Source: Prototheca cutis
Taxonomy: Eukaryota > Chlorophyta > Trebouxiophyceae > Chlorellales > Chlorellaceae
Assembly: GCA_002897115.2 (NCBI GenBank)
Contig: BCIH01000011.1
Coordinates: 93,472-157,471 of the forward strand
DNA: 64,000 nt
Direction: 5' to 3'
Positions 1-64,000 of this stretch are shown here, in pieces. Each line of letters starts with the position of its first letter. Position 1 is the stretch's first letter. Position numbers and translations under genes: made by a program. The notes under the pieces were generated by a model that had not been told where the DNA came from, ran no database searches, and worked only from the letters and a program-made list of their open reading frames with translations.

Positions 1-479
1 CCCATCCTCTGAGCGATGCGGCCAGGGAATGCGGTCCAACAGGCATTTTGTTTAAAAACATGCCCTTGCTGTGCAGGTGGGAGTCTTCTGACGAATCTCG
101 AGGGGATTTCATCATTTTCTGCCGTGAATGTACAGGTTGAAACGGGACCGGGAACAAACATGCCAGCTGGCAGCCCACAGATCACCATAAACACATCCAA
201 GTCAACCATCTTTCTTCGCCTTCTCTAACAACCATTGCAAATGAATGAAACAAAAGGATGCAGGGGAACTGGTCAGCAATAATGCACAGGAAGGTACGAC
301 TGGCACCAAGGGGAAGGGGAGTGGGAGGAGAGGCCAAGGCAAGGCTGCCTTGTTTGGTTCGAGGGTTGTGCCCATCGCAAGACGGCAGCAGCAGCAGGTG
401 CCCATTTGCAAACGTGCATTTCACTTGACAAGCGTGTGCGTGCCGCGCCTCAGCATACGAAACACCGTCAAGTTCGTCT
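1..479. other. Intergenic or flanking sequence
   Basis: No gene is supported here. The sequence lies downstream of the stop codon of the minus-strand RETICULATA-related gene, so part of it is probably that gene's 3' UTR. The short open frames lack family resemblance and splice structure. Confidence 0.4.
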
Positions 480-1998
480 TCACTGGACGCCCGCCCAGCG
501 GGCCAGGTCCACAAACTGTTCGCCGCCGACGACGTTGTTTGCAAAGCGGAGGGCCACCGTGGCGGCGTAGGCCGCCTGCGGCACACGCCTCGCGATCGTG
601 GCATCCACGAGCGCCTCCAGACCAAACACGGCCTGGTACCGCAGGTTGGAGGATACTGCCATGAACAGCGCCCAGACCGCGGCCGTTCCCACCAGGGGAG
701 GGACCGCCACATCGTCCTCCTTGGCACCATGATACTTGCGCTTGAGGAGCATGAGGGAGTTGGCCATGCCTTGACCGACCAGGCCGCAGGTGAAGCCCGC
801 AGCCGCGTACTGCACTGCCTTGACTCCCAGGCATGCCAGCCGCGAGCCCACAGAGTACGGCCGGGCAGGCGTCGAAGCCTCGAAGAATGCAGATGGCAGC
901 GCCCCCAGCTGCCGCTTCAGCCCTGTCGTTTGTTTGTTTGATGGGTGAGCAGGTGAGCGTGTGTGGGGGGGGATTAGTAATCTCTTTTGAAAGCAGGGGT
1001 GGGGATTAGTAATCTCTTTTGAAAGGAGGGGTGGGGGAGTTCCCAAACAACTCCCCAGACGACGACCCACCCACCTAAACAGTCCGAAATCAGAGAAAAC
1101 AATCAACCTCTAAAAAAGAACTCACAGCTGGTGCTCTGGACACGGGATTTGCGGCCAGTGACGGCCACGGGTGCCAGGAGGCTGACCAGCACAACATCCA
1201 GGACGAGACCGACCATGAGATCGGACAGATAAAACTCAAACTCGTCCCAGAACTCGGCGCCACGCTTGCGGACCTCAGCCACAGTCGCGCAGCCTGTAGT
1301 CGTTTGCTTGTTTGGATGAGTATTTGTTTGTGGATTGCCTGTTGTCCAGGCGCAACCGCCGCACGTCCAGTGTGGTGCGTTGCAGCATCTTACGCTGCCG
1401 TCCGCCGCCCACACACGCCCACACACGCCCACACAAGAAGAATCCACGCCTCCAAAAGAAAAAGAACCCCCCCTACCAGTGTCGATGGCCACTTCGGCGA
1501 GAACCTTGAACAGGAACATGCGATCGGCGATGAGGCGATCACGGAAAGCCGGAATGGTGCGGGCCAGCCAGCTCGTGAAGAAATTTCCCTTGAGCAGCGC
1601 AATGTAGTGCTCCAAGCACGACGCCCGCAGACCCCCCGCGGCAGCAGCGGCCACGAAATCTGCGGGCAACGAAATGCCCTTGGCCGCTGCCATCTGTTCG
1701 GCCTGCGACAGGCTCAGGAACTGCTCCCCGTCTTCGTTGTCGCCGGCCCAGCCGTCGCCACCGCCATTGTTGTTGTTGTCGCCATTGTTGCCGCTGCCGT
1801 CGCCGCCATCAAGACTGGTCTCGGGCTTGGGAGTGGCGTTCAGGTGGGCTTGCTCCAGGGAGCGGCAGGGCTGCCAGCCGGTCTGGTGGCGCAGGGGCCC
1901 CAGTCCGGCGGGCCTAGGGCCCGACAGCTGGCGGCCAGAAAAACCCAATCCACGCGGGGCCGGCGCCCCGCCCGGATGCTGCGCATGTTGTGGGGCAT
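480..1998 (-). CDS. RETICULATA-related (DUF3411) plastid membrane protein
   Basis: The protein resembles the plant RETICULATA/RER family (DUF3411), predicted chloroplast-envelope membrane proteins needed for normal leaf mesophyll and plastid development. Three exons are visible. Exon 1 carries an Asn/Gly-rich low-complexity stretch followed by the conserved region around FLFKVLAEVAIDTG. Exon 2 holds FWDEFEFYLSDLMVGLVLDV. Exon 3 holds the family block with SVGSRLACLGVKAVQYAAAG and LRYQAVFGLEALVD, ending at the stop at 480-482. Introns lie near 1294-1481 and 923-1128, with GT-AG borders and matching phase. The N-terminus is unresolved: no ATG lies in frame before the conserved part, while an ATG at 1998 opens a different frame that soon stops. 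A one-base assembly error or a missed intron in the transit-peptide region is likely. The family assignment is firm and the start is not. Confidence 0.75.
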
Positions 1999-2505
1999 GT
2001 TGGATTATAAGATTGTTTTACTTCTAATTAAAAGCACAAAGTCTGGACCAGAGCGCAGGTAACAGGACCAGGATGGGTGCGCCCGGACCCCTCCGGTGGG
2101 AAGCCCAGCTCACGTTCACCAGGGGTTGACGGGCGGGGCCAAGTCCCAGAACCTGCCTCGCCGGGCCGGTGCTCGATCCGACCTGCATGGTGCCTAAAAA
2201 TACCAAGCAAGCCACAGGAGGATGCAAGTACAATCCAACAAGTCAAAGCCAAGCACCTCCCAGGGCTCCACGTTTTGGCTTGTTTATCAGTGCCACGGTC
2301 CGCGCCCCCTCATCACATTTCAGGGTGGCGGGACCCAGTTCCCCGTCGGTCCCAGGTGCTTCGCCTGGCACTGGACACCGCCGAAACCAGGGCCTCAGCG
2401 ACGTGCAAGCCCTTCTCAATCCCATTCTCGTCCCCCGCATTGACTCTCGGCAGTCGCAAACGCAAAGCAACCCCTATAGGAGCTCACGAGGCCCCTCGAC
2501 TCTGC
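1999..2505. promoter_or_regulatory. Divergent intergenic region, RER-like / 5MP
   Basis: About 500 bp lie between the divergently transcribed RETICULATA-related (-) and eIF5-mimic (+) genes, so both upstream regions must lie here. No clear TATA box was identified. The 1999-2035 stretch is AT-rich compared with its surroundings. Confidence 0.4.
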
Positions 2506-3781
2506 ATGAGGTGGGAGCGGAGGGTACTCGGGGTGTGCCTCCTCCCGCCGCTGCGCCTGGGACGCTGCCATTCAAGCGCATATTTTTGAATGATGACGAT
2601 CATATTCCCCGTTCATGCAGTACGAAAGAAGAAAAGCCCCAGCTTGCGTGAGTGGTGGAGCCGATGGAATGGGCTCGCTGGCTTCCGATCAGAAATCGGG
2701 GGGTGTTGAGGGAGCATGCTGTGTGCCTGCGGTCCGCAACTCCCAATCACACCCGCCTATCCCCCACCAAGCCTGCAGTGGCGTCCGTCTGAAGACAAGG
2801 AAGCGGAACATTGTCGTCCCTCACGACCCCCAGGTATGTGTGCATGTGTGGTGAGAGGGTCAGGCCTGACCTTACAGCGCAGCCCTCCACAGATAGGAGG
2901 CGCCGCCTCTTTGCCTGTGGCGTTTGGCGTGGTTTATTTCTGGACTTGATAAACTGTGGGACGACAGCATCACAGTATGCTGGAGCGTCTGAGCAGATGG
3001 CAGGGATGAGAGGCTGCTTCCTTTACTACACCGAGACTGCCGCCACTCCCGCCCCTGCAGTCGTTTGCCGAGGCGGTTATTGCCGTGATCTCGGATGCCC
3101 AGGAGACTGATGACATCGAGCGCACGCTAGAGACCGCCTGCAAGGTGAGTATTATTGGGCAGATGGTGGTTATGAAGCAGGAGGGGGGTGACTGGGAGCC
3201 CGTATGGATGGACTGCAGGGTGCACGTGCCCGTTCCATCACCGCATTTGTACCCACGCATATTGCCCACAGACGCTGGATGGCGCTGAGCTCGACTTTTC
3301 GCGCTACGGCGATGTGCTGTTTGAGGTGGTCTTTGCTGGCGCCCGGTTGACCACCGGCGGCAATGTCTCCACGGAGGGCAAGCCCCTGGACTTTAACGTG
3401 AGTATATGTTTGGGGGCAGATGCCAGGGGGAGGCACCCCTCCAATGTCCAAAAAAGAATTATTCTTTGTCCATTTGCATAAGATTTACGCTCAAATGGTA
3501 CCCCTTCAAAAACAACAGATCCTGGCTTCGTCAGCGGAGACTGCGGCCATTCTGCCGTACATCAAGTTCTTCCAGACCATGATTCGGCGCCGTCCTTTCC
3601 TCGTCAAATCGCTGGAGAACACGCTGATCAAGCTCATCCTGTCCATGGAGTTTTACGATGACCAGGGCCGCAAGAAGATTGCCGTCGGTCTGTCTTGGAG
3701 GATTTTTTGGGAGGACTGGTTCCCTGACTCCCCTTTGCCCAGACACATATTGATTGACGCACGCACGCACACACGCACACA

Positions 3782-3863
<82 letters not shown>

Positions 3864-5100
3864 CTCTGCATGCAGCGCTGGCCCGAATTCTGGCGCTGCG
3901 TGTGGGAATTCTGCCCGACCGCGTGCTGCCGTCTCTGCTGGAGGACCGTCTGGTGCAAAAGGGCACGGTGCTCCAGTTCACCACCGAATTCTTCGGTGAT
4001 TTTCTGTCCACCGAGTCGGTGGAGGCGCTGATGGAGGTGCTCCGCAAGGCCCGCCTGGAAGGCCGCCTGCTCGAGGTGTTCCCCCAGCAAAAGCGGACCT
4101 GGCCCGATTTCGAGTCCCACTTTGAGGTATGGACAGGATTTGTTGCCGAGAAGGTGCCTGGCTATGCATGTGTCCATGCGCAATGAATGAGCGAGTCATT
4201 TGTACATGACGGTCCACTCCCACCCAAACAGGCGGCAGGTCTGGAGGCGTTGGTGGAGTACAACAAGCGCAAGCTTTACGACGCGCACTGCACCGACCTG
4301 CGGGGCGTGATCCGGGCGGAGCTGACCGCTGAGACCGCGCCCGGACCCCGGGCTCTCGCCGCCGCCGCCCGTGCCCGGCGTGACGAGTGGGGGTTGGCCG
4401 ACGGCGATGTGGCCAAGGCCGTGTTCCTGGGCATCTGCGACAGCGTGCTCGTGGGGGCTCTGGGCCGCAACCAGCAGCAGGTCCAGTTTAGCGTCCTGAA
4501 AGCACTCAAGCAGTATGCCCCCACCATTGCCGAGTTTTGCACTGCACCCCGTCTCGAGGCAGCCCTGCTCCAAACCATCCAGGTAAGCATCTTTTTGTGG
4601 TGGTGGGGGGGGGTGTTGTTTTGGAGGGTGGATAAATTTCAAGGGGCTTTTTCTCGTGGTGAGAAAAGTTTCTCATTCTGAGACCAAAAACCTCATACCA
4701 ACAAAACAGATCACGTGTTACGAGGAATCTCGGCTGCTCAAGATCTTCAAGGACATTGTGAAGATCCTGTACGACACGGATGTCTTGGGCGAGGACGCCA
4801 TCCGGTACTGGTACACCAAGGGCTCGTCCATCAAGGGCCGCAACGTTTTCCTGCAGGACATGCAGCCTTTCATCTCCTGGTATGCAGTGACATTTGTTTC
4901 TATTTTATTTTTNGGGGGGGGGGGATGGCCAGAGGGAGTTGTTGCAAAGGAGGCGGTGATGGGTGGNGGGCTTTTTTGAAATTTCCTTGGTTGTCCTTTC
5001 CCTAAAAGTAACGGCAGCCGCCGCCCAACCGACAACCGCTGGGCGAACCCGCAACAGGCTGGACGAGGCCGAGGAGGAGGAGAGCTCTGACGAGGAGTGA
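2506..5100 (+). CDS. eIF5-mimic protein (BZW / 5MP), W2-domain translation regulator
   Basis: eIF5-mimic proteins copy the eIF2/eIF3-binding C-terminal HEAT (W2) domain of eIF5 without its GAP domain and thereby tune start-codon selection. The deduced protein is about 430 residues, usual for BZW1/BZW2. Around nine exons are readable: KTRKRNIVVPHDPQ near the N-terminus, then FAEAVIAVISDA, LPYIKFFQTMIRRRPFLVK, LLEDRLVQKGTVLQFTTEFF, the W2 domain from about residue 250, and an acidic tail EEEESSDEE at 5064-5097. The stop is at 5098-5100. The start was chosen because ATGAG at 2506-2510, followed by GTGGGA, splices in phase to the exon at 2621. This gives an N-terminus MSTKEEKPQLAG that resembles animal and plant homologues. 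A (CA)n tract fills one intron just before the exon at 3876. Confidence 0.9.
3768..3867 (+). repeat. (CA)n microsatellite with a CT tail at a 3' splice site
   Basis: About 90 bp of almost pure AC dinucleotide ends in TCTCTC, followed by TGCATGCAG and the exon start at 3876 of the eIF5-mimic gene. The CT end of the tract acts as the pyrimidine-rich part of the acceptor. Confidence 0.95.
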
Positions 5101-5470
5101 GTGCAGAGGCGCTGGATCAAGTTTGCTGTGGATCTCTTCAAGAGCGCAAAGGGCGGCGCAGATGTCACGATGTCTGCCGCGACGTTGAGAACATCCACGC
5201 TTCTGGTCGCTCGGCTGCAGCTGGCCTCCTGAGACCCTCCCCCGCCGACCACCACTGTCCGCTTGCGGGCTAGTGCCCAACCCCTGTCTGAGAGAGCACA
5301 GATATATCACCCACCCCACGCATGTGATGACAAGCACTGGACAAATGCTTGGCTATGGCTCTTGGCAGTGCCAGAGTGTCACAGGGTTGGATCGAACCAG
5401 GGGGGGGGGGGGGGGGGGGGTCCCTCCTGCAAAACAATCTTTCGATCACCTGGATTTACAAGCAAAGCAA
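5101..5470. other. Convergent intergenic region with poly-G run
   Basis: This is 3' flanking sequence shared by the eIF5-mimic (+) and STI1 (-) genes. A run of 21 G lies at 5400-5420. No gene is seen. Confidence 0.5.
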
Positions 5471-8272
5471 TCAACGGATCTGGACGATACCGGCAGACAC
5501 GAGCTTGTCAAACTTGGCGGCAATCTGATCGTTGGCCAGATGCTTTTGCGCTGCTGCCGGGTTTTCCTCCATGTCACGCAGGACCTGTCGTTATCGTGGA
5601 AATTTCAGTGGATTCTTTTTAAATTAATTTTGGGGCGGTGTTGTAGAGAAATGGGACATGGTTTCACCCCCGCAGCCATGCGAGGAACAGCACACGCAGC
5701 GCCTCCCTCCCTCTCAAACACACGCGCACAACAGCACCTGCAGAAAGTATCACCAACATGACAACAAGCAAGCAAACAGACCTGTCTCATGATGGGGTCG
5801 GTGAGGATGGCTTGGATTTCCGGGTCTGCCATGGCGCGCTCCTGCTGCTGGCGGCGCTCCTCGTCAGACATGTCCCCCCGCGTCATTCTGTTGATGGCCT
5901 GGACGGTGCGGATCAGCCCCTCCCGCAGCTCGACATTGTCCGCGTCGTGGCGCAGGCCTTCCTCGTACGTCTCGCGGGCCTTGGCGTACTCCTTCATGAA
6001 GAACTGGAGGTGGCCCTTGCGCGAGTAACCCTTTGCGAAATCGGGCGCAAGTTCGATGCAACGCTCGGCGTCGCGCAGACCCTCGGTCCATGCGCCCAGC
6101 TTGGTGTAGCACGCCGCGCGGTTGCTCAACAACTTGTGGGCCTCGGGGTTTGACCCGGGGGGACCACGCTTGAGGGCCTCAGTGTACAGCGTCACGGCTT
6201 CGGGGTAGCGCTGCTGCCGGAAGGCTTCGTTCCCCTCGTCTTTCGCCTTTTGACTCAGCTCAAGATCAATGTATGCCACCTCTGCACGGTCCTTGATCGC
6301 CCGCTCCGTGTCATTGAGCCGCTTGAGCGTGTCGGGGTTGCGATGTTCCGTCAGCGCCTTTTGATAGCACGCCAGCGCGCCCTCGAGGTCGTCCGTCTTC
6401 ACCAGCGCGTTGCCCTTGCGTGTGATGGCCCGGGCAATCAGCTTGTAATCCGCCCGTCGCTCACGCCCCTTTTCAACGGCCTCGTCGCAGTCGGCGATGC
6501 ATGCGGCATAGTCCCCGGCCTCAAACTGCGCCGCCGCACGATTCAGCAGGTATGCCACATCACTCGGGTCCAGCTCCCACGCCCTGGAGGGTTTTTTGGG
6601 GGGGGGGNGTTTTTGGGGGGGTTGGTTTTGGGGGGAGCTTTTTTTTGTCCAGACGGGCCAGAGGTTATTTTTAGAAACAAAAAAAAGCAAAGAACCACCC
6701 AAAGAAAGAAAGAAACAAGGTACTTTGTGTAATGGGCGATGGCTTCGGCAAACTTGCGGGCCTTGTAGGCGGCATTGCCGGCCGCCTTCTCCTGCTGTGC
6801 CTCCTTGCGCGCCGCCGCAGTGGGGTCCTCTTCCTCGACTGGCGCTGCTGGCTCGGCCTCCATGGGCTCGGGCTTGGACTCGGGCTTGGCTTCGGCCTTG
6901 GTGGCTTGAGCAGGGGTGCTCGTGGCCGCCTCAGCCTTCGCCTGGGCGGCACCACTCCCTGCCTCGGGCTTGGCACCCTTTGGCGCGCCACCAAAGGACA
7001 GACCCAGACCCACTTCCAGAGCCGTCTGGAACCGATCATCCTCCAGGTACTTCTGTGGTAGGAGGAAGAAAGGAAGGAAAGAAGGCCGACGAGGCATCAG
7101 TGTTGCAGAAAACTCAATTTCCAGCATCAGGCTCCCCCTCTAGAAGACACCCTGCCCCCTTTCGCCCCACAAATTCGCACCATCATGTTTTGCGGGTTCT
7201 TGTTGACATCTTGCAGCATGGCCATGAAATCGGGCTGGCTGAGCAGCGTACGTGTGCGAGGATCGGCCGCCAGACGGCCCAGGACCTCCGGGGTCGTGAA
7301 CAGGCTGCTCGGACCGGCGCCACCCGCAGGCCGCGCCGCAGCACGCTTGCTGTCCTCCGCTCCCTGCTTCAGCTGCTCGTTGGAAGGGTCCAGCTCCAGG
7401 CCTGGTATTGTGACGAGGGGTATTAGTAGTGATTCTATGTTTAAAAATCACCCATCAAAACGTGTGCGGCGGCTCCAAGTCCAACCACCCGTTTATTCCA
7501 CTCACTCTTCTCTTCCTCCATGAAAAGAGAGACCAAATCACACACCCGGTCGACCAGCAACCAACACACACGGACATGTACACGCACACTCACCCTTGCT
7601 GTAAGCCTCTGCAGCCTGGCTGTACTGGTGCAGGCCATAGTGTGCGGCGCCCAGACGCGAGTAGCCCTTGGCCCACTCCGGCTTGAGCTCCACGACCTTT
7701 TCAGCATCTGCCAGTGCGCCCTCGTAATCCGCGAGGCTCGCCTGGGTCCAGTAAAGTGGGCATTGGCTGATGCCAGGTGAAAGACCAATGAACCCGCGCC
7801 AGTCAGCGCGTTGGTCTCCGGAAGTGTCTCTTCAGAACCGCTGCCTGGTTGCCCCATCGCTACGCTCCAACGTGCACCCATCACGCCCCACTAAAGCAAG
7901 CAAGTAGAAGGCAAGCATCCCCACATAAATCGAAGCCCTGGATCATCAAGCAAGCAAGCAAGAAATCCCACACACCTTGGCAGCGGAACGGTTGCTGTAG
8001 AGGATGTGGTTGCTGGGATCCGCCTGGATGGCGGAGCTAAAGTGCTGGACCGCCTCGTCAAACTTGCCTGCCGAGAAGGCGGCATTGCCCTTGGCCTGCA
8101 GTGCGAATCGTCAGTGCAGGATCTCATGTTCATATGTGATGAGATGCTTCGTGCCCTGATTCGCATGCATGGGGACCTGTTGCCCGTGCCGAGCTGGCGC
8201 CAGCCTGTTTCCCTGCCCGCATGCCGCCCATCCCACACCCAAGCTTCGCACCTTGCATTCGTCGGCAGACAT
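5471..8272 (-). CDS. STI1: Hsp70-Hsp90 organising protein (HOP/STI1)
   Basis: STI1/HOP is a cytosolic co-chaperone that binds the C-terminal EEVD tails of Hsp70 and Hsp90 and passes clients between them. The order is TPR1, DP1, TPR2A, TPR2B, DP2. The first exon encodes only MSADECK (8252-8272). The next gives [20 protein letters not shown] and the rest of TPR1. DP1 includes [16 protein letters not shown] (about 7185-7260). An Ala/Pro/Glu-rich linker leads to TPR2A ([20 protein letters not shown]), then TPR2B ([20 protein letters not shown]). The last exon (5471-5594) carries DP2 and ends in [14 protein letters not shown], the family's usual ending. Introns include a C/A-homopolymer-rich one near 6590-6720 containing an N. 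The start is well supported because it matches the typical STI1 N-terminus. It is divergent from the Myb gene, with 304 bp between start codons. Confidence 0.95.
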
Positions 8273-8576
8273 GGCTCGATCGCCTTGCCCCTATCGCACG
8301 AGACCCCAAATTTCTTCTGATAGTATATGCAATTGCACGAGACGGCGCTGCGGGAATGGATTGAAGAGTGAACACCCGTCAAGATCGCTCTGATCGTTCT
8401 GGAAGCCTGGGGGCCTCCGTTGAGCTTCGGGCGCGGCAGCACCGGCAGATCCATTATGGTTGAAAGCAGGGGGTCCCCACGGCAACAAAACATAGGCCCG
8501 GGTGTCAAGGCAGGCACTATGACAGCATTTTCGTACGCAAAATAGACATAAAGTTGGATTAATGCATACAGGTTAG
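8273..8576. promoter_or_regulatory. Divergent intergenic region, STI1 / Myb factor
   Basis: This 304-bp region lies between two start codons on opposite strands and is a probable bidirectional promoter. No heat-shock element was confirmed by eye. Confidence 0.4.
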
Positions 8577-10490
8577 ATGACACAGGTGGACTGGGGGGCT
8601 GTCCTGGCTGCAGTCCTTGCGCCCAAGGGGGACAGCGGGACGAGCGTCTCCAAAGCACGCAAGCGCTGTGTCAGGGCCGCCAGGGAAAAATGTAATTTGT
8701 CCAAGATCAACCTCGAAGCTCAGTTTGAGGCATTCCTTGAGCATGCGAGCCGGTACGTGGTGGCCATGCGCGTTGTTTTGCAGGTGTCGGGGGTAGAGAG
8801 AGGGGTGTTGGTTCCGCCTGAGAGCCAGGTCTCTCGGCGCAGCCTGTTCCGTGACTCGAGCGCTTGTTCCATGGATCAGTTGTGGCATGAAATGCCGCGC
8901 CTTGCTCACGGCACCTCCCAACCGTGGACATCCCTCTGGCAGGCCAGCAGGCCCATACCAAGTAGCGGACGGGAGGGTGGTCCCCAGGGTACACCCTACA
9001 CTAAGCGACCGGCCGGACGGCGCAGCCACTGCAACGGGTTTGGCACCAGATGCAGACACGAGGAGTGCCGGCAAAAGTGGTGATAATCCCGCTCGCAAGC
9101 GGCGGACGGGCAGGTCAGAGCCTGGCCCCACCCCCAAGCGGCGGGCAGTGGTGGTCAAGCAGGAGCAGCCCGAGCCCGGGCAGCCAGAGGAGCGGACACC
9201 GAAATCTGCTGGCCGCTCGCGCAAGCCTGCCAAGGATCGCGTGCACCAAGTCGTCCATCCGGGGGAGTCTGGTGGTGGCGGCGGCGGAGAGGGTGAGTTT
9301 GGGCCTGTGTGCCTGGTGGGAGCTGTCCTGTTCACTGCCATAAACCTGAATCTCGGATGCCAACCCACAACCCCTGCCCCTCTTCCTCTTTCAGGCTCTG
9401 CGGACAGAGAGGTGCTGGCGCTGGAGGAGCCAGAGGGCGAGCTGGATTCCACATGGCGGCAGTCTTTTGTGCGCCAGGACGTGAAGAACGGAGCCTACAC
9501 CGCCGAGGAGAAGGAGATTATCCGCGCGGCCGTGCTGAGATGGGGCGGTACGCTGCACGTGTTTTGGGGGGTGTTAATTACATGGTCAATGATCATGGTT
9601 NTGGCAGTGACGTCGGTCGGGACACTATGGGGACAGGGACCCAGCGGCTCTTGTTTCGTGAGCATTCTGCAGCAACCCACCTCCACAACGACCACCTGCA
9701 GCGGCGCATGGACGCAGCACCGAGGATCTGAGCTGGGTGACGGAGAAGAAAAAAACTCGGGCGAGAAAGGACTCGCTGTGGAAGTATGTTTCCGCGTACC
9801 TCCCCCACCGCATCGTCAAATCAGTCTGGGCCGCGGGGCAGCGCATGTTTTACCCCGTGGAGAAGCGGGTGAGAGGGCGATGTTTGGGCGTTCGGGCGCA
9901 AGGGCCCCCTGTGTGATCTAGTGTGACCCATGCATGCCATTGGCCCCGGCGTCAGTGAGCAGCAGTGGCAGCAGCAGGAGGCACCTCACTGACTGCACTC
10001 CCCCGAAAACAAGCATTCAGACACCCACTCACCTCCTCACCACAGGGTGGCTGGTCAAAGGATGAAGACGACAAGTTGCTGGAGCACATTGCCACGTACG
10101 GCAAGCGGTGGAAGGGCATCGCGGATGCATTGGGCCGGCTGCCTGATGCCTGTCGCGACCGCTACCGTGAGATTTGGTACGCGAAATGAGACGAAACTTT
10201 TTTTCTGTGTGGGTGCCTGGGGGGAAGGTATGTGTGGATGTATCTGTCCCTGATCCAGCGTCTGTTTTTTTTTAATGGATCCATGCTGTCTCTTCCNCAC
10301 GCTTGAACAACTCTGCTACAACTGGCATTATCTATCTATCAATCACTCACAAGGTTGCGGGACAATCGCAAGTGGGGTCGGTGGAAGGCCGACGAGGTCG
10401 CCCGGCTCAAGGCGGCGGTGGAAAGCTACATGGAAGGCAACAAGGTGCACCTGATGGTTCTGTTGTGTCGTGGAAAATTGGGGAAAATTA

Positions 10491-10524
<34 letters not shown>

Positions 10525-11190
10525 TATCCATCACCCCCCCCCCCAACACACACATGCATGGCAGGCTGGGGGCGACTTTGATGCCGAGCAGGCACGGCTG
10601 GCGGGACGTTGTCCACGTGGGTCTGAGCTGGATCGGCGTCAGACGCTTGATGGGATTGACTGGGATACGGTTTCTGCCCAGGTGGGCACGCGTTCCAGCA
10701 ACCAGTGCTGTGCCAAGTGGTACAGCCAGGTGTCTCCCTCCATGGTCTCCCGCGGCGAGTGGGGCCCCGGGGACGATCGTCGGCTGATCCGGGCGCTGTT
10801 CCGTTCGGGCGCGGAATGGGAGTGGCAGCCCGACTGGGCAAACCTCGTGCCCAACCGAACAATTCACCAGGTGCCGTCTTTGTTTGTTCGTGTGTCGGTG
10901 GGGAGGTTGCTTGTATACGTACAAAGACAGAACAGTACAGGAACTGCTTCCACCCTACTGGACATGAACCAAACAAACCCTAAGACCTAAAACCCATATC
11001 ATGACAGGCCAAGCGGCGGTGGCGGCTGATGGTGCGGGTGGTGCCTGGGTATAAGCAGCTGACCTTTGGGTCGCAGGTGGATTGGCTGGTGGACGCGTAC
11101 CTCCCCAAGCTCAAGGAACCGGGGGCTGCCAAGGTGGAGCCCGCAGACACGGACACTCCTGCCCGTGAGAAGTCACAGCGGGCGGCATGA
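8577..11190 (+). CDS. Reb1/TTF-I-like multi-Myb DNA-binding protein
   Basis: The protein carries several Myb/SANT-like repeats of the Reb1, TTF-I and DMTF1 type. These act in rDNA transcription termination or as chromosomal boundary factors. The N-terminus (MTQVDWGAVLAAVLAPK) is followed by a basic disordered region with KRRTGRSEPGPTPKRRAVVV. A block then resembles the region before the Reb1 Myb domain (AYTAEEKEIIRAAVLRWG; LPHRIVKSVWAAGQRMF). Myb repeats follow: GGWSKDEDDKLLEHIATYG (about 10047), RKWGRWKADEVARLKAAVES (about 10360), IDWDTVSAQVGTRSSNQCCA (about 10657) and GEWGPGDDRRLIRALFRSG (about 10757). The C-terminus is Lys/Glu-rich and stops at 11188-11190. Introns separate the repeats; one contains an 18-C plus 10-A run at 10491-10518. 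The exact role (rDNA terminator versus general factor) is not fixed by sequence. The exact borders of the first two exons are less certain. Confidence 0.75.
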
Positions 11191-11816
11191 GCACGTGTGC
11201 AACCATCACGAACAATCCTGCCCTTCAGCAACAAGCAGGCAGGTTTTCGATGTGGTCCGATAAACCCTGATACGGAGTCGCTCACAGCAGTTGGTTGGCC
11301 CATGACCTTGATCGCCCAGCGCGGAACCATTAAACCCTGCCCCCGGAGGGGTATTGTTGCTGCTCCCAGCGCTTTGATTCCCTTTTTGAGCTGTGGCTGC
11401 TGGCCTTTGCAGCCGGCAGTCCTGCTGGCGTGCCCTGAACACGTATGCCATCTTCTGTGCAACAATGAATACACCTGTTCGGATGCATTCCCCTTGCTGT
11501 GGTCCTTCTCCCAGACATGCTCGTTGCCTTGCTGCTGTTGCCCACAATCATATTTATACANGGGGTGCACCCTGCAAACCCTGTCGTTCTATTCCTGTTT
11601 TCAATTACGCACGCATCTTCCTTTCATGCCAGTCAAACCTTGAAATCGCTACGCGGTCGCACAGCATCGCAGGCACAGCAGTGGTGGTCATGGGACATGG
11701 GAGGTGGGGGGGAGGGTTATGGGTGTGGGGGGTTAGGGGGCTCTCGACAGTGTAGAGAGGAGGAAAGAGAGAACAACGGCCCCGAATCCCAAAAAGCAAC
11801 AATGCGGCACAATTTA
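11191..11816. other. Convergent intergenic region
   Basis: 3' flanks of the Myb-factor gene (+) and the arabinofuranosidase gene (-). No gene was recognised. It contains one N at 11561. Confidence 0.4.
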
Positions 11817-14800
11817 TTACACAGCAGACACAGATGGTGTCACTTGACCAATGTCCAGGGTCACCAAGTTTACGCTGAAAGCCTGCACGGGCAGTGGGAA
11901 GGCGTCGGCAAGGCCCGAGAGCGATATCGTCTTGGGGGACACCTGCGCGGAAGTTGCATTACAGCAAGGGGGGTTTGCTGTGTCGCTCCATGTCCACACT
12001 ACGTGCAAGAATGCACCCACCACGCGTGCAGAGGGCACCAAGCAGTGCAATAATGACAGGCTGCAATGCCTTCAAGCAAACTCTCACAAACAGACCTAAA
12101 GAGAAAATCACCTTGGTAGGTTCGGCAAATGTGTTTTCGTCCTCGGGGTGCGCAGAAGACAGGTAAACATGCTGGCCTGTGAGATTGACCCCGGTGCCGC
12201 CTGCTATGCCACGCAGTTCCACGCTCACAACCTGAAAAAAAGGGAAGGTTTTTCTCTTGTTTTCATCAAACTTTTTCTAGGCTATTGTTGTTGATCAGGA
12301 GTGGGCAACCACTGCCCTCGTACCAGTGCATAGGAAGAAAGGTTGACAACCTTGAGCACCAGCTTGGTGCACTGCTCGTCCTGGCACGTCGTCGAAGCTG
12401 CAATCACGTCCTCGTGCAGCTGCAGATTGGAGTGAGGTGGTTTCGGGCAGTGTCCAGTTCATGCTAGACCCCTGCGAGAGATCCGATACAGCCCAGTTGT
12501 GAGCAACTGCTCTCCAAAAGAACACACATAAACATCCTACTGTGTAGAAGGGTCCGTTGACGACGGCAGTAGAAACATACTCCACGCCTTGCGTCTCTCG
12601 GAACAGACGCTGGACGTGGTAGGAGGGGATGCCAAACCACCGTGCGTTGTCAAACACAATCATGTTTGTGGGCCAAGGCCGATTGTTGGCGTTGACAAAC
12701 AGGGGGGCATACGCTGCCATGGGCACCGCCTCTGAGTTGCGCTCGAGACCCGTCATGAAAGCCGCCTCCGCCACCGCCCCTGTTGTCTCGGGGGGTAGGT
12801 TTTAGGTTTAGTTTTTTTGGGTGTGTGCNCGCTGCTGGGATTGAAATTTCAAGGCCGTTAAGGACTGGACACACATGCAGCCAGGGCGTTGCTGGCTCCC
12901 TACAGCGGCCTTGTTCAATCCAAACACTGTCCCCAGACATCCTCCAAACCATGCCCACGCACCGATGAGATTGCCCCAGCCGCCGCCGTCGGTAACGGCA
13001 TACTCTGAAGCAAACACAAAGTGCCCTGCCTGCGATCGATTTTAGTTTTGTTTTGCATGGTGGAGGGTTGGGTGCAGTCAGTCAGTGTCGCATCTCACCC
13101 ACGATCCTCGCTGTTGAAGCAAACAAGAAAAGCAAACAATATCTGCAGACACAAAACAACGCCACCAAGCAACTCAACCCCCCCAACATACACACCGCGG
13201 GGTCCCGGCCGTCAAAGGCAGTGCGTCGGTTGAATAGATCGCGGGGGTTGGTGTAGACATGCCAGTCAAAGAGATCGGTGGGCGCGCCTGCTCCCATGTC
13301 GCAGTTGCTGATGAGGCGCAGGCCCGGGTACCGGGCCCGCAGCGCGGCAAAGATGGCGAGGTAGTTGTTTAGATAGTAGGGTTTGCCGCAGTCTTCATTG
13401 CCGATGGCCACGTAGTTGAGCTGCCAGGGTTCCTGCCGGCCCATCGCCGCACGCACCGCGCCCCAACGGGTATCCGCGGCACCCGTCACAAACTCCACTG
13501 AATCCAGCGCGTCCTCGACATACGGCCAGATGTCGGCGCCCCGGATGCTGTCGGCATGTGCCACGCCGGCATTCAGCACCCAGATGGGCTCGGTACCTAG
13601 CTCCTCGGCCAGCTGCATGTACTCGTACAGCCCCAGGCCGTCGGTGGACCAGTACCCCCACACGCCATTCATGTGACCCCGGCGCTCCTCCAGCGGGCCC
13701 AGTGCCGCCTTCCAGTCAAAGCGGTCGACCAGCCAGTCGCCCTCCACATAGCAGCCCCCAGGGAAGCGCATGAACCTGTCTCAGGGACAGGTGTCGAACA
13801 GTTGCAGTCAGGGGGAAGATCCCGCTTGTGTCGTGCATTCTCCATCAGTCAGTCCCTTGCGTCTTCTGGAGGAGATCCATGCACGCAAAGACACAGGGAG
13901 ATGGAGAACAATGACCCCTGCAAACGCACGCTGGGTTGAGGGCCTTGAGTGCCGCCAGAAGATCTTCCCGAAAGGGCCAGGGGTTGATGTCACCCCTTGC
14001 AGCGGCACGCTCCACATTCTCAGTAGGAAACAGCGAAACGACATCCAGTATGACCGTATCATTGTTCACAGTGCTCGCATCAAAAGAAATCTGGAATCAT
14101 TCATTTTCGTTTTGAAGGGTGGGAGGGGGGGGCAAGGGATGAGGGTTGATCACGAGCGAGTCCAAGGAATCTTGCACGAATGTTCGCATGCAGCTAAACA
14201 TGAAAAGGACAACAGTGAAGACCACCGGTAAATCTCACCAGGAGGGTGCCTGTCGTGGTTGTATTCATGGGCCTGAGTTCTGCCGATAGACGCTGCCATT
14301 CAGGGCCGGTCACGGATCCCAGCGCTGCGGAGGCGAGCTNGACGACGTCATCCCCATCGAGTAGCGAGACGGTGAGGGACACGCCGCCGCCGTTTCTTCC
14401 CGCCCCAACACCCGCCAGACGGGCATGGAGGGAGAGGGTGTATGACGTGCCAGCACGCACTGCCACGCCCCAATATCCATGATTTTTGACCCCACCACGG
14501 CCAGTGGCAGCGGCACTCAGCGCCAGCGCATGCGGGTTTCCGGGGTTGAGTGGCTGATCCACCGAGATGGCGGTGCTGGTGCCGGGCAGAGCTTCCCACG
14601 CAACGATCAGACCAGCATCACTACGACAATGGGAGTGTTGTTCACTGAAAGGAGGGTGGAACGTGCTCCTGGCAGCTGGCTCAAGGGCGCATGCGTGCTT
14701 GAGCCAGCATCGCCTTGGCTTGACTGGAGGTCCATCCATTCATCGGTGGCCCCGCCACTCGAAAGCAAACATCTGCTCGTCCGTTGATCCCCCAAAACCA

Positions 14801-15378
14801 AAGCGATCCCAATAGACATTATTCGACTCACCTAGAAGATAGCCCGTCACCATGTGACCTTCTCAGAAGCTCGTCTTTGGAGTGAAAACTGCCGCTGGTG
14901 TTTAGGGCCGGGACGGGGATGGGGTCCAGGGCGTGGCGGTGTCGGCGAGCCAGTTCNGACAGGTCGACTGGAAACGGGCCGGGCCCATTGGCAGAGCCCG
15001 AGACGCCCGAGGCCCGGGCAATGGCGTCAAAACTCCGATCTTGAACCAGTTCAGCATACAAACCGCCATCACCGGCATGCCCAATCTGCAGCACGGTGCG
15101 TGCTCGTGACCAATGACCCTTACACACACCAGATCAGTACTCCAGCTTCAAAAACAGGCCGGGCGTGCAATACAGCTTTCTGTCAACCCGCCGCACATGC
15201 AACGGCACGAAAGGCGCACCTCTTCAAAGAAAATACCGTAGAGCGTCTTGCTGACGGGGTGTTTCACGGACAGGTCAAGCACGGCGGAGGCATTCCAAGT
15301 AGGCTGGCCGACACCGAGCCGGCCGGGCCGGGCGGCTCCCAGCCAGAACAGACCCAACAACAACACAAGGCGAAACAT
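11817..15378 (-). CDS. Alpha-L-arabinofuranosidase, glycoside hydrolase family 51, secreted
   Basis: GH51 enzymes release terminal arabinofuranose from arabinans, arabinoxylans and arabinogalactan proteins in the wall or secretory system. The ATG at 15378 starts a signal peptide (MFRLVLLLGLFWLGAARPG). Next come HPVSKTLYGIFFEE, typical of the GH51 N-terminus, and GHAGDGGLYAELVQDRSFD. A CBM4/9-like carbohydrate-binding stretch is at about 14260-14640 (GYWGVAVRAGTSYTLSLHAR). The catalytic barrel begins at MRFPGGCYVEGDWLVDRFDW (13771). The acid/base glutamate is in YVAIGNEDCGK (about 13395). The nucleophile glutamate is in FASEYAVTDGGGW (about 13005). The C-terminal beta domain includes VFDNARWFGIPSYHVQRLF. 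The stop is at 11817-11819. The layout matches plant ASD1-like enzymes. Several small exons have approximate borders. Role in the alga (own wall turnover or feeding on arabinosides) is inferred. Confidence 0.9.
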
Positions 15379-16128
15379 GGCAAGTGCAAACACAAGTCTC
15401 AAGTGCACTGGGCGTGGCCAGGCGTTGATCCGTCCCTTTCAACGCGGGACCTCGATCCGACAGGTTTCGGAACTTTTTGAGATTCCGTCATTCTCGGGCC
15501 CCCCCCCCCCCCCCCCCCCACCCACACACGCACGTGACAAGGGAAACCGGCAGATCCCCCCATCCCCCCAAGCACAGCCGTGAATTGTTCATTAAATCTG
15601 TGACATCCAATCCATGCCTGCAAGCGATCCACGCAGTCAGGACTTGCCAGAGAAACCCTTGATCATTGCCTGTGCCCTAGTTGATCCCATGAAACGACTA
15701 CTGTCCTACGGCATGTGCAAATATGTACGTTGGCCCAACGCCGCACAGGCACCATGCACAGAGCCCAGCTGACTGCTTCCGGTTGCGTGTGCCTGTTTCA
15801 GACACTACCTAGGTGAGTCCACCGGGCAGCAGTGGGCAGCGTGTGACCATCAAAGCGTCCCCTCTTGGACCCTCCCCCGCCTTGAAGACAAGCGAATGGG
15901 TGGCTCCCAGTGGTCTGTACTAATGAAAAATGCCGCCCATTCCTGCCCCCAGATGGAGCTCTGCCACGACAGCACATTCGGGACCAGCGCCATCCCCTGG
16001 CCCGCACACCACCCAAAATTTCCCTAATCCCACTCTCCTGCCTTCCCCTCACCATCCCTCACTCGCCGCCGTGCTGTCATGTCTAACAAAGGAAATTGTA
16101 AAGAGTGAGAACAGAAAGCCGTAGGCCC
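15379..16128. other. Intergenic region between GH51 and SmD1 genes
   Basis: This holds the upstream region of the arabinofuranosidase gene and the 3' flank of SmD1, both minus-strand. A long poly-C run lies at about 15500-15519. No gene was recognised. Confidence 0.4.
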
Positions 16129-16716
16129 TCATGGCCGACCACGGCCGCGGCCCATCACCCGCCGCTTACCACGACCCCGGCCCGCGGCAGCACGCTCTGG
16201 CCGCTTTGGCCGGGTCTTGGCCTGGTCAAGGTCCACCAGCAGGGTGTCCAGGTTGAGGGAGTCAGGGAGGATGTAGTACCGGATGGTACTGCCACGGATG
16301 GACATCTGGTCCAGGGACACGGGGCTGCCGCCCTTGGGCACCAGCTTGACGGTCTTCAAGTGCGTGTTCATGGCCACGTCCACACCTGCATGTCGTGGGG
16401 GGATTGGGCCGTGTCGCCAGGAGTCATGACCGGCACCACCTCACGAGACCCGGCACGATGAGCGCCGACAGCCAGCCCGGAGAGCACCCCACGTACCTGT
16501 GATGGTGCCCTGCACCACCGTGCCGTTCTTCAGCTCAATCTGCACCTTCTCATTCGACAGCTTCATCAAGAATCTGGATGAGGTATGGAATGGGAATACT
16601 GTGTCATGGCGCGGCAGGAGCTCGTCGGCGCGGAGGGCCCATGCCCATGCTCGCGGGCTGCCTGCTGCACACCTCCTCGCCAGAGGCCAATGCGCCTACC
16701 TGACCAGCTTCACCAT
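16129..16716 (-). CDS. Small nuclear ribonucleoprotein SmD1
   Basis: SmD1 is a core ring protein of spliceosomal snRNPs. The model has three exons: MVKLVR (16699-16716), then [20 protein letters not shown] with the Sm1 motif, then [15 protein letters not shown] and the Sm2 motif [15 protein letters not shown]. The C-terminal tail is rich in RG and GRGRG repeats, the usual site of arginine dimethylation and SMN-type binding. The total is about 115 residues, normal for SmD1. Splice phases fit exactly and the stop is at 16129-16131. It is head-to-head with the RMD1-like gene. Confidence 0.95.
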
Positions 16717-17214
16717 CTTGTCAGTCGTACGCTAGACTCCAAAAATGTGCAAATTTCTAATCGAGTGAATAGACCGTGCCCCAGGAGCCTCGCTCGGCCC
16801 GGCCGGGCACCGAAAGGACGAGTCCTGCTGGCGGTGCTGGCTTCCCCACCAAAGTTTCCGCGCGATCACTGAGGCGGGCGGGCAGACGCAGGGAGACCGC
16901 CTATGCCATACAATACAGTAAATGCCGGGGTGGATCGGGAATGCCGCAGGTGTGGGCAGCTTGGCACGCTCCAGATGGGGGGTTGGGAAAAAGCTTGGGG
17001 CGGGCGGGGACATTTCCACGTCGCGATCCGCCTCCCTCGCATGGAGCCCAGGGCCCCCTCCTTCCCTGGTCTTATCCCGGAGTGCCCGGGCACGCTCACT
17101 TTTCGCTGCGGCCGCGCTCTTTTACTTTGTGCTATCCACAGTGAGACAAGCATCGTGCCCATGCTGGAGTTTACGTGACGAGGGTCCGCGCCCGTCGGGG
17201 CCAGACTGCCGGCT
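16717..17214. promoter_or_regulatory. Divergent intergenic region, SmD1 / RMD1-like
   Basis: About 500 bp separate the two opposite start codons and must hold both promoters. No specific element was identified. Confidence 0.4.
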
Positions 17215-18751
17215 ATGGAGGCCTCGCCCTTTGAGAGTGCCGAGGGCCTGCAGGTCACGGTGGAGGCCATATCGGTGGAACCTCTGGCCAACGTCGCGGT
17301 AGATGATGATTCCAGCCAGCGCAGCAAATCCGTCCCCTCCCTGCGGGAGCTGCGGGTGAGGCTTTGCAGTTGTAGGGTTTCAGGGGGGCCAGGGTTGGTC
17401 TGCAGGGGTGAGTGGCACATGTCGTTTCCTTCCAGGGGCCTAGTCTGTCATGTCAAGGCCCCGTACGTCGTCAATACTGTCAACGTGTTCGTTTTATGCT
17501 GGCCAACGGCTTGGGTCAGCCTTTAAACCGCCCTGCCCTCTCTGAAACAAACCCATGTGCAGCGGTTGCCGTCGTCGTCGGCGGTGGGCCGACCACTGGG
17601 CAGGGTGGTGTCCCTGGGTCCCGGGTGGAGCCAACCCCTCGCGGACGACCCCCCCGCGCTGGCAGCACTCGACACCACCGGCGTCGTCGTCCCCGCACAA
17701 CCACCACCGGCGGTACCACTGCAGTACCAGGGCCTGGGCCAATCTGTCCGGGTTCACAGCTACTGCGTGGCAGACGGCTTTGACCGTGGGGCGCTGCAGG
17801 ACGCCATCCTGCGACGCAGTGTGACCCTGCGAGCGTACCAGGACGTGTTGTGCATGCAGTACCGCCGCGGCGGCGGTACCACGCGCGGCTACGCCGACAT
17901 TTTCTTTTTCGATTCGGGCGTGGTGGTGTTTTGGGGTCTGGACACGGACGCTGAGCGGTACATTTTAGATGAGTTGGTGCTGCCCAGCGTCGAAGCGCCA
18001 CTGCCGGCCAACCGCATCGAGCGGGACCGGCTGACCGTGACCTATTCTGCACATGGTTCTGCCTGCATCGAGGATGACGAGATCCGGCTGCACTGGGGCC
18101 GAGCCGAAGACCCAGCCGTCAAGCTTGCTGTGTCGTTTGCCCTGGCCGAGTCAACAAAGCTCTCAGTCTTTGAAGAAGACCTCCGCAGCCTCGGAAAATC
18201 GTTGTCGTACCTGCCGGCCATGCTCGCCGGTGACTTGTGGTTCATAATGGGTTGGGAGTGGGTGGGTAGGTGATTTGTAGTTTGCTTTATTTTATCCATG
18301 AAAAGAACGTGTCTCCACCTCCTCAAACAGAGTAGCCCCCCGAAACGCTCACACACATGCAGATAAGGGCGAGATTGACGTGAGCGGGCGGGCAGTGATG
18401 CAGCTGGTGGGACGGCTGTTCCTGCAACAGGGCAGCGTGAACCTCCTGACGGCAATCCTCGATACGCCCGGCGCTCTGGACGACGCGGATGATGCCGTGG
18501 GCACGCTCTATCGCAGCCTGTTTGACTACCTGGAAATCGTGCAGCGCATGACGCTGTTGAACGATCGGTTTGGCGTGCTTCGCGAAATGCTGGATATTCT
18601 GCGTCAGCAAAGCCATGATGCGTACGCCGAAATCCTGGAGAAGGCTGTCATCTGGCTCGTGGGAATTTGTTCATTGCTGGCGTTTTGCCAGCTGCTTGCG
18701 GTGTTGTTTGGCTACGAGGCAGGCCACCATGCCAAGCACGCTGGCCTATGA
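17215..18751 (+). CDS. RMD1-like DUF155 membrane protein
   Basis: The protein belongs to the DUF155/RMD1 family, which includes yeast Rmd1, Arabidopsis RETARDED ROOT GROWTH and human RMND1, mostly mitochondrial and linked to organelle translation. Exon 1 (17215-17355) is acidic and unconserved. Exon 2 (from 17562) contains SVRVHSYCVADGFDRGAL and the family core YADIFFFDSGVVVFWGLD, followed by DEIRLHWGRAEDPAVKLAVS. Exon 3 (from 18364) has LFDYLEIVQRMTLLNDRFGV and LEKAVIWLVGICSLLAFC, a C-terminal membrane segment. The stop is at 18749-18751. Introns at 17356-17561 and 18239-18363 keep phase. The N-terminus does not look like a strong transit peptide, so location is uncertain; other family members sit in vacuolar or nuclear-periphery membranes. 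Confidence 0.85.
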
Positions 18752-19134
18752 TGAAGCAAGGGCCACCTGCTCCTTTTTATTCTGAACCCAAAAGGAACGG
18801 AACTTGGCAGCCATCCCTTCTCTTGGCTTGTTTTGCCGGAAACCCTTTTCATGCCTGCCTAGCAGCAAGTCGCAAGCCAGGTGTCCCATTGCGGCACCAG
18901 CCATCGGTCAATAAAATGCTGGTCGGGCATGCAATGCAACAAGAATGCAATCATCCGAGAGGGTGGCTGGTGAGAGAGCGCCGCCTGCAATGCGGCGACG
19001 AGCTCAGANCCCGGATGTTTGGCGAGAAAATATGAACAGCAGCAGCAGCGACGCCGCCCGCCATCACCTGCTCATTAGGGGAGTAGAGAATGCTCGACCC
19101 CCATGACGACACATTCTTCCTTCCACTTTCCAAC
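18752..19134. other. Convergent intergenic region
   Basis: 3' flanks of the RMD1-like gene (+) and the site-1 protease gene (-). An N lies at 19010. No gene is seen. Confidence 0.4.
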
Positions 19135-22100
19135 CTAGACCTGGGCCTCAGCGTGCCGTTGGCCTTGCTGCAGCGCGCGGCTGATGCCACCGAGGCTGCG
19201 TCGCCGTTTGACCCCGTTGCTCGGGGTGCTGCCGCCGGCACCGACGCGTCGCTGCCGCCGGCGGCCAAAGAATAGGAGGGCCATGGCCAGCACCACGATG
19301 CAGCCCAGCAGTGGCAGGACATAGGATGCCCGAGATACTTGCACACCCGGCAGCACAGGGTTGATGCGTTGCNCGACGGGCGTGGTATCGTTGTACTCCG
19401 CAGTTCCTGGATTTGATTTGTGCGGAGCATGGAGGGGGAGGCCAGGTGGATGTCGCTGGAAAAGAAGGGATGGCAATGCCATGCACTTTCCAAGGCCATC
19501 TCAACTGTGACAGTTCTGGAATATTCTACAGGTCGATCTGGCACAAGCACAGACACCACAGACCAGCAGCAGCCAGTGTAGTAGTAGACGCACTAGCTCC
19601 CTTTTTCTTCCAGTCCCACATAAAACGAGCAAGCTCGCTCCACTGTTAACATCCAACGACATTGACACCCGAAATCTCCATCTTTTCCTCAACATCCAGC
19701 CGCACCCTGGGCGTCTTGTTGACTTGGCATCGTCGTGTTAACTGCCTCCAAGTCCAGAGGGTGGCCCACCGGTCGTAGCAGCTTGGCGGCGGTTGAATTC
19801 ACGTCTCTCTCGGTACCAATGACGGCGGGCGTGCCTTTCACTGCGCTGCCAACCTCGCCCACCATGTCAGAGCCTCCAGTCACGACCGGGAATGGCACGA
19901 GCTCCGAGGGACAGCTGTCGAGTTTTCATGGCACATGGGCGGCGGTGTGAGGGGGTGCAGCAGACCCGCTGGTCACTGGCACAACCCACGCATCAATCTT
20001 CCACCTCTGATCAAACCCTACAACATTGCGCGCACCTGATGGTGTGCCCGAGCACACGTGAGATGGCTTTAAAGTCGTAGTCTGCCCGGCGCTTGGGCAG
20101 TGGCTCCGTGGATTTCAATGGCTCCATGATTGCCGGCCTGGATGCTGTTAGGATACCGGCCTCATCCTGCAGAATTTTGCATGTGGATGTATGTGTTTGG
20201 GAGGGGGTGTGTGGTTGCGGAGTGCATGCAAGGAAGGGCTCCCTTCCTTGCTGAGCTGGCCTGACGTTGGGAGTCTGACAGCTCAGGGCAGCTGCATCTC
20301 TCCTCTGCACCGCCGTCTTCTCACACCTGCAATCCCAGGATCCTCCACCCACGCCCCCAAACACATCAAAGCACCTTTGCCGCAAAGGCCAGCAGGCCAT
20401 CCAGCAGGTCCCAGCAAGGTGGCCCGGCGGGATGGCTGGAGTCGAGGCAGTTGGAATCTCCAAACACAGACACGGTGCCGTTGCCTGCGGGGAGCATTGC
20501 CAGCACTGGCGGTGCTGGCTGGCCCTCCTTGGCACCACGATCGGAATAATAGAGCCAAGCTCCTGCCGGTGCTGCCGCCACGCCCGTCGCCGATTGCAGC
20601 TCCAGCTTGACTTTGTGTGCTGGCGAAGCAGTCGCGATGTGGGTGCTGATGCTTCCATTGTCCATGGGATTGCGACCACCATTTTCATCATCTCCCCTTG
20701 GGACTTCAACGTAGCCTTCCAGAACCGGGGACCCCAGGGCCAAGCCGTAGGGCGCCAAAAGGTCGTTGAGTGCGGGGACGTTGGACCCACCGGTGGCTGC
20801 TTCCCACCAGCTTCTCGTGTTGTCGTCGTAAAATCTCAGGCTCTTGACCGTCTCCTCGTCGTACCAATCGGCAAACACGATCAGCCCAAGGCCTTCCTGC
20901 ATAACATCAACCCGCAGCTTTTCCACTTCTTCCTTGAAAAATTCCTCCTCGGGGTCGACCACCAGCAGCGCCGCATACTGGTGGAATGGGTGGGGTGAGG
21001 ATATTTCGGTTCAGATTAAACAGATTGAATTTCCTTGTTGCTGTTCAATGTGTGCAAGCACAATCTGGCAGTACCACGGCTGCAGTTCCAAGAACAATGG
21101 CTGCGCTCCTCTGTGGACAAGCACCCACCCACCAAAACACACACGCGCGCGCGCGCGCGCGACGTCTGCACATGCAACGAATAGTAACCCAAAACCCACG
21201 GAAGAACTGGTTACCTGGGACGCATCAAAGCAGGTCAGCGGCGTTCCCAGAATCTCCAAAAAATATCCGGCATCCCTGATGTGTTTTTGGGAGAAGGGGA
21301 GAAGGGTTTTGGATGACGCACGTTTTCTATGATCCTGGCCCCACAGGAGAGAACCAAGCAGCGCTGCCCTCACATATGACCTCACCCCCTGAAACCCCCC
21401 CAACAGGAAGGAAGAAAGAAAGAAAGGAAGGAAGGAAGAAAGAAAGTATGTAAGTAAGTAAGTGCATACAAACGAACCCCTGTACCTCAGGTGATCAAAG
21501 AGGCCATGGAAGTTGTTGTAAGGATGGTCGCTGTGCCAGTCCAGGAAGTCTGCCTTGTTGGCCAGATCGTCGCGAGGAATGTAGGCGGGCGGATAGGCAA
21601 TCGAATGGAACTGATCCCACAGCAATCGTTTCTCCCTACATTGGGGGGACGGGGGGTTACTTGGTGCCGATAGAGTGAGAGTTTCAGAGGACGATCGATC
21701 GCTCCTGACACACGCACAGAATACAAACAGATACATAGACAGAATACAGACGCACACCAACAGCAGTGAACCAAGCCCACCTTGGGGGCGTGGGGATGAG
21801 CGGGATGGTCAGGGGAATATCGACGACAGAGGTCAGATTCGTCCCCCCGGCAGCGCCCCGGCTGTCGGGAGAATGGACGGTGAGGGTGACGATTCCCCTT
21901 GCGACAGCTGGTGCGTTGACCCCGCGGCGTACGCGAATGGTTAGACCCAGGTGCCCCGACCAGGGCCACAATCCTCCCGCTGGGGGTGCAATCGCGACGT
22001 CTAGTAGGTTCCCTGGCTCGTTCAGGGACTTGAATGCTGGTTCGGGGTCGGTCGCCACCCAGCCCACGAGCCCCATGCCATTGAGCAGGGTCAGGTTGAC

Positions 22101-24387
22101 CAGGGTGGGCATGGCACCCGTGTACAGCGGCTGCCGGCAGTGCGGCCAGGCGTAGGGACAGTCAGTCCAGTCGAGCTCGGCTGGGTGGGCTGTGACCCGC
22201 GGACGGGCAGACAGCTCGGCGAGCGCTGCCACCGAGCGTTCCAGAGCCACGCGCCCCGCGCCCTGCTCGTACACCGGCACCCCTGGGAGCCGCTCAGCGC
22301 CGGCAAGCAGTGCCTGCTTCAGCATCCCCGGGTTGAACGGACGCCGGCGGGGCGGGTGCGAATCATGCTTGACAGCCGTGACGGCCAACTTTGCGTCGGC
22401 TCCGGAGGATCCATTGGTGGCACCTGTTGCGCCGAGCGGCAAGTCTGAAGCGATACCATCCACAGCATCACCACCACCACTATGAAGCAGGCTGCTGGCA
22501 AGAAGGCCCACGACGCCCGTGACGACGGGCGAGGCGACGCTTGTGCCAGAGAGCATGCGACAGCCGTCGCCACGTGGCTGCGACCCCCGCACATTCCGGC
22601 CGTAGGCCACGACGTCTGGCTTGGGGGTTCCCACGCCTGTGGGCAGACCCCAGGACGTAAAACCCCGGGAAGAAAACGTGGCGATAGCATCGGTATAATC
22701 CACCGCACCAACACCAACCACATCTCGCTGGTCGCCAGGGTTGTTCAGCGTGCCATGCGCGGGGCCATCATTGCCAATGGCCGAAACCATGGCGATGCCA
22801 GAAGCCGTCACTTCAAGCACCTTGTCCACAAATGGTGCGTCCAGGTAGTCAGGCCCACCTGTTTGTTGGGTTTTTGGAGGGGGAAGGAGGGGTATTTTTG
22901 CTTTTGTTGGGGAAGAGGTTGCTCGCGCCTTTGTTGTCCTTGGTCTTATGTACTCCATACATGCATTTGGGGTTTGGCACCTCAACCCAGTGTTGGGGCC
23001 TCCCCAGGCTCAACCTGCCATCAACCCCACCCCAGCACCCACCGATGGACAGGTTGACGACATCGATGCCGGTTGCAATGGCGTAGTTAAAGGCGTCCAG
23101 GAACCAAGAGGTGTAGGACACCTGGTCATTGGTAAACACCCGAAAGACATAGACCTCNACATCCGGCGCCAGACCAGGGCAGGCGGTGCAAGTGCCGGCA
23201 ATCACGCCTGCCACAAAGCTTCCGTGTCCCAACCCGTCATCCAGCGTCGGCTCGTGCGTCCAATTCGTCCTTTCCCTGCGCCATAGTTGTTGTTTGGGGA
23301 TGGGATCTTTTAGCTCTGGAAAGGTCAGGAGGCCTCGAGTCGGTCCTTGCAACCATTCAACTCCCGGCCCTCCAATAACACACCCACGAACGAAAAGCCA
23401 ACCATCAACTCACTTGACGTTGCGGATGTGGGGGTGGTCGGCACGCAGACCGGTGTCAAAGATGCCCACTTTGACCCCGGAGCCCGTCACACCCCGCGCC
23501 CAGAGCGCCGGCGCGCCCATCCGGTCCGTCAGAACTTCGCCTGCCTCCAGCAACTCCCGCACAGGGAGCGTGCTGTTGGGCACGGAGGGGTCCAGTTCAA
23601 ACGACGACCGTGTGCGCAGGCGCCCGGGGGGTTTTGTTACGCTTGCTGCTGCGGCGGCGCGGGGGCCCCGCACCACGCCGTCCGCATGCACATCCCGGAA
23701 CCCCGGAAGCCGCCGTCGCAGCTGGGCCTGCGTTTGTTTATTTTAAGTTGGGGGTGTGCGGGGTTTACAGCAATACCCTCTCGACCACCACAATCATGTC
23801 ACCACCACCAACGCCCAACGCACCTCGATCCTGGGCACGTCCTGTGGCCGGGCTCGGATGACAGCAAAGTCGGTGGGCAGGGTTTGGGCGGCGGCCGGGC
23901 GGGGCTGCCACGCCCAGTCCAGGCCCGAGCCCTGCAGACCTTGGCGCAGTCCCCGCTCCAGCTCGGCCATCGGCTGGTACTCGGACAGTCGGACAATAAA
24001 GGGGGACAGGCTGGGGGCCCAGGGCTTTTCCTGGGCCACAGCAGGGCACACATCCGGGCCGGGCTCGGTCTGGCCTCGTGCCCAGGGCAGCTGGTGCCAC
24101 GCTGCTGCCTGGAGATCGCATGCCTGCATCCATTGGTAGGTTGGGCATACGACATATCACTGGGGAAGCCTTGATACACCTGGGACCAGCTGGCTCTTGA
24201 GGTGCAGGCACGGCACGGTACCAGAAGAGAGCACCCCCACCAGACCCTCGGTTTCAAAAAGCGCATGCGGTAGAGCCGAGCACACACTCACTCCCGGTGT
24301 CCCTAGGCTGTAATGTACGCAGCAAGACAATGCCGCCAGAATGAGGGCGCAGGATCTCCGGCGTAAGGCCGTGCTGGGCGGCGCCAT
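19135..24387 (-). CDS. Site-1 protease (SKI-1/MBTPS1-like subtilase), membrane-bound
   Basis: Site-1 protease is a Golgi subtilisin-like enzyme that cleaves membrane-bound transcription factors and other secretory clients. The ATG at 24387 starts a signal peptide ([20 protein letters not shown]). The prodomain follows ([20 protein letters not shown]). All four active-site elements are visible: Asp in KVGIFDTGL (about 23455), His in [12 protein letters not shown] (about 23228), oxyanion Asn in SAIGNDGP (about 22775) and Ser in [12 protein letters not shown] (about 22545). The long luminal region includes [19 protein letters not shown] and [18 protein letters not shown], typical of MBTPS1. A C-terminal membrane helix ([19 protein letters not shown]) precedes a basic cytosolic tail that ends at 19135. 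Introns hold a CG-dinucleotide tract and a polypurine tract. Borders of some C-terminal exons are approximate. Confidence 0.9.
21143..21161. repeat. CG dinucleotide tract
   Basis: An alternating CG tract of about 19 bp in an intron of the site-1 protease gene, with Z-DNA-forming composition. Confidence 0.8.
21406..21447. repeat. Polypurine GGAA/GAAA tract
   Basis: About 40 bp of pure A/G repeats followed by GTAA repeats, in an intron of the site-1 protease gene. Confidence 0.85.
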
Positions 24388-25878
24388 CCTGGATGCGATC
24401 GGGGTGTGGGCCACCTCAGTCACTGGACCCCATCCCACAATCAAATGGTTCAGTGCATGATGTACATGCACTCATGCGCTTACGTCGACAGCAGCGCCGA
24501 CTAGTCCCGCGCCATGGTAGCCGTCCCGGACCCGTTCAGACCAGGCCTCTCCCTGGCAAGGGGGGTCAAAGCTGCGCAGTGGGTGGCACCTCCCCCCCGA
24601 GTCCGGCTAGCCCGGCTCACATGCATAACAACGACAACAGCAGCAAAATAACTACGACGGGTATATTCTGGAGGGATCGAACGTCATCTTGTGTTGGACA
24701 TGGCCTTTACATGGCGCCCTCCTCTTTTCGGGAGGCATGCGGGGACAGGCAGGCACCGAGAGCCCTTTCGCGGACACCCCCCTCTGACCATCGCAGTGAA
24801 AAATTCATCTCCACAGCCCGGATCCTACGTCATCCCCCCGCACACTACCACGTTCGATTCAATGCAGCGTGCGTCGGTGGGATCCGTGGCACGCTTCGCG
24901 CAACAGTGTGCCCGCCCGGCCACGGGCGGTTGGTCCGCAAAGTGGGTAGGCAGGGTGACGGGGCCCCTTTCCCGCCATCAAGTGCGCAATTTCACATGAA
25001 ACATCAACGGGACTGCAATACTGTGCTCTAAGTAATTGCATGACATTGTTCAGATGCCACGCAGGGCTGTTTTGTTCATCAGAGCGACCGGTCTGCAGAG
25101 TTATCCACTGGTCTGCCGCCGGGTGCATAGGCAAACAACCGTGCGAGAAGACTTGATATCTCCACAACAATCAAATAAACATGACAATTAGGTAACTCTG
25201 GTGGATGCCGTCAGAAGACCTCGCCAAGCACTGGCGACGAAAGACCATCACCACACGTGTGCGCACACCCCCTGCTGCTGTCTGCTGGTTTCGGAGGATC
25301 ATCCCCTCGTGTACGGCAACCTCCCNGGGAGAACCTGTCGCCGCGCCCTCGAAGCCAAACCTCATGACCCTTGAGAAATATATTGCATGAAAATACCGTT
25401 CACCGTAAACTGGTAGCTGTGCTAGGGCCATCTGGCAGGATTCCCAAGGTCGGGCAGACGTGACCAGGTCCCCCCGAGCTCGGTCGTGCGCTGCGAGCAG
25501 GCACGGGGTGAACGGGCACCATGCCTGGGTCGAGCACGCCCCAAAAAGGCCATGTTCGCTCGCGGTCCAGCGTGATATCGGACGAGATCCCCGTGCTTCA
25601 AGGATGGCTGACCAGGTGCGAGGGCTTGCGTGGACGGGTGGGCAGGGGACCGGCCGGTCTCCCCCAGCCGCCCGTGGTGACCTGAGGCATCGTCGTGGAT
25701 CTCGGGCCAGGGGGTGCTGTTGAGTTTTTGTGGATCACGCCCTCGGTCCTCCGCGGGACGCGGTTGGTGGTGGTGAGGACTGGGTGTGGCCTGCCTTATG
25801 CAGCCATGCGGCGGCCTTCCAGTATGGTCAGATTTTTGCTTGGGGAAAGGGGTTTTGTTGAGGAGGTGAGAGGGACGC
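24388..25878. promoter_or_regulatory. Large divergent intergenic region, site-1 protease / EDR2-like
   Basis: About 1.5 kb lie between divergent genes, the longest gene-free stretch in the window. Open frames here lack family similarity and convincing splice structure. The first exon of the EDR2-like gene may lie within it, because the start of that gene's PH domain is not accounted for downstream. Confidence 0.35.
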
Positions 25879-28792
25879 ATGACTCCCTTCCCTCGAGCCA
25901 GTACCTACATCACATTGTATGAAACCCTTTCTTAAAAGAAATTCGAAGGAAAGACCCCCACAAACCACGTATAAAACCCCCTCGAAAAACTTTTGAAGGG
26001 AATCCGGGGTCGTGAGCGAGCTGCTCAACCGTCGCTTTGGCGCGCTGTACTCGACGGCGCTGGTGACGTACCGGAAGGAGACGGATGACACGCCCTCAAA
26101 GGTCTGGTCCCTGAGCCGGGACGTTCAGGTCGGCACCGTGGAGCGCAAGACCTACAAGCTTCGCCATGCCAAGACCAGCACCCTGTGGGCTGTCACCGCC
26201 AAGGCCTACGATGCCAAAGAGATGGCGAGTTTTTTTGTTTTGGTCTTGAGAGCGCGAGTTTGTTCATTCTTGTGTTTCTGCATGTCTGCACACGTGTGTG
26301 TGGACGTGTGAATTTTGCGGGGAAACAAAGAAGCGAACTGTCCCCCACATGACAAAACACCCCCAAAATATGAAAACCGAAACGACTCACAGTGGGGCTT
26401 TGCGATCCGGTGGCCCAACTCGGGCATCATCGGCAACGATCACCTGGTTCTGGCATTTGAGGAGGAAAGCAAGGCGCGGGAGTGGCACGATGCGCTGACC
26501 GAGGTCGTCGCCGGCGCTCCCCTGCGCCGGCACTCGGGTTCGCAAGCCCATGAGCTCCCCAGCCGCCAGACGTCCTCGGTGGCATCGGAGGCGGGGCTCG
26601 CCCTGGACGAGACCGGGGGCAGCCCGCACGGCAGCGGAGCACTGCCCCTCGGCGGGGACGAGGCCGCCGCGGCGGCGACTGTGGCAGCTCGGGCCGTAGG
26701 CGACGACGCCGGCGTCGCGGGTGCCGGGCCCGGCCCCCGTCACCGGCGGCTGGCATCCGAGGACTCGGGCACTGCGGCCCGGGCCAAACCGCGGTCCTGG
26801 GCGTCGGTCATGCACATCAACGGTATTGCGCTGTTCGTGGAGGAAAGCGAGGCCGACGGCTCGGGCGGCGCCATCATGGTCTCGGCGGTCGTCAAGGCCC
26901 CGCCCTACGACGTCTTCCGCGCCCTGGTCAGGCACCGCCGCACCGAAGGCCCCCACGTTTTTTCGGGCGCACGCGTGCTGGAAGTCATCGACGCGTCGAC
27001 GCAGGTGGTCGCGCAGACGTGGCGCGCCGCCGGGGCCGCGGGGGCTGTGCTGGCCCCCCGGGAGATGGTTTTGCTACGCACGTGGCGGCGTGACGAGGAC
27101 GGCACGTACATCGTGCTGTACCAGTCCACTCGGCACCGCGCCGCGCCCGAGCGTTCCAGCTGGGGCTGGGGCGCGCCCGTGCGCGTCGGTGTGCAGGCCG
27201 CCGGCTTTACGATCGCGCCGCTGCTGCCGCAGTACCGCGTCGACGGCGAGAGCCGCGAGTGCCTGTTGACCATGGTCCTGAAAGCGGATTTCGGCGGGGC
27301 CGCGGGCGACCGCGCCGCGCGCTGGCTGGGACCCCTTGTGCGAGTTGGCCTCCGTGGCCTGCTCGAACCCGTGGTCTCGTCAGTCGTCGTACTCCGCGAC
27401 ACAGTCGAGCAGGACCGCTTTGTCCTGCGGCCGCTGTCGGCCGCCGACCCCGGCGAAGGCCTCGGCGACTCTGTTCTCCTGGGACCCGGTGCTGGAGGAG
27501 GAGCAGCAGCAGCTGCGCCCCCACCGGGCGCAGCATCCCTCGACGCAGCAGCGGCAGAGGCGGCGACGGCGAAACGCCGTGCGGCGCTCAGTAAGCGGAC
27601 CGCCACGACGCTCGCGTACCGCCGCGAGCCGCTGCTCCTTGCGCAGCAGGCCGTGGCCGCGGAACAGCTGTCCCGCCTGTCGGCGCTGCCGCAGCCGCCG
27701 CGGGGCACGAGCGCCGCGGCGGGCGAGGCGGTCGCCGCAGTGACCGAGACGGTCATTGCCGCGGCCAAGCCCGCCCCCATCCCCGAAGGCAAAGCCGTCG
27801 CTGCCGAAACCGCTGCTGCTGCGCCGGCGCCGGAGGAGGAAGTCGACCAGGACGCGTGGGCCATCGGGGGCACCTGCCCGCGTCAGTTTTGGTCGTGCCC
27901 AGGGGATGCCGGGTTCAAGCTGCGGGGGGCGGCGTACCTGCAGGATCGGCGCAAGGTCCCCGCGGGCCCCCCGCTGTTTGAGCTGGTGGCGGTCGACCTG
28001 TTGCAGCTCGACGAGCCGATGCTGCACGTCGCGCGGCACCTGCCCAGCGTCCGCCACTCGCCCGCGCCGTTTCTATTCGTCGTGCAGATGATGGTGCCGG
28101 CGCGGCCTCCCGTTGCACTGGTAGCCATCTTTGCCTCGCCCGTCCCCGTCTTGGGCAAGAGCGCCGAGGAGCTGATTGCGGAATTCGAAGCGCACACGGG
28201 CCAGACCCTGTCCCCGGCCGAGCAAGGCCCCCTCCACGCCCTCGCAGCGTACGGTTTTTTTTTTTAATTTGGTTAGTATTATTTCTTTTGCCAGATGGGC
28301 TCGGTGCGTGCTGCCCAAACCAACTGCAAATCGACTACCTGGCCTGAAAGCCTAACCGCCCGCCAACCGACAATCAACAGGTTTGTGAATGGCCAGGGCC
28401 CCGAGGCAGACCGGGTGCGGAACCGGCAGTTCAAGCTCATCCCGCACATTTCCAAGGGCGCGTGGATCATGCAAAAGTCCGTGGGCACGACGCCCGTGAT
28501 CCTGGGTCAAAAGCTGACGACAAAGTACTTTTTCGGCTCCAATTATCTGGAGGTGGATGTGGACATTGGCGCGAGCTCGGTGGCCGCCTCCATCACCAAC
28601 ATGGTGGTGGGGGCGACAAAGTCGTTGACCCTGGACATGGGCGTGCTCATCGAGGGCCAGAGCCCGACCATGCTGCCAGAGCAGCTGCTGGGCACCATCC
28701 GCCTCGCAAGCCTCGACATGAAGACGGCGTGCTACTTGGACGAAGCCGCAGGCCGCGTCATCCGGCCCGACGAACTCGAGCGCGAAACCTGA
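25879..28792 (+). CDS. EDR2-like protein: PH, START and DUF1336 domains
   Basis: ENHANCED DISEASE RESISTANCE 2 proteins of plants join a PH domain, a START lipid-binding domain and a C-terminal EDR2_C (DUF1336) domain, and act at membranes in lipid signalling and defence. The PH part includes VVSELLNRRFGALYSTALVT (26011) and ESKAREWHDAL (26465). START lies at about 26810-27400 (VSAVVKAPPYDVFRALVRHR). An Ala-rich linker (27480-27840) precedes DUF1336, with QFKLIPHISKGAWIMQKSVG and YFFGSNYLEVDVDIGASSVA. The stop is at 28790-28792. The intron at 26225-26392 appears to have a GC donor (GCGAGT). The last intron starts at a GTACGG donor near 28252 and ends before 28381. The start is uncertain: ATG at 25879 with donor GTACCT at 25901 joins in phase, but gives an odd N-terminus that lacks the first PH strand. 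Confidence 0.8.
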
Positions 28793-29423
28793 TCGGCGAG
28801 TGGGGTGGCTCGAGGACCCAGGCTCGAGGACCCAGGACCTCTCTGGGATCCCACGCCAGCGGCCCCCGACCAGGGTTGCCTCATGATGACACCCCCAACC
28901 AACCCCCCTTGTTGTGCTGTCTCCTCACAGCGGCCTCACAACATTATCTGGAGTCGCTGCGGCGTGTTGTATGTATCTGCTTGTGTGACGTTCTGTGTGC
29001 TTGCCAGACCGACCTGACGATGTCTGGTAGCTGCCTCGCAGCCCCGTTCTCCTAGAGTTCTTGACTGTGGCTGATTCTCCAGCGCAAGTGGGACTAATGC
29101 GGTCGCACCTAAATGCGTGAAAGATCGGCTGTTGGGTCACGGGTGAGCCATTTCTCGGACGGGAGCATGAGCATGGGCAGGTGATGGGGAGGGAATCCAT
29201 CCCAATCTCAGGCATCTTCCCCTGAACGGCTCGATCCCGAGGCAATCTTTTGAGCAGCCCCAGAGTGACAGCTGCCCGGGGCCCATCCCGCACCCAGTAC
29301 TCCAGCGACCCCATCAGACAACACCCATCAGTGCAGGTGCATTGCCGGTGTTGTTCCGCGGCGCCGATGTAGGCCGGCTGGGACCTGGGAGCCTGGAACC
29401 GGTCAGCGCCCATCGTGGTCGTC
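28793..29423. other. Intergenic region between EDR2-like and DPAGT1 genes
   Basis: 3' flank of the EDR2-like gene and upstream region of DPAGT1, both plus-strand. No gene was recognised. A 14-bp direct repeat (CGAGGACCCAGG-type) occurs at about 28811-28834. Confidence 0.4.
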
Positions 29424-31331
29424 ATGGGGCTGTCCCCTCGGCGACACCTGCAGGCGCTCATCGTCTGCTGCGCGGCACCCTGCATCTACGCCGTTGCCCG
29501 CATCGAGGACTCCAGGACATGGTATTCCATTGCGCTGTGCGCCCTGATCAGCTATGCCGGGCTGCTGGCCACGCGGGCCCTGGTCCCGATCGTCAAGGCC
29601 TACAACCTCCGGGCGGGGTTGGGAGGCCTGGACATCAACAAAAAGGGCAGCGCCGCGGGAGAGAAGAAGGTCCCCGAGTCCCTGGGCCTGGCATCCGGCG
29701 TAGTCTTCCTGGTGCGTGTGGTGTGGAAGGGTTTGTGGGTGAAGTGGGGTGCGGTATGGAAGGGGTGGCGGTGGACCCTTCACATCCCTTGCCCTTCCAA
29801 CACACACTCCAACACACGTCAACACCCACCCACCTACTCCCACGGTACAACAACATACGCAGGTGTGCATGATCCTGTTCCAGCAGCTGCACTACTATGA
29901 TGCGGCGTCCTTTGTCCGGTGGATTGGGCGCGGCGGCAGCTGGTGGGAGCTCGAGTCGGTGGCCGTGCAGCCGGCCTCTGACGCGTGGCTGGTGGATTAT
30001 AATGCGGCGCTGGCTGCGGTGTGCTTCATGCTGTTCCTCGGCTTTGCAGACGACGTGCTGGACATTCCCTGGCGCGTCAAGCTGGCGCTGCCCTGCGTGG
30101 CAGCCCTGCCCCTGCTCATTGCCTACTCGGGCGGCACGGCCGTCGTCGTACCGCGCCCGCTGCGCGCGCTGTGCATGGGCCTGGGGCCCCGCCTCGAGCT
30201 CGGACCCCTGTACTATGTCTACATGGTTGCGCTCGTCATCTTTTGCACAAACTCTATCAACATCCTCGCCGGGGTCAACGGCCTCGAGGCGGGGCAGACC
30301 CTGGTCATCGCCGCTGCCGTCCTGTGCCACAACCTCTGGCAGCTGGCAGGACCCGCAGGCAGTGATCCCGATGGTAAGTTTCGTTTGTGGGGGGGGNGGG
30401 GGNGGNGGGTCAGGGCCTTCTTTTTCCTTGTCTTTTCCGGCGGCAGACCTAATGGATGTGGTTTACGAAGGGATGCTCGATCGAGGGTGTGTGATAGGCG
30501 CGGTTCAGCGTTGCTTCCTCTGACGGACAGTCTGACCCCGACGGAAACTCCCTTCCATAATCAACCGACACACCCCCCCCCCCCCCCCCCCCCGCAGTTC
30601 GGGATGGGCACCTGTTTTCTGTGTACATCATGCTGCCACTCATTGCCACGTCCATCGGTCTCCTGCTCTTCAATTGGTACCCATCCCAGGTTGGTTGGCG
30701 GGTGGTTGGGGGAATGGGATTGCACGCCGCCGCCGAGCACTCCCATCAACAGACCACCGAATGAACCATGCTCCAAGAGCCATTCATGGAGTCGATTTGA
30801 AGACAAGCAACGGAACATATTCAAGAAACGCCCGATCGGTGCAGGTGTTTGTGGGTGATACGTACACCTACTTTGCCGGGATGGCGCTGGCTGTGGCGGG
30901 CATTCTGGGCCACTTTTCAGAGACGCTGCTGCTCTTCTTCATTCCCCAGATCCTCAACTTTGTGTACAGCATCCCCCAGCTGTTCAAGTGGGTGCACTGT
31001 CCCCGGCACCGCCTTCCACGGTAGGTGCAGGGCTTCATGGCTGGGCTCGAGGACCTGTCACCCCTGCTGCCTTCGATGACAACAAAAAGAAACAAGGCAG
31101 CAAGTCGCAGCAACAAACACACATGAATAATGCCCCATTCACCGCAGATTTGATCCGGCCACTGGTCTTCTGCATGCGACTCCAAACTGGAACCTTGTCA
31201 ATGCGGCACTGGCGCTGCTGGGGCCCTGCAGCGAGCTGGCACTCTGCTGCCGGCTGCTGGCCTTTCAAGGGATCTGCTGCGGCGCGGCATTTTATGCCCG
31301 CCACCTGCTCGCGGGCGTGTACAAGGACTGA
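29424..31331 (+). CDS. ALG7: UDP-GlcNAc:dolichyl-phosphate GlcNAc-1-phosphotransferase (DPAGT1/ALG7)
   Basis: This ER membrane enzyme catalyses the first step of dolichol-linked oligosaccharide synthesis for N-glycosylation and is the target of tunicamycin. The protein is polytopic. Exon 1 starts [20 protein letters not shown] and ends with [11 protein letters not shown]; the [12 protein letters not shown] loop is present. Catalytic segments are visible: [18 protein letters not shown], the DDxxD-type region, and [20 protein letters not shown]. Later exons carry [39 protein letters not shown] (typical GDT motif) and [18 protein letters not shown], then [18 protein letters not shown] near the C-terminus. 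The stop is at 31329-31331. Introns include one with several Ns (30396-30407) and one ending in a 21-C tract directly before its acceptor (30573-30597). Confidence 0.93.
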
Positions 31332-31718
31332 GCTGCAACGGGATAAGGGGGAGGCTCGGGATCCACGCGAAATGAAATTCTCCCCTTCAAAGGAGCGTGC
31401 AAGACCTCGAATGACTTGATGGGAGTTGGCCGTTTCAGCAGAGGACAGCTGATGGGGACTGACGCAGGTCTTGCCTGCAGCAGTGCCTGAGCCCGTGCCG
31501 TGTGCACGGGCACCTTGAATCCCTTGGGGGACCCCTCTTTTTCTTTCTCCATCCGTCTCCGTGATGGTTGCATTGCAGCTGCGTCGACATTGCATGTAGG
31601 GCCGCGCTGAAGAGCTGTCATCCGCACATGTCTAAACACCGGCGAGACTGGCTACCAGTTTACAAAGGGGGCCGGCCTGGCAGTATCATACACAGGGTCA
31701 TGCCGCTCCTGCTCCCAG
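31332..31718. other. Convergent intergenic region
   Basis: 3' flanks of DPAGT1 (+) and RPAC1 (-). No gene is seen. Confidence 0.4.
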
Positions 31719-33775
31719 TCAGGCGGCTTCCTTCTCCCGGCCCGATTCTGTCGGTGGGAACCGCTGCAGGCCCTCGAGCACCTTGTCGCACTTGGAGGCC
31801 AGCACGCGCGTGGCATACGCAAACAGCTCATTCGGCCGCCACGCGCCCGTGCACTCGATGCTGTAAATGTTGTGATCCTTGACCTTGCGCAGTTCGATCA
31901 CGCCTTGCCACTCGGGCTCGCCACTCAGGCGCCGGACCTTTTCCAGCAAGAGCTCGTGTTCCAGAGGGTCGCCCACTACGGCTTGGCCACTAGAGTTCAC
32001 GGTAATCAGCCCAGGCAGCTCGCCTGTAGGACAAGGGGGTGGATTTATCTGTCATGAGGAGCACGCGTTCCCTGTCATTGCAGGACAGCATCGCCGCAGG
32101 ACCCGCCTCAAACAGCACCGCTCCCCTGCACGCACCTGCGAGCTGTTTGGCCTGCTCGCCCTGAACGGGCCGCAGGAGGACGACCTCGGGCATGAATGCA
32201 TACCACGTCGTGGCGACAGGCGACCACTTGGCATGCTCCTGACCCACACCTGTCGTTTTCATGGCTTGATTTGAGTGTCGGGCATCATGGGTTAGGGTTG
32301 TGCTGGCAGGGCGGGGTACCCACTGCGTCCCAGTCAGCACCAACTGCCAATAGCACTCACATCCACAAACAAAAATCCCACAAGCCCATGCACCCCTCTC
32401 TCGTACCCTTGACGCAGTGGGCTTCCAGTTCAACTTCTTGGCCCAGGGCGAGCTTGGTGATGAGGATGTCATCGACGACTGGCTTGACCTCCTTGAGAAG
32501 TGTGGCCTGTGACCGTGCAAAGTAGCACTGTGTCTCCTCAGGCATTTCTGAGCCTTCAGGCAGCCACTCCAGCATCCCCGCCGTCACCTGCATCGACAGA
32601 TCGGTTGCTTGTTTGCTGCTGTGTTAGAGTGGCACCGTTTTGGATCGTGCGCCTCCCACCCCTTCCCTTTGGGGGGAGGCTGGGCGTGCAACACACGAGG
32701 ACATGCAAAAAATTGGAGTCAGTGCTACCTTGTCGTTGACCAAGGTTCCGTCAGGCGCCGCGGTGCACTTTACTTTGAGTCTGAGAACGACCGTGTTGCT
32801 CGCCGAAGCCGGATCATCCTTTGCCTGTGCGTTTGTACGTGGGTGGGTGTGCTTGTGTCTGGGGGAAGAGCATGAGACCATTGCCGGAAAGGCCTAGAGT
32901 GTGTGCGCGCGTGCGTGCACCGCTGAACAGGACTACCGCTCTTTCTACTCCCAGCCAGCCCACCGCATCTTACCCGGTACTCAAATAGGGAGGGGTCAAT
33001 CTTGAGCGGAATGAGGCCCAGGCGATGGGCCAGGTGCTCATCATGGATGACGCCGGTGTTGTTGACAATGTATACAGTCTCGATGGCCACCGTGGGCGCC
33101 TCCTCAACCATGATCCGGCGAAGCGAATTGGCCAGCTGCGTGATGGTTTAAGGGATTGGGGTGGGTGCCAGCCTGTTTTCGGGACAAGGGGTCCCGGGTC
33201 CCAGTGCATGTAAATGCAGTTGGTTCACAGTGTGGCGGCGCTGGCAATCCTGGGCTCAGAAGACAGACGCCGCGCCAGTCACTGGCCCAGCAACCAGCCG
33301 GCCCCCCCTCTCGACCAAAAACACACGCACTGCGGGGCTGGCACCCTTCATGTGGAAGACCATGTTGTTTTCATCGCAGGAAGTGATGTCAATGTCCAAG
33401 TTCCGCCTAAACTCCTCGATGCTAAAGCCCTTGTCATACATACCGGGCTTGAACTGCGTGTCTGCTAGGCTCATCGTCGTCTGCAGACCAAGGAACCAGG
33501 CCGCCAGGCATGGGAGGCTTCTAGATTGATGCTGGGGGTTGCAGCAGTCAATCCCTCCACACCACAAAGCCGATGCCTGCAGAAATACACGTCCCCATGC
33601 AAGAAAACAAACCCTCACGCACGTAGAGGTTGGTGTTGGGCCCGCACACCATCCTGGTCCTCTGGAGCTCCAGGTGAGGTGGCAAGCCCGACGTCGAGGG
33701 GGCTGTCTCCGCCTCATCAATCTCCATGGGAGCAGGCTTGGCCTGCTTCTTATGTTTCGAGGAAGTCTTGGCCAT
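31719..33775 (-). CDS. RNA polymerases I and III subunit RPAC1 (AC40)
   Basis: RPAC1 is the alpha-like subunit shared by RNA polymerases I and III and dimerises with RPAC2 to start assembly. The N-terminus [20 protein letters not shown] is basic then acidic. The conserved part begins [20 protein letters not shown] and continues as [20 protein letters not shown] and [19 protein letters not shown], the hallmark of AC40. Later exons carry [13 protein letters not shown] and [18 protein letters not shown], then [20 protein letters not shown] and the C-terminal [19 protein letters not shown]. The stop is at 31719-31721. Seven or so introns are GT-AG; the first uses the GTGCGT donor after TNLY so that phase is kept. 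It is head-to-head with the TMEM209-like gene. Confidence 0.93.
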
Positions 33776-34199
33776 GCTTGACGCGATTCGCAGTGGCCAG
33801 AAACAGGTGGGGATTGTGCCCTCTTGGGGGGTAGCACTCCCCGTTTGCAACGCCGTTTGCAACCAGAGAGTCGCGCACAGGTCTCACGCTATCGTCGTGC
33901 GTTATGCATGCAGCACTTGCATATATATATATATATGGCACACTTGCATGCACCATGTGTGCACCGACGTATGCACTTGCTCCGGAACCATAGGCCTACG
34001 GGTGGCCCCCGCGCCTTGGGAGGGGATTTGCTTGGAAGAGACTTTTTTTGAAGCCGGCACTGATCCCTTCCTGCCCAGGGCCGTGTCACACGAAACATGC
34101 AAGCCCCTGTGCAATACCGCTGCACGGCAGCTTATCCATCGCCTTAACGATCGCTCCCGACTGGCTGATCAGCATGGCAGATCGCGTGCGAAGGCCCTG
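33776..34199. promoter_or_regulatory. Divergent intergenic region, RPAC1 / TMEM209-like
   Basis: A 424-bp region between opposite start codons. A short AT dinucleotide tract (ATATAT, about 33920-33936) could serve as a TATA-like element. Confidence 0.4.
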
Positions 34200-37100
34200 A
34201 TGTCGCATTGGAACGAGCGGCCTGCGTGGCTGCTGGCCCCACGGGCCCAGGGGCCCAAGTCCAGGTGGCGTGCCACGGGCCGGGCGCTGGCATGGGCACT
34301 GCTCTTCGCGGCATGCGCTCGATACAGGTATGTTTCATGTGCGAATGCATGCGATTGTAACGCGCCTGTTCCATTGCTTTGGGGCATGGGTGCACCACTG
34401 ATGGGGGCCTCCCGTGGGGTGCACTGCAGAACGCAGAACGCAGAACACGAAGGCCCAAGCTGCTCCTTGTCTTCCTCAGTCCCAGTTCTCTTGTGAGGCA
34501 GGCTTGTNTTTTATTGAACAGTCGTCGTCCTCCGTCTCACAGCACTCCATTCATCCCCTCCAGCCATGCGCTGCCACTAGGAGGCGCTGCGGCGGCAGCC
34601 TGGGCCAGGGCAGTCTTCTGGGCGGCGGCCGCCGCGCTGACATGGCACGCGCTCTGTACAGTGACGGCATTTGTTTTTCAGGGCAAGACGACGGCCGGTG
34701 CGCCGCCTCCGGGCCTGACAGCCCGTCAGCACGACTTGCTGGGCCTCCCCAAGCGGCTGGGCCAGAGTCCTGCAGGCTCAAATACCCCCGACGGTGCGAG
34801 GACGGCCATCGGGTTATCCCCGGCCGTGCAGACGCCACCAACCATGACACCGCCTCTGGTAGGTCATGCTTTGTGGTAGTTTTTTTCTTTTGGGGGGGAG
34901 GGGCCCCCACTATGGGCCGATGGATTGACTGATCTGCAATCGTCGATGCACACATGTCGACCCTTGGGCGCCGAACACAACGCAGAGGAGTGACCAGCAG
35001 CGGTGGGGCGCTGCGAGCCCGGCCTTTGGGCCAGAGGGCGGCACCCCTGGTGAGGGCAGCACGCTGCGGCCCTACTCGACGCCGCCGCTGCCGGATGGCT
35101 TCCGCGACCGGTCTCGGACGCACAACTTCCGGAACCCATCACCCCAGCAGATGCGGGAGATGCTGGTGCGTGGGGGCTGCTGAATCTATTGTAGTGGTAA
35201 CAGTTGTATCAGCCGCTGCGAACGCAAAGGCATGCGGTCAGACCTGTGAACCCTCAATCTTGCCGCGTTACATGCAGCAACGACCACTCAAAAATCCACT
35301 CTCTTCGCAGGATGAATTTGCCGCGCCTGCGGCCACCTCACCACGGAGTGCCTCGCGGAGCCCTTATGACCTGGGCCTGGCCCCGCCTGGCGCGGGTCTG
35401 GGCATGGGCCTGGCGTACGGCGGCTCCGGCCCAACGCCGGCCTACCGCCCCTCCCTCCCGCCCAAGGGCAAGGCCGCCGCCACGGCAGTCCAGCGTCATG
35501 GCGACCAGCAACTCACGCCGTCCACCGGCGATGCCCGGGTCGCGGCGCTGGACACCCTGCAGCTTACCCAAGACCAGCTCCTGGTGAGGCGACAGTGTGT
35601 GAGCTTTTGTTAATGGAGGGGCCCTGGGGTGGCCATGCATACACCGAGGTTGAAACCACTCAGACCCACAACACTTGGCGCAAGTATTCAAATGCAGGAC
35701 TGCACAGACCAGCTGCGGGAATGGATGGCGGAGCGGGTGCTGCAGCCACTGGTGGTCACACTCGGTGGCGCCGCTGCAGCCGTGGAGGAAAGCGTGGCTA
35801 GACTAGGACTCCAAGGCTTTCATCTCACGTCCCTGCTCGCGCCGCCCCGCACCACGGATGAACCGCCACCACCGTCAGGTTTGTTTGTTGTGGCAAAGTG
35901 ATACGTTCTTTTTGCTTTTTATGCGCATTTTCCTCTCCTTGGTGAAGACCCCATGACTCTCCCATGCTCATGGATGGTGCTGCCTGTATGAGGAAAGGAC
36001 GACGGCGATGCGAACAAGTGCATCCTCTCCAACAAAAACGACCACTGCAGCAGCAGCAGCGGCGACAGGGGCAACAACAGAGCTCAGCAAGGACGCGGAT
36101 GACGAGACTCGGGTCACGCAACTCCGGGCACGAATTCTTGCCAAACTGCAGCCCACAGGGACATTCCACCTTGGGCCTCCACCTGTGCCACCACCGGAAG
36201 CCGTGGCGTGCCTCCAGGTGACAATGTGTTTTTGAAATGGTCGGTGTATCATTTTTGGAGCCCTTGCCCACTCCTGTCAATGCACACATCCTGGCAACGG
36301 ACACGGCACATGCAGGCCATCATGCAGTATCTGCAGCTGACTGCATTGATCAAGGGCGAGAGCCCACCGGCGCTGCTCCCAGCCACGCCGAGGTCGTACA
36401 TCGTCAGTCGCATTCTGGCATTGGCCGGTATGCCGTGTCATCTTTTCGGGGTGAAATGAAACTCCATGATTGGTGGGGTGTTGGGGGGGGGATCGTGCAG
36501 CGGTGCCTCCAGCGACGAAGAAATACCGCTACTCTGCATCCATCAAACATGTTGCACACCGGAAAATTTGCTGCAGAGGGTTCGTGCGTGGGAGCGTACG
36601 AGTGGGAGTCTGGCGGCTCGCACGAGGGCAAGCCCTGGACGCCCGACTTGCCCAGCGATGCTGCCCTGGTTCTCTACCTGTTTTCAGCATTTCTTGCCGC
36701 ACCACACTGGCACTTTGCGGCCACGGTGCGTATCTGTCTTCAGGGTACAGGTGTTGTTCGTTCGGATGGTGGAGACCGTTGCATCAACCCGGCACTTCAT
36801 GGGCAGGAGCCATGGGATCCAACACGGAGACCTGATACTGTGCTCATCGGAACACACACGCAAAATCACTGCAGGATGCTATCGGCCCACAGGCGAGTGT
36901 GCAAGTGGAGGGCGGCGCTGCACCGCTCTTTCTTGGTCGGCTACCGGGACGGGTTACGGGATCGTACTATGCTGTTCTCCCAATCCAGCCGCCCCCCAGC
37001 CACCAGGTGCCGAGCTGATTTTGCATTTTTATGTATGCAACCGTGAGTCTGTCGTCTGCGACCCTGTTGGTCTGGAGATATTGGAGAACCAGCTCCCAAT

Positions 37101-37393
37101 TTCTCCCCATCCAACCCCCTCAAACACAGGCTACGGCGGTGGTGGCCACACGACTGGGCTCGCCGGCACCCCTGTTCAGCCTGGTGCTGGGCGGCGATGT
37201 CGTGCTGTCGGAGGCCGGGCGCAACGCGGTGTGGGATGTGCTGGCCCTGTTCCTCCGTCAAGGGCTTCTGGAAGGCGGCGGCGCAGTGGGCAGCCGGAGC
37301 CTGGACGACTTGGGGGTTACGAACGTCGTGCGAGGCCAGCGGCGCCCGAGGGTGTCGCCGCTGCGCCTCAGAGCGCTGATGCCCTGGGCCTGA
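34200..37393 (+). CDS. TMEM209-like protein (cytochrome b561 N-terminal family, PF09786 type)
   Basis: The protein resembles plant and animal TMEM209, a nuclear-envelope/nucleoporin-associated membrane protein. Exon 1 starts MSHWNERPAWLLAPRAQG and ends in a membrane segment (ALAWALLFAACARY). Exon 2 has a second hydrophobic stretch (WARAVFWAAAAALTWHALC). A long disordered region follows, including NFRNPSPQQMREML and SPRSASRSPYDLGLAPPG. The folded part begins DCTDQLREWMAERVLQPLVV (about 35699) and continues with MQYLQLTALIKGE and RSYIVSRILALA. The family block is GSCVGAYEWESGG followed by GKPWTPDLPSDAALVLYLF (about 36577-36690), with GGDVVLSEAGRNAVWDVLAL at the end. The stop is at 37391-37393. 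About nine exons; borders near 36700-37130 are least certain. Confidence 0.8.
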
Positions 37394-37848
37394 TGAGAAT
37401 TGCGAGGATTTTGTCCCTGGAGGGGGTACATTGACTGCCGCCAAAAACGACTCTGGTCTGGTGACAATAACCATGCAGCTGGCTGTGCAGCGGTGGTCAT
37501 GCACAGCCGCTTTGCCGAGACGCCCCAGCGTGATGGCGATTTTGTTCTGGCTGTCATTCCAAGGAGAATGATCTGCAAGAATGTAGTGTGTGAACGTGAA
37601 GGGTCTCGGGCTCGAGGATGCCCGGATATTCTCGTTTCCCCTATGTACTTGGGAGCCGCTCCTCGGTCGTGAATGGGGCCTGTGTTTGAACTCGGCTGTC
37701 TTGCACGCGCGCTGTCGAAGCGAGGGCCGAGCAAAAAATTGAACTGCTCGAATGCCCAGCGATCGCACAGAGCCAAAGCGCCCTGTTTTGACCTCACCAA
37801 TATCTTTTCCACAAAAGAGCAGTGTAAGTCATGCAGGACTGAGAGACG
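37394..37848. other. Intergenic region
   Basis: 3' flank of the TMEM209-like gene and upstream region of the next plus-strand gene. No gene was recognised. Confidence 0.4.
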
Positions 37849-38561
37849 ATGGATAAGGAAACCGACGAGGCCCGGGATTGCCTGGCAGCCCTGCCCTCCT
37901 TCCGGGACAGGTCTCGCAAGAAGGCGCGGGACCCCCGACGCCAGTCCATCGCCCTGCTCAAGGCATTCAATGCCACCACAGAGGGATTGGGCCTGCTCAG
38001 CGGGGATGAGATCGCACTGGGGGACGAGGACGTGCAGATCCCTCTGGACAAAGGCCGCTTGCTGGGAGGCGCCCACAATCACAGCCAGCTCTGGGTGGAA
38101 CCGGGCATGGACGACCTCGCAGGCGCCGACCTTCCCAGTCCCGAACTGGGGACGCTGATTGGCACGCGGGTGCAGGAAACCGCCACCACCGGGAGTGACG
38201 CAGATCCCAGGCCCCAAGGTCGAAGCGGGTGTGCTGTCGATGCATGGATGTGCGGGCGGGGGCCACATGTGGGAACATGGGACCAGGATACGAGAGGGTC
38301 TGATGCATGTGCTACGAGCGTGCATGCGTTTGCTCTGTCTGGATTCAGACACCAATATTTGCATGACTGGAGCTTCAAAACACCCCTGAACACAAATTCC
38401 CAGCAGGCATTGGCCGGAACCCACTGGCCAGCAGCGTTTCGGTGCTCGAGGGGTTTCGTCGACTCTGCACTGCTGATGTTGACACGCTCGACAGCATTGC
38501 CGAGTCGGGCTTCCTTGAAGAGGTTCGCTTGGTGTCTGTAGTCTGCTTTGGGGGGGGGGGT

Positions 38562-38595
<34 letters not shown>

Positions 38596-39937
38596 TTGCA
38601 CAGGGAGGGGTGGGATTGTGCTGGTCAGCATAACCCCACAGGCCATTGTTAGGAGCCCCTAGCACCTCTTCCTCGGTTGTTTTCGGTGTGTTCATCGCTT
38701 GCAGCCCAAACTGCCACGGTCTGTGCAGGTGGAAGAGGCAGAAGAACTGGCTGCCATCCTGACCATCTCCCCCGAGAAACCAGAGAGCTCCCGACAGCTG
38801 GCTGGGGCCCTAGAGGACACAGCTGGCGAGTGCACACCCAGCCTGCCAGGCCCCGCACCATGCACTCCTGGAAACGACGGTTGCGAAGGGATGGAGACTG
38901 GGGTTGCACAGTCCACAGTGGAGGCAGCACCAGAGACAATCACGCAACGAATTTCTCCGGGTCAGAGCCCCACTGAGACTCCGGGCAACAAGCTTGAACA
39001 GCAGCGACGCAGAGTCGAGACCACACCTGCTGCGCATGCGTCTCCTGCAGCAGCCATTTGCCACGCGAGTGCGACGCCTCCCCCCACAGCGACCGTCTTC
39101 CGTAGCGGCACGACACCCGGGGTCCCCGAACCTGCTAGGCCTGCTGCGGTCGGCAGGACACCAGGAAAGCTGGCTGCCACGACGCCGAGTCGGCTGCCCC
39201 GGCCGCCACCGCTGGCACACGGCGCAGCCAAGCCGGGGTCAAACCTCACCAGCCGACGATCTGTAGTGGGCAACGCCATGTCATCAGGCGGGGTCAAGCC
39301 AGAGCCCCGGGATGCTGCATCGACAGCACGAGTCGCTCCCACGGCAACCCGGTCAACTATTGGTGCTGCCGTCAGTCACCGGCTCGGGACAGGCCCATCT
39401 CGGGCCGGGGGTACAACGAGCACGGCGGCTGCATCGGCGGCCCGGCCAGCAGCAGGCGCTGCGACTTCTGGCGCGACCTATCGCCGGCCAATCCAAGCTC
39501 AGACTGGTGCCGAGCGCCTTGTCCGGCGACCGGGGGCAGTGAGTGCTGGTCCCCGCTCACCTGCCCGGCATGCCTCAGAGCCTGCGGCCGAAGACGAGGG
39601 GAGTCTGACGCCGCGGAGCGCCCACCTCCGCTTCCTGGAGCGCCACCCTGAGTTGGCGTTTGGCTGTGGGACCACGCTCGCGCCTTCCCCAGACCCATCA
39701 GCCAAGGAGCAGCAGGTGGGTGGGTGGGTGTGCGTTGGGGGGTGGGGGTGGCACGTGCATGATGCGTGACGGANACTAAACTCTCGGCACTATTGAAACC
39801 GACGGCAACACATGATGCATGCCATTCCCTTTGCCATTGCCACCTGAACCACCAAGCATGCACTATTCATGGATTGAACTGTGCAGGAAAGGAAGCTGAC
39901 GGCGGAGGAGAGACATCTCCGAGACTGGATCGACTGA
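37849..39937 (+). CDS. Unrecognised, mostly disordered basic protein
   Basis: No family was recognised. Four or more exons join in phase. Exon 1 (37849-38219) starts MDKETDEARDCLAALPSFRD and has a basic patch (RSRKKARDPRRQSIALLKAF). Exon 2 (from about 38405) has GRNPLASSVSVLEGFRRLCT and DTLDSIAESGFLEE. Exon 3 (from about 38703) is long and rich in Ala, Pro, Thr, Ser and Arg, with TPGKLAATTPSRLPRPPP and PRSPARHASEP, and ends EQQ. The last exon (39888-39937) gives ERKLTAEERHLRDWID and a stop. The Ser/Thr-Pro and basic content suggests a nuclear or cytoskeletal protein regulated by phosphorylation; this is inference only. The intron after exon 2 holds a very long poly-G run. Confidence 0.6.
38550..38594 (+). 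repeat. Intronic poly-G tract
   Basis: Two runs of 11 and 33 G separated by one T, just downstream of the donor site of the second intron of the unrecognised gene. G-quadruplex-forming composition in the transcript. Confidence 0.95.
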
Positions 39938-40270
39938 TGCTGCCGTTTGAGGCCAGGCCAGCCGAGCTCCATCCATGACGCCCGCATGGTCCCAGTCCAC
40001 CCCTAGGAATGTAAATCAACACACAGGTGTAGAGTTGATGGCCCGGCTTCGTGGAAGGATCCCACCGTGCAGCCTCCACTTTTATTTATATTTAGCCATG
40101 AGCCAGGCCGGAAACTCCCGGGAAGCTGGGCGATTCTTACCTCTTCGCCGCGCGAGGTGCCCGAGATCGTTGCATAATCGCTGCCCGTCCCATGCCACCA
40201 TTTGACGCCCCTGCACCGCGTCAAACAGCCCATATCCTTGATATCAGATTCACGAGCAAAGCTCGCGGGG
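39938..40270. other. Intergenic region
   Basis: Short gap between two plus-strand genes. No gene was recognised. Confidence 0.35.
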
Positions 40271-43153
40271 ATGTGGGTTCCACATGGGCCCCACAGCGTG
40301 GGCTTTTTGGACGTGGAGTGGGAGTCACGGCCGGGCACCCCGCCCGATGAAGTCGAGCCGGGCCAGGTGCAACGATTTCTGGGCAGGCTTATGAACGCAT
40401 GCATAGACATTGAATAGACACTGCGTGTGTGCAAAGCAAATGCGGCCTTACTGCTCGGGAAGGGCACGCATTTCTCACCAGCATCCAGGCGCACCCCAAT
40501 GGGCTCCACTCGCATGCATTCCTGCAGCACCTCTCGGGCAGGATCTTCTACCCCACGCCCCACAAGCAGCCGCACTGGTGGGACTTTGGAGTGCCATGGC
40601 TGCCACATCTGCACTACGCCACAGGTACTGCATTTGGGTTTTGTGCTGCTGGAGAGGGGATGGGCAGGTGGATGGGATGGCCGGGTGCGACACGAGGCTG
40701 ACCTTATCAGCAGAAAAATCTTCCCCAGGCAACACACACACGCACACACATCAATGCCAATCGCAAGGTCTGAGTGGCTTTCTTTTCTTCCGACGGCCCA
40801 TTAGCGCGGTATATATTCTCCTACGGGCGCTGGTGCAGTTGCTGATCGTGAGCTTGGGTTGGCTGCAGCGCATGTGGCTGCTGCCCGGNGCCNCGTTGGC
40901 CCCGGCCGCAGACCCGCAAGGCAGGCCCGTGGTGGTGTTTAGTCACGGTTTGGGCGGTTTTCGGAGCATGTACAGCATCCCGTGCGCTGAGCTGGCCAGT
41001 CAGGGGTACGTCGTGCTGGCCGTGGAGCACCTGGACGGGTCATCGGCCGCTGCCCGGGCCCCCGGTGGCGAGCACGGTCGGGGCGCCATGCGCTACTACG
41101 CCGGTCTGGGGGGCGACGCAGGCCAAGTCGACAAGACGCGACAGCGCGCGAGAGAGATGCGCGTGGCCTACGACCTCCTCGCAGCCATGGCTCAAGGTGG
41201 GATGAGTGTTTGTTTGTGTGGGGGGGTGGGTGGGATATGATTGCATGTATTGTTGGGCAATGGCTTCATCGGTCTTGGGAGACCTCGCTCACTCCAACCC
41301 CCCACCAACCAACCCGCTGACCTACAGGCAAGCCCGCTCCGAAAGGCGCACTACGGCTGTCGGGCNGCGTGTCGCCACTGGATTTTTTTGCGGGGCAGCT
41401 GGATATGGCCGCGAGTGCAGCAGTGGGGCACAGCTATGGTGGCGCCACAGTGACGACAGTCGTGTCCGAGGACCCTCGCTTCAAGGCAGCCGTCGCCTTT
41501 GACCCCTGGTGGTGAGTGCTGATTGCCGGTTGAACGTGTGTGTGTGTGTGTGTGTGTGTGTGGAGGGGGGTTTTGCTGGGTTCCCCAGTGGTGCGCTGGC
41601 TCGGTTGTGTCATGGCCAATTGAAGTCGCGACTCGTTGCCCCGGCACCCTGACAATCTTCAGGTTTGCGATGCCACCCGAATCGGCGGCCATGCATGCGT
41701 GGCGGACGGGAACGCCCCTCCTGATTCTGGGCTCTCACAGCTGGAACGTGCCCAACACGCAAGGCGTGAAGATTTGTGGCGAGGGTCGACAGCAGGCTGT
41801 CCTGGACGCTGCTCGCTCGGCAAAGTGGGTGCAGTGGCCTTTTGTGTTTGTTTGGCTATTCAGTGATTGGTGAAGAATCTGTCTATCTGTCGTGGCTGCA
41901 TTGTGAGTGCACTCCCTCCCCTAGAATCTGGTCTGCCCGAGCTCCCGGGAGGGAATGGCCACTGTNNTCCTTTTCTGGACCCACCTTCACCGCCGAGGCA
42001 GCCGATCCCACTCCATGGCAACATGCAGGCCCGGCGGCGGTGCTGTGTTGGCCGTCATCACAGGCACCTCGCACAACACCTTTGCCGGTGAGTGGTTCAT
42101 TGCTTGGGGGGAAGGGGGGCCCATTGTGGGTCGGGGGTTTCAATGATTTGTTGATCAATACGTGTGGGCGTCGGAAGCGGCACACGGGCCCTTGTTTCCA
42201 GCAAGATGGCCACCAGTGTTTAGTTGATGCTATCTCAATGTGTGCCCACGAGAACAAAGCAAAACGCGTGATAGAGTCGAGAATTCAAAACAAATACAGA
42301 TCCGCTGCCGCTGTTCAGCGGGACGGCTGGGTGGGCGCTGGAGCGGCTGGGCCTGTCGGCAGAGCTCGACCCCGTGCTGGGCATGGACCTCGTGAACAGT
42401 GCCACGCTTTCTTTCCTGGCTGCACACGTGCCACTGGGCGCCGGCGCGCGGCGCGAACAAACCTGGGCGCCGGAGGCGGGTCTGGCGCTGCTGGCGCCAC
42501 ATGCCCCAGCCGCAGGCAAGCCCAAGGTCCCAGGATTCGTGACCAGGTGCGCTGCTGGTGGGGTGGTTGCTGAATGAGTGACGTGGTAGAGTCGTCTTCA
42601 TCGACGCTGGCGGAGCCTAGGTGCTGCGATGAGTGTGTTCTCGGCCCCCACACGAGACAGGGTCCCTGCCCAAAATAGACACATGCAGGACCAACCACCA
42701 CCAGCTACCATGCAACGGTTCNTCTACTGCAGGTGGTTCTTCCCCGGACGGGGTCCGCTGGTGGCGGCATCAGACACGATTCTGTACCGCGCCATCACAC
42801 ACCCGAGAGTCGCCGAGAAGCTGCGCGAGTCGCCCCGGACCAGGAGCGCGCGGCACTTTGGTGGCGAGGTCGTGGAAGGCAACCCCCTTCATGCCGGCAC
42901 CACCAATGGCGGCGGAAAACAAAGCAAGACGCTGGACGCCAGGGTCGAACAGATGGAGCCCATCACGGGCGAGGAGCTGGCCGCCAGTGTCGCACCGGCG
43001 GCGCACGTGAATGGCGCCGGGCCAAACGGACATAGCAAGGCACCGCCCAAGACAATCGTGGCCGAATCAGCGCTGGCTCGCAACGCGCAAGAGATGGAGA
43101 AACTCCTGGGACCCGACAGATTTTACCTGCTGGAGGTCCATGAACGCGGCTGA
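40271..43153 (+). CDS. PAF-acetylhydrolase-like lipase (alpha/beta hydrolase)
   Basis: The protein resembles plasma/type-II platelet-activating-factor acetylhydrolases, which remove short or oxidised acyl chains from phospholipids. Exon 1 has [20 protein letters not shown]. Next is [20 protein letters not shown], then [20 protein letters not shown] with the oxyanion region. The nucleophile serine sits in [12 protein letters not shown] (about 41435, GxSxG). The acid is probably in the AVAFDPWW strand. The catalytic His is in [12 protein letters not shown] (about 42050-42080). A long C-terminal extension follows ([20 protein letters not shown] onward, 42732-43150), ending LEVHERG. A hydrophobic stretch ([19 protein letters not shown]) may anchor it to membrane. 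Phase suggests that the acceptor near 40731 makes a CA-rich stretch coding. Ns occur at 40890, 40893 and 41366. Start and first two junctions are less certain. Confidence 0.8.
41536..41562 (+). repeat. (GT)n tract
   Basis: About 27 bp of GT dinucleotide in an intron of the PAF-acetylhydrolase-like gene. Confidence 0.9.
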
Positions 43154-43667
43154 GGGGGAGGGCTGTGCGTAAATGAAAAGCTGGCATGTGGCATCAGATT
43201 CTGTTGAAGAGGAGAATGGCCTGTGCTGGAGTGTCCAAACACATGGACGATAATTTCCAGAGCGACGTTTTGTTGCTTCCAGCAGAGCGCATGCCCGCAG
43301 AGCCTGTGTGCATTCCATTTGTCATTTTTTTCTCCCGCAAGGATTGCGTCGTGCGAATAGTGTGCTTGCTGAGGTATCAGAACCATGCTCGTGCAATGTG
43401 TGCAGTGCGACCAAACTCGATCACTGTTTCGAGCCTGTTTGCTCCACGGATTTGAGTGTGGCAGCTGAGTGAGACCCACATTTGTAACTGCCCCCCGGCA
43501 TGGTCTGACAATAAGAGAACACACCGAGATATTGTCGTGTGCTGTTCTTCTCAAGGTTCTGGGTCACAACACCCGTCGTCCGGGCACTGCATATGTGCAC
43601 AAGCCTGCGGTCTAAGGTTGCCCGCTCGCGGCTGCCAACAGCGGCATCGCTCAGAAAACTGTACCCA
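43154..43667. other. Convergent intergenic region
   Basis: 3' flanks of the lipase gene (+) and beta-galactosidase gene (-). No gene is supported. Confidence 0.4.
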
Positions 43668-45347
43668 TCACGCCACCGCCACTGCGGCAGTCCCAGGCCA
43701 CCCATCGTCCGGCACGGCGCCGCGCTGCCGGTCGCCTGGCGAGACCAGTTGGCCCAGCCCCGCCGCCGCCTGGCCACCAGGGCCCCAAAAGTCTGGCTCT
43801 GCCACCAGGTCCACATGTGCGTCGGAGCGGTGGCCGGCCTTCTCGACCTCCAACAGGATGAGCTCGTTCTCTCCCTCGCGCAGCACGGGGCCNGGAACAT
43901 ACAGCGTCATCTGCGGGCCCTTGCGCGCCCAGTGCCTTTGGTTTTTGGGGGGTGGGGGTGGGTGTTTGCAGAAGGGGATGGTGCTGTTACCAGGGCAAGT
44001 GCCCGACAGATTGCAAACGACAAGGGCGTCATGCATGGCAAGTTTAGTACACCAAGCACCAGCGGTGTAATCCTTCCAATGTATCCCAGCCGCGCAGCCA
44101 TGCATGCACGCTCGCACCAGCCGAGGTTGAAGCCGTTGACCCAGGCAACGCCCTTGGACCAGCCGCGTGTGGAAAGGTAGGTATCGGCCAGGAGGCCTGT
44201 GGCAGGGTTGAGATCCTGCCGGCCCACCGTGAACGATCCCCTGGGGAAAAGGGGAGGTGAGGGTTTGTTGCTGAGCAAGCGAGGAAGCCAAATATCGGGG
44301 AGGCCAGAGTAACCTCCCCACCTGGACAGAAACCAGGCGAGCGACTCCATTGTTGGATCCCCGCAGGTCAGTCACTGCCCCAACTATGTATCCCATCGTG
44401 CATGTTATTCCAAGATGAAAGAGCAACCCTGTTTGCAAAAACAAAAGAGAGTGCACCTGTAAAACACAGGCCCCTCATCACTGGGGGGTTCAGCGCCTGC
44501 CGCACGCCTGCTGGAAAGTGCGCTCGGGACCCGATCAAACTGCAACCTGGACAGGTCGTCCAACTCCATGGGGAACACCTCCCAGCCCCGAAGCTGCTTG
44601 CCTGTGTCATGGATGGTTGTGAGGGATGGATGAGAGATGGACATGTTAAACACGGGCACGGTCCCTGCAGCAGACCTGGTGATCACTTTGTAATGCCCCT
44701 GCCCTCCACCCTTTTGGGTCTTTTGATGCCCAGCCACCATGTTGCCAGCCCTGACACCCTCAGATACCTGCCGTGCCACCACCCCAGGCAACCCACAGAC
44801 AGCCTGAGACCCAACGTGCCATTGAGAGCGAGATTGACGGACTGGAGACCCTTGAGATCCCAGCCTCCGGCATCGCAGCCAAAGTTCTGGCGACCCATGG
44901 CGTGCACCAGAATGTCCAAGTACACCGGCTCCTCGTTGTTGGTGTTGAAGGGCAGGAGTGCAGCTGCACGGCATGTGGACAGGAAGGGAATTGGGGTGTG
45001 AGCCTTCAAATCATGCTGGGGTGTCATTCCTCGAACAGTGGCCGGTAGCACCAGAGGACCCTGCTCTGTCAGGGCACATGTCGCTGATGCCCACCAAGAA
45101 CCCTCAGACCACTGTGTGCTTTGGGTGGAACATACTGCAACAACCCCATGCTTCCCAGGCCAGCTCCATGGGCCCCTACCATCCAGTTGCAGGCTAGACA
45201 GTGTGTTTCGGTCGAGTTCTCCTACCCGAATGCCTTTGATGAACACCTGTTGATCGGCGAGGGTGATGTGTTGGCAATTGATTGACAGGATTTGTTTGTT
45301 CCAGGTAATTTCATGGCGTCCAACTGTGCATTTGGAGGACACACAGC

Positions 45348-45396
<49 letters not shown>

Positions 45397-48259
45397 CAAA
45401 GGAAGAAACAAAGAATGCCCAACTCGTGCGCACTGTTGCGAAGTCATGAGGTGGCACCCCGAAATCGAGGACAGTATTGGGTCGCAGGTCGCTGGCCCTG
45501 AGAGCATGCCTGTACAGAATCAGGCCCCACCTGCCATTTGCGTTTGTGCATGGGACAGGGTTTTTGAGGGGTGGGCAAGGTTGGTGAGCGGGGTGGGTGA
45601 GCGAGTGTGTTGGAGAGCTCATGCATGCAGATGTACCCATGTTTCCACAACCATGCAGGCAGCACGGAGACCGACCGACCGATCATCACGCATGCGCGCA
45701 CCCACTCTTCCCCAGGTCATTTCTTGCTCGACGTATCCACACACCCATGGACCCACCTCTGGTCATACTCCTCCATGGGAAGCACCGTCTCCGAGGGTAG
45801 TGCGCGGACAAGGTGTGGTGCCGCGGCCAGGAGCGAGGCGGTCGATGTGAGTTCCACGGCACCGTAAGCAACGACCCGGGGTCTCGGTGGTGGCTCTGGT
45901 GGCTGGCGCCCCGTCTCTTGCTGGATCGCGGCACGCAGGGCGTGGTACTTGCAGGCACCAGCTATCCCGGGCTGGCAGTAATCCCCGGCCTCGCTGATGG
46001 GCGCATCGTAGTCGTACGACGTAATGTGCGGCTGGTACACGCCGCCAGAAGCGACGTTGGCGCCCTGCGTAAACCCAAAGTTGGTGCCCCCGTGCACCAT
46101 GTAGAAAGAAAGCGAGGCCATGCGGCCACCCCAGCGCAGCAGCGTCACCGTGTCGGCTGTCAAGTCGGCGGAGCTGGTATTGGCCATGCCCTCGCCCCAG
46201 TGCGACAGCCAGCCCGAACTGGGTGGGGTGCAGAGGAGATGCAGTGTGTGTATGCGTGTTCATAGCTTCTCGGCATCACATCATGCATGCAGTAGCTGGC
46301 CACTGAATCGCCTGTTCATGTGCATGAAAAGTCGACGTTGCCCGGCCAGCGTTGCTGCTCCCGACATGCTGCGCTACCACACCCCACCTGCTGCCTTGGC
46401 ACCGCCCGCCAGCAGAAAAGAAACGGCCAGACAAAACCAACACGCGCACTAGAACTCGGAGTTGAAGGGTGGGGACAGTCCCGGTGCGTTGAGGGACTTT
46501 TGGACACCAAAGTACTGGTCGGGGTAAAACCAGCCCGGCCCAAAGTCGACGGCGCTGCAGCAGGAGTGGCAGCGGCGAAGGCGAGGGCAAGTGGGTGGCT
46601 GTCGGCCGTTTTCTCGGTCAAAAACATACCCCATCATGGCCACAACAGGATTACCCAATTCAATGCCACAACTGGTGCTCGCTGCCCAAACACCCACGTG
46701 AAGACTTCATCGCCTGGCAGGGTTCCCTTTTCCGCGACGTTGGCTGGGTCTGCGGTGCGGAGGGAAGGGAGGGGTGCAAAAAACAAGTCGGTTGGCAGCC
46801 CAATAAAGGGCAGCACACAGAACCCAGCGGTGCACAGCGTTGTGCCGCAGGGAACTCGTTCATTTCTAGCCTGCCACCTGCACACNTACCTGTGGTGAAG
46901 AGGATGATGTCATTCCCCAGGTGCCGCCTGGCCAGCCCGACAAGGTGCCGCAGGTAGGCCTTGTCTGAGCCACAAAAACCGTATTCGTTCTCAATCTGCG
47001 TGGAGTACGGGTGTAAGATACCGTTGCCCTGAGTGGCGCCCGAAGGTTGCTCACCCATCAAAACACCTCCCCAAAATCCCCCATCTGCACACCTGGACCA
47101 TGATGATGGGCCCGCCGTTGCCATACAGCAACNGTGCCATGCGACCAAGCAGATCCCCCCACCAACGATCCACGAGGGCCAGGTACACCGAGTCTGACGA
47201 CCGCAGCGCCATCCGCTGTGCCCCATTGGGCGTCACCTGGGGCATTGATTTTTGATCGTGGTTGTTAATGAGATTGGTGGTTGGAGATGGGGGGGGGGAT
47301 CATGTGTCAACAGGCCATGATGTTCCAACACATCCCCGCCCCACAGTACATTCAACCCCCCCCCCTCCCAACAAGACATTAACCCACAACCCTCCTCCCA
47401 TTGTCCTTGCCTTGGAGGATGCCAGCCACCATGGCAGCCCGCCAAAGTCCCACTCGGCACAGATGTATGGCCCCGGCCGGAGCACGACTAGCAGCTCCAA
47501 CTCTGCCGCCAGAGCCAGAAACCCCTCCACATCAGCCCAGCCGTCCCAGACCATGTGCCCAGGCTTTGGCTCATGCTGGTTCCAGGCCACATACACCTGC
47601 AGCGGCGGCTTGAGTGGGTTATCACATGCGGTGTTCTATGGCCAAACGATGCGTCGCTGTCCATGCTGGGGATGCACCACTGTGGGTCTCCCAGCAACCC
47701 CAGCCACCACCCCCCAACAATCATAAGGAGATCACTGTACGCAGCGCACGTACAGTGATGGCATTGAGACCCAGTGCCTTGACACGTTCCAGGCGGTCCC
47801 GCCACAGCGCAGGGTGGATCCTGAAGTAGTGGATGCTGTTCACGGCAACAGCGACGGCAGTGGGGTGGGTTGGGGGGAGATCGACAGAGGGAGTAAGAGA
47901 TTGACTGAGCATCTCTGTTCTGGCAGGCATTTGAAATGCATCCACGATGCAGCGACCGTTCCATTTGGACAGGGCCCAAGACTGGAGGTCACTCGGCGCG
48001 GGGTCCCTAACGTGGACCCCGCTGGTGGCAAGTGATCTGACCACACCCACGCCCCCCGCGTTGAATCAGTGGTCCAGCCTGGCGCGCAGCTCTCCTCCTC
48101 CTCATACCTCCCAGAAATTATCTGAAAAGGCTCGCCATCCTTCACAAATGTGTCGTTGTGAATGGCAAAGCTCCTGGACGCGGCTGTGGTGGTGGCCAGG
48201 AGGAGCAGGGTGCACAGGCCCGCCCAGCTCCGGGCACCTCGTCCCGGAATCCCGGCCAT
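43668..48259 (-). CDS. Beta-galactosidase, glycoside hydrolase family 35, secreted
   Basis: GH35 enzymes remove terminal beta-galactose from wall or glycoprotein glycans. The ATG at 48259 starts a signal peptide ([20 protein letters not shown]). Next are [15 protein letters not shown] and [20 protein letters not shown], then AITV and [19 protein letters not shown]. The barrel continues with [20 protein letters not shown]. The GH35 signature is split by an intron: GGPIIMVQ (about 47100) then [11 protein letters not shown] (about 46985), which supplies the acid/base Glu. The nucleophile Glu lies in [14 protein letters not shown], also split by an intron near 46240-46450. [18 protein letters not shown] follows. 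C-terminal jelly-roll parts include [16 protein letters not shown] and [18 protein letters not shown]. The stop is at 43668-43670. At least a dozen exons; some borders are approximate. One N each at 43893, 46886 and 47133. Confidence 0.92.
45350..45393. repeat. (CA)n / (GT)n microsatellite
   Basis: About 44 bp of CA on the plus strand, GT in the sense of the beta-galactosidase transcript. It sits in an intron downstream of a donor near 45447. Confidence 0.95.
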
Positions 48260-48653
48260 TGCGCCGGGCCTTGCCAAGCCTTCGACACAAAGGCGCCAGA
48301 TCCACTGCCAAGTACAAATTAAAATTGGCTTGATCGAAGCCGTGCGTGGCTCCGTGGGTGGGTCGTCGCGATTTTCCCGGGAGTTTTCCCCATGTCGGCA
48401 CGAGCGGGCACGACCCCCCATCCAGCCGCTCCGCCGAAACGATTATGCATGTCTCTCCGAAGGCCCCGTCAAATGACCTTTTCCTCCAGCCCTCCATCCA
48501 TCGTCGAAACCCTGTCTTTACCGGAATTGATCTCGCAGAGCATGCTCGCCATGGCGGTGAGCTGAGCTCCCTGGCAGCGGGTGTCCGTGGCAGGCTGCCT
48601 GCCTCCGGTTTTCTGAAGCAGCTCCAGGGCACGCTGGGCCTGTCCGCTACGCA
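48260..48653. promoter_or_regulatory. Divergent intergenic region, GH35 / PPM1G-like
   Basis: A 394-bp region between opposite start codons; probable shared promoter region. No specific element was identified. Confidence 0.4.
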
Positions 48654-50077
48654 ATGGGGGCCTATTTGAGCCAACCTAAGACAGAGAAGGTGCGAACGAC
48701 GGGCTGTGCATGTATCGTCNCCGTCGGGGTCCCGGTGTCGACACAACCTGTCGTGGTGTTCGTGGCACCAAGCGGACCCATGCCCCCTGCCCCCACCCTG
48801 CCAGGAAACGTCGCTCGGGGAGGATGCCAAGTTTTGCTACGGCGTCTCGGCAATGCAGGGGTGGCGTGTGGACATGGTACGTTGTTGCGGGGTTCCGTGC
48901 GATACGGGCGAGCTCTGCTTTGAAACCGCCTCGGCTGCTGGGCCTTCGGGAGGGAGGTGGCGGAACCTAGCCAACCGACAAGGCCCGCTGCCCTTCCACG
49001 ACACGCGTCCCACCCCCACCACAACCCACAGGAGGACGCCCACGCCGCCATCCTGAACATTGACGACGCCAACTCGGGCTTCTTTGCGGTGTTTGATGGA
49101 CACGGCGGCAAAGAGGTGGCCAAATTTGCAGCGGTGCACGTGGTGCGTGGGTGGTGCTGTATGGCGTCTTGGGGATTGCGGCTGCATCAACATTGTACCA
49201 CCGCAGTTTGTTTGACCCGTTTGCATACATCTGTTCCGTCCCCACCACCCATCATCTACCACTCGCAGGCACGACTGTTGGTGGAGTCAGAGGCTTACAA
49301 GTCCAACGATGTCCCGTCGGCGTTGTCGGGTGCCTACCTTGGCCTCGATGAGCTGCTGTCGTTGCCGGAGCATCGTGAAGAACTGTTGGCAATGCGGGGC
49401 CCACCGGATGAGGAAGATGAAGAACCCACGTGCGTGGGGCAGTGGTTTTTCTTGGTTTCTTTAGTGTGTTTGGAAAAACCAGTTGGCACGGGAGGGGGCC
49501 TGTGCCTGTGCCCGGACCCCCCCCCCCCCAAAAAAAAAATCAACTGACTCACCCAACCCTTGCACAACGACATGCAGCAGTGATGACCGGGGCATGGTGA
49601 TCAGTGGGAGCAGCCTGCCGCCCAGCATCCTGGCGGCGCTGGGCCTGGGCCCAGACTCGGGCGTCGCCATCCGCCTCGTCCGTGGCGCCGGCGCTGGGGG
49701 CCTGACGCTGGAGGGCCTGGAGGCGGAGGATGACGAGGAAGGGGAAGAAGAAGAGGAGGCCGAGGAAGAAACCGAGGCTGAGGCCGAGGGCTACGTTGCT
49801 GTGGCGCGCGACGCAGGCCGCGGTCGTGGGGGTGGGAGTGGAGAGCCGCAGCGCCGCGACTCGTCGGCAGAGGGTATGTGTTGTGGGTGTGTGTGTGTTG
49901 GGGGGGGGGGGGGGGGCATGTGTTGGGGGGTGTTGTCAGGATGGGGTGCAAGGTTGAGCAGTCTGGCTGGAATGCGGGACGGCGGATGCCTGTCACGGCT
50001 AGCCAAGTCGCTGTGCCTGCTTCAGGACAGCAGAAGCCACCAGACACCAGTGTGCTCCCAGGGTCCTGCTTGACATG

Positions 50078-50115
<38 letters not shown>

Positions 50116-52310
50116 CTCTGATGCCGCTTGGCCGGTTCCATTTGGATGAGTGATTGTGGTGCAGACAATTATAGCAGCAAACAAGGCCGGGACGATGTTG
50201 AGCGGCTGGCTATTGCATGGGCCCTGGGCTTTGAGATCTGTACCGTGATTCCCCTCACAGTCGCAGNATCGACCGGGCCCCTCCATAACCCTTGCGCAGA
50301 CTCGGAGGATGCAAGCGGAGATGCCTCTGCCGGAGGTGCGCGATTTTGCTGTACAACTTTTGTTGTGGTGGGGCAGTCAGCTCCTCAATGGGTGCCTGTT
50401 TGCTTTCCGGCAGGGCCGTGCCTCGACTCACACACGGGCTCAGTCGTGCGCAGTGGACAAGCTTGCTCGCCCTTCCCTCCACTCGCCTGCAGACGCAAAG
50501 GCCAAAGCCAAGCGGAAGCGGGAGGGGGCAGCGGCCAAGGCCGCCCGTGGCCGCGCCGAGCGTGGAGGTGCGTTGCATGTTGTTTTCCATGTGAATGCAT
50601 GGGATGCCACGACGGGGTTGCGACTGTGGGGGTTGCCGGACGACAACACCCCTTGGCCTTGGCACACACCTTTTTGTACAATCCACTTCCGCACCCCCCG
50701 TCTCTCGCTCATCTCTGCCCATCCTTGCCCCCGCCCTGCCCTTGCAACACGCAGCAGCAGCTGTGCCGGCGGACGCTGCCCCGGCGGCGTCGCCGCCGGC
50801 CGTGGCGTCGCCCTTTGATGCCGAAGCCGACGAGACAGTGCCGTCAAGGGCAGAGCAGGGCAGCTCGGCATACGCGGCCATTGGCGCGGCGGGCAACGCC
50901 GAGCTGGGCACGTCGCCGGTGACCGGGGACGACCCGGGCACGCCCCCCGGTCAGGGTGAGGCCGACTATGTCGGGCCCTCTGCGGGCTGCACCGCCGTGG
51001 CCGCCGTGCTGCGGGCCGGGCGACTCACCGTCGCCAACGCCGGCGACTCGCGCTGCGTGCTGTCCCGCCGCGGCGGCGTCGCCCTGGCCCTCACTCGAGA
51101 TCACAAGCCCGACGACCCCGCTGAGTACGCACGCATCATGCGCGTGAGTGGCTTGGTGTGGTGTGGTTTGCCTGTTCTGTCTGGGTGCGTTTGTGACTTG
51201 CGTGTGCGTGTTGGGAAGGGAGGGGAGCCCTGTGGGATGGGTCTGGGAATGGTGGAGAGATGGTAGGCGGTAAGATGCCGCTGTACCCAACAAATGAAAT
51301 GTGCGCGACAACGATACCAAACAAAACAGGCGGGGGGCTTTGTGGCTGATGGGCGCGTGAATGGCTCGCTCAACCTGTCACGTGCGCTGGGTGACATGGA
51401 GTACAAGCAAGCCAAGGAGCTGAGCCCCGCGGAACAGGTGTGCGGAAAAAGCGGTTTAGCTTTTTGTCATGGATGGTGGTGGTATTGAGGGGTGCATTGC
51501 GGCGCTGGGGGTGCGTGCGTGGCGCATTTATGACTGGTGCCGTCCGGTCCTGGCTGTGTCTTGTCTGAATGGTGGGGGGGTCTGTCAGGACACCACCATG
51601 ACCACGGCAACCAGTCCCCCTGGTCGACAACGACGCATCCCCCTGCCCTCTCTTCCAGTCGGTGACGGCGCTGCCCGAGGTGCGGAGCGTGGAGCTCCAG
51701 CAGGGCGACGAGTTTTTGATCCTGGCATGCGACGGCATCTGGGACGTGCTCACGGTGCAAGAGGTGCGCTTGGAATTGCCTGTCGCTTGTTGTTAAGGGA
51801 AGCACCGCAGCCACTGACCCGGCAAACCCCCAGACCATTCCCCTCCCCCCCTCATTCTCACCATGCAGGCAGTGGACTTTGTGCGTGAGCGGCTGCTGCA
51901 GGGCACCACGCCCGCCAAGGTCTGCGAGGAGGTCTGCAATCGCTGCCTGGCACCAGACACCGACAACTGTGGCAAGGTGTGTGGAGTTGGGTTTAGTGCA
52001 GTGTTTGTGCCATGTGCTTTGGGGGAGGGTAGGGGTGAGGCAGGAGTTGGTTCGGGGGGGTGTTGGCGTGGGGCCGGGGGAATGGGGGGGGACAGGTCGC
52101 CGGCCGCTGGCCCTGCCAGGAGATCTGGTTAGGTTGGTGGGTGTCTATCAGGCCATGCAGAGGACCATCGCATACACATGTATGTTCTCAACCAAGCCAC
52201 CACACACTCTCTCCCTTCCACAGGGTTGTGACAACATGAGTGTCATCATTGTCGTGCTAAAGGAGTATGGCTTCCCGGAAGTGATTGCTGCGAGTGCGAA
52301 CGAGACTTGA
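48654..52310 (+). CDS. PP2C phosphatase, PPM1G-like, acidic insert (copy 1)
   Basis: A metal-dependent Ser/Thr phosphatase of the PP2C family. The N-terminus [12 protein letters not shown] resembles that of animal PPM1G, and Gly2 is a possible myristoylation site. Motifs in order: [38 protein letters not shown] (metal-binding Asp), then a long insert between the DGHGG and GDSR motifs. The insert holds a run of Glu/Asp (about 49722-49785), an RG-rich stretch and a Lys/Arg-rich stretch ([10 protein letters not shown], about 50500). PPM1G carries an acidic insert at the same place. Downstream: [61 protein letters not shown] and [12 protein letters not shown]. The stop is at 52308-52310. All metal ligands seem present. 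Introns hold a 35-G run and a C13-A10 run. Confidence 0.92.
50079..50113 (+). repeat. Intronic poly-G tract
   Basis: A run of 35 G in an intron of the first PPM1G-like gene, on the transcribed sense strand. Confidence 0.95.
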
Positions 52311-52789
52311 TCTGTGTGCAACAATGAAACTCGTTCCGTCCATGACTGTAGTTTGTGTAGCTGGATGGCAAGAATGCGAGGGGAGACTGCGAACGTGGGG
52401 GATGAGGCCGGGGTCCGGGCCGCTGCCTGCGCGCACCTAGGGTTCCAGGCCGCTGCCTGGACGAACACGGTGTGTCCTTGGCCTGGCGGGATCCGGCAGG
52501 GGAGGGCGATTCGAGAGACCCCAGCTCCTTTTGCCAACACGGCTGGGACATCGCCGAGGCGACGCTTTTTAGTCGGAATTGGAAATAAAGCGGGGGTCTT
52601 AAAAGCGCAAGGGTTTAAAAGGTGGACTGGCAATATTGGCCGTCCCTGGCTTTCCGGGACCCCTCGGCGCCCACGCCACCCCCTGGCGGTCACGGCTGGG
52701 ACCCGATCAGAACGTGCAAGGGGCAAGCTCTNGCAAATCTGAGGACCCGGACGTGATATCGCGGCGTCAGCGGGGCCGGCGCGGTTGGC
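52311..52789. other. Intergenic region between tandem phosphatase genes
   Basis: 3' flank of copy 1 and promoter of copy 2. A short imperfect direct repeat, GGCCGCTGCCTG, occurs at about 52429 and 52448. Confidence 0.4.
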
Positions 52790-53461
52790 ATGGGGCAGTA
52801 CCTCAGCGCTCCCGTGACCGACAAGGTGCGACACATCACGCGCCATTAGCGAACCCCTGGTGCCGGCACCCGGAGGCTCACACCAGACCCCCAACCATGC
52901 AGGAGTCGGGAGAGGGCCAGATAGAAGGAATCGCGTATGGATTCTCGAGCATGCAGGGATGGAGGGTGTCCATGGTGAGGGACCTGGAGTGAAGGGGGAG
53001 GCCCTGGGGCCTGCATCAGGCTGCTTGTCTGTGTGTGCACCCAAGCCCCACAGCTTCTCAAGGCAGTCATGGGGTGGACTGGGACGGCAAGGGTCGCCGG
53101 CAGCGAATCCAAGGCGCTGAGTATGTGCACACCAGCGCTCTTTGCACTTGCACTCCCCCCAGGAGGATGCGCACATCGTGGACCTGGACTTTGATTTCGA
53201 CAACAAGACCTCCCTCTTCTCCGTGTTTGATGGTCATGGAGGCAAGGCAGTAGCCCTATTCGCGGCACGGCACCTGGTATGCAGTCGTTTGGCCGCTGAT
53301 GAAGGGGTTTGTTTTGGGGTGGGAGGTTTGGCAGGACGCCCTTGGTGTTCGAGGGGCGGTGGGAGAGCGTTCCTTTTAAGAGCCCTTTCTGCTGCATCAG
53401 ACTGCACGAGCAGCGCCCTGCATGCCGGCCGCTATGCGTTCAGCATAGATACCCCCCGACC

Positions 53462-53505
<44 letters not shown>

Positions 53506-55091
53506 CTCTCTCAGGCTGCCAAGCTCAAGGAGACGGCCTCGTACAAGAGTGGGCGACTGGGCGCCGCATTGACCGAGGCGTACCGAGCCATCGACGAAGA
53601 CCTGAGCGGACCCGAGGGCTGGGCGGAGCTGGAGGAGATTCTCGCGCCGAAGAAGGGGTAAGAAAGTGATTGTGTGTGTTTTGAGGTTTAGGGGGCACGG
53701 GCCCGACTGGGGGTGGCGGGCCAGCCATCACCCCGGCCCACTTCTTCACAGGAACGAGAATCCTCCCCACACACAAAAAGAGAAAATAGAAAGGCACATA
53801 AAAGCACACACACCACCCACCTTGCAGGGCTCAGGTGTCATTGTTTGGGGACGTGGACCCGGCCATCGGAGAGAGCCTGGGCAGTGATGGCATTGAGGGT
53901 TCCGAGGGCAGCGCCGGGTCGGCGGGATCAGGGGTTCCGGCGGGTGGCCGGCGCCCTCGGCCCGATTCGGCCCGTGGGCTGAGCAAGACCCGGAGCAGCA
54001 GCGAGTTCCTGGCCAGCCACCTCCAGCGCGCGAGCATCGTGCCGGCGTCGCTGACTGCGAACCGGTCCCAGGACAGCCAGGAGTCGCCACTGGGCCTCTT
54101 CAACATGCCTGGCATCGGCGGCGACGGGGATAGTGGTGCGGAGGCGGCGGCACCCGACGGCGAAGCGCCCGTGGATCGCGCTGCAGACTCCACCACAGAN
54201 ACCGACGACGTGGCCGAAGCGCTGTTTGGCACGCACCCCGGCCTGACTGAACCCAGCTCTGCGGATGCCGAGACGCCCGGCGACGACTCGGGTCGGGCCA
54301 AGGCATACGGCTCTGGGTGCACGGCGATTTCGGCACTGATCCGCCCCGGGCGGCTGGTCGTGGCCAACACAGGCGACTCGCGGGGCGTGCTGTCACGCCG
54401 CGGTGTGGCCATCGCGCTGAGCCTGGACCACAAGCCCATCTTGTTCGAGGAAGCGCGGCGCATCATCCGCGCGGGTGGGTTTGTCCGTGACAACCGCATC
54501 AACGGCTCGCTCAACGTCAGCCGCGCTCTCGGCGACCTCGACTTTAAGCGCAACACCGCCCTGCCCCACACCGAACAGATGGCAAGTTGACTTGTTGGGG
54601 GGGGTAAGGGGGTTTGCCTGAATTGCTCCTGCCTCCTGTTGGATGATTGCATGCATGCATGCATGCCCGAACCCACTTGACGGCGTGCATTGCCCCAAAA
54701 CAAGCAAACAAGGTCTCACCGGCTCACTCACCCACCAACTAATCCACTCACACAGGTCATTTCCACACCCGACATCGAGACGGTGTCGCTGGCTGATGGC
54801 GATGAGTTTTTGATCCTGGCGTGCGACGGCATCTGGGACGTGATGAGCAACCAGGAGGCGGTGGACTTTGTGCGTCGACGGATCAAGTCGGGCACGAGCC
54901 TGCAGCACATTGCCGAGGCGGTGTGCGACGCGTGCCTGGCACCCGACCTCACGGGCATGTGCCGCGGCGCGGACAACATGTCGGTCATCATCGTCCTCTT
55001 CCGCAAGACCGCGCACCTGGACAGCGTCTGGGACCGCATGTGGACGTCCATGTGGAACCCACGTAGCCACAGCACCCGCAACGGCAGGTAG
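52790..55091 (+). CDS. PP2C phosphatase, PPM1G-like, Ser/Gly-rich insert (copy 2)
   Basis: This is a second PP2C of the same subfamily in direct tandem with copy 1. The N-terminus MGQYLSAPVTDK again gives a possible myristoylated Gly. Motifs: [67 protein letters not shown], then a Ser/Gly/Ala-rich insert (about 53830-54290) unlike the acidic insert of copy 1. The second half has [64 protein letters not shown] and [13 protein letters not shown]. Cys in the usual GDSRC is Gly here, but the metal-binding Asp residues are kept. The C-terminus is short and the stop is at 55089-55091. One intron ends in a CA-CT microsatellite directly before the acceptor. Confidence 0.92.
53463..53512 (+). repeat. 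(CA)n(CT)n tract at a 3' splice site
   Basis: Forty bases of CA then about ten of CT, followed immediately by CAG and the exon starting at 53515 of PPM1G-like copy 2. Confidence 0.95.
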
Positions 55092-55786
55092 CGTGTGCGC
55101 GTGGGAGTGTCNTGTGCATCGTGCGCACCGGCGGTCCTCAGGAGTTTGTGACCCCGGTGGTCGAACCGCACCCGCCGGCTGAACCGCACCTGCCGGCCAC
55201 CCGCCGAACAATCGCGTTGATCGATCGCGCTGACAACACCTCCCCCCGGGGTCCCGAGATGGGACCCCACACATGGTGGATGCCCGAGGCTGCCGCTTTT
55301 TCGATGCACACACCCGCGTCCAAGCGATGCCTTTTATACTCGGGCCGGGACCTGTCGGCGTGCACCCTTTCCATGCTGCGTTTTTGCCCCGAAACCCAGG
55401 CCAAAAGTATGCGCGCAGATGTGGGACCCAGTTGTCTGAGCAGTCATGCTCCCGACCGCGAGTCCCCAGCCACCCAAATTGGCGGTGGATGGTTCTGGAC
55501 GTTGCGTCGAGGCTCGAGGCTGCGGGAGACGCTCCACGCCGCACTGCGTTCGCTCTGCTGGCCTCACAGTCCTGCAACGCCGTCTGTATACTATGCGTGT
55601 TTGCCGGGAGCCTCGAACCCCTGTGCCCGTGTCCGTGAGTTGCCCCGTAACCCTTGTCGATGTTCGCGGCTGACCACCACAGCAGGGGAATGGCGTTTCG
55701 GAAAGCAGTGGAGGGAACAGCGTCCCACAGGTTGTCCAGCGTGAAGAAATGCAGGAGAAAGCCCAACGTCCCCTGGGTGCAGAAGG
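55092..55786. other. Intergenic region with an exon-like minus-strand ORF
   Basis: No gene is firmly supported. A minus-strand open stretch at about 55664-55770 reads FLLHFFTLDNLWDAVPSTAF and is flanked by a possible acceptor (CACCCAG) and donor (GTTACG), so it could be one exon of an unrecognised gene or a remnant. Confidence 0.3.
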
Positions 55787-55800
55787 AAAAACAGCCAAAA
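55787..55800 (-). terminator. Pol III-type T tracts after the permuted tRNA gene
   Basis: On the minus strand, TTTT (55797-55800) and TTTTT (55787-55791) follow the end of the 5' half of the tRNA by about 8 and 17 nt, as expected for RNA polymerase III termination. Confidence 0.6.
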
Positions 55801-55808
55801 GGTAGGGA

Positions 55809-55902
55809 TCAAAGTCTCATGTGCTAGGCCACTGCACCATACGCTCGCAAGTTGGAAGCCCGAAAGCAGAGCGTACAGGGGTTCGAACCCTGGTCTTGAG
55901 AT
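55809..55902 (-). tRNA. Circularly permuted tRNA-Gln(UUG) gene
   Basis: On the minus strand the 3' half comes first (55902 down to 55868) and the 5' half second (55846 down to 55809), joined by a 22-nt segment counting the discriminator base. Rejoined in tRNA order the parts form a full cloverleaf of about 72 nt. The acceptor stem is GAGCGTA/TACGCTC (7 of 7 pairs). The D stem is GTGC/GCAC with loop AGTGGCCTA. The anticodon stem is TGAGA/TCTCA (5 of 5). The anticodon loop is CTTTGAA with anticodon TTG. The variable loop is AGAC. The T stem is CAGGG/CCCTG with loop TTCGAAC. The discriminator is T, as usual in eukaryotic tRNA-Gln. The break falls in the anticodon loop next to position 37, the normal intron site. 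T tracts follow the 5' half. No CCA is encoded. A conventional reading in either direction gives no cloverleaf. Confidence 0.88.
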
Positions 55903-56429
55903 TAATTTACCCTGGGTCAACTCGTCAATCCAAAAGTGATTTAAAGTCGGTTTTTGTAACGCCATCGTAGATGCTCAGGCCGGAAATTGGTGTCACGATC
56001 TTGGGATTCAACCCCACCATTCGCGCACGTTGAAAGGTAGATCCAGAAATGCTTCAGGGGGTGCGGGCTGGCCGGTCGGTGGACCTTTCACCGAGCGGCT
56101 CAGCGGGAAGGCTGGCGGCCCGGAAGGGGCTACCTCGCCTTAGCGAGAAAAATCAAACTGGGCAGATGCCTTTGAGGGCCTGCCAGATGATTTGCGTGCA
56201 GCGTTCAATCATGTCCCTTGGTTGTTCTGGTGCTGCTGTTTGGTCGAGAATTGTGAGGACACCTTGGGCGGCAGCCAGTGCCTGCAGTACGCAGCTTAGA
56301 CGGCGGCGAGGAGCTGTGCACGGGCTGAACCCTCGGCTGCACGGGCTTGCTCCATTCCCGGTGCTCGCAGCGCAGGGAAAAGGATCTGTATATTTTCCAA
56401 AGAGGTGGGATCAAGCGGTCCTGCGAGCC
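55903..56429. promoter_or_regulatory. Upstream region of the permuted tRNA and ITPase genes
   Basis: About 530 bp lie between the minus-strand tRNA gene and the plus-strand ITPase start. No further RNA or protein gene was recognised. Confidence 0.35.
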
Positions 56430-57862
56430 ATGGCGTCCACGAACCAGGGGTCCACGGCCCCAGCGGTCAGCTTCACCACGGGCAACAAGAATAAACTCAG
56501 CGAGGTGACCAGAGGGGACTCGGGGAGCACTCTCTTGGCCTGTGCCCGGCTGGGACCAGACTTGCAGTGATTGGATTGACATAGCAAACGCGCGTTGCTG
56601 TCCATGGCGCACAGGTCATTGCCATTCTGGAGGAGCAGGGCCAACTGCCGTTCACCGTTGTGGCAGCGGACGTGGATCTGCCAGAGTTGCAGGTCTGTGA
56701 ACGAGCCAAGCTGTGCACACTGACTTGGAATGGGCTAGGATGTGGGTGCAATGTTGATGCACAGCAAGTGCATGCATCCGTAGGGCGAGGAAAGCTGCAA
56801 GATGTGAGTCTCGGCCATAGCACAACAGTTGCCCATACCCGAACGCAGGGGGAGCCCGACGACATTGCCCGGGAGAAATGCCGGCGAGCAGCAGATGTTG
56901 TTCGTGGCCCCGGTGAGCACGATGCAAATGCTGCTCCCGGCAGTGACAAGCGCTCCATGGAATGCATCACTCTCACCACTGCGTTGAGGTCCACTGCTGG
57001 GTTCCTGCCCGATGCTGCATGGATCTGGTTGGCTAGGCGCCCTTTCCACACCCACATCCACAACCAAACCCACGCCCGAAATCCGTGCAGTCTTTGTAGA
57101 GGACACGTGCCTGTGCTTTGAGGCCTACAAGGGTCTGCCTGGCCCCTACTGCAAGTGGTTCCTGTCCAAGGTCGGGCTCGATGGCCTGAACAAGATGCTG
57201 GATGGGTTTGAAGACAAGTCGGCATATGCGCTGTGCACCTTTGCATTCAGCCTGGGTGAGCGGGCGAGCATTGGGTTTCTTGTGTGTATCCTTGAGGGGC
57301 CATTGGAGGATTTGGGGGGGGGGGGGGGGGGGGGGGGCAGGCGACTGCCGCACCATGCACGGAGATGATGTGCCAGGGGTCGAATGGGAGTCCCGAGGTC
57401 CCTCAGTTGTTCAGCCATGCGAACGGCCCGAGCACGCAAGCATCGGCATACTCATGCACCAATGTCCTGCAGGACCAGGACACGAGCCTGAGGTGTTCAG
57501 TGGGCGCACAGATGGCCGGATAGTGCCGGCGAGGGGTGCACAGAACTTTGGCTGGGATCCCGTGTTCGAGCCCACCGGGTTTGACCAGGTGAGTCAGCGC
57601 GCATATCAAGGGTGTGTGTGCACGTGTGCGTGGGGGCCACATGAGTGGCCGGATGGGCAGGGGCCCTCCGATAGCGGGATCCCGGGCTGTCCTCTCGCGT
57701 TGTCCAGCTTCAACGACGACGTTGTCAAGCTCGCTTCTGTGACCGCGGACATTGCAGACATATGCGGAGATGGACAAAAGCACCAAGAACAGCATCTCGC
57801 ACCGGAGGCGGGCGCTGGACAAGCTTCGCCAGCGGCTGGTCGAGATTTACGAGTCCCAGTAA
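56430..57862 (+). CDS. Inosine triphosphate pyrophosphatase (ITPA/HAM1)
   Basis: ITPase hydrolyses ITP, dITP and XTP to monophosphates and cleans the nucleotide pool. The start [20 protein letters not shown] leads into the substrate-binding motif [11 protein letters not shown]. Next exons give [20 protein letters not shown] and [24 protein letters not shown], then [20 protein letters not shown] joined in phase across an intron. [18 protein letters not shown] follows. The late motif [15 protein letters not shown] is intact. The C-terminus is [20 protein letters not shown] with a stop at 57860-57862. The order and residues match human ITPA closely. One intron contains a 24-G run. Confidence 0.95.
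57314..57337 (+). repeat. Intronic poly-G tract
   Basis: A run of 24 G in an intron of the ITPase gene. Confidence 0.95.
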
Positions 57863-58636
57863 CTTCCCCGTTCCACAATCCAGAGCATGCAAATCTCCCA
57901 GCGGGAACATCATCACCTCTGTCTCGGTCGGGGATGATGCTGGGCGGGATGTCTGCATAAGTCTTGGGCGCAAATGCACTGCTGGCATCAGAGGGACACG
58001 TGTGTGCCTGGCGACATTGCCACCGCAGGCGTGCTAGAACCCCTCACAGGATGACTGTGCTGAGCCATTGTTGCTGCCCTCCAGATCGAAAAATTGTCCT
58101 CATCTCAACCAGAGGATCGCGAGTTCCTATCTCCCCCCGTTGGCCCTTGCCGTGGCATCCACGATGCTCTCGCCTGTCGCAACCTTATAGCTTGATCACA
58201 TCACCTCATGCAAAACTCGCGGGGCGTTGGAAAGAGAGGGCAAGCTGCAGGGCCGCTACAGGCATGCAGCATAAAACTCCAGAAAAGGCGGAAGGACACC
58301 GAGTTCGGTGTCAGCGCGAACCGACGGAGCGGGATGAACACTAATGACAGAGGTGGATGTCAGAAAATTCGTATCGGGGTTCAAGTTCAGAAACAGGTGT
58401 TTCCTCTCGATTTTCAGGGCCATCAAGACTCATGCAGCACCAGGGGTGTGTCTGGGATGTGCATTTGGTCTGGCCAACCTGTGAGTGGCTGGCAGTCCAC
58501 GTTGGAGCACTCGGGATGGAGAAGTCCGGGGAAAAAGGGGTTGTGTGCTAATTGCCAGGGGGGGAGAATGCCTGACTTCTCAAAGAAGTGGACGGCCTCG
58601 ACAGAACACCCGTCGCCTCCTTGGCCCAGGCCAGGT
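57863..58636. other. Convergent intergenic region
   Basis: 3' flanks of ITPase (+) and the hexose transporter (-). A long plus-strand open frame begins at 58208 and runs antisense through the transporter; it is judged a composition artefact. Confidence 0.45.
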
Positions 58637-60398
58637 TCACTCCTCGTCCTTGGGCTTGCCGTCCACAGCAGCACGCTGGGCGGCGGCGGCGTTGCGCGAG
58701 GCCGTGCGCGTGGCGTCGCGCTGGATGATCTCCAGGGCGCTTGGGCCCATGACCCTGGACCAGAGACCGTGGCGGGCAAACATGACCGGCACGCGCTCCA
58801 CGGGCACGCCCTTGGTCTCGGGGATCAGCCAGTAAGCAAAGGCCGTCATGACGATGATCCATGCTGCGAAGAAGAGGAACACGCCCCACTTCATGGCGCA
58901 CAGCATGGACAGGAAGGACTGGCCNANGACAAAGGAGAACAGGAAGTTGGCGGCCACGGCGATGGACATGCCNGCGGCACGCGTCTCCAGGGTGTGGATC
59001 TCGGAGGGCACCAGCCAGCCCATGGGGCCCCAGGACCAGGCAAAGGAGGAGATGTAGACGCAGATGACCACCAGCACGCCNATGGCAGTGCCNGANGGCA
59101 GCTTGCCGTCGTCGTACTTGCCGAACTGGGTGGCCAGCACGATGCCGACCACCACCTGGGAGACGAACATCTGAGCACCGGCCTCCAGCAGGAAGAAGCG
59201 NCGGCCAAACTTGTCCACNAGCAGCACCGCCACCATGGTGGAAGCGGAGTTGATGCAGTTGATGATGATGGTGTTCAGCAGGGAGGTCTTGCGGCTGGAG
59301 CCCAGNGAGTTGAACAGCACCGGCACGTAGAACATGATGGCGTTGATACCGGTGAACTGCTGGAAGAACTGNATGATGATGTCGATGATCAGCTGGGGGG
59401 TGTTGGCGCGGGTGAACATGAAGGAGTAGGACTGGCGCAGGGTGACGCGCTCGGCTTCCTCGGTGGCCTCGATCAGGTCGTACATCTCGGCCTCCACGTC
59501 GTCGCAGCCGCGCAGGCGGCGCAGGTTGGCGCGACCCTTCTCCACCTGCCCGCGCTCGATCAGGGAGTTGGGGGACTCGGGCAGCACGATGGAGCCGACG
59601 AAGAGAACCATGGCGATGCCGCCGGCGATTGCCAGGCTGATGCGCCAGCCGTCCTCGAGATCCTGGGTGCCGTAGTTGACCAGACCAGCCACCAGGATGC
59701 CAAAGGTGACGGCGAACTGGAACAGGATGTTCAGACCACCGCGGTACTTGGCGGGCGCGACCTCGGACAGGTACATGGGCACAGCGGTGTTGGCAAAGCC
59801 CACGCCAAAGCCCAGGATCGTGCGGCCGACGAAGAGCATGCCCAGGGCGACGGCGCCAGCCTGCAGGCCGGCACCGATCATGAACATGATGGAGGCAGCC
59901 ATCATGGTGGGCAGCCGGCCGAACTTGCGGCAGGTGGTGGCTGCGAAGAGAGAGGAGAACATGCCTGCCAGGAACATGGTGGAGGTGAAGGTCTGCAGAA
60001 CCTGGTTGTCGTACTTGCAGTAGGGGCTGGTGTCGCTCACACCGGCCTCCGTGCGTTCGTAGACCTCCGGGAAGAACTTCTGCTGGAAGGATGCCATCGC
60101 CGTCACGCCACCAGTGACACCCTGCGAGGGGGGGGAGGATCGCCAACATCAATTTCAGATGAAGACACGTGAAACTGCCCGGCTCGCACGTTCCAACGGG
60201 AGTGGGTCGGCATACGAAGATCTTCATCTTAATCCGCCGGCACCCGCTCAACAGCCTTTCACAACGTACAATGTCGTAGCCAAAAAGTAGGCCACCGCAA
60301 GCAGCCATGATGGCCACAGCGACAACATAGCCGGTGAGACGGCCGTTGTATTCGGCGGCGTTGGCACCAGCGGCGCCAGAGAGACCACCGCCCGCCAT
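58637..60398 (-). CDS. Proton/hexose symporter, HUP family (MFS sugar transporter)
   Basis: The product closely resembles Chlorella HUP1-3 plasma-membrane H+/hexose symporters. Two exons: 60270-60398 ([20 protein letters not shown] to GGLLFGYDI) and 58637-60130 or so (GVTGGV onward). The total is about 537 residues, close to the 534 of HUP1. Sugar-porter motifs are all visible: [15 protein letters not shown] (PESPR/R-G region), [52 protein letters not shown] (sugar-binding QQ), [18 protein letters not shown] and [15 protein letters not shown] (PETKG). The intron interrupts GYDI/GVTGG, the end of TM1, with GTACGT donor and CGCAG acceptor. Ten ambiguous bases lie at 58925-59372, almost all at third codon positions. 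The cytosolic tail is Ala-rich and ends KPKDEE. Confidence 0.96.
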
Positions 60399-61234
60399 CT
60401 CAAACAAATGCAGTACTTATGTTTGTTGAATGGGTAGGCCCAAAGATACGAAGATGCGACAACTTTTTTGTGGGAAGATTTCAAACATCTCGGCCGTTGT
60501 TTTGCGGCGGGTGTTTCGCGCGTACTGGAATCTTAGCACGTGGTGGTCGTCGGGGGGCCCAGGAAGCTACTGACGGCTGCTCGCGGTTAATGCTGACGAT
60601 GCAGATCTCACGGGCCGACATTGCCCGCTTTCAATGAGCTTTAACCTAAAGTCCGCTCCCCGAACGAGTGCGAGTGGGCATGGATATATTCTGCACAGAA
60701 CGCGGAAACGTCTGCCGGCAGCCGTAGCTGCGTCGTCGGCAGGGTATGGGAACCTTACCAAAGCACCCTTTCAAGATCTCAAGATCTCACAGTCCGGCCG
60801 GCCAAATTCCAGCCCGTCTGCACTAGCTGTTCCTGTTGTAGAAGATTAAACCGTGTCAGAAACTGGAACAAGACATATCCGTGGAGTGCACTGGGGCCGC
60901 AAGGGGTGGGGCCGCAGTACGGTCGTCTCCGTTTCCGAAGTTGGCCATACGGACAGTGCGGGACGACGCCGCGCGAAGCTGGGAAGAGTCCGCTTCCAGT
61001 CTTGTTCGTTAGGACCAATGTATGGTGACGAATAAGGAGATGCGTGTGTGCCGTGGTCCCTCTGTCAAAAACGCCCCATGCGAATAAGGACCTTTTGTGT
61101 CAGTGTTTCGATCCAGTGCCCGGTCCCTGGACAAGCGATTTCCGATCAATACCACCCCACTCCAAAGTTCCTCTTGAAGTTCCGAGGACCTCCATCTTCG
61201 GCTAGCAGGCCTTTAACATTTACACAAAATCCCG
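60399..61234. promoter_or_regulatory. Upstream region of the hexose transporter gene
   Basis: About 840 bp, less GC-rich than coding regions, holding the transporter's promoter and the 3' flank of the GSA gene (both minus-strand). In Chlorella, HUP genes are induced by hexose; no element for this was identified here. Confidence 0.4.
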
Positions 61235-63415
61235 TTATAATGTCTCGAGAACCAACCGCGCAGCTGCAATGGTGGTCTGGACGTCCGCTTCTGTGTGCGC
61301 AAGTGACGTGAACCCCGCCTCAAACTGCGACGGTGCAAGGTACACCCCTCTCTCCAGCATGCCCCGGTGGAACTGCGCAAACTTGGCGGTGTCCGCCGTC
61401 TTGGCCTGCTCCAGATTGTGGACAGGGCCCGGGGCGAAAAAGAATCCAAACATGCCCCCAATGCTGCCACCGCACATGGCATGCCCGGTGTCCCTGGCTG
61501 CCTGCAGCAGGCCCTCTGTCAGCTGCTTTGTGGTTGCAGCCAGCGCCTCGTAGACACCTGCGTGTAACGCAGCGGCCGGTCCAAGGGTGAGCATGATTGT
61601 CACTTTGCCGTTTCTTTTTTGAAGTGCTGTGGCTCCTCCAGGCCCAGAAAACCAGGACCACCCACCCACGTCCACCAACATACATACATCCCCGAGTCAC
61701 AGCACGTGCCCGGGCCGCACCAGGCCTGTCGAGGATCTCTAGAGTCTTGATGCCCGCCACCATGGCCAGTGGGTTCCCACTCAGTGTCCCCGCCTGGTAC
61801 ATGGGCCCCAGCGGTGCGACCATCGACATGATGTCCCGCCGACCGCCGTACGCACCCACTGGCAAGCCGCCGCCGATGACCTTGCCCATTGTGGTCAGAT
61901 CTGGCGTCACGCCAAAGTGTGCCTGCGCCCCGCCATGCGACAGGCGGAACCCTGTCATGACCTCGTCAAAGCATAGCAGCGCGTCCTCCTGCATGTGGGT
62001 TTTTGGAGGACGTGCTGGGAAGGGTGGTCCAACAGAAATGCGGTGGGTGGTGGACAGAGAAACACCGGCGCTGCCAGGCCATGCGCCGGGCAACATCACT
62101 GGTTCCACCAGCGCCCGAGGCCGCCAAAAAGGGCCAAGCACCAGTTGAAGCCCTGTGGACGCACCTGCTTTGTGAGCTCGCGCAGGCCTTCCAGGAAACC
62201 TGGCAGCGGCTCAATGTACCCCGCGTTGCCGACGACGGGTTCCAGGATGATGCCCGCAATCTCACCCTTGTTTGCCCGGAAGAGCTCCCTGACCGCGTCC
62301 AAGTCATTGTAGGGTGCTGCGTGCATAGGGACAGGAATGCATAACGCTACGGGCCCAGAACTGACGGCAAGCAGCGAAGCATGGCAGTCTGGCAAACAAA
62401 CCGGCGGGGTCCGTGCTGCTCGGTCTGGCCCCCCAAACAAACCTATCGAGACAGGACAGTGCCCTGCCGCCACCACACACACCCCCGCCCACCCCNGCCA
62501 CCACCCCCGGGTACCTGTCAGCGTTGCAGCGGCAGTGCTGGGCAGCACGCCCGGCGAGTCCGCCAGGCCCAGGGTCATGACCCCAGACCCCGCTTGGACA
62601 AGGAACTGGTCCGCATGGCCGTGATAGCACCCCGAAAACTTGACCACCTTCTCCCGCCCCGTGAAGGCGCGCATGAGCCGGACCACGGACAGGCAGGCTT
62701 CGGTACCAGAGTTCACGAACCGCACCATCTCCACGGAGGGCACACGGTCCACGACCATGTGCGCCAGTGTATTCTCCAGCACGCAGGGCGCGCCGAACGA
62801 GGTCCCCTTGTCCAGCTGCTTATGCAGCGCGGCGGTGACNTCATCGTGTGTGGCACCCACAATGGCGGGGCCCCAGCTGCCCACATAGTCAATGTACTTG
62901 TTCCCATCGACGTCCCAGCAGTAGGCCCCCTGCAGTCAGACAAGTGGGCAGTCTTCACACAAGGGACCACCTGCCTTTCGAAGCGGCGGGCTGGGGCCTG
63001 CAGCCACGAGCACCAGGGGCCCTTCGGGCGGTGCGAACCCGCAGAAACCCCCAATCTGCAGCCCCACAGCTCATCCATCACCTTGACACGGTCAAACACA
63101 ATTGGGTCACCGCCCACGGACTTGAAAGCCCTGACAGGCGAGTTCACGCCGCCCGGGATCACTTTCTTGGCGTCCTCAAAGATCTGGGGGTGGGGGAGGG
63201 AAGGACAGTGAGTGACAGCGCACACCGGCAGGCCTCTGCGGATGGAAGGCTGGCGCATGGCAGGAACTCGCCTCTCGGGACTGTTTTGTGTTCAGAGGCT
63301 TCGCGGTAGGAGCGGCAGCGGCCCGGGCCACCACCCCGGACCTGGCCTTGAAAGGCACCATTCGGTGGCTCGTCCGGCATTGGCCGGAAACAAGATTTGA
63401 ACAGGCAAGCGACAT
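61235..63415 (-). CDS. GSA: Glutamate-1-semialdehyde 2,1-aminomutase, plastid
   Basis: GSA converts glutamate-1-semialdehyde to 5-aminolevulinate in the C5 route to chlorophyll and haem, using PLP in the plastid stroma. The ATG at 63415 gives a typical transit peptide ([20 protein letters not shown] then Ala/Arg-rich). The mature part is [20 protein letters not shown] and [20 protein letters not shown], followed by [20 protein letters not shown] and [20 protein letters not shown]. Then comes [20 protein letters not shown], and [18 protein letters not shown] with the PLP lysine. [17 protein letters not shown] follows, with the C-terminus [19 protein letters not shown]. The stop is at 61235-61237. 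The first intron (about 63184-63271) seems to use a GC donor, GCGAGT, because only that keeps SRE joined in frame to IFEDAKK. It is head-to-head with the gene at the window end. Confidence 0.96.
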
Positions 63416-63627
63416 AGTTATGTGAAAAAATTAGCTTAATACATAACAGTTGACGATTTGCATGCTGCCTTTGTTTTGTTGTAGTCAAGCTTCCGAGTGC
63501 TGGGTTGGGGCCCGGGACGGGTGGACAATCCTCATGACGCTCCTCGGGTGCGGCCAGATGAAGTGCGCTTCACCCGGCTTCGCACAATGCGCTCGAGCCC
63601 ACCTTGTTTGCTCTTTTATTACCACAT
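63416..63627. promoter_or_regulatory. Short divergent intergenic region, GSA / secreted protein
   Basis: About 210-240 bp separate the GSA start from the start of the plus-strand gene, so the two promoters must overlap or be shared. Confidence 0.4.
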
Positions 63628-63872
63628 ATGGACTTACTTTACAGTATTGGCGCAATGAGAGGTGGACTTTGGCTCGTGATCGTCTGCGGTTTGCTGGTGG
63701 CTTGCCATGGCACCACCGGTACCTGCCACCGCAAATCCTTTCGCAAGTCGACGGCAAAGTTGATCAAAGAGATGCCGTTCTTGGGTTTGTTTAGGGATCT
63801 CCGCAATCAGACAGTTTTCGAGGGCTCAGACATCGTCCTCGTGCGAGGCCAGTACTACGTCGTTTTTGACAG
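63628..63872 (+). CDS. Unrecognised secreted protein, first exon only (window end)
   Basis: The gene is cut by the window end. Two in-frame ATG codons are possible, 63628 and 63655. From the second, MRGGLWLVIVCGLLVACHG is a clear signal peptide. The mature part includes CHRKSFRKSTAKLIKEM and FEGSDIVLVRGQYYVVFD. The exon ends at a good donor (AG/GTGAGC) at 63872. The YYVVFD stretch suggests a beta-rich extracellular domain, but no family was recognised. Confidence 0.6.
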
Positions 63873-63885
63873 GTGAGCCAGCGTT

Positions 63886-63939
63886 GGGGTCTGGCCCGGG
63901 CAGGGGGTCTGGCCCGGACAGGGGGTCTGGCCCGGGCGG
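63886..63939 (+). repeat. 18-bp minisatellite, three copies
   Basis: Three tandem copies of an 18-bp unit (GGGGTCTGGCCCGGGCAG with one or two changes) lie in the first intron of the secreted-protein gene. Confidence 0.9.
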
Positions 63940-64000
63940 GGGCACTGCAGGCAACCAGACAGCTCTGTCCGGCACCTGCTAGAATCCTTCATTTCTGGAC

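Follow-up and report, generated by a model that had tools for sequence, protein, structure and literature searches.

The tRNA-Gln(UUG) locus

The window analysed here is a 64-kb stretch of DNA (positions 1-64000, about 60% G+C), and on its minus strand, from 55902 down to 55809, lie the two halves of a tRNA-Gln(UUG) in swapped order, with positions 38-73 read first and positions 1-37 after them (Table 1). The initial annotation, made from the sequence of this region, had placed the 3' half upstream of the 5' half on the minus strand, and direct reading bears this out to the base. It had also claimed perfect stems of 7, 4, 5 and 5 bp, a TTG anticodon and a discriminator T; once the halves are returned to mature order our scanner counts 21 of 21 stem pairs (7 acceptor, 4 D, 5 anticodon and 5 T), and both the anticodon and the discriminator can be read. 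The Gln anticodon, the 4-base variable loop and the discriminator T are features that this gene has in common with the two Gln(CTG) genes of the same genome. CCA is not encoded at the end of the 3' half (55868..55902), and the interval 55600-56150 contains no ambiguous bases.

Table 1. Features of the tRNA-Gln(UUG) locus and its neighbours, minus-strand features in order of reading
Feature	Position	Strand	Basis or remark
TATA-like TTTAAA, 43 bases upstream of the 3' half (-43)	55940..55945	-	sequence
Leader part of the proposed bulge-helix-bulge	55903..55913	-	sequence, pairing count
3' half of tRNA-Gln(UUG), positions 38-73	55868..55902	-	sequence, scanner, covariance model match
A38	55902	-	sequence
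Anticodon 3' strand TCTCA	55901-55897	-	sequence
Variable loop AGAC, 4 bases	55896-55893	-	sequence
T arm CAGGG-TTCGAAC-CCCTG	55892-55876	-	sequence
Acceptor 3' strand TACGCTC	55875-55869	-	sequence
Discriminator T	55868	-	sequence
21-base spacer joining the two acceptor strands, without TTTT	55847..55867	-	sequence
5' half of tRNA-Gln(UUG), positions 1-37	55809..55846	-	sequence, scanner
Acceptor 5' strand GAGCGTA	55846-55840	-	sequence; then T8 G9
D arm GTGC-AGTGGCCTA-GCAC	55837-55821	-	sequence
A26	55820	-	sequence
Anticodon 5' strand TGAGA	55819-55815	-	sequence
Loop part CTTTGA	55814-55809	-	anticodon TTG at 55812-55810
Trailer part of the proposed bulge-helix-bulge: U(+1), then CCCU (+2 to +5)	55804..55808	-	sequence, fold, pairing count
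T-runs TTTT 55800-55797 (from +9) and TTTTT 55791-55787	55787..55800	-	sequence; probable terminator
PP2C phosphatase, PF00481 matches	53835-54590 and 54690-55091	+	profile match
Ham1-type protein, PF01725 match	57202-57960	+	profile match

The whole anticodon loop reads CTTTGAA and is split as CTTTGA/A, which puts the junction between positions 37 and 38 and makes the gene type II; the exact cut is our inference, since the trailer T that follows position 37 could equally complete a 7-base loop. The spacer between the acceptor strands, at 21 bases, falls within the range of 1-74 in the table of a review of permuted tRNA genes (PMC3978253).

In mature order the minimum free energy fold is the cloverleaf, at -24.5 kcal/mol (z -2.0), with 6 of 200 shuffles equal or better. 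The 116-nt stretch in genomic order is of ordinary stability (z -0.94, with 36 of 200 shuffles as good), and its minimum free energy fold retains the tRNA stems. ARAGORN calls Gln (ttg) from the rotated sequence and makes no call in genomic order. A covariance model for the permuted arrangement matches 55809-55902 at 56.8 bits, a score to be read with the gene itself among the seeds of the model.

Chance expectation and standard searches

The scanner for the permuted order requires T8, A14, the D-loop GG, T33 and a TTCRA core, places no requirement on the anticodon and covers type II junctions only. Across the 64-kb window the tRNA-Gln(UUG) locus is its sole match with at least 20 pairs, and the one other match in the window, with 19 pairs, is the same site in a different register. 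No match with 20 or more pairs arose in 300 first-order shuffles of 64 kb (four had 19 pairs), nor in 1250 shuffles of 64 kb amounting to 80 Mb (12 had 19 pairs).

Neither ARAGORN with default settings nor Rfam at its gathering threshold reports a tRNA anywhere in the window, and Rfam at a relaxed threshold reports none within 40000-64000. Four weak Rfam matches in that interval were rejected; the best, GlsR20, reaches 27.5 bits where the gathering score is 100. When ARAGORN is allowed introns of up to 500 nt it draws a Gly (tcc) with a 466-nt intron spanning the locus, which we take to be a spurious chance join; a Lys (ttt) call with a 499-nt intron and a Gly (gcc) call with a 235-nt intron between two adjoining permuted genes were rejected as chance joins as well. 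The initial annotation had expected standard tRNA searches to miss or mis-score the gene.

Permuted and ordinary tRNA genes in the assembly

A permuted-aware search of the locus and of the genome, as the initial annotation had proposed, recovered the locus and counted 40 permuted genes. The genome is represented by a 19.9 Mb, 23-contig assembly, and our census of it, made by T-arm and D-arm patterns together with reading of the sites, is partial, so that the counts of permuted and ordinary genes are lower bounds. At least 40 distinct type II permuted genes with 26 anticodons were found by the scanner, 26 of them with 21 pairs and 14 with 20, matches with fewer than 20 pairs being left out of the count. 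They comprise Gln (TTG, CTG x2), Ala (AGC x3, TGC, CGC x2), Gly (TCC, CCC, GCC x4), Glu (CTC x4), Pro (TGG), Ser (TGA, CGA), Ile (AAT x2, TAT), Thr (AGT x2), Leu (AAG, TAA), Arg (TCT, CCG, TCG), Val (TAC, CAC x2), Tyr, Asn (x2), Cys and His. Ordinary tRNA genes number at least 17 with 10 anticodons, as found by an Rfam tRNA search of the assembly in which 63 of 246 candidates were scored. Ten of these have no intron (Lys CTT x2, Arg ACG x2, Arg CCT, Phe, a Met with the initiator's A54, and Leu CAG x3), and seven have one (Asp x3, Pro AGG x2, Pro CGG and Leu CAA). Not one anticodon is common to the two sets. Among four sub-threshold Rfam matches, three are pieces of permuted genes (Ala AGC, Gly TCC and Ala TGC).

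Once rotated, all 40 permuted genes are given their expected isotype by ARAGORN, which calls none of the 40 in genomic order; the former figure is no independent proof, because the scanner had already selected for good cloverleaves. In the one T-arm set that was inspected in full, the 97 of 97 GGTTCGANYCC sites (80 for a control pattern), there are 23 permuted and 13 ordinary genes. About 68 of 88 GGTTCAANYCC sites were inspected, representing 67 distinct contexts, with 20 GGTTCAACCCC sites left out. Of the AGTTCRANYCT sites, 18 of 47 were inspected. The 12 D-arm sites of the form TAGCTCAGTNGGTAGAGC (none for the control), all inspected, divide into 7 permuted and 5 ordinary genes. A second D-arm pattern, TGGCGCAGTGGTAGCGC with 3 mismatches, ran near background at 149 sites versus 125 for its control, and among the sites listed some led to the Ala(CGC) and Cys genes.

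The covariance model, seeded with five permuted genes and seven rotated ordinary tRNAs, recovers permuted genes from outside the seed set as well, among them Thr (E 1e-19), Pro TGG (9e-19) and Ile AAT (2e-18), the E-values being rough. In a search covering 95 of 117 sources its matches at or below 28.0 bits came for the most part from pieces of ordinary genes, such as those at L023, L032 and L035; the model alone cannot part weak permuted genes from ordinary pieces, so the figure of 40 is taken from the scanner. Nine plant tRNAs run as one DNA query returned only the two known Lys genes. Absent from this partial census in both forms are Trp, elongator Met, Lys(TTT), Glu(TTC), Ser(GCT, AGA), Leu(TAG), Val(AAC) and Thr(TGT, CGT), isotypes that may have different T arms or junction types outside a type II scanner.

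At L101 (G000:C13:121800-123000) two permuted Gly(GCC) genes share a strand at a distance of about 316 bases, so that a 5' half precedes the 3' half of its neighbour; this may capture a stage in the interconversion of permuted and ordinary forms through tandem duplication. At L113 (G000:C10:42000-43100) a permuted Gln(CTG) gene on the plus strand and a permuted Thr(AGT) gene on the minus strand lie tail to tail, about 150 bases apart. Two odd tRNA-like stretches were also seen with ARAGORN, one at L019 1419-1557, to which the program assigns an improbable anticodon and an intron of 59 nt, and one at L097 360-428 with an undefined anticodon.

Flanking signals and a proposed bulge-helix-bulge

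The sequences on either side of the tRNA-Gln(UUG) gene could form a relaxed bulge-helix-bulge with its anticodon loop. Leader AAA (-6 to -4) can pair with U33-U35 and U-7 with G36, and leader AGGG (-11 to -8) can pair with the trailer CCCU in a 4-pair outer helix. Three of the four central pairs are available at the expected offset, with position 32 unpaired, and the fold program favours a different register. The set of permuted genes allows a broader count of the pairing between positions 32-35 and leader -3 to -6, which we take from work on yeast and archaea to be the helix between the two splicing-endonuclease cuts. Over the 40 genes 100 of 160 cells are paired, against a mean of 77.9 and a maximum of 94 in 10,000 shuffles of the leaders. 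When each anticodon is represented by a single gene, the count is 69 of 104 against 52.8 expected, a value that none of 10,000 shuffles reached. The excess peaks at the expected offset, with a smaller excess one step off. At least 3 of the 4 pairs are available in half of the genes (20 of 40) and fewer than 3 in the other 20.

The T-runs that follow the 5' half are, to judge from the sequence, a probable RNA polymerase III terminator. A TTTT starts no more than 20 bases past position 37 in every one of the 40 permuted genes, compared with 323 of 8198 control windows, and 39 of the 40 spacers contain no TTTT. The permuted Arg(TCG) gene at L111 (G000:C18:100500-101400) does have a TTTT within its spacer, which might halt RNA polymerase III ahead of the 5' half. 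TATA-like words such as the one upstream of tRNA-Gln(UUG) occur at -45 to -30 in 12 of the 40 permuted genes; this is a minority, and also the most frequent bin, the other bins scanned holding 0 to 6 of 40. Among ordinary genes 2 of 17 have such a word at -45 to -30.

Alternative explanations

Three other readings of the locus have to be weighed, of which a chance resemblance or an assembly artefact is much the least credible. The assembly is imperfect, as the 44 ambiguous bases in the window attest, but none of these falls in 55600-56150, no match of 20 pairs or better came out of 80 Mb of shuffled sequence, and 40 places in all show this build with a terminator; we give this reading next to no weight. 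A dead relic is a more substantial alternative. If an ordinary tRNA-Gln gene had been duplicated in tandem and the outer halves then lost, the halves left behind would stand in the order observed, and tandem permuted copies do exist, as the neighbouring Gly(GCC) genes on G000:C13 demonstrate. Such a remnant would be unexpressed, with UUG decoded via another gene, yet all four stems here are intact, a T-run follows, no second Gln(UUG) gene was detected and 39 more genes have a like build. We therefore regard it as quite improbable that the locus is a relic of this kind.

It is also unlikely, if a little less so, that the locus is real while most of the tRNA comes from an ordinary tRNA-Gln(UUG) gene that lies outside the assembly or escaped detection. 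Room for such a gene is left by the partial nature of the census, by the 63 of 246 candidates that Rfam scored and by the ten or so expected anticodons that are absent in both forms. The ordinary gene against which the initial annotation had weighed its own reading was nonetheless sought through 19.9 Mb, and none was detected. Mature-order queries for Gln(UUG) and Gln(CUG) matched three places in the assembly, in a search whose first step is coarse enough that a diverged copy could escape it. The Gln(UUG) query matched its own locus in two pieces, query 1-38 and query 38-74; the other two places are the Gln(CUG) loci, both permuted. At none of the 97 of 97 sites with the B-box form of tRNA-Gln(UUG) did ARAGORN, with introns of up to 500 nt, call an ordinary Gln gene.

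The claim of a circularly permuted tRNA-Gln(UUG) gene is supported, then, by the anatomy of the locus, the T-run, the junction, the 39 sister genes and the lack of a detected ordinary copy. On this sequence-based evidence we consider it very probable that the locus is a working nuclear type II (37/38) permuted gene, with no other gene for tRNA-Gln(UUG) detected.

Host and neighbourhood

The gene is flanked by plus-strand frames for a PP2C phosphatase and a Ham1-type protein, and a minus-strand frame that overlaps it, 55591-55965, has no Pfam match. A hexose transporter frame in the window (58637-60106) has its best named matches in Auxenochlorella, at 81-83% identity for this one gene; several of the ambiguous bases in the window fall inside it. 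The chlorophyll a/b-binding family PF00504 has no match in the 19.9 Mb and was detected in a Synechococcus control. The host is probably a colourless relative of Auxenochlorella, namely Prototheca, a suggestion drawn from one protein and one family. The genus Prototheca includes opportunistic pathogens of animals.

Processing model and comparison with known systems

With the halves swapped, the cell presumably must circularise the transcript and then recut it to obtain a working tRNA. RNA polymerase III would transcribe the leader, 3' half, spacer, 5' half and trailer as a single RNA, in which the leader, trailer and anticodon loop would form the relaxed bulge-helix-bulge. The Sen splicing endonuclease would cut at this structure and tRNA ligase would seal position 37 to position 38, giving a circle from which RNase P and tRNase Z would excise the spacer at the acceptor stem, with CCA then added. 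Transcription, cutting, the circle, the order of processing and use in translation are all proposed here by analogy with other algae as reviewed in PMC3978253.

The closest precedent is Auxenochlorella UTEX 250-A, from the sister genus in the same algal family, where Craig et al. 2025 (PMC12636532) describe nuclear tRNA halves in reverse order, found after tRNAscan-SE had given an incomplete set. Since those permuted genes are published, both the kind of gene and the algal family are already known. The suggestion that this locus would extend permuted genes to a Chlorella-type alga needs two corrections: permuted genes of the group are already in print (PMC12636532), and the host is likelier a colourless Prototheca than a green Chlorella. 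In the open-access literature, with most subscription journals outside the search, we found no other report of permuted tRNA genes from Prototheca, Chlorella or Trebouxiophyceae besides Auxenochlorella. What looks new is the host, if it is Prototheca, and the permuted share of the tRNA set.

Permuted tRNA genes have so far been rare: the 2014 review PMC3978253 gives 34 in six algae and one archaeon, with at most 11 per genome. The nuclear genes of green algae from 2010 work tabulated there resemble ours in their 37/38 junctions, short spacers (11-64) and unencoded CCA, and have a relaxed bulge-helix-bulge of the kind proposed here, but number 3 to 6 per genome with none for Gln in that table, whereas here there are 40 with spacers of 9-80. 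Cyanidioschyzon merolae has a type II permuted Gln(CTG) gene with a 31-base spacer (Soma et al. 2007, via PMC3978253), and the table of the review includes this gene and lists no Gln(TTG). In that alga both the circle intermediate and aminoacylation were demonstrated (Soma et al. 2007, via PMC3978253). The two genomes differ in that 11 of 43 C. merolae genes are permuted, with four junction types (PMC3978253), whereas 40 of 40 here are type II as found by a scanner for type II only. The tRNA-Ser genes of chlorarachniophyte nucleomorphs (PMC3978253; PMC4494063) are likewise of green-algal origin with a 37/38 junction; unlike the genes described here, they belong to a relict nucleus and amount to two Ser genes in B. 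natans and in A. amoebiformis. The P. wickerhamii genome, at 16.7 Mb, is reported to have 64 tRNA genes by tRNAscan with all isotypes but selenocysteine (PMC7941945), and the P. bovis draft 122 tRNAs (PMC12424370); if these are ordinary genes, the two counts are in tension with a permuted majority here.

On the counts found, 40 against 17, we think it likely that most nuclear tRNA genes of this genome are permuted and that no detected anticodon is served by both kinds, in which case 26 of the 36 detected anticodons would depend on circularisation by the splicing machinery. If so, permutation is the default format of tRNA genes here and the formation of RNA circles is obligate for translation in a colourless alga. 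Permuted genes outnumbering the ordinary ones found would show that the format can turn dominant and essential. They would also supply tens of natural substrates with which to gauge the demands that a eukaryotic splicing endonuclease makes on a bulge-helix-bulge. The result is a warning, too, that ordinary programs leave the tRNA annotation of this group of algae incomplete: ARAGORN recognised none of the 40 in genomic order. The catalytic domain of the tRNA endonuclease, PF01974, matches at two loci (56.9 and 43.7 bits), whose frames resemble Sen2 and Sen34 in their motifs. The reading by RNA polymerase III of genes with A and B boxes in reverse order also becomes testable, and for the TFIIIC B-block domain (PF04182) there is a single weak match of 25 bits at G000:C2:400199-400315, in a search that also yields matches in bacteria.
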